From: Chryseobacterium gleum
Lineage (GTDB): Bacteria > Bacteroidota > Bacteroidia > Flavobacteriales_D > Sanyastnellaceae
DNA length: 64,000 nucleotides
Reading direction: 5' to 3'
Assembly (NCBI GenBank): GCA_945881835.1
Contig: CAMCVP010000004.1
Span: forward strand, 95,813-159,812
Shown here: in pieces, positions 1 through 64,000 of the stretch
Layout: every line of letters begins with the position of its first letter
Numbering within the stretch: the first letter of the stretch is position 1
Position numbers and translations under genes: made by a program
Notes under the pieces: generated by a model
What the model saw: the letters and a program-made list of their open reading frames with translations, nothing else
The model's database searches: none
Told to the model about the DNA's origin: nothing

Positions 1-46
1 TGGAAAGTATTTGTTAATCAAATGTGATTTATTTTGCTTTTCAAGA

Positions 47-79
47 TGCACTGCAAGGTCCTGCGGAAGGTCCTTTGGA
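47..79. repeat. Micro-hairpin array, 3 units with 12-bp period
   Basis: TGC-ACT-GCA AGG TCC-TGC-GGA AGG TCC-TTT-GGA: 3-bp stems, 3-nt loops, constant AGG separator, directly 3' of the minus-strand gene ending at 87. Confidence 0.6.
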
Positions 80-86
80 AGAGGAA

Positions 87-1208
87 TTATTTGAAAAGAT
101 TCTCGTTAAGAGCGAGGGTTTCAGGAGAGTTCACATGTTGTGAAGCGTATTTCATAGCCCCTGCTGACCAAAGCAGATAATCTGCTTTTGATAGATTCAA
201 GAAGAAATCAAGTGATTCTGCAAGGTTGGTTGAATCGAGCGAAGAGGATTTTCCTGCAAATTCTTCCTCAAGGTTTTTCCAAGGAGTTTGATCGGAAATA
301 ATAACAGGTGTTCCATAGGAAAGTGCTTCTGCTATGGCGTGCCCGTAATTTTCACCTCGAGTGGGTAGGAAAAAGAGATGAGCGTTTTCATAAAATGACT
401 TTAACTCGTCTTGATTTTTGTGCCCGTGTAAAGTAATTTGAATTGATGCACTTTCTTTTGAGTAAGATTGAATGGTCCGAACTAATTCTGCATTTTCTTC
501 CAAGCCCACAATATCCCAATGGATTTCACTTTTCGGATTCCATGTTTGAATAGTTTCAAGTGCCTCATAGTAACCTTTTTCGGGACTTATTCTTCCGACG
601 GTTAATATTCTGCAGGGAGAGGTCATTTCCTTGACTTTAGAGGCTGATTTTGCGTTAGAAATATTCGGCGCAATGCGAATGTTTGCTTTCGGAAATTTTT
701 GAAGTATTTCCTCTTTTTCTATTTCGCTTGTCGCGTGCCAAGTGATGTTCGAATAAATTTTAGTGAATTTAGAAAACAATAAAAATAATTTTTTCTTGAA
801 TCCTTTTTGTTTGAATGCCGCTGGTTTGAGCATTCCGCGTGGTGCAAGAAAAACTTTATTACTAATTCCAATTGCGCGAAAGACCTTTAGAGGAAGCAAT
901 GAAAATTTCGGCGACCACATGGAATTCAAGTAAACTCTTTCCGGATTTATTTCGGAATACACTTTCAAAATGAAATCTTCAGTCAGGGAATTTTCATTCA
1001 AATAATACACCTGAATGTTTTCTTGAAAACTCCGTTGCCAAGAATCTGACTGAATATTCGAGTAAGGAATTGTGCTGTTTAAATCGGTGTTTCTCGTGAC
1101 AACATAGAAGGTATCTGAGCTGTTTTTCATGAATGAAATCAACGATTGTATAGGGCCACCTGCTTGCGATCCCGGATAAAACCAATCGGTGAATACCATT
1201 ATTTTCAT
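87..1208 (-). CDS. Glycosyltransferase family 4 / group 1
   Basis: ORF 373 aa; GT-B C-terminal motifs (TVGRISPEKGYYEAL, FFLPTRGENYGHAIAEALSYGTPVI). Confidence 0.85.
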   Translation of the reverse strand: MKIMVFTDWFYPGSQAGGPIQSLISFMKNSSDTFYVVTRNTDLNSTIPYSNIQSDSWQRSFQENIQVYYLNENSLTEDFILKVYSEINPERVYLNSMWSPKFSLLPLKVFRAIGISNKVFLAPRGMLKPAAFKQKGFKKKLFLLFSKFTKIYSNITWHATSEIEKEEILQKFPKANIRIAPNISNAKSASKVKEMTSPCRILTVGRISPEKGYYEALETIQTWNPKSEIHWDIVGLEENAELVRTIQSYSKESASIQITLHGHKNQDELKSFYENAHLFFLPTRGENYGHAIAEALSYGTPVIISDQTPWKNLEEEFAGKSSSLDSTNLAESLDFFLNLSKADYLLWSAGAMKYASQHVNSPETLALNENLFK

Positions 1209-3058
1209 GCTTCGAATTTAATGGAGTTGTTTTTCATCCAATGTCCTAGAACCGACAAATGCCAAAATGAAATAAAGGACTTTTCTTCATTGCCGAGCAG
1301 AAATTTACTCCAAGCGTTACGAAGTACCTTCTCGTTTACAACTTCTTGCGTGTAAAGTTCATTGAACCCAGCTTCCGTGAATTCACGTAATTCGTTTTTC
1401 ATCCAAACGCTCCAAGGCAATGTGAATCCCATTTTCTTTCTGTTCACTACTTCACCTGGAAGAATATCTGTAAACGTTTCCGTAAGAAATTTTTTGGGTG
1501 TAGTTGGAAATTTCAAGTCATTGGAAAGATGTGTAGCCAATTCAACAACGTTATGATCTAAGAAAGGTACGCGAATTTCAAGTGAATGAGCCATGCTCAT
1601 TTGATCACTGTCGCGAAGTAAAACATGTTGCATGTATGATTCAATCTCGGCAGCAGATACACGATTTAGAAGCGGTGCATTCTTTTCAAAAATGAATTTG
1701 AAATTCTTCTCAATTTCGAAGTGCTTTGTTTTACGTGTTAACAATTCGTTGGCGTTCCAAACCTTTCGAACGATCGGAAATGCATGCGCAAGATCCGCTT
1801 GTCTTAGCCCTAACAATTCAGCTTTTTTTCGTAGCGAACGATTAGAAGAAAACGAAGAAAGGAAGAGTGAAGCGGATTTTCTTAACGGATAGGATAGTTT
1901 TAAAGCAAATGATTTTTCAATGCTTTGCATGTATTGAAAAACAGGATAACCCGCGAATAATTCATCGCCGCCGAGTCCGGAAATAGCTACTGTTATGCCT
2001 GCTTCTTTCGCGGCTTTCGAAACGGCATAGGTATTCGGCCCATCTCCACTTGGGAAGTCAATAGCCGCTACTGCGGCAGGAATATCTTTTAAGAATTCGT
2101 TTGCGCTGAGGTTAATCTCGTGATGATTGGTGCTGAATTTTTTCGCTACAAGTTGCGCATACTTTCTTTCGTCGAAGGCTTCTTCTTCAAATGAAATTTG
2201 AAATGTATTTATTTTCTCACTTCGAATTTCACTCATTAATCCAACAAGCAAAGACGAATCAATTCCGCCACTCAAAAAAGCTCCGAATGGAACATCTGCG
2301 CGCATGTGCTGCGAAACAGATTCACGCATTGTGGAGCGCAATAATTCTTCACTACTTTTTTTATCAGATAGTTCGTAGGAGGTATCGTCTAACAGTCTGT
2401 AATAGCAATGTTTGTTTGTTTGATTTTTGTTGAAATGCAAATAGTGTCCAGCCTCAAGTAATTGAACATGTTCAATCAATGTATTTGGCGCACACACCGT
2501 TTGCGTTTCAATATATTCTTCGAGCGCAACGCGATTTAATTTTCTTGGAATCGCGTCGCTTGCGAGCAAGGAGAGCAGCTCGGAGGCAATGAAACTTCCG
2601 CTTTTCTGCATCGAGTAATACAACGGCTTCATGCCATATCTGTCACGAACGGCAAAGGTTTCGGCGGTTTCAATGTTGTGAATCACGAATGCGAACATGC
2701 CTTTCAATTTTGAAAGACTTTCAATTCCATATTTCTGAAATAACTCGAGAATCACCTCTGTATCGCTTTCGGTCTGAAATGAAACACCTTGGAGTTCGTT
2801 CGCTTTCAATTCAACATAGTTATAAATCTCACCGTTGAAGGCAATGACCCATTTTTTGTTGGAAGAGAGCATGGGCTGATTGGCCGAATTTTCGGTATCG
2901 ATGATTGAAAGACGTCTATGCCCCAAACCAATGTTTTCATTTGTGTAAATTCCCTCTGCATCTGGTCCACGATGAGCCATTGCGGCATTCATGCGTTCAA
3001 GTGTCTTTCGAACGAGTTGCTTTTCTTTCGGATGAATGATTGCACTTATTCCGCACAT
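1205..3058 (-). CDS. asnB: Asparagine synthase (glutamine-hydrolysing)
   Basis: 617 aa; N-terminal MCGISAII class II glutaminase and FLSGGIDSSLL PP-loop. Confidence 0.93.
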   Translation of the reverse strand: MCGISAIIHPKEKQLVRKTLERMNAAMAHRGPDAEGIYTNENIGLGHRRLSIIDTENSANQPMLSSNKKWVIAFNGEIYNYVELKANELQGVSFQTESDTEVILELFQKYGIESLSKLKGMFAFVIHNIETAETFAVRDRYGMKPLYYSMQKSGSFIASELLSLLASDAIPRKLNRVALEEYIETQTVCAPNTLIEHVQLLEAGHYLHFNKNQTNKHCYYRLLDDTSYELSDKKSSEELLRSTMRESVSQHMRADVPFGAFLSGGIDSSLLVGLMSEIRSEKINTFQISFEEEAFDERKYAQLVAKKFSTNHHEINLSANEFLKDIPAAVAAIDFPSGDGPNTYAVSKAAKEAGITVAISGLGGDELFAGYPVFQYMQSIEKSFALKLSYPLRKSASLFLSSFSSNRSLRKKAELLGLRQADLAHAFPIVRKVWNANELLTRKTKHFEIEKNFKFIFEKNAPLLNRVSAAEIESYMQHVLLRDSDQMSMAHSLEIRVPFLDHNVVELATHLSNDLKFPTTPKKFLTETFTDILPGEVVNRKKMGFTLPWSVWMKNELREFTEAGFNELYTQEVVNEKVLRNAWSKFLLGNEEKSFISFWHLSVLGHWMKNNSIKFEA

Positions 3059-4065
3059 GAGGCATTTAGCATTTTAGTGAATTGACTTACCCAAAGATCG
3101 GAAGAGAATTTCTTGGCCATTTCCGTGCTGTGGTTTCCCATGTTTTGCAGTTCTTCCTGTGAAGCTTTGAATATCTTACGTAGTTGAATTTTGAGGTCTT
3201 CGGAATAATTTGGATCGAAAGAATAACCATTTTTTTCTTCCTCCAATAAATCTTGACTTGCACCTACTGCGCTAGATAGCAGCAGTGGTTTACCAAGTGA
3301 AGCCATTTCATGTACAACAACGCCCCATGGCTCGTAGAGACTGGGTAATACAAACGCAGAAGCATTTTCGAGCTTTTCGCTCAATTCTTGTGGTTGAATG
3401 AATCCGTGATGTACAACGAATTCATTCAATTTTCTATTCGGAAATAATTTACCCATTCCAGCAATGTGTAATGTCCAACCCGAACGTTCATTCGGTTTAA
3501 AAGATAAGAAGGTGTTCCAGAGTAGATTTAAATTCTTCTCTGGGATGTACCGAGCTATGCACCATAGTTCTTTCTTGTCCGAAAGTTCCTTTCTGTTGGT
3601 TCGATAAATATCTTCACATGAGTATAATCCATTGAATATATTTTCGTTTGAAAAACCTAGTTTTTCAGCTGTTTTTATTTGCGTAGCTCCTGGAATGAAA
3701 GCGTATTTAAAGTGTTTTTTTATTTTCAGTTTGAAGTAAATCGCTCCAAGAATGAATTTCAGGGAAGACCTCCATTGGGTGTCAAAAGCTACTGCAGTTG
3801 GCTTGTTCAATTCTTTTACCAAGTATAGATATTCTTTGTCACCCCAGCCGCTGCACAACACAAACGATGCATTGAATACCTTAATTTGACTCAGACTTAT
3901 TTCAAATTTCGGGACCAAGAGAATGTTAGAATGAAATTCAAATTGAAACGGGGCTTCATCATTTATGGGATAGTGAATCAATAAAACTTCATGGTCAAGC
4001 GCAAGCTTGTTGAAGCATTCAACCGCATAACCGGCCAATTCGCGATATAGAATTAGAATTTTCAT
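3046..4065 (-). CDS. Glycosyltransferase family 4
   Basis: 339 aa; GT-B motif FVLPSLYEPWGVVVHEMASLGKPLL. Confidence 0.85.
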   Translation of the reverse strand: MKILILYRELAGYAVECFNKLALDHEVLLIHYPINDEAPFQFEFHSNILLVPKFEISLSQIKVFNASFVLCSGWGDKEYLYLVKELNKPTAVAFDTQWRSSLKFILGAIYFKLKIKKHFKYAFIPGATQIKTAEKLGFSNENIFNGLYSCEDIYRTNRKELSDKKELWCIARYIPEKNLNLLWNTFLSFKPNERSGWTLHIAGMGKLFPNRKLNEFVVHHGFIQPQELSEKLENASAFVLPSLYEPWGVVVHEMASLGKPLLLSSAVGASQDLLEEEKNGYSFDPNYSEDLKIQLRKIFKASQEELQNMGNHSTEMAKKFSSDLWVSQFTKMLNASCAE

Positions 4066-5333
4066 GCGGCAGCTTCAAGCTTGGCTTTTGCTTCTTCTTG
4101 CGCAGCAAGTTCAATCTTATTATCCTTTGCGAGGTAGAAATACAGCCACAAGAAAAATGGGAATCCATTGAGGAAGTAGTGTCCTTGACGAGCCAAGTAG
4201 AGTATAATAATGAGGGCGATACCATTAGACATTACCCAGTGTTCTTCTGAGGCTGCACGCTGCTTGAATATCCAGCATTTGAAAAGAATGAAGAACATTA
4301 CAACCAATCCGTAAATACCCGTTTCAGACATGAGACGCAATGCCATAGAGTTTGCATCCATCTTGTTGAACTCAATGTCAACAGCTCCTGCTAAGTTGGT
4401 TAGCGAGTACTTATCGAATGCAACAGGATGCGATCCTAAGCCCGTGCCAAACAGAGGGTGCCTTCTGAAATTTTCAAGTGCAATGTGGTAGTTGTTGTAT
4501 AATACGAAACTCGATCCATGAATGTCGTAACTCTTGTAGTTCTTGGTTTCGAACATCGTAAACGTTCCGTCCCATCGATCGGTAAATTCCGGTACGTTTT
4601 TGTAGGCGTAATCGAAGGAGAAAATGAATAGCGGGACGAAGATGATGGAGTATTTGACAACTCCCAAATTGAGAAGGAAAAGCACGATCGCAACGAAAAT
4701 ACCAATGATACCGAGACTTGAAAAGGTTAAGAGGTATGCTACAATAATGACGATTCCATGCCAACGCCTCAAGAAAAGCGTTTTTCTTGCAATGGTATTG
4801 TACAGAGAGACAAAGAATGCAGGACTAATTACCGCGGCGAAATACGAAGGCTCAGAGAATACAGAATTCAAACGCAACCCTATTCCCCCTTCCGTTAAAC
4901 TCCATTTGTTAAACAACCAGTTGTAGTTGTAACCGGGCGTGAAACCTACGAAATAGGAAAGCAATTGAAAAATACCAATGAATGAAACAATGAGCGATCC
5001 TACCATATAGTATTTAAAAAGCTCTTTCAATTTAAAATCGAATACTTGAATTACGTAGTGATAGAATAACACCGAAGCGAAGAATCCAATAAAGATCTTC
5101 GTGAACATGGTAGACGTATTTTGTCCAGCAGCAACGTAAACTATTCCAGAGACTAACAAGGGAAAAAACAACAGAACGGGCCAACGCGGTAATCCGAATT
5201 TGGTGAAGAAAATGGGGAAGAAAATTACAAATGCGAGATAGCTAACGTACGCTTCGAAAGGCTCTTTGAAAAAAACATACGACGAAATGAAGATGGTAAT
5301 GAAAATGGATATTACAGTAAACCATCTAAACAT
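4062..5333 (-). CDS. O-antigen ligase/polymerase-like multi-pass membrane protein
   Basis: 423 aa, strongly hydrophobic, polysaccharide cluster context, Wzy/WaaL-like segment GTGLGSHPVAF...NSMALRLMSETGIYGL. Confidence 0.75.
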   Translation of the reverse strand: MFRWFTVISIFITIFISSYVFFKEPFEAYVSYLAFVIFFPIFFTKFGLPRWPVLLFFPLLVSGIVYVAAGQNTSTMFTKIFIGFFASVLFYHYVIQVFDFKLKELFKYYMVGSLIVSFIGIFQLLSYFVGFTPGYNYNWLFNKWSLTEGGIGLRLNSVFSEPSYFAAVISPAFFVSLYNTIARKTLFLRRWHGIVIIVAYLLTFSSLGIIGIFVAIVLFLLNLGVVKYSIIFVPLFIFSFDYAYKNVPEFTDRWDGTFTMFETKNYKSYDIHGSSFVLYNNYHIALENFRRHPLFGTGLGSHPVAFDKYSLTNLAGAVDIEFNKMDANSMALRLMSETGIYGLVVMFFILFKCWIFKQRAASEEHWVMSNGIALIIILYLARQGHYFLNGFPFFLWLYFYLAKDNKIELAAQEEAKAKLEAAA

Positions 5334-6555
5334 CTTTTGGGGCTATTTCGGTTGTTGGTTTGGGTTGTGCGTATTTGTCTTTCAAGCGAATAAACGCCTT
5401 TTCAAAAATATGATAACTTAACGAAGATACGGCCACAGTTAGCAAGAATGAAATTCCGTATAAAAGGATGTGCTGTTTGGTTGAAATGTCTTTATTCAAT
5501 CCAATGTACTTATCGAGGATGTGTATGGTGAATACGATACACATTACGTGGAACATATAAAAGCCGAAGGAGATTCTACCCAGGTATTGCAGCAGCTTGT
5601 TTTCAAATCGCAGAAACGATTTTTCGTTCCCTGCAACGTTCAAAATGATAATTAAAAATGAAATCGAAAAAAGCAGATGAAGAACATCTTCAAAAGCAGT
5701 AGGCATGAAATAAATCAAAACGGGTATCATTACCAACGCTAATATTTGTGCAATGGGTTTGAAAATCACGCGGAGTATTTTTTCTTTCTTGGTGAAGAAG
5801 ACGTATGCCCCTAGTCCACCGAGCGCCATGCATTCTAGCTTCGACATCGCAAGAAATTTCTTAATGACAACGAATGCTTCAAGTTTAATAAATGGAAAGG
5901 ATAAAAGTAAAACTCCTTTTAGTGCGACAAGAGTTCCAATAATCCAAAGGATGGACTTTAGTACGTTTTTACTTTTACGAATAAGTAGTGGCCACAACAA
6001 GTAGAACTGTTCCTCAACACCAATAGACCACGATTGTCCTATGTTCGGAACGGCAGTGGTATAGATTGAAAAGGCTAGGTTCGGCATGAAGAAGGCGTAC
6101 AGCATAAGGTTGCCCCAAAAGTTCTGGTTGAAGAAAACATCCTGTCCGGGAACAGCGAAAAGTTCTAAGTTCGGAAGGACGAAAAATCCAAGAATAAAAA
6201 TGAGATAATATAATGGCCAAATGCGGAAAGCGCGACGCAAATAAAATTTTCCAATTTGAACAGTCTTGTTCGATTCCTTTTCTTTCAAGAGCAAATAGGT
6301 GATTAGAAATCCACTTAGCACAAAGAAGAATACTACGCCAAGTGCGCTGCTGTAGGCAATAAGCGGAGAGAGTGGGTCAATTTCTTTCGACATCACCGAT
6401 TGAAATACCGTAAACTTGGTAATTCTTTCTTCAGGATCTATCCAATGACTCCCAAAGCCCGTGAATTTTTTAATTAATTCGACATGCGTGAAAAACACCG
6501 CTAAAGCAGCGAAAAATCTGAAACTGTCTAATCCTTTGAAATACTCCTTCTTCAC
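5326..6555 (-). CDS. Acyltransferase family 3 (OafA/YrhL-like)
   Basis: 409 aa; LDSFRFFAALAVFFTHVE and SWSIGVEEQFYLLWPLLI motifs. Confidence 0.92.
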   Translation of the reverse strand: MKKEYFKGLDSFRFFAALAVFFTHVELIKKFTGFGSHWIDPEERITKFTVFQSVMSKEIDPLSPLIAYSSALGVVFFFVLSGFLITYLLLKEKESNKTVQIGKFYLRRAFRIWPLYYLIFILGFFVLPNLELFAVPGQDVFFNQNFWGNLMLYAFFMPNLAFSIYTTAVPNIGQSWSIGVEEQFYLLWPLLIRKSKNVLKSILWIIGTLVALKGVLLLSFPFIKLEAFVVIKKFLAMSKLECMALGGLGAYVFFTKKEKILRVIFKPIAQILALVMIPVLIYFMPTAFEDVLHLLFSISFLIIILNVAGNEKSFLRFENKLLQYLGRISFGFYMFHVMCIVFTIHILDKYIGLNKDISTKQHILLYGISFLLTVAVSSLSYHIFEKAFIRLKDKYAQPKPTTEIAPKDV

Positions 6556-6578
6556 TAGTTCTATTCTTTGCGGTGAAT

Positions 6579-7724
6579 TTAGTCTTTTTCAATAACCACT
6601 TGAAAATTTTCTAAGGTCTTAACAATTAGTTCAGACCAAGCAAATGTGCTGCGCACTTTATTCATGGCTAGATTTAACATAGCGTCAATTTCATTTGTTT
6701 CTAGGTTCAAAGCACATTGAATGTTCTCTCTTATTGACTGAGAGTCGCCCGCTTTCAATAGAAATCCGCAAGTCGAGTCGATTAATGTTTCAACGGCCCC
6801 AACGTCAGATGCTAAGGGAATTAATCCACGGCTCATTCCTTCCAACAAAACATTCGGCATACCTTCAGATAAAGATGGTGCAATAAGAAAAGTATGTTCG
6901 TCTAAGATTTTATTCAGCGCGCTTACCTCTTTCACCTCACCATAATAATGAATGTTGGCCCGCTTAATTTTTTTGGAAGGTGGAATACTACCCACAAACG
7001 AAATTTCTAGATCGGGCATAGAGGTCACCACTTGCATGAGTTCTTCAATTCCTTTTCTGCGCTCGTACCGGCCCACAAAAAGAAACTTTGAATTTATTGG
7101 AAGATTTCTTTTTTCGAGGATAGAACTGTCGCTCACTGCTCCAGGAAGAACGAGAATTTTTGATTGGTTAATTCCAATGCTATGTAGGATTGAAGTTATT
7201 TTACCGCCATAGGAAATGCTATAATCTGCCTGTTTCAAATTCCATTTTACAGGTGATTTCAGCAAGTAAGATTTCAGGCGCTCTGCGAATGAGGCAGGTT
7301 TTTGAAACATTTCCAATCCATGAAAATTCACAAGTATTGGACCTGTTTTAATCTTTCCTTTTTTTCGTTGTTGAAGAAGATCCCAACCGCTGAATCCCTT
7401 GACGTAGATGATGTCGAACGAATTGAATTTTTCTTTTAGTAATTCAGTTATTGCAAATGAATACTGATAAGATTCTTTGATGTAATGTCCTGGCATTCCG
7501 CTAGAGGCGGGAAAGCGAAGAGAGTATACCGTTAATTTTTCTGATGCTTCAAAAAGTTTTTTTACGTCATCTTTTTTTGGAAGAGATGCTTTCCCATAAA
7601 CACAATGTACCAATGTGACTTTATTTCCTGATTTCAAAAGTTCATTGCACAAATTGAAACTATGACGCTGCATGCCGCCAGTGACGTAGGGTGTAATGCC
7701 ATCGGTAAGCAAGCAAATGTTCAT
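6579..7724 (-). CDS. Glycosyltransferase family 4
   Basis: 381 aa; LLTDGITPYVTGGMQRHSFNL, FVGRYERRKGIEEL, PSLSEGMPNVLLEGMSRGLIPLASDVG. Confidence 0.88.
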   Translation of the reverse strand: MNICLLTDGITPYVTGGMQRHSFNLCNELLKSGNKVTLVHCVYGKASLPKKDDVKKLFEASEKLTVYSLRFPASSGMPGHYIKESYQYSFAITELLKEKFNSFDIIYVKGFSGWDLLQQRKKGKIKTGPILVNFHGLEMFQKPASFAERLKSYLLKSPVKWNLKQADYSISYGGKITSILHSIGINQSKILVLPGAVSDSSILEKRNLPINSKFLFVGRYERRKGIEELMQVVTSMPDLEISFVGSIPPSKKIKRANIHYYGEVKEVSALNKILDEHTFLIAPSLSEGMPNVLLEGMSRGLIPLASDVGAVETLIDSTCGFLLKAGDSQSIRENIQCALNLETNEIDAMLNLAMNKVRSTFAWSELIVKTLENFQVVIEKD

Positions 7725-8902
7725 TGTTCTGAATTTATTTGTTGAAGAACTTTTTGTGCGTTAGCTCTCCATGTATGCTTTTCGAAAACTTTTTGTTGGA
7801 AGGTTTTCGCTTTTGTTTTGAGTACATCTGCATCTGTAAGAACCGCGAGTAGCGCATCTTGAAATGCGCTGTCGTTGTTTTCAAAAAGGAACCCTTCGTC
7901 TTTAGTCATAACATCTGCGACACCCGCTTCATTGACAGCGAGAATTGTTTTTCCAAATGCACCGTATTCAAACAACTTTACAGGGGAACAATACCATTCC
8001 GTGTTCGGCAATGAAAGTATGTCCATTGCTGAAATGTAATTGTAAATATCCTCTTTCGGCACAGATCCGGCGAAGTGAACCCGAGATGAAACACCCAAAT
8101 TTTCAGCTAGTTTTTTCAATTCGGGAATGAGGTATCCATCTCCAACAATGAGAATGGAAATGTCTGTGTAATTCAATTTTGAAACTCCTCGGATTAGCCG
8201 ATCTACACCGTGATAAGGAAAAATGGAACCAACAAATCCAAGGACCGTTACTTCAGAAAGATTGTACTGCTTGTTAATCGCTGCAACGCGCGATTCGTTG
8301 ATTTGTATTTCTTGCTTTTCAATGGCATTAGGAATAACAACGCATTTGTCTTCATTCAGCTGATAGCGTTCTACGAGGTATGTTTGAAGTGAGCTGGTGA
8401 TGGGTAGAACCAGTTCCGCTGATTGAAGTAAATTTTTGAGTTTGTTTTTTCCTGTTAAAGCCAGAAACGAATACGCATTCTCGAACGATTGCACTTCTTC
8501 CTCAAACGGTGCATTAATCTCAACCACGTGTTTTATATGGAAATTGGAGAGCACAGCTACACTGCCGTTGCTCATCCATGCCGAACGCTCGTATACCATA
8601 TCGGGTTGAAAAGAAACAATCTTGTTTTGAAGTTCGCTTGCTGCGTATTTATCGAATCGAATCTGCTGAAATTCTTTGAGTGTTCGCCAAAGAATTTTCG
8701 GGATAAATATTTTGGCGAACGATTTCAATCCTGAAGATTGCAAGTTGCTTGAATTTTGAATCGGAGCTTTTCCCATGATCAAAATTTCAACCGTGTGTCC
8801 CTCTTCTTCAAATCCACGAATCATACCACGCATGTGACTCCCATAGCCTGTTGGAGCTTCGAGGTATAAGGTAGGGTGAGGAGAATAGAATAAAATCTTC
8901 AT
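7721..8902 (-). CDS. Glycosyltransferase family 4
   Basis: 393 aa; FVGSIFPYHGVDRLIRG, LPNTEWYCSPVKLFEYGAFGKTILA. Confidence 0.87.
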   Translation of the reverse strand: MKILFYSPHPTLYLEAPTGYGSHMRGMIRGFEEEGHTVEILIMGKAPIQNSSNLQSSGLKSFAKIFIPKILWRTLKEFQQIRFDKYAASELQNKIVSFQPDMVYERSAWMSNGSVAVLSNFHIKHVVEINAPFEEEVQSFENAYSFLALTGKNKLKNLLQSAELVLPITSSLQTYLVERYQLNEDKCVVIPNAIEKQEIQINESRVAAINKQYNLSEVTVLGFVGSIFPYHGVDRLIRGVSKLNYTDISILIVGDGYLIPELKKLAENLGVSSRVHFAGSVPKEDIYNYISAMDILSLPNTEWYCSPVKLFEYGAFGKTILAVNEAGVADVMTKDEGFLFENNDSAFQDALLAVLTDADVLKTKAKTFQQKVFEKHTWRANAQKVLQQINSEQ

Positions 8903-8905
8903 GAA

Positions 8906-10159
8906 TTATTGAAAGGTATTCATGTGATTTAAAATTTCACTCACTCGGAAGGAAAGGGAATTATCTTCACTTGCTTCTTGATTGAAATCAGCTGGTTTCA
9001 ATGGATTGTTTTGAATAAGAGATTTGAAGAAATTCCCCCAAGAAGTTCCTCGTTTTTCTTTTTCAATGTTCTTGAGAACTTCGCCTTTGGCACCGACATA
9101 GAGGTATGGAGTTCCTAAAGTTTGGTACTCGAAATATTTCGTAGTGAAGAAGTCTTTGTTGTGATCGGCTAACAAAATGATGCACCAATGCGCCTGAGCG
9201 ATTCTGTCTTCAATTTTTTTACCTATTGAATCGGAGATGCGCACACAAGGATGATGTTTGAAAATCGATTGTATTTTTTCGAAGCTTGTCGAATGGAAGT
9301 TGATGCTGAGTCTTTCATACAGAGCGGGATTGAACTCACGAAGCTTCGTCAGGTCAGATGCCATTTGCTCTAAAAACGGTTCAGTATCGAGGTAAATTTC
9401 TCCTCCATATTCGAAGGTTATTTCACTTGAAGAAAAACCGAATGATTGTTCGGTTAGTTTTGGTTCAGAATGAAAATGTTTGAGATGGAAGAATTTTTTA
9501 TTCTTGGTTGAAATCAAATTCAATGAACTGAAATGTTCAAGTATTTGCATAGCTGGCGCCGACAGCACTGTTGCATGTTCGAGCACACTGGAAGCCTTTA
9601 GGACTTCTTCTTTCATTTTTTCTGGACTTAAAAACGGCATTCCGTAGTTGCGGGCATTCAGCCAAGGGTCGCGAAAATCTGCCCAGTATTTTATGGAAGC
9701 ATGATCTTTTTTCCATTCCGCTACAACACGCAGCATGTCCCATGGTGCACCCGTAGCGAAGACCCAATCGACGGGAAATTTGCTCGCAAGTTCGTTTAGC
9801 TTAGGAACAAGATGTTTTTCCCAACCGAGGCTAATATCGTAAGGGGTCCCTGCAAAATTCTTTTTAATTGCTTTAAGTGCTTTTCTATATTGAAGCTTTC
9901 CGAAAAATTTCGTCGGTTGTGACAGAAGAATTTGCGGATAAACCCGGGGTAATGAATGAACGAAAATGTTTTTGTTGTTGACCTCTTCACTCCAAACTGA
10001 TTTGTCTGTATCGCTTATGGCTTCTGCCTTGACGACGTGTACGATGCAATTTTGTTCTGCGAATTCTTTGGCTAATTTTCCCCAACGTCTTCCGCCAATT
10101 CCTTTGTTCGGAGGGAAGTCGTAATTAACGATTATGATATGTTTTTTAGTAGTTGGCAT
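8906..10159 (-). CDS. Glycosyltransferase-like protein
   Basis: 417 aa; shares N-terminal (Y)xxPPxxGxGxxRW and ADFRDPW motifs with the glycosyltransferase at 57326. Confidence 0.65.
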   Translation of the reverse strand: MPTTKKHIIIVNYDFPPNKGIGGRRWGKLAKEFAEQNCIVHVVKAEAISDTDKSVWSEEVNNKNIFVHSLPRVYPQILLSQPTKFFGKLQYRKALKAIKKNFAGTPYDISLGWEKHLVPKLNELASKFPVDWVFATGAPWDMLRVVAEWKKDHASIKYWADFRDPWLNARNYGMPFLSPEKMKEEVLKASSVLEHATVLSAPAMQILEHFSSLNLISTKNKKFFHLKHFHSEPKLTEQSFGFSSSEITFEYGGEIYLDTEPFLEQMASDLTKLREFNPALYERLSINFHSTSFEKIQSIFKHHPCVRISDSIGKKIEDRIAQAHWCIILLADHNKDFFTTKYFEYQTLGTPYLYVGAKGEVLKNIEKEKRGTSWGNFFKSLIQNNPLKPADFNQEASEDNSLSFRVSEILNHMNTFQ

Positions 10160-11240
10160 TTACATGCTCGGATACGTAGGCGATCTGTTCAGGAGTTAAC
10201 TCTGCGTACATCGGCAAAGACAAAATTCGTTTTGCCAAGCGAGCGGCTACGGGGTAATCGGCTTCGGTATGATGAAAGCGCGAAGTGTAGCAAGGCATCA
10301 AAGGCAATGGAACAGGGTAGTGCACGGCAGTATCTATTTGCGCTTCTTTCAGTTTAGCCATGAGTCCGTCGCGGTCGTCATGTTGAATAACGTAAAGGTG
10401 GAAGACATGACGGAAGTTTTCACGTTCGTGAGGACGTTGAACTTTTTCATTCAGGAGTGAATGATACAAATGCGCGTTTGTTCTGCGTCCTTCGGTCCAG
10501 GTTTCAAGGTGCGGAAGTTTTGTATTGAGCACCGCTGCTTGAATACCATCCATGCGCGAGTTTCTTCCTTCGCGGGTGTGGTTGTGCTTTCCTTCTTGTC
10601 CGTGGTTTGCGATTGCTCGGGCGATTTTCGCGAAGTCGTCGTTGTTGGTCACCATGCCGCCCGCATCGCCGTAGGCACCTAAGTTTTTACCGGGATAAAA
10701 ACTAAAACTTGCGGCGTGTCCGAAGGTTCCAGCTTTTTGTCCGTGTATGGTCGCAGCATGCGATTGCGCGCAGTCTTCTAGGACGAGGAGACCGTGTTTG
10801 TTTGCAATCGCCATTAGCGCATTCATGTCAACGGGGTTTCCGTAGAGGTGAACAGGAATGATGGCTTTGGTGCGGTTTGTAATGCGCTCTTCTATTTTCG
10901 AAATGTCAATGAGAAAATCTTCATCAACATCTACGAACACAGGAACACCTCCTGCAGTGGTTACAGCCTCCGCTGTGCTGATCCAACTGATTGCTGGAAC
11001 AATCACTTCATCTCCTGGTTGAATGCCCATGGCAACAAGAAGAATTTCTAAACTGTCAGTTCCATTCGCGCATGCGATGGTGTGCTTCATTCCCATGAAT
11101 GCGCTGAAGCTCTTTTCGAAAGCATCTGCAGCAGGACCACCAATGAATGAAGTGTTTGAAATAATGTTTGAAATGGCCTGATCCATTTCTGATTGAATGG
11201 ATAAGTATTGCGCTCTTAGATCTACAAACGGAATATGCAT
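10146..11240 (-). CDS. DegT/DnrJ/EryC1/StrS PLP-dependent sugar aminotransferase, WbpE/WlbC-like
   Basis: 364 aa; PFVDLRAQY, GTDSLEILLVAMGIQPGDEVIVPAISW, SFYPGKNLGAYGDAGG. Confidence 0.9.
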   Translation of the reverse strand: MHIPFVDLRAQYLSIQSEMDQAISNIISNTSFIGGPAADAFEKSFSAFMGMKHTIACANGTDSLEILLVAMGIQPGDEVIVPAISWISTAEAVTTAGGVPVFVDVDEDFLIDISKIEERITNRTKAIIPVHLYGNPVDMNALMAIANKHGLLVLEDCAQSHAATIHGQKAGTFGHAASFSFYPGKNLGAYGDAGGMVTNNDDFAKIARAIANHGQEGKHNHTREGRNSRMDGIQAAVLNTKLPHLETWTEGRRTNAHLYHSLLNEKVQRPHERENFRHVFHLYVIQHDDRDGLMAKLKEAQIDTAVHYPVPLPLMPCYTSRFHHTEADYPVAARLAKRILSLPMYAELTPEQIAYVSEHVNANY

Positions 11241-11698
11241 TAACGTATTTTTTTTGCGGGATTACCAACGTACACTCCCGGTTCAGTAATATTTTTAGTA
11301 ACTACAGCGCCCGCACCAATCACAACGTTGTCGCAAACAGTAACAGGTAACAGCGTAACATTCGATCCAATGGAAACGTGATTTCCAATTTCAGTAGAAG
11401 ACCATTTCGATTTGTCATTTCCAGAAGGTCCGCCGTCTTTGAATAAATCATTCGTAAACATCACGCCATGTGCTACGAAGCAGTCAGATCCGATGGTTAC
11501 TAATTCACAAATAAATGAATGACTTTGAATGCGCGTGCGATCACCGATTTTTACACCTTTCTGAATTTCAACAAAAGGACCAACGAAGACATCGTTTCCG
11601 ATTTCACATTCGTACAAGTTCAAGGGTTCAACCACGGTAACTCCCGTTCCGAACTTAACGTCGCGAATCTGTGCGGAATATTTTTTTACTTCACTCAT
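11240..11698 (-). CDS. Left-handed beta-helix N-acetyltransferase, WbpD/WlbB-like
   Basis: 152 aa; hexapeptide repeats, terminal PGVYVGNPAKKIR. Confidence 0.88.
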   Translation of the reverse strand: MSEVKKYSAQIRDVKFGTGVTVVEPLNLYECEIGNDVFVGPFVEIQKGVKIGDRTRIQSHSFICELVTIGSDCFVAHGVMFTNDLFKDGGPSGNDKSKWSSTEIGNHVSIGSNVTLLPVTVCDNVVIGAGAVVTKNITEPGVYVGNPAKKIR

Positions 11699-12723
11699 TG
11701 CAGAATGTTGGCGTAAATTTTTTCAATGGCATCAACACTTCGAACACCTTCTATTCCTTCTACATTCTGGCCTATTCCTGTTTGAATTTCCTTTACAATT
11801 CCTGCAATTACTTTATCGTGATTGCTGCTTGTGCCTTGGTATTTGCCGTAGGCATTGGGCTTGTCATTGAAGTCAATGTTGCTGTCCAATTCATGTCCTT
11901 CAACATTCCAAAATTCAATTTTATTGAGGTAGGCACCTCCAATTTTTATACTTCCTTTTTCACCAATAATGGTGATACTTCCTTCGTAGTTTTTTTCGTA
12001 AACGCAGGTAGTCCAAACCAATGAACCTAGCGCTCCGTTTTCAAATTCCATAACAGCAACACCGCTGTCTTCGGTTTCAATGTTGTGATTTTGCGTTGCA
12101 GCTTTTGCCTTTACGCTAACCACATTTCCACACCACCAAATAAGTAAGTCTATGAAGTGACTGGCTTGTGTGAAAAGTGCTCCACCTTCCTTTTCAATCT
12201 TTCCTCTCCAAGGAGAATCGTCGTAGTATCCTTGATAACGGTTCCACAAAACATCACATTTCACCATGAAAATTTTTCCTAACCATCCTTCGCGAATGGC
12301 CTGCTCGGCAAGCATTACAGGTATATTGAAACGATTCTGCTTCACCACCCATAATTTCTTTCCGCATTCTGCTGCAGTATCGTTCATGCGATTCGCTTCT
12401 TCAACAGAAAGCGACATGGGCTTTTCAACCAGAACATTAAATCCAGCTTTCAAGGCTGCAATGCTTTGCTCGGCATGAAGGGCATGCGGAGTAACCACAT
12501 TAATTACATCGGCTTGAATACCCTTCAGCATTTCATCGAAGGAAGAATACACAGGAATATTTCCGTATAGCTCGGAAAGTGCGCGCGCCGACTCAATGTG
12601 GCTATCGCACAGCGCAACGATTTCTATTTCCGGATTAGCGTCTAAGACAGCAACGTGTCGCTTCCCAATACTTCCACATCCGACTACTGCAAACTTGATT
12701 TTCATCGAGTGCAAAGTAATCAA
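11695..12723 (-). CDS. Gfo/Idh/MocA oxidoreductase, WbpB/WlbA-like
   Basis: 342 aa; FAVVGCGSIGKRH Rossmann motif, VEKPMSLSVEEA, WVVKQNRF. Confidence 0.9.
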   Translation of the reverse strand: MITLHSMKIKFAVVGCGSIGKRHVAVLDANPEIEIVALCDSHIESARALSELYGNIPVYSSFDEMLKGIQADVINVVTPHALHAEQSIAALKAGFNVLVEKPMSLSVEEANRMNDTAAECGKKLWVVKQNRFNIPVMLAEQAIREGWLGKIFMVKCDVLWNRYQGYYDDSPWRGKIEKEGGALFTQASHFIDLLIWWCGNVVSVKAKAATQNHNIETEDSGVAVMEFENGALGSLVWTTCVYEKNYEGSITIIGEKGSIKIGGAYLNKIEFWNVEGHELDSNIDFNDKPNAYGKYQGTSSNHDKVIAGIVKEIQTGIGQNVEGIEGVRSVDAIEKIYANILQ

Positions 12724-14037
12724 TCATTTTTGAATTTCCACGACCTTTTCAGCGAGGAATTCCTTCAAAGGATATTTTTCGAGTCGACATCTTTCGAAGA
12801 ATTCCTTTTCAGTTTCCTCATTGGCAAGCAATATTGCTGCTTCAAGGTCTTCGTAATTGGAGAGACAGAGGTTTTTGAGCGGGCTTCCTTCCAGGGGAAA
12901 TGAAGTCGGAAAATTTGTTCCTATGAACGTTTTGTAACCCATGGACAGACGTTCGAAAAGCAAGGTAGAGTAAGCCATCAGGCCAATGTTCACCTGGAAG
13001 AAATTCTCACTCGATTTCATTTCAAGAGGTGCAATCGATGCATTTGTTCCTTGGAAGAACGATGCGTAGTACGATTCGAAAACGTTGTCTTTCCGCTCTT
13101 TGGGATGCGGGAAAATAATCAGTTGAAATCCCGAATGTTTTTCTAGGAAGGTCTTCAGTGATTTCAGCAAGAAAAGTTCATTTTCTTGAATGCCAGCGCT
13201 CATGCCGAAGTCAGCGTGCCCATCTTTCCTTCTAATCCATTCTCCGTGCGAGTAGAATCCTATTGTGTTTTTAGATGGAATAGGAGTATTCGCGTAATGC
13301 GGGGCATAGCGCATGTATTGTTCAGGCGGCCAATTCAAAAAACCGTTTACGTACCAATGTTTGAAACCAGGAAGCTCTTCCAATTGATAGGCACTTGAGA
13401 AAACAACTTCGTCCGCAATCATGAAGGTGTAATGCTCGAATAAAGGTCCTGGAGATGGTATTTTCGTGACGTGAATTTCTTTTTCCATCAGTAAAAAAGC
13501 CAATGCATTGCTGTCTTTTTCAAACGGAGTGAAATCGAAAAATTCCTTGATATTATTTGTTGAAATGAAATCGATAACGGCCGTCCATTCGACCACTTCG
13601 CGAATGAGTAGAGCGAGATTCACACGACGCGAATCGAATATACACTGAAGCGAAATACGCAAAGCGAATAAATGGAATTTAAGAGGCAATGACTCGATTG
13701 AAAGTTCCTCTCGAACCAATACGTGCAAGTCCTTGAATCCTGAATTCGTTGAAATATATTCAACCGCAATTTCTTGTTGATTGGAAGTCGAAACCAAAAC
13801 GCAAGGTCTATTTCCTTCAGAAAGATTTTGATTTTTTCTTCTGGAAGCAATGCGCTTCCATTCTTTGAATCCGATGAGTAGATCTTTTTTCGCGCTTCCT
13901 GGAAGGCGATACGTCAAATCATGAAGCAGCCTGTGCTGAAGCATGCGCAAGCGAAGGTCTTCCGAAACGTTCATTGGACGCTTCAGAAGCGACTTCGCAA
14001 ATAGAAGTGCGGTGCCGAGTTTAGACTTTCGATTCAT
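12724..14037 (-). CDS. Uncharacterised polysaccharide-cluster protein
   Basis: 437 aa intact ORF inside the operon; no family recognised with confidence. Confidence 0.6.
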   Translation of the reverse strand: MNRKSKLGTALLFAKSLLKRPMNVSEDLRLRMLQHRLLHDLTYRLPGSAKKDLLIGFKEWKRIASRRKNQNLSEGNRPCVLVSTSNQQEIAVEYISTNSGFKDLHVLVREELSIESLPLKFHLFALRISLQCIFDSRRVNLALLIREVVEWTAVIDFISTNNIKEFFDFTPFEKDSNALAFLLMEKEIHVTKIPSPGPLFEHYTFMIADEVVFSSAYQLEELPGFKHWYVNGFLNWPPEQYMRYAPHYANTPIPSKNTIGFYSHGEWIRRKDGHADFGMSAGIQENELFLLKSLKTFLEKHSGFQLIIFPHPKERKDNVFESYYASFFQGTNASIAPLEMKSSENFFQVNIGLMAYSTLLFERLSMGYKTFIGTNFPTSFPLEGSPLKNLCLSNYEDLEAAILLANEETEKEFFERCRLEKYPLKEFLAEKVVEIQK

Positions 14038-15046
14038 GCAACAAGTGTAGGAAGGAATCGAGGTTTTGATTCCAGCTCAAGATGGGAAAGTTAAAATGCT
14101 TTGAAAGCTGCTCTGCAGCTGTTTTAGCGCGAAGTCCGCTTTCGCAAAGCAGAATACATGGTCTATTGGCATCGGCAATTGCTTCCTTTAATTCTGAAGC
14201 GGTGATTGAAATAACATCAGAAGGCAGGACATCCGCTTCACCCAAGAAGAAAATGGGAGTGCTTTGGTCTTTCAGTAGTTCATTTAAAGTTATTGAAGGC
14301 TTAGGAAGTTCTTGTTTCGGATTGAAATGAAAACGGGACCAAAGTCCTGAAACACCGTCGTAATAATCAATGGCCCCAACAAATGCACAAGGAGAAAGCG
14401 TCAAAAACTGTAACGCTTGGTGGGCAACATGAATGCCCACAGCAGCGACAACTGTGGGCCAAACGCCATCAACTGTGCAATCTCGTTCCACCTTGTTGGC
14501 TTGTTCAATATGTCCGAAAAGCATTTCGCTTGTCATACTGTTCAAGTGAATAAACGCGGAAGATCCGGCGTTCATTTGGGCTGCAGCGTAGAAAAACGGG
14601 ATGTTCCGTTTTTCAAAATGTTGAGCCAAATCAATTTTGGTTGCAAGACGATCGGTGCAGTCCAAGACAAGGTCACAGCGCGCGTCTAATTTCATTTCAT
14701 TCACATTGAACATTCGTTCTTCAGCGAAAACTTTTGTGTGCGGAAAATGATGCGAACAATGCTCCTTCAAGACGGAGGCCTTATTTCTGCCAATGTCTTT
14801 CGGTGTGAAAAGGTGTTGTCTATTTAAGTTGGAAACTTCAATCTGATCTCCGTCGAAGAGTGAAACGTTTCCAACACCGGAAGAAAGCAAATAGGGAAGA
14901 GCGGCATGCGTTAGCCCACCGCATCCAATTATAAGGATGTGTTTATTTTTCAAATAATTGTGGTCCCAGGTCATTCTTTCTAAAAGGGGTGAATTTCGGT
15001 TGCCAAGATAGTTTAGAGAGGGCTTAGATAGAGTTTTTATAAACAA
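14021..15046 (-). CDS. ThiF/MoeB/HesA family E1-like protein with C-terminal rhodanese domain
   Basis: 341 aa; HILIIGCGGL...LFDGDQIEVSNLNRQHLF; C-terminal CILLCESGLRAKTAAEQL rhodanese loop. Confidence 0.85.
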   Translation of the reverse strand: MFIKTLSKPSLNYLGNRNSPLLERMTWDHNYLKNKHILIIGCGGLTHAALPYLLSSGVGNVSLFDGDQIEVSNLNRQHLFTPKDIGRNKASVLKEHCSHHFPHTKVFAEERMFNVNEMKLDARCDLVLDCTDRLATKIDLAQHFEKRNIPFFYAAAQMNAGSSAFIHLNSMTSEMLFGHIEQANKVERDCTVDGVWPTVVAAVGIHVAHQALQFLTLSPCAFVGAIDYYDGVSGLWSRFHFNPKQELPKPSITLNELLKDQSTPIFFLGEADVLPSDVISITASELKEAIADANRPCILLCESGLRAKTAAEQLSKHFNFPILSWNQNLDSFLHLLHESKV

Positions 15047-15135
15047 TTTACTTTGTTAAATGTCTGAAAATGAGTAGGTAATGAAAGAATGTAGGTATGA
15101 AAAGCAAAAAAAAGTGCGTACTTCATGAAAAGTTG

Positions 15136-15143
15136 TACTTTTG
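15136..15143 (+). promoter_or_regulatory. Bacteroidota -7 box TACTTTTG upstream of acpP
   Basis: Matches TAnnTTTG; no clear -33 element. Confidence 0.45.
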
Positions 15144-15177
15144 CGGCTGTATTTAACCTTAAAAAAACATCAAGACA

Positions 15178-15411
15178 ATGTCTGAAATTGCACAAAAAGT
15201 TACCGAAATCATCGTAGACAAATTAGGTGTTGAAGCATCTGTAGTTACTCCAGAGGCTAGCTTCACAAATGATTTAGGAGCAGATTCTTTAGATACAGTT
15301 GAACTTATCATGGAATTTGAAAAGGAATTCAACATCGCTATCCCAGACGATCAAGCTGAAAAGATCGTTACTGTAGGTCAAGCAATTGATTACATCACAG
15401 CGAACAAATAA
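15178..15411 (+). CDS. acpP: Acyl carrier protein
   Basis: 77 aa; [19 protein letters not shown] phosphopantetheine site. Confidence 0.98.
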
Positions 15412-15444
15412 TTACTCGGAAATTATTCTACCTTCCCGATATCT

Positions 15445-16695
15445 ATGGAGTTAAGAAGGGTCGTTGTAACCGGACTAGGAGCACTAACACCTATTGGTAA
15501 TACTGTACCAGAATACTGGAATGGTCTTATCAATGGTGTGAGTGGTTCAGATCTTATTACGCGCTTTGACGCGAGCAAATTCAAAACGAAGTTTGCATGT
15601 GAAGTCAAAGGGTTTAATATTGAAGATCACATTGAGCGAAAAGAAATGCGCAAAATGGATCCTTATACCCACTATGCGATGGTGGTTGCTAAGGAGGCAA
15701 TGGCAGATTCTGGTATCGATGTAGAGAAAGTAGACAAGGATCGTGTTGGCGTCATTTGGGGTTCAGGAATTGGTGGATTAACTACTTTCCAAGAGGAGTG
15801 TATCAATTTCGCCAAAGGAGATGGAACACCTCGTTTCAATCCTTTCTTCATTCCGAAAATGATTGCCGATATTGCTTCAGGGCATATAAGTATTCAATAC
15901 GGATTCAGAGGTCCTAATTATACAACCGTTTCAGCTTGTGCCTCTTCAACCAATGCATTAATAGATGCTTTCAACTACATTCGTTTGGGTAAAGCTGATG
16001 TTATTGTGAGTGGTGGTTCTGAAGCTGCAATCTGTGAGGCTGGAGTAGGCGGATTCAACGCGTGTAAAGCGCTTTCTGAAAATAACGAGAATTTCAAGAC
16101 AGCTTCAAGACCATTCGATTCGACCCGCGACGGTTTCGTTTTAGGTGAAGGCGGTGGATGTCTTATTTTGGAAGATTTAGAGCACGCCAAAGCGCGTGGC
16201 GCTAAGATTTATGCCGAGCTTATCGGCGGTGGAATGTCAGCAGATGCATACCACATTACGGCTCCACATCCTGAAGGAATTGGTGCAACCAACGTAATGA
16301 AGAATGCATTATCAGATGCTGGTATTTCTTCAAATGCAATTGATTACATCAACGTTCACGGAACTTCTACACCACTTGGAGATGTTCAAGAAGCGAAGGC
16401 AATTCAAAATATTTTTGGAGAGCACGCTTACAACTTGAACATTTCAAGCACGAAGTCAATGACAGGTCACCTTCTGGGTGCTGCCGGAGCTGTTGAAGCA
16501 ATTGCTACCATTCTCGCGATTAAAAATGGAATTATTCCTCCAACGATTAACTTCGTGAATACCGATGACGCATTGGATCCAAAGTTGAATTTCACATTCA
16601 ACAAAGCGCAGCATCGAGAAGTAAACGTTGCAATGACCAACACATTCGGATTCGGTGGTCATAACACTTCAGCCATCTTTAAGAAATACGAATGA
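15445..16695 (+). CDS. fabF: Beta-ketoacyl-ACP synthase II
   Basis: 416 aa; VSACASSTNALIDA, NVHGTSTPLGD, KSMTGHLLGAAGAVEA. Confidence 0.97.
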   Translation: MELRRVVVTGLGALTPIGNTVPEYWNGLINGVSGSDLITRFDASKFKTKFACEVKGFNIEDHIERKEMRKMDPYTHYAMVVAKEAMADSGIDVEKVDKDRVGVIWGSGIGGLTTFQEECINFAKGDGTPRFNPFFIPKMIADIASGHISIQYGFRGPNYTTVSACASSTNALIDAFNYIRLGKADVIVSGGSEAAICEAGVGGFNACKALSENNENFKTASRPFDSTRDGFVLGEGGGCLILEDLEHAKARGAKIYAELIGGGMSADAYHITAPHPEGIGATNVMKNALSDAGISSNAIDYINVHGTSTPLGDVQEAKAIQNIFGEHAYNLNISSTKSMTGHLLGAAGAVEAIATILAIKNGIIPPTINFVNTDDALDPKLNFTFNKAQHREVNVAMTNTFGFGGHNTSAIFKKYE

Positions 16696-17402
16696 TTTGG
16701 AAATTCTTTTCCAAAGCACACCCGAATAGGGAACTATTCTCCTATATCCACAAGACCTTTCATGTAAAGCCCAAAAACATTGCGCTTTATGAGACTGCTT
16801 TGCGTCATGCTAGTGCTGCTGAAGAAATTCGCGCAGGTATCAAAAACAGTAACGAACGCTTAGAGTTTTTAGGCGACGCTATTCTCGATAGCATTGTTGC
16901 GCATTATTTGTTTTCGAAATATCCAGCGCTCACGGAAGGTGAATTAACTAAGATGAAGTCCAAGATTGTCCGTCGAGACAATCTGAATGCAATCGGTTAC
17001 GATTTGAAATTGTATGAATTCTTAAACGTAAGTATCGGCAGACAAGAAATTCATGAGAGTTTAATTGGAAATGCGTTGGAAGCCTTGTTTGGGGCGCTTT
17101 TCTTGGACAAAGGTTATAAAGTTACACGTGAAATTGCTTTGAAATTATTGAAAGCACATGGATTAGATGAACGGGTGCATCTTGATGTAGATTACAAAAG
17201 CAAGTTGCACGAATGGGGACAAAAGTACCGTAGGCATTTGGTGTATATTGTGCGTGAACAGCGCAGCACAGGTGCGCAAATGCTCTACACCATTGCGTTG
17301 GAGTTAGACGGAAAGGAAGTAGGAAGAGGAACCGGTGGTTCGAAAAAAGCAGCAGAACAATCAGCAGCGGAAGCTGCAGCAAAAGTTATATTGACTAATT
17401 AA
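16692..17402 (+). CDS. rnc: Ribonuclease III
   Basis: 236 aa; [21 protein letters not shown] plus C-terminal ds[24 protein letters not shown]. Confidence 0.96.
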
Positions 17403-17413
17403 ACTTGAAATTT

Positions 17414-18604
17414 ATGTACGGAAAAATGCAGGAACATTTGCAAAACGAACTCAATGGTATTCGTGAAGCTGGATTATTCAAGCGCGAGCGTATCATTACA
17501 ACTCCTCAGTCGGCAGTAATTAAAACCACTGAAGGAAAAGAGGTTTTGAATTTTTGTTCGAACAATTACCTTGGTCTTTCAAGTCACCCAGATGTTTTGG
17601 AAGCAGCAAAGGCGACCATAGACTCGCACGGGTTTGGGATGTCGAGTGTTCGTTTCATTTGTGGAACACAAGACATTCACAAAACGCTTGAACAAAAACT
17701 TTCAGACTTCCTTCACACGGAAGATACCATTCTTTACGCTGCAGCATTTGATGCGAACGGTGGAGTTTTCGAACCGTTATTGAATGAGCAAGATGCAATC
17801 ATTTCAGATGAATTGAATCACGCTTCCATTATCGACGGAGTGCGTTTGTGCAAAGCACAACGTTACCGTTACAAGAACAACGACATGGCAGATTTGGAAG
17901 AGCAGCTGAAAGCCGCTTCTGGAGCGCGTTTCAAGTTGATTGTTACTGATGGAGTTTTCTCAATGGATGGCTATGTTGCTCAACTCGATAAGATTTGTGA
18001 TCTAGCAGATCAATACGGTGCAATGGTTATGGTAGACGAATGTCATGCTACCGGATTCATCGGAAAAACAGGTAGAGGAACAATAGAATTGAAAAACGTT
18101 TTAGGTCGCGTAGATATCATTACCGGTACTTTAGGTAAGGCATTGGGCGGTGCAATGGGTGGATTCACCAGCGGAAGAAAAGAGATTATCGAATTGCTTC
18201 GTCAACGTTCAAGACCCTATTTGTTTTCCAATTCACTTGCTCCTTCTATCGTTGGTGCATCCATTGCGGTAATGGATATGCTTAGCGCTTCTTCAGACTT
18301 ACGCGATAAACTTGAAGCGAACATCAATCGCTTTAAAGCAGGAATTAAAGCTGCCGGATTCGATATTAAGGACGGTGACAGTGCAATTGTTCCGGTTATG
18401 TTGTACGATGCGAAGTTGGCACAAGACTTCGCAGATGCATTGTTGCAAGAAGGCATCTATGTGATTGGATTTTTCTATCCAGTTGTTGCAAAAGGTCAAG
18501 CACGTATTCGCGTTCAATTGAGCGCGGGACATGAGTTCGAGCACATTGATAAGGCAGTTGAGGCATTTACTAAAGTGGGTAAAGCGCTAAACGTGATTCA
18601 ATAA
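17414..18604 (+). CDS. kbl: Glycine C-acetyltransferase (2-amino-3-ketobutyrate CoA ligase)
   Basis: AOS family motifs [49 protein letters not shown] opens with TTG at 17405, ATG at 17414 preferred. Confidence 0.92.
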
Positions 18605-18606
18605 TT

Positions 18607-19644
18607 ATGTCGAAATATTTAATCGTAGGACAAGGGCTAGCAGGAACACTGCTAGCCTTTTCTCTTCTTGAAAAAGGAGAAGAAGTTTTAATTGCCGACG
18701 ATTATAAGCATGCCTCTGCTTCACAAGTAGCAGCGGGTATGTGGAATCCGGTTACCTTCAAAAGACTTGCTGCGTCTTGGTTAGCGAAGGAAATGCTTGA
18801 AGAGATGAATCTGACTTTTCGAAAGTTGGAAGATCAACTTCAAACGAAGTTTTTTCATACGCTTCCAGTTGCTAGAATTTTCAATTCAATTCAAGATGCT
18901 AATTTTTGGGATGAAAAATCGGATCATCCTGAAGTTGGGCGATACCTTTCCGCACGCTCAAATAAAAGCATTCAAGAAAATTTCAATTCTCCATTTGGAA
19001 ATAGCGAGGTCAATGAATGCGGCTGGTTGAATGTTCCCTTGTTCCGCGAAGCTGCAAGAAATTATTTCCTTCAGCATGGAAATTTTATCCAAGATTCTGT
19101 GGAAGAAAGCGATATTCAGTTTCATGAAAGTGGACTTCGTTGGAAGGAAATGGCGTTCGATAAAGTTATTCTGTGCACAGGTATAGGGGTTAATAAATGG
19201 AACGGATTGCAAGATTTGGATCTTATTCCGAATCACGGACAAGTGTTGGACTTGCACATTGAAGATTTGGATTTGGATGTGATTGCTAATTTCGGTCAGT
19301 TTTTACTTCCCTATGGAAATGGAAAATTCCGTTTAGGCGCGACCTACGATTGGAATGAAGTACCTGACGAGCCGACCAAAGAGGCCTGTGAGTTTTTACT
19401 TTCGGAATTGAAGTTGCGCTTGAATAAGGACGTTGTGATTGAAAGTCAAAAGACGGGTTATCGTCCTACAACCCGCGATAGAAGACCACTTTTGGGATTT
19501 GCCAAGGGAAACAATAATCTTGCAGTTTTTGGTGGGTTGGGTTCAAAAGGAGTTCTTCTTGCACCATATTTCGCGCAATTATTTACGGCGGTGTTAACCG
19601 AAGGTGTCGCTATTCCTAAAGAAGTAAATTCCTTGCGATTCTAA
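18607..19644 (+). CDS. FAD-dependent oxidoreductase (DAO family)
   Basis: 345 aa; YLIVGQGLAGTLLAFSLLEKG; C-terminal GYRPTTRDRRPLLG and FGGLGSKGVLLAP. Confidence 0.85.
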   Translation: MSKYLIVGQGLAGTLLAFSLLEKGEEVLIADDYKHASASQVAAGMWNPVTFKRLAASWLAKEMLEEMNLTFRKLEDQLQTKFFHTLPVARIFNSIQDANFWDEKSDHPEVGRYLSARSNKSIQENFNSPFGNSEVNECGWLNVPLFREAARNYFLQHGNFIQDSVEESDIQFHESGLRWKEMAFDKVILCTGIGVNKWNGLQDLDLIPNHGQVLDLHIEDLDLDVIANFGQFLLPYGNGKFRLGATYDWNEVPDEPTKEACEFLLSELKLRLNKDVVIESQKTGYRPTTRDRRPLLGFAKGNNNLAVFGGLGSKGVLLAPYFAQLFTAVLTEGVAIPKEVNSLRF

Positions 19645-19699
19645 CAACTCAAGGTGAAGAACCTTTGATATTGAATTCAATTTATTCAATTAGTTCAGA

Positions 19700-19707
19700 T
19701 AGATTTG
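19700..19707 (+). promoter_or_regulatory. Candidate -7 box TAGATTTG for the YfiR operon
   Basis: Perfect TAnnTTTG, about 25 bp 5' of the ATG at 19732; no well-spaced -33. Confidence 0.35.
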
Positions 19708-19731
19708 TTATGCGCCTCAAAAGTGCACAGA

Positions 19732-20250
19732 ATGAAACGAATCTATTTACTTCTCTTGCTATTGGCGTCGAGCCATTGGATATTTGCACAGCAGATTGAC
19801 GAAGGTGACTCGCGCGCAATGATTCAAGCAAACTTCATTTATCAATTTGCAGTGAATAGCAACTGGCCTTTAGAAATGAAGAAGGGAAAATTTCTAATCG
19901 TAGTATATGGTAACGATGCAGTGTACAAGCATGTCTTGGAGAAATATGGAATGAAGCCAGTCGGCGCACAAACCATTGAAGTGCAGTCTTGGAGTGATTA
20001 TAAGCCGGGTGTTGGAAGTCAAATTGTTTTCGTCGATAAATCGAAAAAAGCGGATTTCGCTAAAGTTATAAAAGAGGTGAAGGGAAAGAGCACTCTCGTT
20101 GTCACGAATTGGGAAGGGGCTTTGGGCAGTGGAGCAGCCATTAATTTTAAATCAGTAGACAATTCTATTCGATATGAATTGAGTGAGGCGGCTTTATTGG
20201 AGAAGAAGATCACTCCAGGGAATAAAATTTTACAATGGAAAGTTCAATAG
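19732..20250 (+). CDS. YfiR family (DUF4154) periplasmic protein
   Basis: Signal peptide MKRIYLLLLLLASSHWIFA; IYQFAVNSNWP, STLVVTNWEGALGSGAAINF. Confidence 0.75.
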   Translation: MKRIYLLLLLLASSHWIFAQQIDEGDSRAMIQANFIYQFAVNSNWPLEMKKGKFLIVVYGNDAVYKHVLEKYGMKPVGAQTIEVQSWSDYKPGVGSQIVFVDKSKKADFAKVIKEVKGKSTLVVTNWEGALGSGAAINFKSVDNSIRYELSEAALLEKKITPGNKILQWKVQ

Positions 20251-20251
20251 T

Positions 20252-21139
20252 ATGAAGCACACATTCTTACTTATTCTGATTTTGCTCGGTATTGCTCAAC
20301 GGAGCGAAGGTCAAGTGAATCCGCTGGTTGCTAAAGCAGCAGAGTTGTGCGACGAAAAGAAATACGATGAAGCTTTGGCTCAAATTGACGAAGGATTTAA
20401 ATCGGCCGACTTGAACACAGATGCGAATGCATGGTTTGTGAAGGGATTTATTCTGAAGGAACTATACAAGCAGAAAGAAGCCAATCAACGTCAAAGTAAT
20501 TATAGATTTCGCAGTGTTGCCGCTTTGAAAAAAGCACGTGAATTCGATGCGAATTTAGAATTTGCTTCGAACATAGACGCGGCCTTACAATACATTGCTT
20601 TCACCTATTTCAACGATGCAGTTTTGCGTTCAGCGGAAATGAATAGCGAATCGGAAAATGAGCCTCTGGATTTATTCAAAAAATTCGAAGAGTTGTTCAA
20701 GGGGTCAGAGTCAGAGTTAAAGGATTTGAAAGTTGAGTTCAACAGTAAAATGGCGGAAGGCCATTATCGAAATTGGATTATCAATACGGAAGACAATCAC
20801 CATTACGCCATGTGCCTTGAATATTATTCGAAGGTGTTGGCGTTTGACAGTCGCAATTGCACGGCTAACTTAAACATGGCTATTGTAAACTACAATCAAG
20901 GAGTTTATATGATTCGCAAGATTGGTGCGCAAACAGACATGATGGATCTGATCGCAATTCAAGATGAAAGCGTGAAGAAATTCAAATCAGCTATACCCTT
21001 CGCACAGCAAGCGTTTGCTTCATGCACGCCGTCTTCAACAAACTACAAAGTGCTCATGTTTGTAAACAGAGCATTGGGTAGAGAAGAGGAATATCTGCGT
21101 TTAAAGAAAGAGTCCGAGAAAAAATTCAAATCCAATTAA
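20252..21139 (+). CDS. Secreted, probably helical-repeat (TPR-like) protein
   Basis: Signal peptide MKHTFLLILILLGIAQRSEG; alpha-helical repeat-like composition; start corrected from 20183. Confidence 0.55.
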   Translation: MKHTFLLILILLGIAQRSEGQVNPLVAKAAELCDEKKYDEALAQIDEGFKSADLNTDANAWFVKGFILKELYKQKEANQRQSNYRFRSVAALKKAREFDANLEFASNIDAALQYIAFTYFNDAVLRSAEMNSESENEPLDLFKKFEELFKGSESELKDLKVEFNSKMAEGHYRNWIINTEDNHHYAMCLEYYSKVLAFDSRNCTANLNMAIVNYNQGVYMIRKIGAQTDMMDLIAIQDESVKKFKSAIPFAQQAFASCTPSSTNYKVLMFVNRALGREEEYLRLKKESEKKFKSN

Positions 21140-21148
21140 TTGATCTCC

Positions 21149-22615
21149 ATGAATTGGTTCTTCAACAAGAAGTATCGACTGGGATTTGGTTTTGGAGCAA
21201 TCATTTTCGTTGTTGCGGGAACATTGGTCATGACCATGATCACGCTTCAACGCAGCCGAGATATCAATCGGAAGATTAACGATAAATATGTCCCGTCAAT
21301 AGGTCGATTGCAGGATCTAGAGAGTTTCACACTGCGCTCGAAAGATTTAATTAAAGAATGGGCTTTTGTTCAGCGTGTAGAAGAGGATCTTCATCGAAAA
21401 GAAATGACCGCGATTAGCGACAGTTCTCTCTTAAAATCGTGGGCGCGACTCAAAGCGGTGAAAGGCAATTTCAACCCTGAAGAACAGAAACGATTAGACT
21501 CGCTGGAAGTTAAGGTTAGCGAGATGTTGATTCAGTTTAAAGCTGTTCAGCATCTCTTACCCACCTTCGACAGTTACAGTAATCCAATTGCATTAATGGA
21601 AGCTGAATCTTATTTCATTGAAGGAAGTGGAATTCCATTGGTGGTTGAACAAGCAGAGACTATTCTCAATGATTTGCGCAAGAAGCAGACAGAGCGAATG
21701 AATGCGGAAATTGAAGAGATGAATGTTCAGTTTTCGAGGTTGACAGGAGTGTTGGTTGTGGTTTCGTTGTTCGTCTTATTTGCGGGAATTGCAATCGCTT
21801 ATTTCACTACGAAGTTGCGAAAGCAGAAAGAGGAATCTGAAGTCCAAAAGGAGCAATTGAATTTGTTGTACCGCGATTTAACAGATAGTATCAACTACGC
21901 GCAACGACTTCAAAATACAATCCTACCAAACATTGGAGCAGTAAGGCAGATTTTCAATAAGAGTTTCGTTTTTTATGTTCCGAAGGCCGTTGTAAGCGGC
22001 GATTTTTATTGGTTTAAAAATGTGGGTGGAAGAAAACTCTTTGCTGCGGCTGATTGCACGGGACATGGTGTTCCAGGGGCCTTCATGAGTTTGGTGGGTC
22101 ATAACTTTTTGAATCACGTGACCAAGGTGTTTCTTGACCCTTCACAGATTTTGAACAATGTCAATCGTTTGGGAACGGAAGTACTTCGAAACAACAACAA
22201 CGGTGTTCGCGACGGGATGGACATTGCTTTGTGTGCAATTGATGAGAAGGAGTTGATGTTAGAATATTGCGGCGCGAACATTCCGCTATATGTCGTTCGA
22301 AAGAATGAACTCATTGAATTGGCTCCTACCAAGCGAAGCATTGGTACCTTTGGAGAGCGCGGCGAAACCTTTGAAACGCAAAAGTTTCAGTTGGAAAAAA
22401 ACGACATGGTTTACGCTTGCAGCGATGGATATGCCGATCAATTCGGTGAGGCGAATAACAAGAAATTCATGCGCAAGCGCTTCAAAGAAATACTTGCATC
22501 TATTTCAATTCAAGAAATAGATGCACAAGAAAAAACCCTTCACGAAACGTTTAACGCTTGGAAGGGTTCTATGGAGCAAACCGATGACCTATTGGTGATC
22601 GGTATTCGAATCTAA
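21149..22615 (+). CDS. Membrane-anchored SpoIIE/PP2C-type serine phosphatase
   Basis: Two TM segments around a helical periplasmic region, then SGDFYWFKNVGGRKLFAAADCTGHGVPGAFMSLVGH and YACSDGYADQFG. Confidence 0.9.
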   Translation: MNWFFNKKYRLGFGFGAIIFVVAGTLVMTMITLQRSRDINRKINDKYVPSIGRLQDLESFTLRSKDLIKEWAFVQRVEEDLHRKEMTAISDSSLLKSWARLKAVKGNFNPEEQKRLDSLEVKVSEMLIQFKAVQHLLPTFDSYSNPIALMEAESYFIEGSGIPLVVEQAETILNDLRKKQTERMNAEIEEMNVQFSRLTGVLVVVSLFVLFAGIAIAYFTTKLRKQKEESEVQKEQLNLLYRDLTDSINYAQRLQNTILPNIGAVRQIFNKSFVFYVPKAVVSGDFYWFKNVGGRKLFAAADCTGHGVPGAFMSLVGHNFLNHVTKVFLDPSQILNNVNRLGTEVLRNNNNGVRDGMDIALCAIDEKELMLEYCGANIPLYVVRKNELIELAPTKRSIGTFGERGETFETQKFQLEKNDMVYACSDGYADQFGEANNKKFMRKRFKEILASISIQEIDAQEKTLHETFNAWKGSMEQTDDLLVIGIRI

Positions 22616-22618
22616 TTT

Positions 22619-23458
22619 TTACGAAGCAAGGCTTGAACGATCGGCAACATATGTGTCAACCGGGTTCACGCACAACACAGGGATTTGAGCATCATTTGTA
22701 ATGACTTGCTGCTCGTAACTCGAGTTGAATACATTCAACAATGAACTTTCGTAGAAATTCATAATGCAAATCAAATCCGCTTCAACTGCCGCTGAGTATT
22801 TCAATAATGACTTCACGAAAGAACCTTCAGACTTCGTTTCAGTAATTTCAACTTCAACAGGTATATTCTTTGAGGTCAAATATTCAACGGCGTAATTTAA
22901 ATTTCGATCCAATTGATTTTTCAAAAACTCATCGGTTTCATTCGGTGAAATTAAATACACTTTTGAGTTGAAATACTTAGCCACATCGCGCACTGCGCTT
23001 AACTTCTGCTTCGTTTCTTTGTGAAGATCTAGAGGCACAACCAAGCGATGGTAACCGTGTGGACGTATGTTTCTCTCTTGAACGACAATAAATGGAATTG
23101 AACTTTCTGTTACAATTTTTAATGCACGACTGCCTGTCATGAATTGCAGGCCTCTAGCGCCATGCGTTCCCATGATAATTAACGCTGCATCCATTTCTGT
23201 TGCCGCCTTATCAATGTCTTCAAAGATGTTTCCAATGCGAACATGGGTGTGAATTTCAACGCCACTTTCAACGCGAATACGATCCTTTAACGAATCTATT
23301 TTCAAGCGCGCTTCAGCCACTTGTTTTTTGTTTTCTACAATATGAATAAGGTGAATATCGGCAAGAATGGTTTTGCCCATTAATAGCGCATGTTCAATAG
23401 CTATGTCACTCACCTTGGTGAAATCTACTGGCACTAAAATTTTCTTAGAAAATCCCAT
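22619..23458 (-). CDS. Universal stress protein, two UspA domains
   Basis: 279 aa; KILVPVDFTKVSDIAIEHA and IIMGTHGARGLQFMTGSRALKIV. Confidence 0.9.
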   Translation of the reverse strand: MGFSKKILVPVDFTKVSDIAIEHALLMGKTILADIHLIHIVENKKQVAEARLKIDSLKDRIRVESGVEIHTHVRIGNIFEDIDKAATEMDAALIIMGTHGARGLQFMTGSRALKIVTESSIPFIVVQERNIRPHGYHRLVVPLDLHKETKQKLSAVRDVAKYFNSKVYLISPNETDEFLKNQLDRNLNYAVEYLTSKNIPVEVEITETKSEGSFVKSLLKYSAAVEADLICIMNFYESSLLNVFNSSYEQQVITNDAQIPVLCVNPVDTYVADRSSLAS

Positions 23459-23493
23459 ATAAGTATTTTTTGCAAAGGTAAACCAATTGAGGC

Positions 23494-24264
23494 CTAACCA
23501 TGAAGACTAAAATAGAGTACTTCTTGGAAAAAGAAAGCGGGTGATTCTGCATGGGGCCAATGCCCTGAATTCTTCACTTCGGTGATTTGAATTTTCGGGA
23601 AATAGCGCTCCAGTTCACTTGCATCTTCCTTCAAAATATAATTTGAAAGTTCACCTTTAATGAACATGGCAGGCACGTTAACAGCAGTGTGCAGCGGAAC
23701 AGCACTCAGAATTTCATCGATATGATTTTCCAACGCATCTAGGTTGAAGCGCCATGCCAGTTTCCCAGGTTCTTGCCAATACAGGTTTTTCAGTAAGAAC
23801 AACTGAGTGGCATTGTCAACTTCCGAATTCCCAAGAATTTCTTCTGCTTCAGATCTCGAGTGAATGTGGTCAAGTGGAATGGAGCGAAGCGCTTTAAAAA
23901 CAACATCGTGATGTCTCGGATACTGCTTCAGACCCATATCAACCACAATCAACTTTTCTATCAAAAATTCTAATTCTTGAGCAACGTGCATTACCGTCTT
24001 TCCACCCATGCTATGTCCCAAGAGAATCACATCGCGAAGGTTTTCTGAAGCAATAAGATCAATAGCGTCATCTCGCATCAGTTGATAGTTCATTTCATTG
24101 GAATGAAACGACCTCCCATGATTGCGCTGGTCAATGGTGTACACACAAAACCCGTGCTCAGCCCAATTTTTCGCATGTGTGGTCCAGTTGTCTCCAGAGC
24201 CAAACAGGCCATGAAAAATGAGCAGAGGTTTGCCTTCCCCGTATTTATTGAAGTGTAAATTCAT
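23494..24264 (-). CDS. Alpha/beta hydrolase
   Basis: PLLIFHGLFGSGDNW, GHSMGGKTVMHVA nucleophile elbow; start corrected to the internal Met MNLHFNKYGEG. Confidence 0.88.
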   Translation of the reverse strand: MNLHFNKYGEGKPLLIFHGLFGSGDNWTTHAKNWAEHGFCVYTIDQRNHGRSFHSNEMNYQLMRDDAIDLIASENLRDVILLGHSMGGKTVMHVAQELEFLIEKLIVVDMGLKQYPRHHDVVFKALRSIPLDHIHSRSEAEEILGNSEVDNATQLFLLKNLYWQEPGKLAWRFNLDALENHIDEILSAVPLHTAVNVPAMFIKGELSNYILKEDASELERYFPKIQITEVKNSGHWPHAESPAFFFQEVLYFSLHG

Positions 24265-24265
24265 T

Positions 24266-24979
24266 TTACAGCAATTCGTTTTTATACATCTGCACGGTAT
24301 TTTCCAATCCGAAATACAAGGCATCTGAAATGAGCGCATGCCCAATGGAAACCTCGTCGAGATATGGAACTTGCTGTGCGAAGTATTTCAAGTTTTCCAA
24401 ATTCAAATCATGACCAGCATTAATTCCCAGGCCTTCTGCATGCGCAGCTTTGGCCGCTTCAACAAAAGGTGCAACCGCATTTTCTTTATTTGTTGAATAA
24501 CCTACAGCATAGCTTTCGGTGTACAATTCAACACGGTCTGTGCCGGTAGCAGCGGCTTTCGACATAAGGGCAGGATTGGCTTCCATGAAAATACTGACAC
24601 GCATTCCATGTGAGTGAAGTTCTTTCACAACGTTAGATAAAAATTCAAAATGTGTATCCACGTCCCATCCTGCATTCGACGTAATCGCATCAGGCGCGTC
24701 GGGCACAAGAGTGACCTGATGCGGTTTCGATTGAATAACCAACGCAATGAAATCGGGGGTAGGATACCCTTCTACATTGAATTCGGTTTTTACAATATGT
24801 TTTAAAGCGGGAACATCGGCGTAGCGAATGTGTCGTTCATCGGGTCTGGGATGAACGGTGATTCCGTCTGCTCCGAAGCGCTCAATGTTCTGCGCTGCCA
24901 CAATGACATCAGGCGTGTTTCCACCTCGAGCATTTCGAATAGTGGCGATTTTATTAATGTTTACGCTAAGTGCGATCAT
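24266..24979 (-). CDS. pdxJ: Pyridoxine 5'-phosphate synthase
   Basis: [51 protein letters not shown]; start corrected. Confidence 0.95.
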
Positions 24980-25080
24980 GTATTCAAAATTGGTTGTGCA
25001 AAACTCGGCAATATTCGAATTCAATTTCACGTTGTGGAACGAAAAATGAATGTACGTTTGAACGTCCGTTAGAACAAGCC

Positions 25081-25740
25081 ATGAATAAAGCACTAAATTT
25101 AATATCGAAAGGCCTGCCTGCATTGAATCGCAGCGATTCGGCTATGAGCGTATTGAGTCTAATGGATGAACACCGAGTGAACGATTTACCCGTTGTTGAA
25201 AATGGCATTTACTTCGGATTAGCCAATGAAAGTGATTATTTGAACGCAGAGGTATTTCAAGGTGAGGTTCAGGAAGAGATGGTTTTATTGAAAGTGTCTG
25301 TTTTGCCTGAATCACATGTATTGGATGTTCTAAAGGCAATGAGTGAAAATGACATCACGGTGATTCCTGTTGTTGACGAGAAAGACAATTATTTGGGAAG
25401 TGTAACCTCTTCCGGTTTACTCGATCATTTGGCGGAAATGTTAGGTGTAATGCATGAGGGTGGAATTATTGTACTTCAGGTCATGGAACGTGACCACAGC
25501 ATTCAACAAATTGCAAGAATTATTGAAGAGAACAATGCAAAAATCTTGAGTCTCTCTGTGGCGCCTGCATCTGAGGGAAATCTTGAAATACACATTAAAA
25601 TTGACCTTCCCGATTTAAACCCTATTTTACAAAGTCTGGAACGATTCAACTACAATGTCCTAAGCAAATTTCAGTCGGCACAGTATGACGATGAGTTGAA
25701 GGATCGTTACGATGAACTCATGCGTTACTTGAATATGTAG
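25081..25740 (+). CDS. CBS-domain pair protein
   Basis: [23 protein letters not shown] and [27 protein letters not shown]; start corrected from 24970. Confidence 0.85.
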
Positions 25741-25760
25741 GGTTTCCTGAAAAACCCTAC
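25737..25760 (+). terminator. Hairpin overlapping the CBS-gene stop codon
   Basis: GTAGGGTTT CCTGAA AAACCCTAC followed by CTTTGTTTTTT. Confidence 0.6.
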
Positions 25761-25765
25761 CTTTG
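25758..25765 (+). promoter_or_regulatory. Candidate -7 box TACCTTTG for nadK
   Basis: Perfect TAnnTTTG 14 bp before the nadK ATG, overlapping the hairpin right arm. Confidence 0.4.
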
Positions 25766-25779
25766 TTTTTTACACAAAT

Positions 25780-26655
25780 ATGCTAGTTTACGTTTTTGGA
25801 AAACAATTTGAAGCCGATTTGGCTCCTGCAGTGCAGCAATTCCTAGAGAAGATGGTGCGCAGAGGTATTTCCATTTGTGTTTTCAAAGGTTTTGAACGTT
25901 ATCTGCAATCGCACATTCAAGTTCCCGCCCATACAACCTTCGAAGAGAGTTCGGAATTTGACAACGCTGCGGCATTATTCAGTTTCGGTGGTGATGGTAC
26001 GTTTCTAGATGCCGCGAGACTTGTAGGTTCTAAGAGAATTCCAATTTTAGGTATTAACACGGGTCGCTTGGGATTTCTTTCACACGTGAGTGTTTCCGAA
26101 GCCGATGAAGCTTTGGAACAATTTGTAAACTCAGAATACACCATTGATCCGCGCTCTTTTATTCAAATCAAATCAGATCAATTCGACTTTGGAGATTTTC
26201 CTTTCGCGTTAAACGAAATCACCGTGAATCATGCCACACGGAATGAAATGATTAAGATTAATGCATCGGTAAACAAAGCGTTTCTAAGCAGCTATTGGGC
26301 AGACGGACTGATCGTTGCAACTCCGACCGGCTCAACCGCGTACTCACTTTCATGTGGCGGGCCAATTGTAACACCGAACTGCAACAACTTTATCATTACT
26401 CCAATTTCTGCGCATAATTTAACCGCACGCCCACTGGTGGTAGGAGACGCAAGCACCATTCGGCTGAAAGCTGAATGTCGCTCAGGGAAAATTCAAATTA
26501 CACTAGACAGTACTCAGTATGTTTTGGAAAGCGGTGCTGAGATTTCTCTTTCGCGCGCTCCTTTTGAATTGCAAATGATTTTGTTGGAAGGAAGGAATTT
26601 TTTCAGAACGATTCGAAAGAAAATGGGTTGGGGATTAGACATACGAATAGACTGA
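25780..26655 (+). CDS. nadK: NAD kinase
   Basis: 291 aa; FSFGGDGTFLDAARL, GINTGRLGFL, TPTGSTAYSLSCGGPI. Confidence 0.95.
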   Translation: MLVYVFGKQFEADLAPAVQQFLEKMVRRGISICVFKGFERYLQSHIQVPAHTTFEESSEFDNAAALFSFGGDGTFLDAARLVGSKRIPILGINTGRLGFLSHVSVSEADEALEQFVNSEYTIDPRSFIQIKSDQFDFGDFPFALNEITVNHATRNEMIKINASVNKAFLSSYWADGLIVATPTGSTAYSLSCGGPIVTPNCNNFIITPISAHNLTARPLVVGDASTIRLKAECRSGKIQITLDSTQYVLESGAEISLSRAPFELQMILLEGRNFFRTIRKKMGWGLDIRID

Positions 26656-26672
26656 CAATAATTAATCGAAAA

Positions 26673-27524
26673 ATGCCTTTTGCTGCTATGATCATTCGCT
26701 CAATACTCCTTTTTTTATTTTTATGTGGAAGTCTTCCTTCATTCGCTCAAACGAAGAGTAAAGAAAAAAGTAAGGAGCTTTCTATATCAGCTGGAACAGC
26801 CTATTATATCGGTGAAATAAATCCTTCCAAGCATTTCGGAAATAAAGAAAAATTAGCGTTAGGCATTGCCCTTCGTAACAACATTAGCAAGCGTTGGTCT
26901 ATTCGGACAGGGTTGAACTACGGGAATATTGAAGCGTTCGATTCTGAAAGCAAAGACGCTTGGCAACAGAATAGAAATTTGAATTTTAGAAATCGTTTTT
27001 TTGAAGGAAGTGTGATCGCCGAGCTGAATTTTTTCAATTATCAAATCAATTCAAAACATAACATTTCACCCTATTTGTTTTTAGGTGCTGCCGTTTATCG
27101 CATGAACCCTGAAGGAATGTACAATGGATATTGGCATCCTTTGCAGCCAGCCGGAACGGAAGGACAGGGTATGGCTGGAAAGGATCCGCTTTATAAAACA
27201 ACAGGATTAACGTTGCCTATGGGTGCTGGACTGAAATGCAACATTAAGGGTTTACTTGGCTTTTCATTGGAATGGGGAATGAGAAAAACGTATTCAGACT
27301 ATTTCGATGATGTTTCTGGAACATACGTTAATCCTACAATGTTGGCTGCAGCACGAGGACAATTGGCCACGAATTTGGCCGATCAAAGTCTACTTCCCGA
27401 AAATGTCAACAACGCTTTCATGCAGCGCGGAGACCCAGGCAGAAAAGATCTTTACTTCTTTTGCATGGCCTCGCTAAATATCAGAATCGATAAAAAAGGA
27501 AATAGCTGCGCTACTTGGCAGTAA
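26673..27524 (+). CDS. DUF6089 family outer-membrane beta-barrel protein
   Basis: Signal peptide; LSISAGTAYYIGEINPSKHFGNKEKLALGIALRNNISKRWSIR; position between nadK and uppS. Confidence 0.75.
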   Translation: MPFAAMIIRSILLFLFLCGSLPSFAQTKSKEKSKELSISAGTAYYIGEINPSKHFGNKEKLALGIALRNNISKRWSIRTGLNYGNIEAFDSESKDAWQQNRNLNFRNRFFEGSVIAELNFFNYQINSKHNISPYLFLGAAVYRMNPEGMYNGYWHPLQPAGTEGQGMAGKDPLYKTTGLTLPMGAGLKCNIKGLLGFSLEWGMRKTYSDYFDDVSGTYVNPTMLAAARGQLATNLADQSLLPENVNNAFMQRGDPGRKDLYFFCMASLNIRIDKKGNSCATWQ

Positions 27525-27550
27525 TTGCTTGTTAGAACACGTGCTTTCCG

Positions 27551-27558
27551 TATCTTCG
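27551..27558 (+). promoter_or_regulatory. Candidate -7 box TATCTTCG for uppS
   Basis: TAnnTTcG 7 bp before the ATG at 27566. Confidence 0.35.
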
Positions 27559-27565
27559 CACTTCG

Positions 27566-28306
27566 ATGAAAAGTGCCCTCGAACAAATAGACTTAAGCAA
27601 AACCCCGCGCCATGTTGCTGTGATAATGGATGGCAATGGACGTTGGGCAAAAAACCAAGGAAAGGATCGTATTTTTGGTCACTTCAATGGTGTTGAATCT
27701 GTTCGTGCAACCATAAAAGCAGCGCGCAAGGCGGAAGTGGAATTTTTAACGCTTTACGCTTTCTCTACTGAAAACTGGAACCGTCCAAAAGAAGAAGTAG
27801 ATGCTTTAATGGATTTGTTGGTAACAACAATCATCAATGAATTGGCAGAATTGATGGAAAACGGAGTTCGTTTGTTAGCCATAGGCGACATCGAACATCT
27901 TCCAAATAAATGTCGCGACGAACTGAAAGCGGCAATGCATAAAACCGCAGAGAATAAAGATGTCACCCTTGTCCTTGCATTGAATTACAGCGCACGTTGG
28001 GAGATTGTGAATGCGGTTAGATCTATTGTTACACAACAAATTCCCGCGGAAAGCGTTACGGCTGACGTGATTGCCCAAAACCTATCTACATCGAATATTC
28101 CCGATCCGGAATTGCTCATTCGCACGAGTGGAGAGCATCGCATCAGTAATTTTTTACTTTGGCAAATAGCATACACCGAATTGCATTTTACTCCGGTGAT
28201 GTGGCCAGAATTTAGAGAAGAACATTTTTTTGAAGCATTGGTAAGTTACCAAGGAAGAGAGCGTAGATTCGGCATGACATCAGAGCAAACAGAACAAACG
28301 AAATAG
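27566..28306 (+). CDS. uppS: Isoprenyl transferase (undecaprenyl diphosphate synthase)
   Basis: 246 aa; VAVIMDGNGRWAKNQG, YAFSTENWNRPKEEV, PDPELLIRTSGEHRISNFLLWQ. Confidence 0.97.
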   Translation: MKSALEQIDLSKTPRHVAVIMDGNGRWAKNQGKDRIFGHFNGVESVRATIKAARKAEVEFLTLYAFSTENWNRPKEEVDALMDLLVTTIINELAELMENGVRLLAIGDIEHLPNKCRDELKAAMHKTAENKDVTLVLALNYSARWEIVNAVRSIVTQQIPAESVTADVIAQNLSTSNIPDPELLIRTSGEHRISNFLLWQIAYTELHFTPVMWPEFREEHFFEALVSYQGRERRFGMTSEQTEQTK

Positions 28307-28313
28307 TTAGAAG

Positions 28314-30887
28314 TTGAGAAGTACAATCAAATATCAATCATTCATCAAGTCACGAAAACTACTTTTTGTTCTTGCAACTATTCTAACATTCTTGTCATCA
28401 CCGGCATTAAATGCACAAGTTGAATTAGGTTCAACCATAGATTATGCGGAACCTAGAAAAATGAAGGTTGCAGGCATAACAGTCATGGGCGCGGAATACA
28501 CAGATGCTCAAGCAATATTGCTTTTTTGTGGTTTGAAGGTGGGACAAGAGATAATGATTCCCGGAGATGAGATTGCAGATGCACTTCGTAAGCTTTGGAA
28601 GAATCAATTGTTCTCTGCTATCGATATTCGATTGGCGGAAGCACGCGGAGATGATGCCTTCTTGGTTATTGTAGTGAAGGAACTTCCGAAGTTAGGAGTC
28701 TTTAAGTTTGATGGAATTAAAAAGGGAGATGCAGATAATATTCGTGAGAAGATGAAGATTCGTTCAGGAAATATCGTGAACGAAAATTTGAAGGCCACTG
28801 CGACAAACATTATCAAAGATTTTTATGTGGAAAAGGGCTACTTTAATGCGAAGGTGAATATCGTTGAAAAACCATATCCGAATTTGCCAAATGCCGTTGA
28901 GTTGACCTTCGATATTGAAAGAGGTAATCGCATTAAGATTGAAGAAATAGAATGGGTGGGAGTAGATAAGATGTCGGTTTCAGCTTTGAACCGCTCCATG
29001 AAGAACACCAAAAAGGCAGCTTTCTATCATGTGTTTAAATCATCGAAATTTTTAGAAGAGGAATACGAAGAAGATAAAGTTGCTGTTGTAGAACGCTACA
29101 ACAAACAAGGTTTTAGAAATATGCGAATTGTTAAGGATTCAATTTATTCTGTTGGTCCGGAGCGTTTGAAAATTAGAATCACCATTGATGAAGGAAATAA
29201 GTTTTACTTCAGAAATATCTCGTTCATTGGAAACACGAAGTACAGAAGCAATACCCTTGATTCAATTTTGAACATTAAGAAAGGTGATGTCTACAACATG
29301 GAGGTTTTGCAAACCCGTTTGAACATGAATCAAAGCGGACGTGATGTTGCTTCGCTTTATACCGATGACGGTTACTTGAATTTTTACGCTTATCCTGTTG
29401 AGTCCCTCGTTCCACCGGATAGCATAGACATTGAAGTCCGCATGGGTGAAGGACGTCAATACAGAATAGGTGTAGTTAGTGTTTCAGGAAATACAAAAAC
29501 TAACGATCACGTAATCTATCGCGAAATACGCACGCGTCCAGGCGATTTGTTCAATCGCTCAGACTTGATTCGTTCGCAACGTGAATTAGCAAACTTGAAT
29601 TACTTCAGCCAAGAGGCATTTGACATTCGTACCAATCCTAGAGCGGATGAAGGTTTGGTAGATTTGGAATATGTTGTGGAAGAAAAGCCTTCGGATCAAA
29701 TTGAATTGTCTGGTGGTTGGGGCGGTGGTCGTGTTGTTGGATCGCTTGGATTAAGTTTCAACAATTTCAGCATGCGCAACTTCTTCAAGAAAGAAGCTTG
29801 GAGTCCACTGCCAACAGGAGATGGGCAAAGACTTTCGATTCGTGCAATGAGCAATGGCGCGTATATCCAATCTTACAATTTGAGTTTCACAGAACCATGG
29901 TTAGGTGGTAAAAGACCTAACTCCTTGTCTGTTTCAGCTTACCACAGTGTTCAATCTAATGGACAGAAAAAGTACATCAGCGATGCGCTGAATCCACTTC
30001 GTCAATCATTGATTATTACAGGAGCCTCCGTTTCCTTTGGACAACGTTGGCAGAAGCCGGATGACTGGTTCTTATTCTTTGGTGGATTGTCGTACCAACA
30101 TTTCGATTTGAATAATTACGGTTCGTTCTTCTCCTTTAACAACGGTTATTCAAACAACCTTGCTGCCAATTTCACCCTGGAAAGAAGTTCCTTGTCTGAA
30201 ACGATTTATCCAACTTGGGGTTCGAAAATTACGCTTAGTTCCAAATGCACATTGCCATATACATTCTTGGGAGAAAATGTTTTTGGAAAATCATACGACT
30301 ACGCGAGTATGACCGATCAACAGAAGGTCGATTGGGTGGAATATTACAAGATTAAGTTTACAGCGAATTGGTACACATCTTTGAATAAACACAAGACGAA
30401 CAAGTTGGTCTTACATACCCACGCAGGATTTGGATTCTTAGGTACATACAATAAGAGCTTGGGACAATCTCCGTTTGAACGTTTCTACATGGGCGGTGTA
30501 TACTTAAGTGGTTATTTGCTAGACGGACGTGAAATTGTGAATTTGCGTGGTTACGATGATTTGTCGTTGACTATGCCAAGTGATCGTGTGGGTGCCCCTG
30601 TTATTACTAAATACGGGGCTGAATTAAGATACCCAATTTCATTGAATCCTTCTGCTACGATTTATGCACTGGCTTTCGCTGAAGGTGGAAGAACATGGAC
30701 TGATTTTTCAGATTACAATCCATTCAATTTGTATAAGTCTGTGGGTGGTGGACTTCGAATCTTTTTACCAATGTTTGGTCTCTTAGGATTCGATTACGGT
30801 TGGAGACTTAACGACGTGCCGAACGCGCCGAATATGGCTCGTGGACAATTCCACTTCAGCATAGGTATGAACATGGGTGAACTATAA
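28314..30887 (+). CDS. bamA: Outer membrane assembly factor BamA
   Basis: 857 aa; POTRA repeats and C-terminal barrel; TTG start upstream of the signal peptide. Confidence 0.94.
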   Translation: MRSTIKYQSFIKSRKLLFVLATILTFLSSPALNAQVELGSTIDYAEPRKMKVAGITVMGAEYTDAQAILLFCGLKVGQEIMIPGDEIADALRKLWKNQLFSAIDIRLAEARGDDAFLVIVVKELPKLGVFKFDGIKKGDADNIREKMKIRSGNIVNENLKATATNIIKDFYVEKGYFNAKVNIVEKPYPNLPNAVELTFDIERGNRIKIEEIEWVGVDKMSVSALNRSMKNTKKAAFYHVFKSSKFLEEEYEEDKVAVVERYNKQGFRNMRIVKDSIYSVGPERLKIRITIDEGNKFYFRNISFIGNTKYRSNTLDSILNIKKGDVYNMEVLQTRLNMNQSGRDVASLYTDDGYLNFYAYPVESLVPPDSIDIEVRMGEGRQYRIGVVSVSGNTKTNDHVIYREIRTRPGDLFNRSDLIRSQRELANLNYFSQEAFDIRTNPRADEGLVDLEYVVEEKPSDQIELSGGWGGGRVVGSLGLSFNNFSMRNFFKKEAWSPLPTGDGQRLSIRAMSNGAYIQSYNLSFTEPWLGGKRPNSLSVSAYHSVQSNGQKKYISDALNPLRQSLIITGASVSFGQRWQKPDDWFLFFGGLSYQHFDLNNYGSFFSFNNGYSNNLAANFTLERSSLSETIYPTWGSKITLSSKCTLPYTFLGENVFGKSYDYASMTDQQKVDWVEYYKIKFTANWYTSLNKHKTNKLVLHTHAGFGFLGTYNKSLGQSPFERFYMGGVYLSGYLLDGREIVNLRGYDDLSLTMPSDRVGAPVITKYGAELRYPISLNPSATIYALAFAEGGRTWTDFSDYNPFNLYKSVGGGLRIFLPMFGLLGFDYGWRLNDVPNAPNMARGQFHFSIGMNMGEL

Positions 30888-30899
30888 AAAATACGAATT

Positions 30900-31547
30900 A
30901 TGAAATTAAATTCAGTAGTTAAATTCATTTTTTCTCTAGCGTTGATCATTTCTGCGCACGTTGCGGTTGCACAGAAATTTGCGTACGTCGATTCGAAATT
31001 TATTTTGTCGCACATGCCGGAGTATGTTGCTGCTCAAAAACAAATCAACGAGTTAAGCGCAGATTGGCAGGCACAAGTAGAGCAGAAGTATACAGCCATT
31101 GAGCAATTGGAAAAGTCATTTCAAGCAGAGAAGATATTGTTGACGGAAGAAATGAAGAAGAAGCGTGAGGCAGATATCAATGAGCGTATCGAAGATGCAA
31201 AAGAGTTTCAGAAATCGAAATTTGGTGTTGACGGTGAATTGTTCAAGAAGCGTGAAGAGCTTGTTGCACCAATACAAGAGCAGATTTTTCAAGCGATTGA
31301 AGACATTGCTTCACAATCACAGTACATGGTTGTTTTCGATAAAGCGAATCATTCAAATATGCTCTACACAAACCCGAAGCACGACATTAGTGATAAAGTA
31401 TTGAAGAAAATGGGGTTAAAGCCAGGAGAAGTTTTAGATAAGGGCGACGAGGATAAGGAAGATTCTGAAGAAAAGCCGGGTGAGAGGCCTGGCACAGGCA
31501 CAGAACGACCAGGAAATCGTCCAACTTCACCGGGGAAAGGCAACTAA
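30900..31547 (+). CDS. OmpH/Skp family periplasmic chaperone
   Basis: Signal peptide; KFAYVDSKFILSHMPEYVAAQKQINE; coiled coil; low-complexity Pro/Gly/Glu-rich tail. Confidence 0.88.
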   Translation: MKLNSVVKFIFSLALIISAHVAVAQKFAYVDSKFILSHMPEYVAAQKQINELSADWQAQVEQKYTAIEQLEKSFQAEKILLTEEMKKKREADINERIEDAKEFQKSKFGVDGELFKKREELVAPIQEQIFQAIEDIASQSQYMVVFDKANHSNMLYTNPKHDISDKVLKKMGLKPGEVLDKGDEDKEDSEEKPGERPGTGTERPGNRPTSPGKGN

Positions 31548-31596
31548 TGCGTATTTTTGGTACTGTCATTGAATAGAAGAAAAAAAACATACAATC

Positions 31597-32139
31597 ATGA
31601 AGAAGACAATTTTAGCAGCACTATTTATTTCATTTGGATTTGGTGCATTCGCGCAAAAGTTAGCGCACGTAGATCGCCAAGCAATTTTATTGCAAATGCC
31701 AGCTATGAAAGGCGTTCAAGCAGATATGGAAACAGCAAAGAAATCCTTTGAGGGAGAGTATGTGATTATGCAGAAAGAGCATGACGACAAAGTTGCTGAG
31801 TACGAAACAAAATCTAAAATGGCAGTGAGTGCAGGCGGATGGCCTGAGGCAATTCGTCAAAGTAAGGCGCAAGCTATCGCAGACTTGGAGCAAAACATGA
31901 TGGATTTCCAACAAACGGCAAACGATGAATTGCAACAAGAGCAAGATCGTTTGTTGAAGCCATTGGTTGAAGAGTTCGATGCAGCTGTTGCGAAAATTGC
32001 CAAAGCAGGTGGATATACCTACGTGTTCGATTTAGGAGCAGGTAATTTGGTTTATACAGGCGGTGAAGATTTAGGTGATAAGTTGAAGGCGGAATTGAAA
32101 ATTCCAGCAACAGCGCCAACCACTCCAACACAGAAATAA
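31597..32139 (+). CDS. OmpH/Skp family periplasmic chaperone
   Basis: Signal peptide; KLAHVDRQAILLQMPAMKGVQADMET; adjacent paralog. Confidence 0.88.
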   Translation: MKKTILAALFISFGFGAFAQKLAHVDRQAILLQMPAMKGVQADMETAKKSFEGEYVIMQKEHDDKVAEYETKSKMAVSAGGWPEAIRQSKAQAIADLEQNMMDFQQTANDELQQEQDRLLKPLVEEFDAAVAKIAKAGGYTYVFDLGAGNLVYTGGEDLGDKLKAELKIPATAPTTPTQK

Positions 32140-32157
32140 CATTGATTGAATAAAATG

Positions 32158-32182
32158 AAATCCCGCATGGCGGGATTTTTTT
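32158..32182 (+). terminator. Rho-independent terminator
   Basis: AAATCCCGC-ATG-GCGGGATTT followed by a T tract. Confidence 0.85.
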
Positions 32183-32186
32183 TGCT

Positions 32187-33005
32187 ATGAATACAAATCC
32201 AATAGGCATTTTCGATTCAGGAATTGGAGGACTAACGGTGGCAAAGGCTATTCAGAAAGTTCTTCCGAATGAATCGTTTATTTATTTCGGAGACACTGCT
32301 CACCTGCCTTATGGTGATAAATCTCCTGAAAGTATTCGTGCGTATTCAAAAAGAATTGCAGAATTATTGGTCGAAAATAACTGCAAAGCAATTGTTATTG
32401 CTTGCAATACGGCATCTGCTCATGCATTCAAGACCGTTGTCCAAAGTATACCTTCTCACATTCCTGTTATCAATGTAGTTGATCCGGTGGCTGCATATAC
32501 TGCTGCTCATTACATCAAAGGAAAGGTTGGTGTTATCGGAACTAAAGGAACCATTCAATCGCGTATTTATGTAAAACGTATTGAAAAATTAAATCCAAAT
32601 CTTAAAGTTCTTTCCAACGCAACGCCTTTGCTAGCCTCTATGATTGAAGAAGGTTATTACAACAATAAAATTTCACAGAGCATTATCGACAGTTATTTGT
32701 CGAAGTCTTCCTTCAGGGGCATTGAGGCGCTCATCTTGGGCTGCACGCATTATCCACTAATTAAAAAGGAAGTCGAGAAATTTTATCAGCAGAAAATAGA
32801 GATCATCGACAGTGCTTCAGTTGTTGCGCAATATGTTTCAGATGTCTTGAAGAAAAAAGATATTTTGAATACAAGTAAACGAAAGCCGAAGTACTCGTTC
32901 TGGGTTTCAGATTACACTGAATCATTCGAGAAAAGCACAGCAATCTTCTTCAACCAAAAATTGAAATTGGTTGAAAAAAGAATTTGGAAAGACGAGCGTT
33001 ATTAA
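32187..33005 (+). CDS. murI: Glutamate racemase
   Basis: 272 aa; IGIFDSGIGGLTVAKAI, ACNTASAHAF, GCTHYPLI. Confidence 0.96.
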   Translation: MNTNPIGIFDSGIGGLTVAKAIQKVLPNESFIYFGDTAHLPYGDKSPESIRAYSKRIAELLVENNCKAIVIACNTASAHAFKTVVQSIPSHIPVINVVDPVAAYTAAHYIKGKVGVIGTKGTIQSRIYVKRIEKLNPNLKVLSNATPLLASMIEEGYYNNKISQSIIDSYLSKSSFRGIEALILGCTHYPLIKKEVEKFYQQKIEIIDSASVVAQYVSDVLKKKDILNTSKRKPKYSFWVSDYTESFEKSTAIFFNQKLKLVEKRIWKDERY

Positions 33006-34522
33006 TGCTTGAAGTGACGAACTCCGGTCATGTACATGGCCACGTTGTTCTCATTGCAATAGTCTACTGAAAGCTGATCTTTAATAGAACCACCGGGCTG
33101 AACAACAGCAATAACTCCAGCATTCTTTGCAATTTCTACGCAGTCAGGGAAAGGAAAAAAGGCGTCACTAGCCATCGCACTTCCTTCTAAAGAAAAACCA
33201 AAGTGCTTTGCTTTTTCAATTGCTTGTTGAAGCGCATCTACACGAGATGTTTGACCTGTTCCACTAGCAAGTAAGGTGTTGTTTTTTGCAAGCACAATCG
33301 TGTTACTCTTGGTGTGCTTCACCAATTTATTTGCGAAGATCATGTCCTCAATTGAAGAAGCACTGGCCTGGGTTTGCGTTGCACATTTTAAGTCAGATGC
33401 TGATTCTGTAGCGTTATCTTTTTCCTGAACCAAGTAACCATTCAAGATTGATCTTACTTGCGTTTGAAGAAGCGGAGTTTCTTTAATGATAAGAATGATG
33501 CGGTTCGCTTTTGATTTCAATAATTCAACTGCTTCATTTGCGAATGAAGGAGCAATAACGACTTCACAAAAAAGTGAATTTATTTTTTCAGCCGTAGCCA
33601 AATCTATTTCGCCATTTGCAATGAGCACACCGCCGAAAGCAGAGGTGCTGTCGCAAGCCAACGCTGCTTCATAAGCTTCAACCATAGAAGAACGTGTAGC
33701 TATTCCGCATGCGTTGTTGTGTTTCAAAATAGCAAAGGTCGGAGCATCGTTTTTGAACTCACCAATCAACTGCACGGCAGCTTCAACATCTAATAAATTA
33801 TTGTAAGAAAGCTCTTTGCCATTAAGCTTCGTGAACAACGCATCGAGGTCGCCGAAGAAGCTTCCTTTTTGATGTGGGTTTTCTCCGTAGCGAAGAACAT
33901 GCGCATCGCGCGATGCTATGCGCAAAGAGCCTTCGTCGTTGCCTTTGAAGTATGAATAAATAGCAGAATCGTAGTGTGAAGAAACTTCGAAAGCTTGCTT
34001 CGCAAAGAATTGTCTTTGCTCAAGTGTTGTCTCACCTTTTTGGTTCACCAACAACTCATGTAAGTCTTGGTATTCGTTTTTAGAAGGAACAATAACAACG
34101 TCGTTGAAGTTTTTTGCAGCACCGCGAATGAGTGCAATTCCTCCAATGTCAATCTTCTCAATGATTTCTTCATGTGAAGCACCCGAAGCAACTGTTTTTT
34201 CGAACGGATATAAATCAACAATAACACAATCGATTGCGTGAATGTTATACTTCGCGGCCTCTTCTAAATCTTGCGCTTCGTCGCGTCTGTATAAAATTCC
34301 ACCTAGAACTCCTGGATGAAGCGTTTTAACTCTTCCACCGAAAATACTTGGATATCCGGTTAAATCTTCAACGGCCGTAACAGGAAATCCCATATTCTCA
34401 ATGAAGGTTTGGGTGCCTCCTGTGCTGTATAGTGCAATGCCTAAAGCGTGCATTTGTTCTACGATTGGAGCCAATCCATCTTTGTCGAAAACGGAGATAA
34501 GTGCAGAGGAAATTCGTTTGTT
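33002..34522 (-). CDS. purH: Bifunctional AICAR transformylase/IMP cyclohydrolase
   Basis: ALISVFDKDGLAPIVEQMHALGIALYSTGGTQ, LRYGENPHQKGSFF, KHNNACGIA; ORF extends to 34564 with a TTG; GTG at 34522 fits the family start. Confidence 0.95.
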   Translation of the reverse strand, partial: NKRISSALISVFDKDGLAPIVEQMHALGIALYSTGGTQTFIENMGFPVTAVEDLTGYPSIFGGRVKTLHPGVLGGILYRRDEAQDLEEAAKYNIHAIDCVIVDLYPFEKTVASGASHEEIIEKIDIGGIALIRGAAKNFNDVVIVPSKNEYQDLHELLVNQKGETTLEQRQFFAKQAFEVSSHYDSAIYSYFKGNDEGSLRIASRDAHVLRYGENPHQKGSFFGDLDALFTKLNGKELSYNNLLDVEAAVQLIGEFKNDAPTFAILKHNNACGIATRSSMVEAYEAALACDSTSAFGGVLIANGEIDLATAEKINSLFCEVVIAPSFANEAVELLKSKANRIILIIKETPLLQTQVRSILNGYLVQEKDNATESASDLKCATQTQASASSIEDMIFANKLVKHTKSNTIVLAKNNTLLASGTGQTSRVDALQQAIEKAKHFGFSLEGSAMASDAFFPFPDCVEIAKNAGVIAVVQPGGSIKDQLSVDYCNENNVAMYMTGVRHFKH

Positions 34523-34636
34523 CACGGTTTTGAAATTAGGCAGCGAATTTACAATGTAAATCAAGGGTTTAACTCTGCTTTTTTCAACAAATTCATAGAA
34601 TTGCCTTTTTATAGTGTTGTGCCTCCTGTGAGGACC

Positions 34637-34644
34637 TATCTTTG
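34637..34644 (+). promoter_or_regulatory. Promoter of desaturase gene: -7 box TATCTTTG with TTG at 34617-34619
   Basis: Perfect TAnnTTTG with a -33-like TTG 17 bp upstream. Confidence 0.5.
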
Positions 34645-34670
34645 ATTAAATCATATAAGGAGATCACACT

Positions 34671-35732
34671 TTGGCATTTTCACTTGGTAACCAAGCTCAT
34701 CCTTTCTTCGATACGTTGAATGAGCGCGTAGAAAAATATTTTACGTTAAAAGGAATTAAAAGAACCGGTAATTGGAAGATTTACGTCAAGGCCACAGTAT
34801 TGTTGGTTTCTATTGCTTTGGTTTATGCATCTTTATTGTTATTTCAGTCGTGGGTTGCACAAATGATATTGTGGTCGGTGTTGGGAATGGTTTTCGCCGC
34901 CATTGGATTTAATTTGATGCACGACAGTGCTCATGGAAGTTTCTCTTCTAAGTCATGGGTGAATCAAATGATGGGGTATTCATTGAATATTATTGGTGGA
35001 AATGTATTCTTGTGGAAACTTAAACACAACCAAATTCACCATGTTTTTACGAATGTTCATGGGGTAGACGAGGACATTGATGTAGAACCTTTCTTACGTG
35101 TGAACGAGCAACAAAAAAAGTATTGGTTCCATAAGTATCAGTTTATTTATTGGGCATTAATCTATGGAACGACATACTTTTTGTGGGTTTACGTAAAGGA
35201 TTTCAATAAGTATTTTACTCGAAAAATTGGTGAGACACCGATACGTAAAATACCCCGCAAAGAGCACATTATTTTCTGGGCGAGTAAGGTGTTTTATTTT
35301 ATTGTGTTTTTCATTATCCCCATCCTTGTTATTGGTTGGTTAAAAGCTTTGATTGGTTATGCGGTTATGCTTTTTGTTACCGGATGGATCATTGCCGTTG
35401 TGTTTCAATTGGCTCACGTGGTTGAAGGAAGAACCTTCCATTTGCCGGATACTGATGGCGTTATGTTGAAGGAGGAGTGGGCGGTTCACCAAGTGAACAC
35501 AACAGCTAATTTCGCAACGAAAAGTAAGGTTGTTTCGTGGTTAACGGGTGGATTGAACTTTCAAGTAGAGCACCACTTGTTTCCAAGAATAAGTCACATT
35601 CATTATCCGTATATTAACGATATCGTTCGCGATACCTGTAAGGAGTTCGGAATAGACTATCAAGAGTATCCGAATGTTATTTCAGCAATCAGAGCGCACG
35701 TTAGTCATTTACGTATTTTGGGAGCGGCATAA
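34671..35732 (+). CDS. Membrane fatty acid / acyl-CoA desaturase
   Basis: 353 aa; His boxes HDSAHGS, HNQIHH, QVEHHLFP; TTG start. Confidence 0.92.
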   Translation: MAFSLGNQAHPFFDTLNERVEKYFTLKGIKRTGNWKIYVKATVLLVSIALVYASLLLFQSWVAQMILWSVLGMVFAAIGFNLMHDSAHGSFSSKSWVNQMMGYSLNIIGGNVFLWKLKHNQIHHVFTNVHGVDEDIDVEPFLRVNEQQKKYWFHKYQFIYWALIYGTTYFLWVYVKDFNKYFTRKIGETPIRKIPRKEHIIFWASKVFYFIVFFIIPILVIGWLKALIGYAVMLFVTGWIIAVVFQLAHVVEGRTFHLPDTDGVMLKEEWAVHQVNTTANFATKSKVVSWLTGGLNFQVEHHLFPRISHIHYPYINDIVRDTCKEFGIDYQEYPNVISAIRAHVSHLRILGAA

Positions 35733-35779
35733 TTTGTATTTTTGTCTTACCTTTTTTAGGTAAAATATAGTTTGTACTT

Positions 35780-36490
35780 ATGGGAAGAATGTTTGAAAAG
35801 CGAAAGCACAAGATGTTCGCGCGCTATGACCGTATGGCGAAAGCTTTTACGCGTATAGGAAAAGAAATTGCAATGGCAGTTAAGGCGGGTGGTCCAGACC
35901 CGTCATACAACCCACGTTTGCGTCAATGTGTGGCAAATGCAAAGGGTGTGAACATGCCAAAAGACCGCGTAGACGCCGCTATTAAGCGTGCTTCGAGCAA
36001 AGACGCGAGTAACTACGAAGAAGTGGTTTACGAAGGATATGGCCCTTATGGAATTCCTATTTTGGTTGAGACAGCAACAGACAATCCAACACGAACAGTT
36101 GCAAACATTCGATTGTACTTTAATAGAGCTGGTGGATTGATGGGCAATAGCGGATCTCTCTCTTTCATTTTCGAGCGAAAAGGAGTCTTTCGATTAGACA
36201 TGAATTCCATTCCGTCATGGGAAGAATTAGAGTTGGAATTAATTGATCACGGGTTAGACAGCTCAGAGCAAGAGGAGAACGAAATGGTTATTTACACGGT
36301 TTTTTCTGATTTCGGAAATATGCAAAAAGCGTTAGAAGATCGTAGCATTATTCCAACCAAAGCAAGTCTTGAGCGTATTCCGAATACATATGCGGAAATT
36401 ACAGAAGAGCAAACGGATGAAATCCTAGAATTGATTGAAAGAATCGAGGAAGACGAAGATGTTCAAGCGGTATATCACAATCTGAAGTAA
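35780..36490 (+). CDS. YebC/PmpR family transcriptional/translational regulator
   Basis: 236 aa; KRKHKMFARYDRMAKAFTRIGKEI, MPKDRVDAAIKRA, YEGYGPYGIPILVE. Confidence 0.95.
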   Translation: MGRMFEKRKHKMFARYDRMAKAFTRIGKEIAMAVKAGGPDPSYNPRLRQCVANAKGVNMPKDRVDAAIKRASSKDASNYEEVVYEGYGPYGIPILVETATDNPTRTVANIRLYFNRAGGLMGNSGSLSFIFERKGVFRLDMNSIPSWEELELELIDHGLDSSEQEENEMVIYTVFSDFGNMQKALEDRSIIPTKASLERIPNTYAEITEEQTDEILELIERIEEDEDVQAVYHNLK

Positions 36491-36906
36491 TGAAAAGAGT
36501 ATTTTTCTTTTTGCTTGTTGCGCTCCTTTTGGTTGCATGCGAGAAAGAACCTGGTACCGGAGGTGCTGGTTCTATATCAGGGAATATTTCGAAAGAGTAT
36601 CGAGTTGTTTTAACAAATCCAGCAACCGCCATTTATACTGTGCCAGCTGCTGATGTGGAAGTTTATATTGTATACGGGGATCACCTTTCTCCTGATGACA
36701 AGATTATGTCGGATTACAACGGTAACTTTGAATTCAGAAATTTACGAAAGGGGAAGTACATTGTTTACACATACAGTAAAGACACCCTTGCGTCAAATCC
36801 TCCTACTGTTGACCCGATGAAAATGGTGGTTTTAAAGGAAGTTGAATTGCTCGATAATGAAGATCACGCGATAGTGTCTGAACTTACCATTTATGATACG
36901 CCGTAA
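36490..36906 (+). CDS. Lipoprotein with carboxypeptidase-regulatory-like / SdrD-like beta domain
   Basis: Lipobox LLVACEKE; GNFEFRNLRKGKYIVYTYSKDT. Confidence 0.6.
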   Translation: MKRVFFFLLVALLLVACEKEPGTGGAGSISGNISKEYRVVLTNPATAIYTVPAADVEVYIVYGDHLSPDDKIMSDYNGNFEFRNLRKGKYIVYTYSKDTLASNPPTVDPMKMVVLKEVELLDNEDHAIVSELTIYDTP

Positions 36907-37603
36907 TCTCGCGTCTTTTGTTTTAGTTTTTTTTGCTTCAAGCATGTTTGCCCAAAACATAAACGATGCGGGCATGTGGAACGCCTTTTCATTTACGGCA
37001 GATGTTAAATCTTTAACGCCTTGGAAGGATCCGAAAATTTTTAAAGATTGGTCAATACACGTTAATCCTGAAATTCGATTTAACGAAAATGTTTCCCAAA
37101 TTGGTAATGTTTTTTCTGATTTTGGAACCGATAAAAAATGGAGTAAGTACTTCGCAACTTCCTTGGAATATCGTGTAGGTGCAAAACGAGAAGAAGATTG
37201 GTTTAATGTCAGAAAGCGTTGGTCATTGGGAGCTCAACTGAGTTTTCCTTTCAAGAATTTTAAATTGGTCTCAACAACGCGCGGACAAATCTCTCGCGCA
37301 ATCACTTCGGAAATTGACATCAAATCAATTTGGCGAGAGAAGTTAAGTTTAGAGTTTTCAAAATGGGAAAAACTGTCGTTTCAGTTAAGCCACGAGCTGT
37401 TTTTTCTTCCAATTACATTGGAGAATTCGAATTGGAGAAGTCAGGCCATTGTTAAGTTTAAAATGGATAAGTCCAACGCGGTCTCGGTGGGATATCTCGT
37501 TCAAAGGGATTTGAGTAATGCAGACATGGATTTTGTTTTTCTCACGGGATACAAGTGGGAATTCAATAAGAAAAAAGAAAAATCAACTCCTGCTCTTCAA
37601 TAG
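36893..37603 (+). CDS. DUF2490 family protein
   Basis: 236 aa; signal peptide, beta-barrel-like pattern WSIHVNPEIRFNENV. Confidence 0.65.
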   Translation: MIRRNLASFVLVFFASSMFAQNINDAGMWNAFSFTADVKSLTPWKDPKIFKDWSIHVNPEIRFNENVSQIGNVFSDFGTDKKWSKYFATSLEYRVGAKREEDWFNVRKRWSLGAQLSFPFKNFKLVSTTRGQISRAITSEIDIKSIWREKLSLEFSKWEKLSFQLSHELFFLPITLENSNWRSQAIVKFKMDKSNAVSVGYLVQRDLSNADMDFVFLTGYKWEFNKKKEKSTPALQ

Positions 37604-37635
37604 GCTTTGTACCTTTATGGCATAAACAAGTTTTT

Positions 37636-38925
37636 ATGCGTTATACAGCTCTTTCTTCAACACACTACTCAAACAATCGCAAACGCTTTGCTTCTCGCAT
37701 TGAAGAGAAAGGGTTGGCTATTTTTACAAGCAACGATATTTATCCAACGAGTGCCGATGGTACTTTACCGTTCAAGCAGCACAGCGATATTTTTTATTTA
37801 ACGGGTGTTGATCAAGAAGAGACAATGCTCATTCTTTTTCCAGATGCAACGAATCCCGCCCATCGTGAAATGCTTTTCGTTCGCGAAACAAATGATCACA
37901 TTGCAGTTTGGGAAGGAGCGAAATTGAACAAGGCTCAAGCGAAAGATCGCACGGGAGTTACAACCATTTATTGGACTTCAGAATTCGAGAAAATTCTTCA
38001 TACAGTTATCGGTGAGGCTGCTTGTGTTTACTTGAACAGCAACGAACATGCACGAGCTACCATTGAAGTTGAAACACGCGAAATGCGACTTTCAAAGTGG
38101 TTCAGAGAGAAATATCCCCATCATAAAATAGAGCGTTCGGCTCCTTTAATGCACGCTTTACGCGCTGTGAAGGACGAAGAGGAAATTGCTCAAATTCAAA
38201 AGGCTGTTGACATTACAAGAAACGGTTTGTTACGCGTCATGAAAATGATTCGTCCAGGTGTTTTGGAATACGTGATTGAAGCAGAGTTCGCTCATGAATT
38301 TTTAAGCAGCGGTTCTCGCGGATTTGGATATACGCCGATTATTGCTTCGGGTGAGAGTGCTTGTGTTTTGCACTACATAGACAACGACAAACCTTGTAAA
38401 GAAGGCGATGTTATTCTTCTCGATGTGGGTGCAGAATATGGAAATTACTCGGCCGATATGACCCGTTGTTTGCCTGTGAGTGGAAAATTCACAGAGCGTC
38501 AGAAGGACGTTTACAACGCTGTTCTTTCAGTCATGAAACAAGCAACGGCTTATTTGAAGCCTGGGGTAATCATGTCTGAATACCACACAGCTGTGGGCGA
38601 GATGATGACTGCAGAATTGTTGAAGTTGAATTTGATTTCGGAAGAAGATGTGAAAAACCAGAATCCATCTTGGCCAGCTTACAAGAAATATTTCATGCAT
38701 GGCACTTCACACTTCTTGGGATTAGATGTTCACGACGTTGGAAACTGGAACAAGCCGATTGAAGCTGGAAACATCTTCACCGTAGAACCAGGTATTTATA
38801 TTCCGGAAGAAAACTTGGGTATTCGTTTAGAGAATAACATTGTTATTACCGAAAACGGAAACCGCGATTTGTTCGCGAATTTCCCGCTGGAAGTGGAAGA
38901 GATTGAAGCGTTGTGCGCTAAATAA
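37636..38925 (+). CDS. pepP: Xaa-Pro aminopeptidase (aminopeptidase P)
   Basis: 429 aa; LLDVGAEYGNYSADMTR, HGTSHFLGLDVHD, FTVEPGIYIPEE. Confidence 0.94.
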   Translation: MRYTALSSTHYSNNRKRFASRIEEKGLAIFTSNDIYPTSADGTLPFKQHSDIFYLTGVDQEETMLILFPDATNPAHREMLFVRETNDHIAVWEGAKLNKAQAKDRTGVTTIYWTSEFEKILHTVIGEAACVYLNSNEHARATIEVETREMRLSKWFREKYPHHKIERSAPLMHALRAVKDEEEIAQIQKAVDITRNGLLRVMKMIRPGVLEYVIEAEFAHEFLSSGSRGFGYTPIIASGESACVLHYIDNDKPCKEGDVILLDVGAEYGNYSADMTRCLPVSGKFTERQKDVYNAVLSVMKQATAYLKPGVIMSEYHTAVGEMMTAELLKLNLISEEDVKNQNPSWPAYKKYFMHGTSHFLGLDVHDVGNWNKPIEAGNIFTVEPGIYIPEENLGIRLENNIVITENGNRDLFANFPLEVEEIEALCAK

Positions 38926-41900
38926 TTAGAGCACAACTTCCTTCAAAGTTCCTGTTTTCGTGTAAGCAAGATATCCTCTAACAGTCTTATTCGTTGCGGA
39001 TTTTAGCGCAGACATGTAATTTTTCACTTGTTGAAAATGCTTGTCCATTTCTGCTCCTGTCTTGAAATCATACACTTCAACATAGGTTTCTCCTAAATGA
39101 ATTCGATCGGGACGCGCCACTTCGCGTGTGTTAATTTGAATGTCATGTTCAGTGAGCACTTCATCGGCTGTTTTGAATATTTGCTGAAATGAATCGCGGC
39201 CAATTGTTTCTTCCACTTGTTGGCGAAGCACTTCTTTTTCTGACTGCTGAAGTTCTGTGTGTTCGAAGATATAATTCGATAAAGACTCTTGCCACGTAAT
39301 GAATTGATTCATGGTGGAAAGACAGGCGTGGAGGTGGTTTCCCATGATCAAAGCTTCTTTTCCTTCTAAATCTTTTCGTTTGGTCTCACGCATACGGAAG
39401 TCGGGCTGCACCGCATTAAGTCGCGTGCCATCTAGCAGGGCAATAGCTTTTACTTCTTCCTTTACTTCCTTCACATGTTTCACTTTTTCTCCGAAGTGAA
39501 ATTTATTCAAATCGCCATGATTCGTTTTGAAGTACTCATACATGTACGTGTTCAACGCGCTGTTCGTGGTTGAAGGTTTACTTTCTGTGAGGAAATAAAG
39601 TCGGTCTTCAGGACGTGTAAGTGCTACATAAAGTAGGTTCATATCGTCGAGCAAGATCTTATTGTTTTCCGTTAAAATTTCCTCCGGATTATCCGGCTTC
39701 GGTGCCTTACTTGGTGTGAAGTTGATGAGACCCTTCGTGAATCCTGGATGCACCGCTGGTGCTTGCACCCAGAGGGTTTGGTTGGGATGTTTAGTATCGA
39801 ATTTCGGGAAGATCACAACAGGGAATTGAAGCCCCTTACTTTTGTGAATGGTTAAAATGCGAACGGCATTTTGCTGTTCGCCACTTTGAATGTAAAGCTT
39901 TCCTTTGTTGTCGTTCCACCAATCGGTCATCTCTGAAAAGCCCATTCCGTTTCTGTGCGAAAGTTGCAGCAATTGGTTTTCGAAAAATTCCAAATACACA
40001 TCGAATTGCAGTTGAAAGTATCTTATTAATTCTTGAATGCATTCAAACGGATGCGCATTATCCTTCACAATGTTTCGAAGTCCGGGATAGTTTTCATCGA
40101 GAAATTCATTGACTTTGAATTTCAGTTTTCCTTTTTCCAATTGTTCTACATAAGTTGAAATGACAGCGCTGTAGTTGAATTGATCGGGGAAGACGTCGCA
40201 GATTCTTCGAATTAAATTGAAGCGATAAAAGTTCTCTGTTTCTTTTCCGAAGAAGTTAATGCATGCCATAAGCAGCTGCACTTCGTTCGAATTTTGAACA
40301 AGAAAACTGTCTTCCGTGGTTAACGGAATTTTATCGGTTTGTTGAAGAATGAACTCTGAAATTTTAGTAGACTCGGCTTTTCCTTTTCGTGTTAGAATGG
40401 CAATGTCTCCCCATTCGTAGCCGTCTTCACGACATTCACGTATAGCGTTCACAATTCCTTCGAGCATATGAAGATCACTAGAATCTTTTTTGTCGAGCAC
40501 AATGGTTTGAACTTCAACATATCCCGGATGGTCTTTGCTGCATGCTTGTTCATGCTGGTCATAAACATCTTGAAGTGGTCCGAGCTTTTCTTTCAATGCT
40601 CCAAATAACGTATTGTTGAATTCAATAATGGCTTTTCCGCTTCTTCGATTCGTATTAAGCACTTCTTCTTGGTAGGCATCGTCTACAAGGTGCTGCATGG
40701 ATTCCTGCGCACCTTCGTATAGTTTTGGAAGTCGAACAAACTGCTCAACATTTCCATTTCTCCAACGATAGATACTCTGCTTTCCATCTCCAACAACTAA
40801 GTTGAATTTCCCTTGCGCAATGGCGTTTTCAAATAGAGGAAGGAAATTCTTCCATTGCATTTCTGATGTATCCTGAAACTCATCGATGAGAATGTGCTGA
40901 TACCTTTCTCCTGCGCGTTCGTATATGAAGGGTGCAGTGCTTTCTTGAACTACAGCCGATACAATGGCGTGGAAGTCTGAAATGAGCAGCAGATTATCTT
41001 CCGCTTTAATTCGTTTACTTACTTCGTTCAGCTTACTTAATAATCCGGTTGTGAATATGCGCGGAAGTATTTTATTGATGCGATTGAATTCGTGCTTGTT
41101 GTCTCCTTCCAACCAGGCAAGAACAAAATTCCCAGTCTCAATGAGCTGCGGGTTCAAGGCCTCAACCTGAGTTTGCTTAGGTTTTCCCCAACCTTTTTCA
41201 AGCACTTTGTGGAAGTAGACCCCGGGCGTTTCGAATACCCCTTTTCGAATTTTTTTCAAGAAAGTAAGTGTTCCATTTCCTCCATTGAAAAAATCTTTGC
41301 TCGAAAGATTGCTCGTTTCTATGCGGTCAAAGACCCTGTCTATTCGGTCAAAGAGTTCTTCCGTGAGTGCGTTCAGTCTTGCTTGATAAGCCTTTTTAAT
41401 TTTTTCATAATCGCTGATGTGAAGATTTTCGAAAAGTTGAAGAATGTTGCGAGCGTCTTCTTTTACCAATTGTTTCGAAATGCTAATCATACCTTTTCGA
41501 ACATTCCAATCTTCTTCCTCTTCGAAGTTACTTAATACATAATTTTCGAGATAGGTGGTGAGTTCCGCGTCTTGTCCGACTTCATCTAAACAAGCATCGA
41601 CGCATTGTTCAAGAAACTTGTCGGTATCCATTTCAATGGAGAAGTCGGGATGAATCTGCAAGTCTTTCGCGAAGGCGCGCACTATTCGATGCGTAAAGCT
41701 GTCAATGGTGCTTATGCTTAAGCGCGAATAATTGTGCAACATGTGCGATAAGGTTTTTCTTGCACGCTCTTGCAGAATCATGGGCGAAACATCGAGCTCT
41801 TTTCGAATGTCGTTGAACAATTCATTCTTCCCCTCTAATGCTTTCGTAAAGGTGAATTCATGCAACCGCTCCATAACCCTTTCTTTCATTTCAGAGGCAG

Positions 41901-42051
41901 CCGCATTGGTAAACGTAATGGCCAGGATGTGGCTATAAGCGTATGGCTCTTCGCTTTTTAAACTTAAAAAAAGGAAGTGTCTCACCAAGGCGTAGGTCTT
42001 GCCGCTGCCTGCAGAACTTTTTAATACAAGAAAGGGTTCTTTTTCCATCAA
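38926..42051 (-). CDS. UvrD/RecB-family helicase-nuclease (AddA/RecB-like)
   Basis: 1041 aa; Walker A KSSAGSGKTYALVRHFL, LIDEFQDTSEMQW, TIHKSKGLQFPVV, C-terminal nuclease VEVYDFKTG. Confidence 0.92.
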   Translation of the reverse strand: MMEKEPFLVLKSSAGSGKTYALVRHFLFLSLKSEEPYAYSHILAITFTNAAASEMKERVMERLHEFTFTKALEGKNELFNDIRKELDVSPMILQERARKTLSHMLHNYSRLSISTIDSFTHRIVRAFAKDLQIHPDFSIEMDTDKFLEQCVDACLDEVGQDAELTTYLENYVLSNFEEEEDWNVRKGMISISKQLVKEDARNILQLFENLHISDYEKIKKAYQARLNALTEELFDRIDRVFDRIETSNLSSKDFFNGGNGTLTFLKKIRKGVFETPGVYFHKVLEKGWGKPKQTQVEALNPQLIETGNFVLAWLEGDNKHEFNRINKILPRIFTTGLLSKLNEVSKRIKAEDNLLLISDFHAIVSAVVQESTAPFIYERAGERYQHILIDEFQDTSEMQWKNFLPLFENAIAQGKFNLVVGDGKQSIYRWRNGNVEQFVRLPKLYEGAQESMQHLVDDAYQEEVLNTNRRSGKAIIEFNNTLFGALKEKLGPLQDVYDQHEQACSKDHPGYVEVQTIVLDKKDSSDLHMLEGIVNAIRECREDGYEWGDIAILTRKGKAESTKISEFILQQTDKIPLTTEDSFLVQNSNEVQLLMACINFFGKETENFYRFNLIRRICDVFPDQFNYSAVISTYVEQLEKGKLKFKVNEFLDENYPGLRNIVKDNAHPFECIQELIRYFQLQFDVYLEFFENQLLQLSHRNGMGFSEMTDWWNDNKGKLYIQSGEQQNAVRILTIHKSKGLQFPVVIFPKFDTKHPNQTLWVQAPAVHPGFTKGLINFTPSKAPKPDNPEEILTENNKILLDDMNLLYVALTRPEDRLYFLTESKPSTTNSALNTYMYEYFKTNHGDLNKFHFGEKVKHVKEVKEEVKAIALLDGTRLNAVQPDFRMRETKRKDLEGKEALIMGNHLHACLSTMNQFITWQESLSNYIFEHTELQQSEKEVLRQQVEETIGRDSFQQIFKTADEVLTEHDIQINTREVARPDRIHLGETYVEVYDFKTGAEMDKHFQQVKNYMSALKSATNKTVRGYLAYTKTGTLKEVVL

Positions 42052-42118
42052 TAGAAAGTCAAATGTTCGAATTGAATGTTATCTTTAATTCGTGAAGTGA
42101 AAGTAAATCCATGTAGCA

Positions 42119-42877
42119 ATGAAAATGAAAATTGTGAATAATTATTTCTTCGTCGTTCTACTGAGTGCATTCTTCATAGCCTGCGGCGAAGAAAGTCCAC
42201 AAGCTCCAAAGCCGAAGGTGCATCTGAAATTTATTCCAACGTACCACGGTGAGCCACTTTCCGTTGATTCGGTTTATACCAATTCATTTGGGCAGCAGCT
42301 TCGCGTTGAGAATATTCAGTTTTATTTATCGAATATTTATGCGCACAACGGTTCTGATTCAACCTTGTTGAAACAAGCTTTTTTGTTTACCCTTCTTCAA
42401 CCGAGAACGCTTTCGTTGGATGTTTTACCACAAACGTTTTCTTCCCTTTCTTTCGGTGTAGGAGTACCAGCGAATCTGAACAAGAATGTTGATCCTTCGC
42501 AATATGCAAATTCGAATCCATTGAGTGTGCAAGGGTCCAATGGAATGTTTTGGTATTGGAACACCGGCTATATTTTCGTGAAGGTGGAAGGAAGGTATGA
42601 GCTGACAGGCTTGCCGAATGCGCCTTTGATAGATTCGTATTCGTTCCACATGGGCGATGATCCGTTGTACCGTGTGCTTCATTTCAATACAGGAAGTGTG
42701 AGTTTGGCGGAAGGTGATGCGCGCACATTCAACATTGAAGTGGCCGTTGACAGCGTGTTCAATAGACCTGCAGATCCGATTGATTTGTCTATTGACAACC
42801 TTACGCACACCACTTCGAATTTTCCTTTGGCAGAGCGCATGACGAATAATTTTGTTACAGCGTTTCACCTTCAATGA
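42119..42877 (+). CDS. MbnP-family (copper-binding-like) lipoprotein
   Basis: Lipobox FIACGEE; VENIQFYLSNI, NGMFWYWNTGYIFVKVEGRY; directly upstream of a di-heme peroxidase. Confidence 0.78.
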   Translation: MKMKIVNNYFFVVLLSAFFIACGEESPQAPKPKVHLKFIPTYHGEPLSVDSVYTNSFGQQLRVENIQFYLSNIYAHNGSDSTLLKQAFLFTLLQPRTLSLDVLPQTFSSLSFGVGVPANLNKNVDPSQYANSNPLSVQGSNGMFWYWNTGYIFVKVEGRYELTGLPNAPLIDSYSFHMGDDPLYRVLHFNTGSVSLAEGDARTFNIEVAVDSVFNRPADPIDLSIDNLTHTTSNFPLAERMTNNFVTAFHLQ

Positions 42878-43881
42878 GAAAAGTAGTTTCTTTTTTTTTT
42901 ATAGTTGGAATTCTTGCTGGCTGCGCCAGTGAAGGCTTGCAGGACCGTTCCATATCATTCAAACAACCGCATTATTTCCCTGCAATAATTTTTCCGGAAG
43001 GAAATGAGCCAACCCTTCTTCGATTCGAATTGGGAAAAAAATTGTTTTATGAAGTGAAATTATCGAAGAATGAAGACCAGTCGTGTGCTTCTTGCCACCG
43101 CTTACCTGCGGCATTTACAGATGGAAGAACGGTTTCTTCCTTCCACGAAAATGAATTCGCGCGTAACGCCCCAACCCTAGCAAATTTAGCATGGTCGCCA
43201 TACTTCATGTCGGAAGGCGGAGTGCCAACCTTGGAGTTGCAAGCATTAGGACCCATTCATGAAAAGCATGAATTGTCCTTGAGCTTGGAAGAGGTTGTTG
43301 GCCGATTGAAATCGAGAGAGAACTATTCGGCATTAGGCAAAGCGGCCTATGGACGGGAGTTGGACGCTTTCGTGATTACTCGGGCTTTGGCTTGTTTTCA
43401 GCGAGCGTTAATCAGTGGCGATTCGAAATTCGACCGTCATTATTTTTTGAAGTCGAACGATTATTCAGACGAGGAGCGCAAGGGAATGGAATTGTTTTTT
43501 TCTGAACGCACGCAATGCAGCAGTTGTCACGCACTTCCGTTTTTTACCGACTATCAGTTTTACAGTTTAGGACTGGAAGATTCCGATATTGGCTTGGAAC
43601 GAAAAACATATTTAGGAACTGACCGCGGGAAATTCAAAACGCCCACTTTGCGGAACATCGAATTAACATCGCCCTATATGCATAATGGTTCCATGAGTTC
43701 GCTTGAAGAAGTGGTTTCGTTTTACAACACTGGTGGAGGCACTCGTACAACAAAGGATTCAAGAGTGAAGCCATTGAATTTATCGAAGGAAGAAGAGCAT
43801 GCGTTGGTGGCATTTTTAAAGACGCTGACCGATTGGAATTTCGTTCAGAATGAGAAATTCTTGGTCGCTGACGAAGATTAG
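42874..43881 (+). CDS. Di-heme cytochrome c peroxidase / MbnH-MauG family
   Basis: 335 aa; heme motifs CASCH and CSSCH; KFKTPTLRNIELTSPYMHNGSMSSLEEVVSFYNTGG. Confidence 0.9.
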   Translation: MRKVVSFFFIVGILAGCASEGLQDRSISFKQPHYFPAIIFPEGNEPTLLRFELGKKLFYEVKLSKNEDQSCASCHRLPAAFTDGRTVSSFHENEFARNAPTLANLAWSPYFMSEGGVPTLELQALGPIHEKHELSLSLEEVVGRLKSRENYSALGKAAYGRELDAFVITRALACFQRALISGDSKFDRHYFLKSNDYSDEERKGMELFFSERTQCSSCHALPFFTDYQFYSLGLEDSDIGLERKTYLGTDRGKFKTPTLRNIELTSPYMHNGSMSSLEEVVSFYNTGGGTRTTKDSRVKPLNLSKEEEHALVAFLKTLTDWNFVQNEKFLVADED

Positions 43882-43926
43882 CGAATGAAATAAATTTGTT
43901 TGTTCTTTCTCGCGTATTTTTGAAGT

Positions 43927-45015
43927 ATGACGGCAAGGCGTTTCACTTTCTTTTTTCTGATTGCTTTGGCAAGTCTCTTATGGACATGCACGCATGAAGC
44001 GCCTGAAGGTCCGATGGCCACTCCATATAATTTGATAATTCCTCCGTTTTTTCCTCCCATGGATATTCCCGGAGATAATCCGTTAACGGTTGAAGGTGTG
44101 AATTTGGGACGGTATTTATTTTGGGAAAAGAAGTTGAGTGGCGATGACGCCATGTCTTGTGGAACGTGTCATTTACCTGAGCACGGATTTTCAGACCCTC
44201 GTCAATATTCAATTGGAATCAATGGTGAAGTGGGCACACGTCAAGCCATGCCTTTGGTGAACATGGGCTGGTCTCCAACTTATTTTTGGGATGGAAGAGC
44301 TGTTACGCTTGAAGAGCAAATTTATGAGCCCGTTGAAAACCCCATTGAAATGGCAGAAGATTGGGGTCATGCTGTTGAACAAATAGATGCAGACCCTTTA
44401 TACGATGCTCTTTTTTACAAAGCATATGGTTCAACTGAAGTCACAAAGGAAAAAATTGTTAAGGCCATTGCTTCATTTTTAAGAACCATGATTTCTTCGA
44501 ATTCGAAGTTCGATAAGCAGCGCATTGGGCAATATCAATTCACTCCGGAAGAGTTACACGGCTTCAATTTATTTCTCACCGAAGGTGGCAGCCCAGATGA
44601 AGTTCCTGGTGGAAGTTTCGGTGCCGACTGTTTCCATTGTCATGGATTCGGAAGTATGCAAATGACCGATTATTTGTTTCACAACAACGGGTTAGACGGG
44701 ACGTTCAGCGATTTGGGAAGAGGTTCAGTGACAGGAAGTGTTTACGATAATGGTAAATTCAAAACGCCGACTTTGCGCAATGTTGAATTGTCGGGACCTT
44801 ACATGCACGACGGAAGATTCACGACATTGGAGCAAGTAATAGATCACTACAACAGCGGCGGAACGCCGAGTGCTACCATTGATCCTTTTATGAAATTTAC
44901 AGTGGGTGGATTGCAGTTGAGTCCGCAATCGAAGTCGGATTTGATTTCGTTTTTGAAATGTTTAACCGACACCTCTTTTTTACAAAATCCTGCATTTTCT
45001 GATCCACATGAATGA
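43927..45015 (+). CDS. Di-heme cytochrome c peroxidase / MauG family
   Basis: 362 aa; CGTCH and CFHCH heme motifs; FKTPTLRNVELSGPYMHDGRFTTLEQVIDHYNSGG. Confidence 0.9.
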   Translation: MTARRFTFFFLIALASLLWTCTHEAPEGPMATPYNLIIPPFFPPMDIPGDNPLTVEGVNLGRYLFWEKKLSGDDAMSCGTCHLPEHGFSDPRQYSIGINGEVGTRQAMPLVNMGWSPTYFWDGRAVTLEEQIYEPVENPIEMAEDWGHAVEQIDADPLYDALFYKAYGSTEVTKEKIVKAIASFLRTMISSNSKFDKQRIGQYQFTPEELHGFNLFLTEGGSPDEVPGGSFGADCFHCHGFGSMQMTDYLFHNNGLDGTFSDLGRGSVTGSVYDNGKFKTPTLRNVELSGPYMHDGRFTTLEQVIDHYNSGGTPSATIDPFMKFTVGGLQLSPQSKSDLISFLKCLTDTSFLQNPAFSDPHE

Positions 45016-45496
45016 CAAGCAAAAACGATTTTTAGAAGAAGCGAGAAGAAATGTTAAGGAGAATAAAAAGCTCTTCAATCGTTTAGCGAAAAAGAAGAAA
45101 CTCGATGATGTTTTTCATGCGTTGCACAAGCAGGTTTTTGCCAAGACTGATTGTTTAACATGCGGAAATTGTTGCAGGACAACAAGTCCTATTTTTCGCG
45201 ATGTGGATATTGAGCGTATTTCAAAGCATGTGGGAATGCGCGTTGCAGAGTTCACTGATAAGTACTTGCATTTAGATGAAGAACGCGACTGGGTGCTGAA
45301 CTCAAGTCCATGTGCGTTTTTGAATTTGGAAGACAACAAGTGTAACATCTACGATTTCCGTCCGAAGGCTTGCCGCGAATACCCGCATACAGACCGAAAA
45401 AACATGACTCAAATCATGAATCTGACTTTTCGCAATACCCTTGTTTGTCCTGCGGTAGCAGAGATGGCACAGACGCTTAAACTTACCGAAGGGTAA
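45008..45496 (+). CDS. YkgJ family cysteine-cluster (Zn/Fe-chelating) protein
   Basis: 162 aa; CLTCGNCCRTTSPIF...CAFLNLEDNKCNIYDFRPKACREYP. Confidence 0.9.
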   Translation: MNDKQKRFLEEARRNVKENKKLFNRLAKKKKLDDVFHALHKQVFAKTDCLTCGNCCRTTSPIFRDVDIERISKHVGMRVAEFTDKYLHLDEERDWVLNSSPCAFLNLEDNKCNIYDFRPKACREYPHTDRKNMTQIMNLTFRNTLVCPAVAEMAQTLKLTEG

Positions 45497-45589
45497 TTGT
45501 CGAAAACTTCGAAAGGGTGGTGAATTTCTTGTTGAAAAAACTTTTCTCTTTGTGTGAACCTTTTATAATTCAGTTCGTAGAAATCAAAC

Positions 45590-48500
45590 ATGAGAAGATC
45601 GCTGCTCGTCATTTTTTTTCTTTCTTCAATCTTAACAATCAATGCTCAATGTCCGAGTGTTTTTGATCAGGAGGGAAATGTTGTTACAACGCCTTATTGG
45701 ATAAGCTGTTCAGGAGGTGATTTCAATTTGAATGTATTTCCTTCGGGCACATGGGATGATTTTGTAATTGATTGGGGCGATGGTTCACCCACCACAACGG
45801 GCGGCACTTGGCAGAGTCCGACGCCCATGCAACATCTCTATACAGCTGCAATAGATACGTTTGTTGTTACCATATCTGAACCATCGACAGGATGTTCAGT
45901 TGAAGGTGTGGTGGTTATGGAGATGGCTACGAATGCCTCAATACAGATACCTATTAACGGGTTCACGCAAGCTTGCGCACCTCAGAACATGATATTCCTA
46001 AATTCATCGACGAATGTTTCGGAAACCACAATGTTCACATGGAATTTTGGTGATGAATCGCCTTTGGAATCATACAGTTCAACCAATTTGAATGAAATTG
46101 TTAATCACGTCTATGGGAATGTGGGGATTTTAGATTGCGAAATTTTAGTGTCTTTGACCGCCCAGAATTATTGCAATATTGTTCAAGGTGGACCTTCAGT
46201 AGCCACCTTTTTTCCTATTAATATTTGGGCTTTGGATGCTGCGCAAATTACTCCGTCTGCAACTACACAATGTTTTCCAGAGACTGAATTTACCTTCACG
46301 AACACGACCATTAGAAATTGCTACAACAACGGGAATGTCTTTCAACGACAAGAAAAATGGGACTTCGGGAATTATTGGGGAACGGGAGACAGTGTTACTA
46401 ATTGGCAACCTTGGCCGCCTACTTTTCCCCAGACCATTTCGTTCCCTGGGGTAGGTGATTACACTGTTACGCTTTACGACAGCAGTTATTGCGGCATAGC
46501 TTCTCAGTCAATCACAGTTCATGTGATTAATCCGCCAAACGCGAATTTCACGGCTTCAGCGGATACCGTTTGTGTAGGCGAGCAAGTTGTTTTTACTCAG
46601 TTGGCTACTGCACCGGGTCAAGCATATCGTTGGAATTTCGGAATAAACAATTCGTGGGTAAATGTTGGAAATGGAAATGCTACCTACTCCTACAATACAG
46701 CAGGAACTTATGTTGTGCGAAATAGGATATACTTTCCTGGACAAGATGCTTCATGTGCCGACACCGCCTCGGTTACTGTTGTTGTATTGCCCGCACCCAC
46801 GATTAATATTACTGCCAACGATTTTTCGAATTGTGACAGTTTAACTGTGAATTTCAATAGCATTACCGTGGGCGCAATAACGTGGGAGTGGAATTTTGGC
46901 ACATTGGGTACTTATACTGGCCCAGATCCGTCGCCTCTTTTTTACGGTACTCCAGGAAATTTTAATGTCAGTCTAACATCAACAGGTGTCAACGGATGTT
47001 CCGCCACCGATACTGACGTAGTGAACGTCTATGTGACTCCAACACCAAGTTTTACGGTGAGTAGTCCATGTGCGAACTCCTCAGCCATTTTTACAAATAC
47101 CACGTCAACGGCTCCCGGCAACCCGATAACTCAAACCCAATGGACATTTGGTGATGGCGGAACGTCCTCTCAAACCACACCATCGCATATCTATACATCG
47201 GAGGGTTCTTTTACAATTGGCTTGAGTGTTTCAACACCATATTGTTCTGCGAACACTCTTGGAGCGATTACAGTTCATCCGAATCCAACGGCCTCATTTA
47301 CGCAAGATATTGTTTCGGGTTGTCAGCCCTTGCAAGTGACGTTTACCAATGCTTCCCAAGGTGCAACGTCTTATTCCTGGAACTTCAACGACGGACCTCT
47401 TTCAACCAATACAAACGAGACGCACGTTTTTGGAAATAATACCATCTACAATTTGCCTTACAACGTTGTGCTTACCGCTATCAATGAATTCGGTTGCACA
47501 AATACCAGTTCAAGCATAGTGACTGTTTTGGGCGGCGCTGTTGCAAATTTCGAAATAGGCAATAATGAATTGGGCTGTTCATCGGCTCCTGTTGAGTTTA
47601 ACAATTTATCTTTGGGAGCAATTTCATACGATTGGTCATTTGGAGATGGATCAATTTCCAGTGCTGAAAATCCGAGTCATGCCTACAACAATAACAGCGG
47701 GTTTTTGTGGTGGTATGACGTGACGTTAATTGCTTATTCTAGCGGCGGATGTTTAGACACGGCTACGTTGGCGCTTCCCATTTATCCGATACTCGATATT
47801 CAACTGCCATTTGCATCATTAGCGGGGTGCTCGCCGTATAGCGCGCAAATGCCTGCCATTAGCGGTATTCAGGGTTTTTCTTGGAACTTCGGAGATGGAT
47901 TTACTTCAACGCTTATTTCTCCTGTACATACGTACAACAATCTTTCGAATGCACCTCAATCGTATACCGTATCACTTGTTGGCGAATCTGCCTTCGGCTG
48001 TTTGGACAGTGTGTCATTTCCGGTTACGATATACCAGCAGCCACAAGCTTCTTTCACACAAACAGACGATGATGGATGCGCACCGATTACTGTTGGATTC
48101 ACGAACACTTCACTGAATGCATCTTCCTTTGTTTGGAATTACGGTGATGGCAGTAGTTCAATCGGATTGAATGGATCGCATTTGTATACCAACACCACGG
48201 GCGTTCCGAATACGTGGAATGTGAGTTTAATTGCGACTTCGCTCGGTGGCTGTGCCGATACCGTTTCCAATGATGTTATAATATATCCACCGCTGATCTT
48301 CCCTTTGTTTAATCCAACGGTATCTGGATGTTCTCCTTTCACGTTTGAAGCACCATTTTTTCCGAGTGTGGCAAATTATGCATGGAGCTTTGGAAACGGT
48401 GATGTGTCAAGTGCCGCCACGCCTTCATACACCTATGAGAACCTTTCAGGATTAACTACGAATTACACCGTTCATTTAGTGGGAACTTCCATATTCGGTT

Positions 48501-51106
48501 GCACCGATGCCGAAACCTATTTCGTTCATGTTTATCCGGAAGTGAATGCCTCATTCACTTATTCTGATATTTCTGGATGCGCTCCGCTTGAAGTTAATTT
48601 TCAAAACACTTCGTTGAACGGAAATCAATTTGAATGGTCTTTCGGCGATTTAGGAACCGCTAACTCACCGAACGCATCGCATACATTCAATAACATCAAC
48701 GGTTTATTGAATACTTTTGAAACTACATTAACGGTGACTTCTCCCGAGGGTTGTTCAGACAGTGCAAGTGTAGCCGTACAGGTTAGCCCTTTATTGGATT
48801 TGCAATGGTCAATGCCTGTCGTGGAAGGCTGTTCGCCATTCACTTTGCAAACCCCAAATATGCCTGGTGGCGAGACTTATATTTGGAATTTTGGCGACGG
48901 ATCTACTTCAACCAACACATCGCCAACTCACGTTTATGTGAACAATACATTGAGCCCAATTCAGTATACCGTAACCTGTTATTCTGAAAATTCATTCGGA
49001 TGTTCAGATAGCATTTCTTTCGAGGTAACGGTTAACCCCACGGCAATTGCAAATGTTTCAACCCAGCAATACAGCGGTTGCTCTCCGTTGAATGTAACCT
49101 TCGAGAATAACTCGCAATTTGCCTTAAGCTACAATTGGAATTATGGGAATGGACAAACTAGCACGACGGGAGCCCAAACGCATGATTTCCTTTATGTGAA
49201 TACGACTGCGCAACCAGTCTCTTATTCTGCCGTTCTTCAAGCCAATCAAATAAGTTCGTGTTCAGATTTGGATACCGTAATTGTTACCGTATACCCATCT
49301 ATTAATGCAAGTTTTACGTGGACAGGCGGGGCATGCGAGAATTTGCAAGCTCAGTTTAATAATACCTCAACGGTAGGAACTTCAGCCGAATGGACGTTCG
49401 GTGATGGGTTTTATTCGAATGCCTTCAATCCATTTCATTTGTATACGAATAACGGGTTGCAAGATTTGAATTACAACGTTTCATTGGTTTCGACCAGTGC
49501 ATTCGGTTGCACAGACACCGTTATTAACCCGTTAACAGTTTTGTATTCCCCAACGGCGAGTGCAGCTATTGACACTGTATACGGATGTTACCCTTTGAAT
49601 GTGGATTTTATCAATTCATCCGTAGGCGCGAACTCTTATTCGTGGCAGTATGGCGATGCATTGAATTCAACCACTTCTGAAGCGCAGCACACGCATACGT
49701 ATTTCAACTTGTCGGAGCAGTCTCAGGCCTATCAAATTACGTTAACGGTTGAAGCCCCGAATGGATGCACAGATGTTTGGACGGATCAAGTAACTGTACT
49801 TCCGCAAGTGGTGGCCGATGCCGATGTAATTGTTTCTGGATGTAATCCTGTTGAAGTTGTTTTCGATAACCAAAGCACGGGTGCAACTTCTTATTTCTGG
49901 AATCTAGGAAACGGAGACACGAGCACGAGTTTTAATGAGCAGGGAACGTTTTACAATCCGTATCCGGTAGACACCACGTTCGTTGTGAGTTTGACAGCGA
50001 CGAATGTTTATGGTTGTGAAGTGACAACGGATTTGTGGGTAATTGTTCATCCGTTTCCAACTGCAGCATTCACCGTAACACCCTTGGTTCAAACATGGCC
50101 TAACAATACCGTGAATCTTCAAGAAAACTCCATCGGAACAAATCTAGGATATCATTGGACTTTGGAAGATGGTACTGAATATTATGTTCCAAATCTTGGA
50201 GACCATTCATTTCCAACTTGGGGAACGTATAATATTGAGTTGATTGTGAATGAAGGCTTGTGCACCGATACCACAGCGCAAAGCATTACCATTATTCCTC
50301 CAGCTCCCATTGCTTTGTTTGAAGGAAATGCCGAGGGTTGTGTCCCTTTAACCGTAACCTTGAACAATCTTTCGCAATACGCCGATACCTATGAATGGTA
50401 CTTCAGTGACGGTGGATATACCACTTCAGACAGTCCTGTTTATACGTTTTATCAGGCCGGTGTTTTCGGAGCCACCCTGGTGGTGCACGGTTTCGATGGA
50501 ACAAACGATACGTTGGAACTTTCAAACCTATTCATTGCACACGCCAAAGCAGTTGCTTCCTTTACAGTGAATCCGCATCAAGTAGTTATTCCCGATCAGG
50601 CAATCCTATGTCAGAATGCAAGCGACAACGCCACTGTCTTCGAATGGTCATTCGGTGACGGTTTTGTAAGTAATGAGGTGAGTCCTAAACACTTTTACGA
50701 TATTGAGGGAGTATTCAGTATTCAGTTGATTGCGAACAACGAATTCAATTGTCCAGATACATTAATGCTTGAAGACGTTGTCTTTGCATACGGAGATGGG
50801 TATTTGGAATATCCGAATGCTTTCACACCCAATTCAAACGGCCCGAGCGATGGCTATTACGATGAGTACGGATATACCAACGACATCTTCTGCCCACTTC
50901 ATAAGGGAGTAGTTCTCTACGAACTTCAAATCTTCAATAAATGGGGAGAGCAAATTTTCGAGACCACCGATATCCATCGTGGATGGGACGGTTATTATCG
51001 AGGAGAATTGAGTAAGGAAGATGTCTATGCTTGGAAGGCATCGGTAACGTTTTCGAATGGAACCAGTAAAATCTTGACAGGAGACTTAACACTTTTAGCA
51101 CGATGA
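45590..51106 (+). CDS. PKD-repeat secreted protein with gliding-motility-associated (type B) T9SS C-terminal domain
   Basis: 1838 aa; about 20 PKD-like motifs (WxFGDG and degenerate forms); C-terminal YPNAFTPNSNGPSDGYYDEYGY...LQIFNKWGEQIFETTDIHRGWDG. Confidence 0.93.
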   Translation: MRRSLLVIFFLSSILTINAQCPSVFDQEGNVVTTPYWISCSGGDFNLNVFPSGTWDDFVIDWGDGSPTTTGGTWQSPTPMQHLYTAAIDTFVVTISEPSTGCSVEGVVVMEMATNASIQIPINGFTQACAPQNMIFLNSSTNVSETTMFTWNFGDESPLESYSSTNLNEIVNHVYGNVGILDCEILVSLTAQNYCNIVQGGPSVATFFPINIWALDAAQITPSATTQCFPETEFTFTNTTIRNCYNNGNVFQRQEKWDFGNYWGTGDSVTNWQPWPPTFPQTISFPGVGDYTVTLYDSSYCGIASQSITVHVINPPNANFTASADTVCVGEQVVFTQLATAPGQAYRWNFGINNSWVNVGNGNATYSYNTAGTYVVRNRIYFPGQDASCADTASVTVVVLPAPTINITANDFSNCDSLTVNFNSITVGAITWEWNFGTLGTYTGPDPSPLFYGTPGNFNVSLTSTGVNGCSATDTDVVNVYVTPTPSFTVSSPCANSSAIFTNTTSTAPGNPITQTQWTFGDGGTSSQTTPSHIYTSEGSFTIGLSVSTPYCSANTLGAITVHPNPTASFTQDIVSGCQPLQVTFTNASQGATSYSWNFNDGPLSTNTNETHVFGNNTIYNLPYNVVLTAINEFGCTNTSSSIVTVLGGAVANFEIGNNELGCSSAPVEFNNLSLGAISYDWSFGDGSISSAENPSHAYNNNSGFLWWYDVTLIAYSSGGCLDTATLALPIYPILDIQLPFASLAGCSPYSAQMPAISGIQGFSWNFGDGFTSTLISPVHTYNNLSNAPQSYTVSLVGESAFGCLDSVSFPVTIYQQPQASFTQTDDDGCAPITVGFTNTSLNASSFVWNYGDGSSSIGLNGSHLYTNTTGVPNTWNVSLIATSLGGCADTVSNDVIIYPPLIFPLFNPTVSGCSPFTFEAPFFPSVANYAWSFGNGDVSSAATPSYTYENLSGLTTNYTVHLVGTSIFGCTDAETYFVHVYPEVNASFTYSDISGCAPLEVNFQNTSLNGNQFEWSFGDLGTANSPNASHTFNNINGLLNTFETTLTVTSPEGCSDSASVAVQVSPLLDLQWSMPVVEGCSPFTLQTPNMPGGETYIWNFGDGSTSTNTSPTHVYVNNTLSPIQYTVTCYSENSFGCSDSISFEVTVNPTAIANVSTQQYSGCSPLNVTFENNSQFALSYNWNYGNGQTSTTGAQTHDFLYVNTTAQPVSYSAVLQANQISSCSDLDTVIVTVYPSINASFTWTGGACENLQAQFNNTSTVGTSAEWTFGDGFYSNAFNPFHLYTNNGLQDLNYNVSLVSTSAFGCTDTVINPLTVLYSPTASAAIDTVYGCYPLNVDFINSSVGANSYSWQYGDALNSTTSEAQHTHTYFNLSEQSQAYQITLTVEAPNGCTDVWTDQVTVLPQVVADADVIVSGCNPVEVVFDNQSTGATSYFWNLGNGDTSTSFNEQGTFYNPYPVDTTFVVSLTATNVYGCEVTTDLWVIVHPFPTAAFTVTPLVQTWPNNTVNLQENSIGTNLGYHWTLEDGTEYYVPNLGDHSFPTWGTYNIELIVNEGLCTDTTAQSITIIPPAPIALFEGNAEGCVPLTVTLNNLSQYADTYEWYFSDGGYTTSDSPVYTFYQAGVFGATLVVHGFDGTNDTLELSNLFIAHAKAVASFTVNPHQVVIPDQAILCQNASDNATVFEWSFGDGFVSNEVSPKHFYDIEGVFSIQLIANNEFNCPDTLMLEDVVFAYGDGYLEYPNAFTPNSNGPSDGYYDEYGYTNDIFCPLHKGVVLYELQIFNKWGEQIFETTDIHRGWDGYYRGELSKEDVYAWKASVTFSNGTSKILTGDLTLLAR
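47785..49290 (+). repeat. Three tandem two-PKD supra-repeats, about 500 bp each
   Basis: Alternating GCSPF/Y...P and GCAPL..FxNTS modules recur at about 47.82, 48.33 and 48.83 kb. Confidence 0.6.
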
Positions 51107-52113
51107 AAAACACACTATCATTAAAATCGATTTTCTTTGCGCTATTGGTATTCATTGAGTTGAATGCGATTGCTCAAGATCAACAATACACCCAGTTTTA
51201 TTCAGCACCAACCCTGTTGAACCCTGCGTTTGCCGGAGCTTCAGCACAAAGTAGATTAAGTTCATTGTACCGCAATCAATGGTCGTTAATTCCGGGTGGA
51301 TTCAAGTCTTATCGATTTGCATATGATCATTATGCATCTTCCATAAACAGTGGATTCGGAATAATTGTTGGAAGTGACAAGTTGGGAACAGGCAGTCTGA
51401 AAACGTCTTCTATGCAGCTGCAATATGCATACGAGGTGAAGGTGAAACGCGGTGTGTTTTTCCGTCCTGCCCTTCAGTTGGGTTTTGTGAGTAAGACACT
51501 CGATTTTGGGAATTTGGTTTTTTACGATCAAATGATTCGCGAGGGAGAGCCAAGCTTTGAAGCAATTTCCTATGGTCCAGCGAAATACTTCGATGCTTCT
51601 GCGGGAGCTTTATTGTATTCTGCGAAAGCTTGGATGGGCGTTTCGGTGTATCACATGAACAAACCGAATGAAGCCATCTACAATGAAACAACCGAGATTA
51701 TTCCAACACGCCTTTCTGTTCACGGAGGAGTAAGAAAAAAGATTAAATCGAATTATTATTCTAAAGTAGGAAAGGACTTGGTGCTTGCTTTCAATTACCA
51801 AGCACAAGGAAAATTCGATCAATTAGACATTGGAATTTATACAGAATTAAATCCTGTTGTATTGGGAATTTGGTACCGCGGACTTCCAGTTAAATCCAAT
51901 CAATACCAACATCCAAATAGAGACTCATTCTCTGCACTGGTTGGATTTCAAACCGGAAATTATAAGGTAGGTTACAGCTACGACATCACAACGTCGCAAT
52001 TGGCGGTCGGAAATACTGGAGGGTCGCACGAAATTAGCTTCACCTACTTGTGGGCGAACAACAGAAACATGCGAAAAGTGAAGAGAAGAATTATTCCTTG
52101 CGCAACGTTTTAG
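51103..52113 (+). CDS. PorP/SprF family type IX secretion system membrane protein
   Basis: 336 aa; QDQQYTQFYSAPTLLNPAFAGASAQSRLSSLYRNQW. Confidence 0.94.
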   Translation: MKNTLSLKSIFFALLVFIELNAIAQDQQYTQFYSAPTLLNPAFAGASAQSRLSSLYRNQWSLIPGGFKSYRFAYDHYASSINSGFGIIVGSDKLGTGSLKTSSMQLQYAYEVKVKRGVFFRPALQLGFVSKTLDFGNLVFYDQMIREGEPSFEAISYGPAKYFDASAGALLYSAKAWMGVSVYHMNKPNEAIYNETTEIIPTRLSVHGGVRKKIKSNYYSKVGKDLVLAFNYQAQGKFDQLDIGIYTELNPVVLGIWYRGLPVKSNQYQHPNRDSFSALVGFQTGNYKVGYSYDITTSQLAVGNTGGSHEISFTYLWANNRNMRKVKRRIIPCATF

Positions 52114-53180
52114 TCAGCAATACCCATAGTCTTCAAGTGACGCGTGTGTGAACGCACAGCAGCGAAGACTGTTCCGTATTCGTTGTATTGAACGCCGAAC
52201 TTCTCACAAGTCTCGCGAACGATTTTGTTCAACGCAGGATAATGCACGTGTGAAATTCTCGGGAACAAATGGTGTTCAACTTGATAATTCAAACCGCCGG
52301 TAAACAAGGTGACAAGTGGATTTCTTGTGGCGAAGTTACTTGTGGTATTGATTTGATGAATGGCCCATTCTTGTTCGATAATACCGTTGGTATCTTCAGG
52401 ATTGTTGAATGAAACAGATTCTACTACGTGAGCCAATTGAAACACAACTGCAATCACAATTCCAGTAACCATTGCAACAATTAAATATCCAACAATTGCT
52501 GCTATTAGTCCTTTGAAAATAATTGGCAATACAATGAAAGTTGTCACGTAACTCAACTTCGTTGCCCAAAAAGTGAAGTGGTTAACGAACGTGAACTTCT
52601 TCAATTTGGTAATACCCACTTGTTGTGTTCTGTACTTCTTCACATCGTCAATCCAAACCCAAGAGATGTAAGTAAGGCAATATAAGATGTATCCGTAGAT
52701 ATGCTGAAAGCGATGAATCTTGTAACGCGGCTGATTCTCATTCGTGCGCATCATCGGCTGAATGTTAATGTCATCGTCGTGGCCTTCAATATTTGTGAAA
52801 GAGTGGTGAATCACGTTGTGCTTGGTTTTCCATAAGCTAACATCGCCACCAACCATGTTCAAAGTATGAGCCATAAGCTCGTTCAACCATTTCTTGTCTG
52901 AAAAACTTCCGTGGGCACCGTCATGCATCAAGTTGAATCCAATTCCAGCTAAGGTGAGTCCCAAAAGCACACATGCACCAATGTTCATCCAAAGGGAAAG
53001 ACTTCCGAAAACAAGTGAAACGTATAACGTAAAAAAGCTTGTAAGCAGAACTACTGCCTTAACGATAATTAGCCCATTGCCCCATCTGTTGCGACGTGTA
53101 GCGTTAAAGTATGTATCTACTCCGTTCTTCAAATGATCGAAAAATGGAGTGCCTGCTGTCTTAAATCTTATTGTGCTCAA
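52110..53180 (-). CDS. Membrane fatty acid / acyl-CoA desaturase
   Basis: 356 aa; HDGAHGS, HNVIHH, QVEHHLFP; paralog of the gene at 34671. Confidence 0.92.
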   Translation of the reverse strand: MSTIRFKTAGTPFFDHLKNGVDTYFNATRRNRWGNGLIIVKAVVLLTSFFTLYVSLVFGSLSLWMNIGACVLLGLTLAGIGFNLMHDGAHGSFSDKKWLNELMAHTLNMVGGDVSLWKTKHNVIHHSFTNIEGHDDDINIQPMMRTNENQPRYKIHRFQHIYGYILYCLTYISWVWIDDVKKYRTQQVGITKLKKFTFVNHFTFWATKLSYVTTFIVLPIIFKGLIAAIVGYLIVAMVTGIVIAVVFQLAHVVESVSFNNPEDTNGIIEQEWAIHQINTTSNFATRNPLVTLFTGGLNYQVEHHLFPRISHVHYPALNKIVRETCEKFGVQYNEYGTVFAAVRSHTRHLKTMGIAD

Positions 53181-53210
53181 AATAGTTGGGTTTTATAATG
53201 AAGTGCAAAG

Positions 53211-54233
53211 TTACCACACATTTACTTCGCGCTCCAATTCGATGCCATATTTATTCTTGACATCAGTCATAACGGCTGTGCTCAAAGCATAGATTTCATG
53301 TCCAGTTGCACCGCCGTAATTCACCAACACAAGTGCTTGCTTTTCGTGAACACCGCAGTTTCCAACGCGCTTTCCTTTCCAGCCGGTATGCTCAATGAGA
53401 TACCCGGCAGGGATTTTTACCGTGTTTTCGTCGACCGGATAGAAGGGTATTTTCTCGTCGTGAAATTGAATGGCTCGAAGAATAGACAGATCTACCGTTG
53501 GATTTTTGAAAAAGCTGCCTGCATTGCCCAAGACCTTCGGGTCTGGAAGCTTCGAAGAACGAATGGCTATAACGGCTTGACTAATGTGTTTAATGCTCAA
53601 GGTGTCAATTTCCATCTTGTCGAGCTCTTCCGCAATGGCGCCGTATTCAATATGAAATACGGGACGCTTGTTCAATTTGAAGCCCACATGTGTGATGAAC
53701 CAATTCCCTTTTTCCTTCCGCTTGAAAATACTTTCGCGGTACCCAAGCGCGCATTCGCTCAAAGAAAAAATATGTTTTTCGGAAGTGTGAACATTCACCG
53801 CTTCCACATAATTCAACACGTTGCTCATCTCAACACCGTATGCGCCTATGTTCTGCATGGGGCTTGCGCCAACACAACCAGGTATAAGCGAAAGATTTTC
53901 CACTCCAGCCCATTTGTTTCGAATGCAGTGCAAAACGAAGTTGTGCCAATTCTCTCCCGCAGCAACACGCACAAACACATGCATGTCGTCTTCCTTCTCC
54001 AATTCAATTCCGAATAATTTATTTTGAAGTACGACAGCGTCTACGTTTTGCGTGAACAGAATATTGCTTCCGCCACCTAAGACAAGGAGGTTGCTCTTGG
54101 TCTGACGAACATATTCCAATGCCTCTTCCACATGCGCAAGCTCTTCAATGCGCGCAAATTCTTTCGCGATTGTTGAAATGCCAAATGTGTTGTGCGACAG
54201 CAGGTCAACATTTTTTTCAAGTTGAAGTTTCAT
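53211..54233 (-). CDS. murB: UDP-N-acetylmuramate dehydrogenase
   Basis: 340 aa; HNTFGISTIAKEFARI, LVLGGGSNILF, IGAYGVEM, NAGSFFKNP. Confidence 0.96.
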   Translation of the reverse strand: MKLQLEKNVDLLSHNTFGISTIAKEFARIEELAHVEEALEYVRQTKSNLLVLGGGSNILFTQNVDAVVLQNKLFGIELEKEDDMHVFVRVAAGENWHNFVLHCIRNKWAGVENLSLIPGCVGASPMQNIGAYGVEMSNVLNYVEAVNVHTSEKHIFSLSECALGYRESIFKRKEKGNWFITHVGFKLNKRPVFHIEYGAIAEELDKMEIDTLSIKHISQAVIAIRSSKLPDPKVLGNAGSFFKNPTVDLSILRAIQFHDEKIPFYPVDENTVKIPAGYLIEHTGWKGKRVGNCGVHEKQALVLVNYGGATGHEIYALSTAVMTDVKNKYGIELEREVNVW

Positions 54234-54302
54234 GAAGTAAAGAAAAGAAAGGAATGGGAAGAGCTACCCTTGGTTCTCACCGTTATTCGAACATGCTTCT
54301 GT

Positions 54303-54557
54303 TCAAATGGATTTCAATTTATAAGTGGAAGAAATACGGTCTTTTATTTCGTTATATTCTTCACCTGTTATGAATTCCGCTCCATTTCCGCCTTCCAAGA
54401 GGTCCAACACATAGATGCGGTCGGCATGCGTAACGGCATTGTTGGTGTGAATGAAGTACGAAGTGCCCATAACGACCACTTCTTCAAAAGTTGTTGAGGA
54501 AAAGATTTGAACAATGCGTTTTCCTTCTGGAAATTTTAGAAACTTTGGGAAATCCAT
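54303..54557 (-). CDS. Small conserved-looking hypothetical protein
   Basis: 84 aa from MDFPKFLKFPEGKRIV; fills the gap between murB and the addB-like gene. Confidence 0.5.
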   Translation of the reverse strand: MDFPKFLKFPEGKRIVQIFSSTTFEEVVVMGTSYFIHTNNAVTHADRIYVLDLLEGGNGAEFITGEEYNEIKDRISSTYKLKSI

Positions 54558-54566
54558 ACTGCGAAT

Positions 54567-57344
54567 ATGCAAACAAATTCAGAAGAACTTTTTTTAAAGC
54601 GAATAGCGCAAGAATTAATTGACAAACACGGGAAAGATTTACATCGTATTTTGGTGGTCTTGCCGAGTAATCGCTCGAAAGTTTTTTTGAAGAAATTTCT
54701 CTTCGAAATTTTGGGTTCGGCCTTTTTAACGCCGCAGTTGGTCTTGCTTCCACAATTTGTTAAATCTGTTGTAAAGGAAAGAACCGAAGAGAAATTGAGT
54801 TTACTTCTTCTGCTTTATCGCGCCTACACGGAAGTCGTTGAATCTCCCGATTCATTCGAAGTATTCATGAAGTGGGGAAGTATGGCGCTCGATGACTTCA
54901 ACGACATAGATGTCGCGCTGGCCAATCCGGGCGAGGTATTCAAGAATTTAAAGGATGTAAAGGATATTGAGAATTGGAGTTTCGGTATTCAACCGCTAAC
55001 CGATGCGCAAGAAGATTACGCCGACTTTTGGCTCGATCTCGGAAAGGTTTATCATCGCTTTGTTGAATTGCAGAACGAGCAGCACGCATACAGTTACGCT
55101 CGCTTGAACAGAGCCATGGCAGAGGAAAAGGTGAAAGTGAATTTTCCTTCGAATGCAGATGCCGTTTATTTTGTGGGAATCACAGCGTTTTCAAAAGCGG
55201 AAGAGAAGTGGATCATGCGATTGCATAAAACAGGTAAAGTGTTTTTTCATTTCGATGCAGACGCTTATTACGTTAACAACCCCATTCACGAAGCCGGAAT
55301 TTTCTTCCGTTCGTGGGAAGAAAGAAGAATGCCTATTGCGAAATCAGACGACTTCAACACACGCTCACGAACCATAACTTTTTCGAAGGTGGTTACTCCG
55401 TTGGCTTCGGCCTTCGCCGCATCGAAACTGGTTAACGAAATGAAAGAAGAAGATCGCGCGAATACAGCTGTGGTCTTGGTTCAACCGTTTTTACTTCGTC
55501 CGTTTTTAAATGGGCTGTCCATAGACTCTCCTGTGAATGTCGCTTTGGGTTACCCCATTGATCAGGTGTCGTTGTTCCGTGTAGTTCGCATGCTCCTACG
55601 CATGTGGAGTCGCTTATCGAAGGAAGTGAAAAAGGGCATGTATTACAAAGACTTTTCGCAATGGATTCTTCAAACCGATTTAGACGTGCTTCTTTCTTCT
55701 TCGCAACGAAGAGAAATTCAGCGATACGTCATGCGCCGAAAATTCATTTACATCCGTGAAAGGGAATTGAAAGAGTTGGTCGAAAAACTTCCTGCAATGA
55801 AAGTGTTGGAAGATCTGCTTACCATAGAGAATTTCAATTTACCCAATTGTATTTCTCGGTTGAAGGTTTTCCTTTCGGTGTATGTGGAATCGGATCATAC
55901 CGATGAGTTGACGAAGGAAACAGCCTTACGACTTCAGCAAATTTTAGGACGCATTGAAATGCATATGGAAGCAAATGCATTTTTGAATGAAGTGCCTTTG
56001 CTCGATTTGTTGTTTCAACATTACGCTTCGCAGGAGACCATTGCATTTCAAGGAGAGCCATTGGAAGGATTGCAAGTATTGAGCATGGTTGAGACGCGCG
56101 CGGTTGATTTTAAACACGTCATTATTGTTGGTGCCAATGATGAGCAGTTTCCTGGAAATGGAAGAGCACAGTCTCTCATTCCTTTTGATCTGCGCAAAGC
56201 ATTTGAGTTGCCTTCGCCTGAAGAGCGCGAGGGAACCATTGCTTATTCATTCTATCGCTTACTGCAGCGCGCTGAGGACGTTCGTTTGTTGCATCACACG
56301 TTGAGTTCAGATTACAAGATGACAGAGCCTTCGCGCTACCTGATGCAAATAGAACAAGAGCTAACAGGATACGGAAACCGAACGATCGTTCGGCATGAAG
56401 ATTTCGAACACAGCAACAAATTTTTACAAACTGGAGAAGAAGAAATTGAGGCGAATGATTTTTCAACGCAGCGTATTCATGATTTAATGGCCTATGGAAT
56501 TTCACCGTCGGCAATCAATAAGTTCATGCGCTGTCCGCTCGATTTCTATTATCGCTATGTGGTTGGTCTTGGAGAAGTCGAAAGCCTGGAAGAGAACATG
56601 GAGGCTTCGACCTTCGGGTCCATTGTTCACGATGTGTTAGAGACCTTGTACAAGCGTTATGTTGGAAGGACCATGTACGATGAAGATTTCAATGGATTTA
56701 AGTTGGAGTTAGATACGTTAATAGATGAAGCCATTCATCGTCTGTATAACTCAAATTTTGAATTGGCCGGATTCGATATCATCATGCGTCGTATAGTGAA
56801 GCGTATGATTGAAGTGGTTTTGGAACACGATCAAGGGCAATTTAACAAAGCTCGTGAAAACGGTGAAGAACGCTTGGTGAATGGGGTAGAGGTGGAACTT
56901 ATTGCAGATTTGCCCATGGAGAAGATTGGAGCGGATATTCCTGCACGCGTTCGCGGAAAAGCCGATCGTGTAGACGAGCAGTCGGGTAACTTTATGGTTC
57001 TCGACTACAAAACAGGAAGTGTGAAGTCTGACGAGTTGAAGTTGAGTGAAAAGGAAGGACATTGGTTGAAAGATACCAAACCGAAACTGCTTCAGATTTT
57101 GACCTATTCATACATGTGGGTGAAAGACGGACATGCACCTGAGAATACTAAAGCCATGTTGTTCGGATTGAAGCAGGCAAAGCAGGGACCTGTTTCGCTT
57201 ATGCGCGGAGATGACCCTGCGGAATTGCGAGAAGCAGATGTCGACAAGTTCGAAGAGGAATTGTTAGGAGTGTTGAAGAGTTTGTTAGAAACGCAAGTAT
57301 TTAGACACAATCCGGAATCGGAATATTGCGAATTTTGCAAGTAG
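54567..57344 (+). CDS. PD-(D/E)XK nuclease family protein (AddB-like)
   Basis: 925 aa; SAINKFMRCPLDFYYRYVVGL, FGSIVHDVLETLY, FMVLDYKTG, C-terminal YCEFCK. Confidence 0.88.
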   Translation: MQTNSEELFLKRIAQELIDKHGKDLHRILVVLPSNRSKVFLKKFLFEILGSAFLTPQLVLLPQFVKSVVKERTEEKLSLLLLLYRAYTEVVESPDSFEVFMKWGSMALDDFNDIDVALANPGEVFKNLKDVKDIENWSFGIQPLTDAQEDYADFWLDLGKVYHRFVELQNEQHAYSYARLNRAMAEEKVKVNFPSNADAVYFVGITAFSKAEEKWIMRLHKTGKVFFHFDADAYYVNNPIHEAGIFFRSWEERRMPIAKSDDFNTRSRTITFSKVVTPLASAFAASKLVNEMKEEDRANTAVVLVQPFLLRPFLNGLSIDSPVNVALGYPIDQVSLFRVVRMLLRMWSRLSKEVKKGMYYKDFSQWILQTDLDVLLSSSQRREIQRYVMRRKFIYIRERELKELVEKLPAMKVLEDLLTIENFNLPNCISRLKVFLSVYVESDHTDELTKETALRLQQILGRIEMHMEANAFLNEVPLLDLLFQHYASQETIAFQGEPLEGLQVLSMVETRAVDFKHVIIVGANDEQFPGNGRAQSLIPFDLRKAFELPSPEEREGTIAYSFYRLLQRAEDVRLLHHTLSSDYKMTEPSRYLMQIEQELTGYGNRTIVRHEDFEHSNKFLQTGEEEIEANDFSTQRIHDLMAYGISPSAINKFMRCPLDFYYRYVVGLGEVESLEENMEASTFGSIVHDVLETLYKRYVGRTMYDEDFNGFKLELDTLIDEAIHRLYNSNFELAGFDIIMRRIVKRMIEVVLEHDQGQFNKARENGEERLVNGVEVELIADLPMEKIGADIPARVRGKADRVDEQSGNFMVLDYKTGSVKSDELKLSEKEGHWLKDTKPKLLQILTYSYMWVKDGHAPENTKAMLFGLKQAKQGPVSLMRGDDPAELREADVDKFEEELLGVLKSLLETQVFRHNPESEYCEFCK

Positions 57345-58627
57345 TGAAGAAGCGCGTATTAATCATAGCCTATTATTGGCCTCCCGCAGGTGGAGGAGGG
57401 GTTCAACGTTGGTTGAAGTTTGTGAAGTATTTACACAACAGCGATTGGCAGCCCGTGGTGTTTGTTCCAGAGAATGCCGACTATCCGGTGTATGATGAAA
57501 CGTTATTGTCTGAAATTCCAGAAGGAGTGGAAGTCATTCGCTGTCCTATTTTCGAACCCTATCGCGCATTGCGCAAAGCAACAGGAAAGGGCGATGCGGG
57601 AATAAGCGCAGGATTCATTCGAAGCGAAAAGGGACCTTCATTCATGGAGCGATTAATGGCGTGGGTTCGTGGAAATATTTTGATTCCAGATGCGCGCATG
57701 TTTTGGATTCGTCCGGCCTCAAATTTCTTGTTGAAGTATTTGAAGGAGAATCCGGTTGACATGATTGTGAGCACTGGGCCTCCGCACAGCATGCATTTGA
57801 TTGCGCGTCGTGTTCACCGAAAGACAGGTGTTTCGTGGTTAGCCGATTTCAGAGATCCGTGGGTAAACATGGACAACGCCGATAAGTTTCAGATGAGTGC
57901 TTGGGCGAAGCGCAGGCACATGAAGTTAGAGCGCAGCGTGTTGAAGGAAGCCACTGTTGTCGATACAGTGAGTTGGTATTTGAGCAGTGAGTATGAGAAG
58001 ATCCGCGGAGGTGAAGTAAAGGTGTTAACGAACGGATTCGATCACGTAGATTTTGAAGGAAGGGAAGTGAAGCCAACCGATAAGTTCATTCTTGGCCATT
58101 ACGGCACCTTTGGCGACGATCGTAATGCGCCGGCCTTGTGGCGAGCCTTGTCGCGTTTGGCGGAGGAAAGTGAAGAATTTAAAAACCGAATGATTATTCG
58201 GTTGGTTGGTCCAACAGACGGTTCTGTTTTAGAAGACGTCAAGCGCAACGGACTCTCAGAACATTTGGAATACATCCCATACGTGAAGCACAACGAGGTT
58301 TTAGATCTCATGTTAACCCCTCAATTGTTGTTGGTTATTTTGAATCAGAATGCCAACGAAGAAGGACGTGTTACCGGGAAAATATTTGAGTATGTCGCTA
58401 CGGGCAATCGCGTGCTCGGCATAGGCAGTGTTACCAGCGATTGCGCGCGTGTCATTCATGAAAGCGAGAGCGGCGAAATGATTGCCTTCAACAATGAAGA
58501 ACAACTATACACCTTCATCAAGAACGCATTTCCTTGTTCGCTTAATCAACCTTTGAATCCAAGGGTGATGAAGTATTCGCGTCAGTCTTTGACTGATGCT
58601 CTTCGAGACATTATTCATCTTCGATGA
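57326..58627 (+). CDS. Glycosyltransferase
   Basis: YYWPPAGGGGVQRWLKFVKYL, WLADFRDPWVNMDN, KIFEYVATGNRVLGIG; GTG at 57344 is an alternative start overlapping the upstream stop. Confidence 0.82.
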   Translation: MRILQVVKKRVLIIAYYWPPAGGGGVQRWLKFVKYLHNSDWQPVVFVPENADYPVYDETLLSEIPEGVEVIRCPIFEPYRALRKATGKGDAGISAGFIRSEKGPSFMERLMAWVRGNILIPDARMFWIRPASNFLLKYLKENPVDMIVSTGPPHSMHLIARRVHRKTGVSWLADFRDPWVNMDNADKFQMSAWAKRRHMKLERSVLKEATVVDTVSWYLSSEYEKIRGGEVKVLTNGFDHVDFEGREVKPTDKFILGHYGTFGDDRNAPALWRALSRLAEESEEFKNRMIIRLVGPTDGSVLEDVKRNGLSEHLEYIPYVKHNEVLDLMLTPQLLLVILNQNANEEGRVTGKIFEYVATGNRVLGIGSVTSDCARVIHESESGEMIAFNNEEQLYTFIKNAFPCSLNQPLNPRVMKYSRQSLTDALRDIIHLR

Positions 58628-58811
58628 TCAATCTGACTTTGTCAGATCAATTGCTCCGCAATCAATCACCTTCGGTGATCAATTCTTCGAATCAATCTTT
58701 CAGATCAATCGCGTTGCGATCAAACCTTCGGTGAAATAGCAACGCAGTTCCAACAACGGAGTTCCAATTACGAAGTAGGAATAAAATCTTCGATTTTCCA
58801 ATAACGAAGTT
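58582..58811. repeat. Variable-stem triloop micro-hairpin array
   Basis: Series of perfect short hairpins with 3-nt loops separated by ATCAAT, then by TTCCAA(C/T)-type separators; see findings. Confidence 0.75.
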
Positions 58812-59006
58812 CAAACTTATGCTCTATTATGCCAATCGGCAGGTCAATATCAATAGACCATCTCACATAAATAGAAACATATTTCAGGCATAATCCGAAT
58901 CTGCATTTCAACATGTTTTTTTTAACTGTTCAATAATTTTGGTTTAAGAGACAATCAGAATATAAATTTTTTACGAAATACTGTTGTCTGAACGGGCAAC
59001 TTAATC

Positions 59007-59014
59007 TAAATTTG
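59007..59014 (+). promoter_or_regulatory. Candidate higBA promoter -7 box TAAATTTG with TTG at 58984-58986
   Basis: Perfect TAnnTTTG, 20-bp spacer to a TTG, 6 bp before the ATG at 59021. Confidence 0.45.
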
Positions 59015-59020
59015 AAAAAA

Positions 59021-59365
59021 ATGAATGAGGCGAAAAAGAGAGTAATAATCTTTTACCGAGATTATTTCTCAAACTTTTATCTGAAACAAAGACAGAAAGT
59101 AAAGGATAAAATTTTATGGACCTTCCGGATAATTGAAACTCATGAAGTAATACCGAATGAATATTTCAAGTACCTCGATAGTTCAGATGGAATATTTGAA
59201 ATTAGAGTAAGTCAAGGCAATGATATATTTCGTGTTTTCTGCTTTTTCGATAAAGGACATCTGATTGTATTGGCGAATGGATTCCAGAAGAAAAGTCAGA
59301 AAACACCAAGAACAGAAATTCAAAAGGCAATCGCAATTAAAAAATCATATGAAAACGAAGACTAA
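59021..59365 (+). CDS. RelE/HigB-type toxin (phage Gp49-like)
   Basis: About 114 aa; YLDSSDGIFEIRVSQGNDIFRVFCFFDKGHLIVLANGFQKKSQKTPRTEIQKA; followed by an overlapping XRE gene. Confidence 0.88.
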   Translation: MNEAKKRVIIFYRDYFSNFYLKQRQKVKDKILWTFRIIETHEVIPNEYFKYLDSSDGIFEIRVSQGNDIFRVFCFFDKGHLIVLANGFQKKSQKTPRTEIQKAIAIKKSYENED

Positions 59366-59651
59366 TACCAAGACACTCGATCAATTCGTTGAAGAACAAT
59401 ATGGCAAAAGAGGGACGAAGAAGCGAGAGAAATTTGAAAAGGGATATGAGAGCTTTAAAATTGGGGTTCTTATTCAGCAGGCGCGCTTAGAAAAAGGATT
59501 AACGCAAGACGAGTTAGCCATTCGTTGCGGCACAAACAAAGGTTATATTTCAAAAATAGAAAACGACATCAAAGAAGTCCGCTTATCAACCTTGCAACGT
59601 ATTGTAGAAATTGGATTGGGAGGTAAGCTTAATTTGTCAATTCAACTTTAA
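59349..59651 (+). CDS. XRE-family HTH antitoxin (HigA-type)
   Basis: IGVLIQQARLEKGLTQDELAIRCGTNKGYISKIENDIKEVRLSTLQRIVEIGL; overlaps the toxin 3' end. Confidence 0.9.
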   Translation: MKTKTNTKTLDQFVEEQYGKRGTKKREKFEKGYESFKIGVLIQQARLEKGLTQDELAIRCGTNKGYISKIENDIKEVRLSTLQRIVEIGLGGKLNLSIQL

Positions 59652-59690
59652 TCAACGGAATTGATCATCGAAGATGATTGATCCGCAGGA
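59652..59690. repeat. Micro-hairpin array, inverted relative to 58582-58811
   Basis: ATCATC-GAA-GATGAT TG ATCC-GCA-GGAT, preceded by an imperfect ATCAAC-GGA-ATTGAT. Confidence 0.6.
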
Positions 59691-59696
59691 TTTAAT

Positions 59697-61313
59697 CTAC
59701 TTTCTAGTAGGCGTTCCCTCCAAGAACTTAACCATCTTGCCGTTCTCGTAAATGCCACGCTGAAGCAGCTTGCCCGATTTCTTGTCGTACATGGTGCATT
59801 CGCCGTGGTAACGGTTGTTCTTGTAATTCGCGTCTTCTTCCAACATTCCTTTCTCGGTATAGATTTTACTCGGTCCGTTTAGTTCGCCATTCTCATAGGT
59901 GCAATCGCGCCATAAGCCACCGAAGTCGTAGTAGTATTTCCAACGTCCTGTGCGCTTACCCAATTTAAATTTTCCTTCGCTAATGGGTCTGCCACTTTCG
60001 TTGTACAAAATGGAAGTGCCATTCAATTCGCCATTCTTTCCGTAAGTAATCACACTCTCCAATTGTCCTCGTTCAGAATAGTTCATCCATTTACCCACCT
60101 TCTGATTGTCTTTCCAACTTCCAATGTACAAATACCTTCCGTTCTTTGGCTCATAGCCAATCCACTTGCCATACATCTTGCCCGCCTTGAAACTTCCTTC
60201 GTCTTTCACTTTTCCGTTCTCATACCAGCTCATCCACTTGCCATCTTCTTCTCCCAATTTGTAATTTCCTTTCTGCAACAATCCGCCGTCTTCATACCAC
60301 GTGCTCCATTCACCTTCCTTGTTATCGGCCACGAAATTTCCTTCCTTCCATTTCTTTTCGCTCGGGTATTGATACACCCAATTTCCTTCCATTTTCCCAC
60401 TAGCGTATTTTCCCTTCGATTGCCACACACCATTATCATGATAGAAAATCCAATCGCCATCTTGAAGGTCTTCCACGAAATTTCCTTCCATGTCTTTCAC
60501 ACCGTTTTCACGATACCATTCCCAATTTCCGGTCTTCTTTCCGTTGTCGAAAGTTCCTTTTACATACAACTTCCCATTATCAAAATACTCTTCGTAAGGC
60601 CCTGTTACCAAGCCTTCCGAATAAGTGGTTGTTTTCCGAAGCTTTCCGTTGCTAAAGAATTCACTCCACTTTCCGTCTTTAATTCCTTTCAGATACTGAC
60701 CCGAAGTTTGAATGTTTCCTTTCGAGAAAAAGGCTTCGAAAATTCCGTCAGGAACTCCGTTCGAATATGTTGTTCTACTCAATAATTTGTCATCTTCATT
60801 TACTTCTGGAAGTACACCTGTTCCGTTCGTTATCGTTTGAATTCCTTTCTTGTCGAAATAGGAAATGAGCAGCACACTCGAGGTGTCATACTTCAAAACA
60901 CTGTTCAATTTTCCATTGTCGTAATAGGCACTCCACTCTCCGGTTTTCTTCCCCTTGAAGAAATTTCCTTCTTGTATTTTAATTCCTTTCTCGTTGAAGG
61001 TGCGCTGCACGCTGTCTTCCACCCCGAATTTGAAATACCCTTCCACCTGCAATTTTCCAGTCGTGTGATAGCGAAATACTTTTCCGTTGAAGTAACCGTT
61101 ACGGTAGGTGCTCTCTTCCTGAAGCGTTCCGTCTTCATAATAAAATTTCCAGATACTGTCTTCCTTTCCAACTACATTGAATTTCCCAATGCTGCGAATT
61201 TTTCCATTCGGATAAAGGTCTTTGTACATTTTCTGTGCATTTCCGTTCAACGAAAACAGACATGCGAATACTACGATAAAGATGGGCGCTAGGCGAAAGA
61301 GAGTCTTCTTCAT
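59697..61313 (-). CDS. MORN-variant (YwqK-like) repeat protein
   Basis: Many repeats of the type YxNGKxxxxGxFxxGKxxGxW; signal peptide; start corrected from 61379. Confidence 0.85.
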   Translation of the reverse strand: MKKTLFRLAPIFIVVFACLFSLNGNAQKMYKDLYPNGKIRSIGKFNVVGKEDSIWKFYYEDGTLQEESTYRNGYFNGKVFRYHTTGKLQVEGYFKFGVEDSVQRTFNEKGIKIQEGNFFKGKKTGEWSAYYDNGKLNSVLKYDTSSVLLISYFDKKGIQTITNGTGVLPEVNEDDKLLSRTTYSNGVPDGIFEAFFSKGNIQTSGQYLKGIKDGKWSEFFSNGKLRKTTTYSEGLVTGPYEEYFDNGKLYVKGTFDNGKKTGNWEWYRENGVKDMEGNFVEDLQDGDWIFYHDNGVWQSKGKYASGKMEGNWVYQYPSEKKWKEGNFVADNKEGEWSTWYEDGGLLQKGNYKLGEEDGKWMSWYENGKVKDEGSFKAGKMYGKWIGYEPKNGRYLYIGSWKDNQKVGKWMNYSERGQLESVITYGKNGELNGTSILYNESGRPISEGKFKLGKRTGRWKYYYDFGGLWRDCTYENGELNGPSKIYTEKGMLEEDANYKNNRYHGECTMYDKKSGKLLQRGIYENGKMVKFLEGTPTRK

Positions 61314-61409
61314 GGTTCGAAAATAATCGGTACTGTCGAATGTAAAACACCAAAGAACCTGTTTTATTGAACATCGCAAGTCTTATATTTGAACACTAAA
61401 CCTTTTGAA

Positions 61410-64000
61410 ATGCGTTCGACTCTACTTTCTTTTTCAATTGCTTTGTTGGCAGTTCTTGGTGCTTACTTTTTCATTCCTTCCGCTTCGAAATTAAAATTGT
61501 CTGGTGGTGCAATGGAAGAGGGACACGGCATTAATCCTTCCAGCAGAAAATATTTTGAATACATGCGTAACCGCGATCCGGAAACAGGAATAGTTCCTGA
61601 AGGAATTTTCGAGCGCTGCGTGAACTTCGCCAATCACATACCTCGCGTGGCAGACAGAGATTACGGTTGGACCAACAGAGGTCCCTATAACATTGGTGGA
61701 AGAACGCGCGCCTTCGCTGTAGACGTGTTGAATAGCAATCACCTTATTGCAGGATCTGTTACGGGTGGAATGTGGAATTCATTGAACGGAGGACAATCGT
61801 GGATTAAGACTACAGCACCGGAGCAACTTCAAAGTGTTAGTTCGATTGCGCAAGACACGCGCCCTGGACATGAGAATACATGGTACTATGGTTCGGGTGA
61901 AGAATTTTACGGTGTGGTTTCAGGAACTTCTTTCACAGCATTGCTCAGTGGAGACGGTATGTGGAAGAGCACGGACAACGGACAAACTTGGTCGCACCTG
62001 ATGACGACTTCAAGCGGAACGCCGCAAAACAATATGCAAAATGGAAGCTACGATTTCATTTGGCGTGTCATCACCGATCACACCAACCTGAACGAAGATG
62101 TGGTATATGCAGCCGTTTACAATGGAATTATTCGCAGTAGCGACGGAGGAAATACGTGGACAGAAGTGCTTGGATTTACTTCGGGAGCAAGTGAGTTTGT
62201 AGATGTTATGATGACTCCAAGTGGAGTCTTGTATGCAACGTTCAGCGATAACAGCACGAACGGTGGCGGATTCTTCAGAAGCACCGATGGTTTTAACTGG
62301 ACGGAAATTTCTCCAACGCTTCCGCAAATTGCGAATTTGAGAAGAACAGTAATGTGTTCGAATCCGCAGAATGAAAACGAAATTTATTTCTTGGGTGAAA
62401 CCATTAACAACACGTTCTACCCGATAGATCACTTCTTCTACAAGTACACTTACCTCGGCGGCGATGGAAGCGGTACAGAAGGAAGTTGGGAGAATCGTTC
62501 AGCGAATTTACCTACAGTTCCTTGTCAATTGTTTACAGGAATCGATTACGATTTTGCAACGTTTAGAACGCAGTTTAGTTACGACATGTGCATTGCACAT
62601 CATCCTACCATTGCTGATTTAGTGTTTATTGGTGGAACAAATCTTCACAGAAGCACGGATGCATTTGCTACTTCCACTTCTGTGGATTGGATTGGCGGAT
62701 ACCGTTGCAATGTTCCTGAGCCTTGGCATTATGTCTATGCCGAGCACCATCCTGATCAGCATTTCATAACCTTCGATCCAGCCAACGATTTAGGGATGTA
62801 TAGTTTGAACGATGGAGGTGTGAGATATACGGCAGATGTAACCGCTGACAGCGTGCAATGGCAATCGTTGAACAACGGCTATTTGACTTCGCAATTTTAC
62901 ACCGTTGCTGTGGAGCCGGGAAATACGAACAGTCAATTCTTAATGGGAGGAATGCAAGACAACGGAACCTGGTTAACACACACCTCAGATGCAACATCTC
63001 CGTGGAAAGAAATGCATGCCGATGATGGTGCGTATTGCGCAATGCCTTTTGGTGCAGACTATGTAATCACCAGCTCTCAGAGCGGGCGTATTTTCAAGAA
63101 GTCGATTGATGAAAACGGTAATCTTACGGGCACAGAGCGAATAGACGCAGAGAACGGCCCTGCTGCTTTATTTATTAATCCGTTGTTATTAGATCCATGG
63201 ACCAACAGACTTTTCATAGCTGGAAATAAAATGATTTGGTACCTCGATCGCGTTGACACGATTTCGGTTACAGGAAATTATCCTACCGCTCGCAACACAG
63301 ACGATTGGTCGAATGTTGCAACAAGCACAATTACGCTTACGCAAGGAAGTATTTCATGCCTAGATATGGCCTACACAGACAACAGTGTGTTGTATTACGG
63401 AAGCTCAGCTGGCAAATTATTTAAGTTGACAGACTTATACGGAACACCTGTGAAGTCGAATATTTCTTCAACGTTGTTTCCACCCAACGCATACACTTCG
63501 GCAGTAAGTACAAATGATTTGAACGCGAATGAAGTCGTGGTTAGTTTTTCCAACTTCAACAAGAAAAGTATTTTCCATTCTACGGATGCTGGTGCATCAT
63601 GGGCAGATGTAAGTGGAAATTTGGAAGAGAACGTTGATGGAACAGGAAACGGACCTGCGGTGTATTGGGTTGAAATTTATCCGAGCACACCAACCATTTA
63701 TTTGGCTGGAACAAGTGCTGGTTTATTCAGCACTACCGAGTTGAATGGCGAAAGCACCGTTTGGCAAATGGAGGGTGCAAGCACAATAGGAAACGCAGTG
63801 GTAAACATGATTACTTCACGTCCGTTCGACGGGACGGTTGCCGTTGCAACGCATGCGAATGGAATATTCACTGCGAACCTACCTGTTGTTCCGGAAGTTT
63901 CTGTTGAGGCATTGGCGGAGCGCATGGTAACTGTATCTGCTTTCCCAAATCCAACAGTAGATGAAATTCATTTCAACATGCAATTGATGCCGGGAGAAAT
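61410..64000 (+). CDS. T9SS-secreted BNR/sortilin-like beta-propeller protein, truncated by the window edge
   Basis: Manual translation from ATG at 61410 (MRSTLLSFSIALLAVLGAYFF...GPYNIGGRTRAFAVDVLNSNHLIAGSVTGGMWNSLNGGQSWIK); ends in VSAFPNPTVDEIHF, a type A sorting-domain motif; no stop before 64000, so absent from the ORF track. Confidence 0.8.
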   Translation, partial: MRSTLLSFSIALLAVLGAYFFIPSASKLKLSGGAMEEGHGINPSSRKYFEYMRNRDPETGIVPEGIFERCVNFANHIPRVADRDYGWTNRGPYNIGGRTRAFAVDVLNSNHLIAGSVTGGMWNSLNGGQSWIKTTAPEQLQSVSSIAQDTRPGHENTWYYGSGEEFYGVVSGTSFTALLSGDGMWKSTDNGQTWSHLMTTSSGTPQNNMQNGSYDFIWRVITDHTNLNEDVVYAAVYNGIIRSSDGGNTWTEVLGFTSGASEFVDVMMTPSGVLYATFSDNSTNGGGFFRSTDGFNWTEISPTLPQIANLRRTVMCSNPQNENEIYFLGETINNTFYPIDHFFYKYTYLGGDGSGTEGSWENRSANLPTVPCQLFTGIDYDFATFRTQFSYDMCIAHHPTIADLVFIGGTNLHRSTDAFATSTSVDWIGGYRCNVPEPWHYVYAEHHPDQHFITFDPANDLGMYSLNDGGVRYTADVTADSVQWQSLNNGYLTSQFYTVAVEPGNTNSQFLMGGMQDNGTWLTHTSDATSPWKEMHADDGAYCAMPFGADYVITSSQSGRIFKKSIDENGNLTGTERIDAENGPAALFINPLLLDPWTNRLFIAGNKMIWYLDRVDTISVTGNYPTARNTDDWSNVATSTITLTQGSISCLDMAYTDNSVLYYGSSAGKLFKLTDLYGTPVKSNISSTLFPPNAYTSAVSTNDLNANEVVVSFSNFNKKSIFHSTDAGASWADVSGNLEENVDGTGNGPAVYWVEIYPSTPTIYLAGTSAGLFSTTELNGESTVWQMEGASTIGNAVVNMITSRPFDGTVAVATHANGIFTANLPVVPEVSVEALAERMVTVSAFPNPTVDEIHFNMQLMPGE

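Follow-up and report, generated by a model that had tools for sequence, protein, structure and literature searches.

A hairpin array overlaps a gene end at a convergent junction

The window, the 64-kb stretch of DNA analyzed here, contains a dense series of short hairpins at 58582-58811 that begins within a gene and runs on into the gap behind it (Table 1). The last codons of the upstream glycosyltransferase gene, which has orthologues in the related genomes G001-G006, are made of the first three hairpins of the array, and the ATCAAT linkers begin only after its stop at 58627. The convergent gene downstream, with orthologues in G001-G007, bounds the ancestral junction on its far side. Between the two halves of the array sits a toxin-antitoxin-like gene pair that is missing from the orthologous junction in relatives, where the gap measures only 8-149 bp. 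An earlier note on this DNA had overlooked this inverted two-half layout. The hairpins that it listed are all present, with small corrections only: the third unit has a 5-bp stem, TCATC-TTC-GATGA (58615-58627), and the first three units are intragenic.

Table 1 Features of the window junction and REP-like palindromes at other loci.
Feature	Position	Strand	Basis or content
Upstream gene, family-4-type glycosyltransferase	57326..58627	+	ORF; Pfam Glyco_trans_4_4 E=9e-8
Array units in glycosyltransferase 3' coding end	58582..58627	.	TCAGTC-TTT-GACTGA, CTC-TTC-GAG, TCATC-TTC-GATGA
Dialect A left half	58631..58732	.	ATCTGAC-TTT, ATTGC-TCC, ATCACC-TTC, ATTC-TTC, ATCT-TTC, ATCGC-GTT, ACC-TTC; CA-joined (linker ATCAAT)
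Dialect B right half	58741..58811	.	AAC-GCA-GTT, AAC-GGA-GTT, TAC-GAA-GTA, AAAATC-TTC-GATTTT, AAC-GAA-GTT; linkers CCAAC/CCAAT/GGAAT
Toxin-antitoxin-like pair, Gp49/DUF891 + HTH_3	59021..59651	+	Pfam PF05973 E=2e-20, PF01381 E=1e-10
Dialect A right-half remnant	59664..59691	.	ATCATC-GAA-GATGAT TG ATCC-GCA-GGAT
Convergent downstream gene, MORN-repeat-like by eye	59697..61379	-	ORF
REP-like palindromes	L012:3780-4560; L023:3990-4125; L178; L058

The summed hairpin score of 58582-58811 was 43.5, compared with 7.9 ± 3.5 (maximum 20.5) in 2000 dinucleotide-preserving shuffles, which confirms that the array is real. Stems of at least 4 bp numbered nine in this stretch, against a mean of 1.4 and a maximum of 7 in the same number of such shuffles. 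The array is also by far the top-scoring place of the window (42, versus 24 for the second best).

Arrays recur across the genome in dialects that share a loop rule and a polarity

Used as a query, the window array returned 84 matches in its own genome (G000), and arrays are present in seven of the eight sampled congeners (G001-G006 and G008). A lack of other arrays in the genome or in close relatives was what the earlier note had set as a refuting test, and the matches leave its observation unrefuted. The architecture that it described, in which perfect stems and triloops are joined by a constant linker, is confirmed and recurs throughout the genome. G000 uses at least four dialects that differ in their linker: ATCAAT/ATTGAT (A), CCAAT/GGAAT (B), GAAT (C) and ATGA/TCAT (D), together with one CAAA-linked run. 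Dialect C and D queries gave 25 and 24 matches in this genome, respectively, some of them at shared places. Within 274 kb around the array places of G000, we found 57 runs comprising 391 hairpins; a Markov control covering 210 kb of the 274 kb yielded 0.8 runs per replicate.

Each unit is a perfect stem of 3-7 bp, mostly closed by a C-G pair (318 of 391 units). Units are 9-17 nt long, and an array holds up to 17 of them. The stems are drawn from a small lexicon (ATCAC, ATTGC, ATCTGAC, ATCACC, ATTC, ATCT, ATCGC, TAC, AAC and AAAATC). TAC, AAC and AAAATC are the stems of dialect B, GTC, GCC and GTTGC those of dialect C, and the words in the dialect A left half of the window array are found again in other arrays of the genome. 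The loop reads GNA on one strand (GNA/TNC, N being any base) in 299 of the 391 units, a proportion partly built in because our definition of a run demanded half GNA/TNC loops. Among stems of at least 5 bp, such loops make up 135 of 196 inside arrays versus 87 of 436 outside. The loop had been described as constant; we find instead a C-GNA-G rule with N free, and at orthologous sites of close species the loop is the variable part.

The arrays are polar about a center, with TNC-loop units on the left and GNA-loop units on the right in 66 arrays and the reverse in 6. The linker ATCAAT lies ahead of its reverse complement, ATTGAT, in all 516 ordered within-run pairs, and the corresponding order for dialect D is 6:0, a small number. 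These within-run counts cover dialects A and D; reading of annotated arrays showed that dialects B and D obey the same polarity rule as A. The reverse complement maps a TNC-then-GNA order onto itself, and thus both strands read alike, which gives a full array two-fold symmetry. Owing to this symmetry, a strand preference of arrays relative to genes is unreadable. At two places (L032:1774-2060 and L197:4080-4466), dialect B has expanded into a 48-bp tandem repeat, which suggests local slippage of groups of units.

The array family is specific to one genus

No arrays were found by sequence in any other genome among 299 sampled in the order, and a sequence-independent structure scan that covered 920 kb of other genera and other families likewise found none (Markov control, zero). 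The congener G007 has no arrays either, including in a structure scan of 120 kb. When the dialect B pattern was compared with 85,488 species genomes, it matched only metagenome-assembled genomes (MAGs) titled Flavobacteriales, Bacteroidetes or Chryseobacterium gleum. These come from several independent projects, which makes an assembly artefact unlikely, and their isolate names point to lakes. Records titled Chryseobacterium gleum that carry the arrays of this genus include L117, L118, L120, L130, L138, L150, L154 and L155, and on array-bearing MAG records this label is probably wrong. A sequence search of plasmids and viral contigs returned nothing, Rfam gave 0 matches at E<=1, and we found no published family with such an architecture in the open-access literature. 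The family is specific to a genus of lake Flavobacteriales, and its architecture, rather than an established function, is what is new. A different type of repeat, made of ACTAGTC-type tandem units, occupies each end of one contig (L111:1-270 and 19519-19800) in G019, a genome from another genus of the family.

Array sites persist while dialects switch

The genes that flank the window junction are orthologous across the genus. At this junction, G007 lacks an array and the minimal gap of G005 holds two hairpins. Dialect C followed by B is found in G001 and G004, and A followed by B in G002 and G003. In G000, dialect A units lead into dialect B units, after which come the toxin-antitoxin-like pair and, beyond it, the dialect A remnant. 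The first hairpin, TCAGTC-TTT-GACTGA, is kept in G001, G004 and G005 and missing in G007, while B-type units are also present at this locus in G001-G004. Dialects have been replaced elsewhere too, with B in G000 and A in relatives at three loci, and D versus A at one. Array units are gained and lost at orthologous junctions, and sites are retained while the dialect switches.

In the two longest syntenic array pairs of G000 and G001, whose flanking genes differ by 7-10%, we found changes at 0 of 212 stem sites, 0 of 50 linker sites and 11 of 63 loop sites. The chance of no change in 262 stem and linker sites at 7% divergence is 6e-9. Across all alignable pairs, differences affected 42% of loop centers, 20-24% of loop edges, 8% of stem positions and 8% of linker positions. 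Changed stem pairs were compensated in 482 cases and broken in 161, a comparison in which some broken pairs are hidden because hairpins were called by perfection in one sequence of each pair. Thus, the earlier claim that both stem arms change together is borne out, and the claim that they vary freely is not supported, as the stems belong to a small lexicon. Compensated counts alone are no proof of selection because units can be swapped whole; stronger evidence comes from the close pairs, in which stems show no substitutions. Uniform stems with mixed loops could also be explained by copying between arrays that share words.

Arrays lie close to gene ends and beside accessory genes

We compared array sites with other gaps longer than 80 bp, using a simple ORF caller. 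Convergent gaps were more frequent among array sites (31 of 64 versus 32 of 151 control gaps; Fisher p=1e-4) and U-tract terminators were less frequent at array-bearing gene ends (1 of 96 versus 17 of 169 others; p=0.004), and these p-values are optimistic because some loci in this multi-species set are orthologues of one another and hence not independent. In G000 alone, neither the convergent excess nor the terminator deficit was significant. Recognizable U-tract terminators are scarce throughout the analyzed gene ends (8-10%). Where a stop codon faced the array, it lay at a median distance of 12 bp; for a facing start codon, the median was 104 bp. About half of the array sites are non-convergent, and some lie in divergent gaps.

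Accessory genes found beside or between arrays include ORF6N, YhcG/DUF1016, Fic, HepT with a nucleotidyltransferase (MNT), AbiEii, KilA-N, a Gp49/HTH pair, a 23S-intervening-sequence protein and a Y1 transposase. Toxin-antitoxin-like or phage-regulator-like genes recur between array halves or adjoining arrays (window 59021-59651, L031:10367-12763, L010:4152-5018 and L023:7808-8794), and it looks as if the arrays were landing sites for accessory cassettes. Three contigs of G000 end beside a dialect B array, and in all three an identical short sequence comes after the array (L019:7427-7574, L030:1-140 and L034:1-75). This sequence encodes MKKTALRVQRIFSEDLRKEIVKQIELGQ where it is long enough, and is possibly an insertion sequence within the array.

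The arrays differ from known repeats, terminators and mini-hairpins

Like REP and BIME elements, the arrays are short palindromes at many intergenic places, often in inverted pairs and mainly 3' of genes or between convergent genes (PMC3733652). REP stems, however, have a conserved sequence of 20-40 bp with a GTAG/CGTC tag, whereas the arrays consist of 9-17 nt lexicon units that share no tag. No palindrome is common to all copies given the dialects and the many stem words, and the GTAG/CGTC foot is absent, the linkers being CA/TG, CCAAT/GGAAT, GAAT and ATGA/TCAT by reading. CRISPR is rejected because the units differ and there are no spacers of equal length. The earlier note's distinction of the array from REP, BIME and CRISPR is thus upheld. 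Its suggestion to search for a RAYT-like Y1 transposase led elsewhere: Y1 does not track the arrays, with PF01797 missing from array-bearing G002, G003, G005 and G008 (completeness 96% for G003 and 71-85% for the other three), and RAYT is rejected as their driver. The Y1 copy in L012 has longer REP-like hairpins of its own. Such palindromes (CCCCCAGC-TTT-GCTGGGGG, GCTCGC-TTT-GCGAGC and GGCATGGGT) lie on either side of the Y1 gene and are also dispersed between the micro-hairpin arrays; together with that gene they form a REP/RAYT-like system of a more classical kind within this genus.

Bidirectional intrinsic terminators also place symmetric hairpins between convergent genes and, in B. cereus, are reported to show compensatory changes (PMC5381666). 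The arrays differ from these in being tandem 3-7 bp triloop hairpins with a GNA loop rule that also occupy non-convergent sites. An intrinsic terminator with a G+C-rich stem and a direct U-tract is rejected, being found at a single one of the 96 array-bearing 3' ends. Hairpins maintained by template switching have perfect stems, coordinated arm changes and DNA-stable loops, as the arrays do (PMC8794818, PNAS 2022), but here close species share the stem sequence itself, and loop inversions occur at the chance level. The TAACTGA arrays of marine Beggiatoaceae likewise consist of many intergenic arrays of short units, and they are a single direct heptamer (PMC4679880). The arrays described here are instead a lexicon of hairpins.

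To our knowledge, GNA-triloop mini-hairpins are familiar as oligonucleotides and aptamer parts and not as a natural genomic repeat. At the level of sequence, the array units have the C-GNA-G triloop of this DNA mini-hairpin. Mini-hairpins such as d(GCGAAGC) belong to the same loop class, with a sheared G-A pair that is usually closed by C-G (Hirao 1994; Yoshizawa 1997), and C-GNA-G loops form extraordinarily stable, nuclease-resistant DNA mini-hairpins, as these studies are cited in PMC4686876. By nearest-neighbor energies, the 3-bp units are unstable as RNA (mean +2.3 kcal/mol); the DNA parameter file of ViennaRNA assigns one energy to every triloop, without a GNA bonus.

Discussion

Constraint acts on the arms and the linkers and, to a lesser degree, on G and A within the loop, so folding of a single strand probably matters. 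Symmetry of the layout, the position at gene ends and the convergent excess suggest an element that serves two converging transcription units. We therefore favor, with a probability of roughly 0.4 and on comparative sequence data, the reading that the arrays are structure-selected, bidirectional gene-end elements that would stop or protect transcripts from both sides and block read-through. Selection would then keep the hairpin series itself, and its symmetry would arise because two converging transcription units use the array, one per strand. As a two-way gene end, the array would stop or protect transcripts and block (antisense) read-through in place of a U-tract terminator, and turnover would occur through exchange of units at the constant linkers. 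Because U-tract terminators are rare everywhere in these genomes, the replacement of terminators is a weak part of this proposal, and placement at gene ends could merely reflect tolerance. The folding molecule may be RNA or single-stranded DNA, and the C-GNA-G loops favor DNA. GNA loops are a DNA specialty, and 3-bp stems are too weak as RNA; a role as RNA terminator is thus hard to see for dialect B, and action at the DNA level on either strand is possible. It is rather unlikely, in our estimate, that the arrays go further and represent an undescribed class of polar, two-fold-symmetric GNA-triloop arrays that act as single-stranded DNA, with interchangeable dialects read by fold and polarity and not by sequence, and that serve as chromosome-wide boundaries and in cassette docking.

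The strongest competing explanation is that the arrays are a mobile or recombining repeat whose presence at gene ends is tolerated, which we regard as a serious if somewhat doubtful alternative. The arrays would be selfish or neutral DNA that spreads and exchanges units by recombination or by a mobility system acting on single-stranded DNA, tolerated at the 3' ends of genes, and stems would be perfect since only well-folded copies move. Restriction to one genus, multiple copies, fast turnover, dialect switching and mosaic arrays all fit this explanation, as do the accessory genes that adjoin or separate arrays, and REPs show a similar gene-end distribution (PMC3733652). Yet in close species the resident stems and linkers lack substitutions while the loops drift, which looks like constraint and not decay; array sites are retained over several species, and no transposase, Y1 included, tracks them.

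A further reading takes the arrays as dyad-symmetric binding sites. In this view, the units are operators in duplex DNA whose halves are set apart by a 3-bp spacer, and a dimeric protein binds them in arrays, for instance to organize the nucleoid. Conserved stems and linkers around a free spacer, regular spacing and the constant ATCAAT linker would suit such operators, but the many stem words and multiple dialects within one genome would not, and C closure and a GNA bias in the spacer are unexpected for a duplex and fit a folded strand. We consider this improbable. Slightly less probable still is maintenance by mutation, in which GNA loops fold the nascent strand back and intrastrand template switching rewrites the arms without any need for selection. 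The process is documented for rRNA hairpins and favored by DNA-stable loops (PMC8794818), and the arms of the arrays do change together. It conserves pairing and not sequence, however, so that neutral compensated changes would be expected, yet none of the stem sites compared between G000 and G001 had changed. The interstrand form of the process predicts loop inversions, as does the earlier idea of a new inverted copy made around the loop; in place, we counted 14 flips in 32, against 14.6 expected by chance pairing. Template switching as the sole cause of the arrays is not supported.

Bacterial intergenic repeats are usually defined by a conserved sequence. The dialects described here instead have their fold, their loop rule and their polarity in common, and one sequence dialect takes the place of another at a given site. 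The system lends itself to direct testing, since a single gene junction holds different dialects, or hardly any array, in different related species. If the constraint acts on DNA mini-hairpins, the arrays would show the GNA triloop put to natural use on the scale of a chromosome; if it acts on RNA, they would be a new design of two-way gene end. In this genus, the arrays may mark and insulate gene ends.
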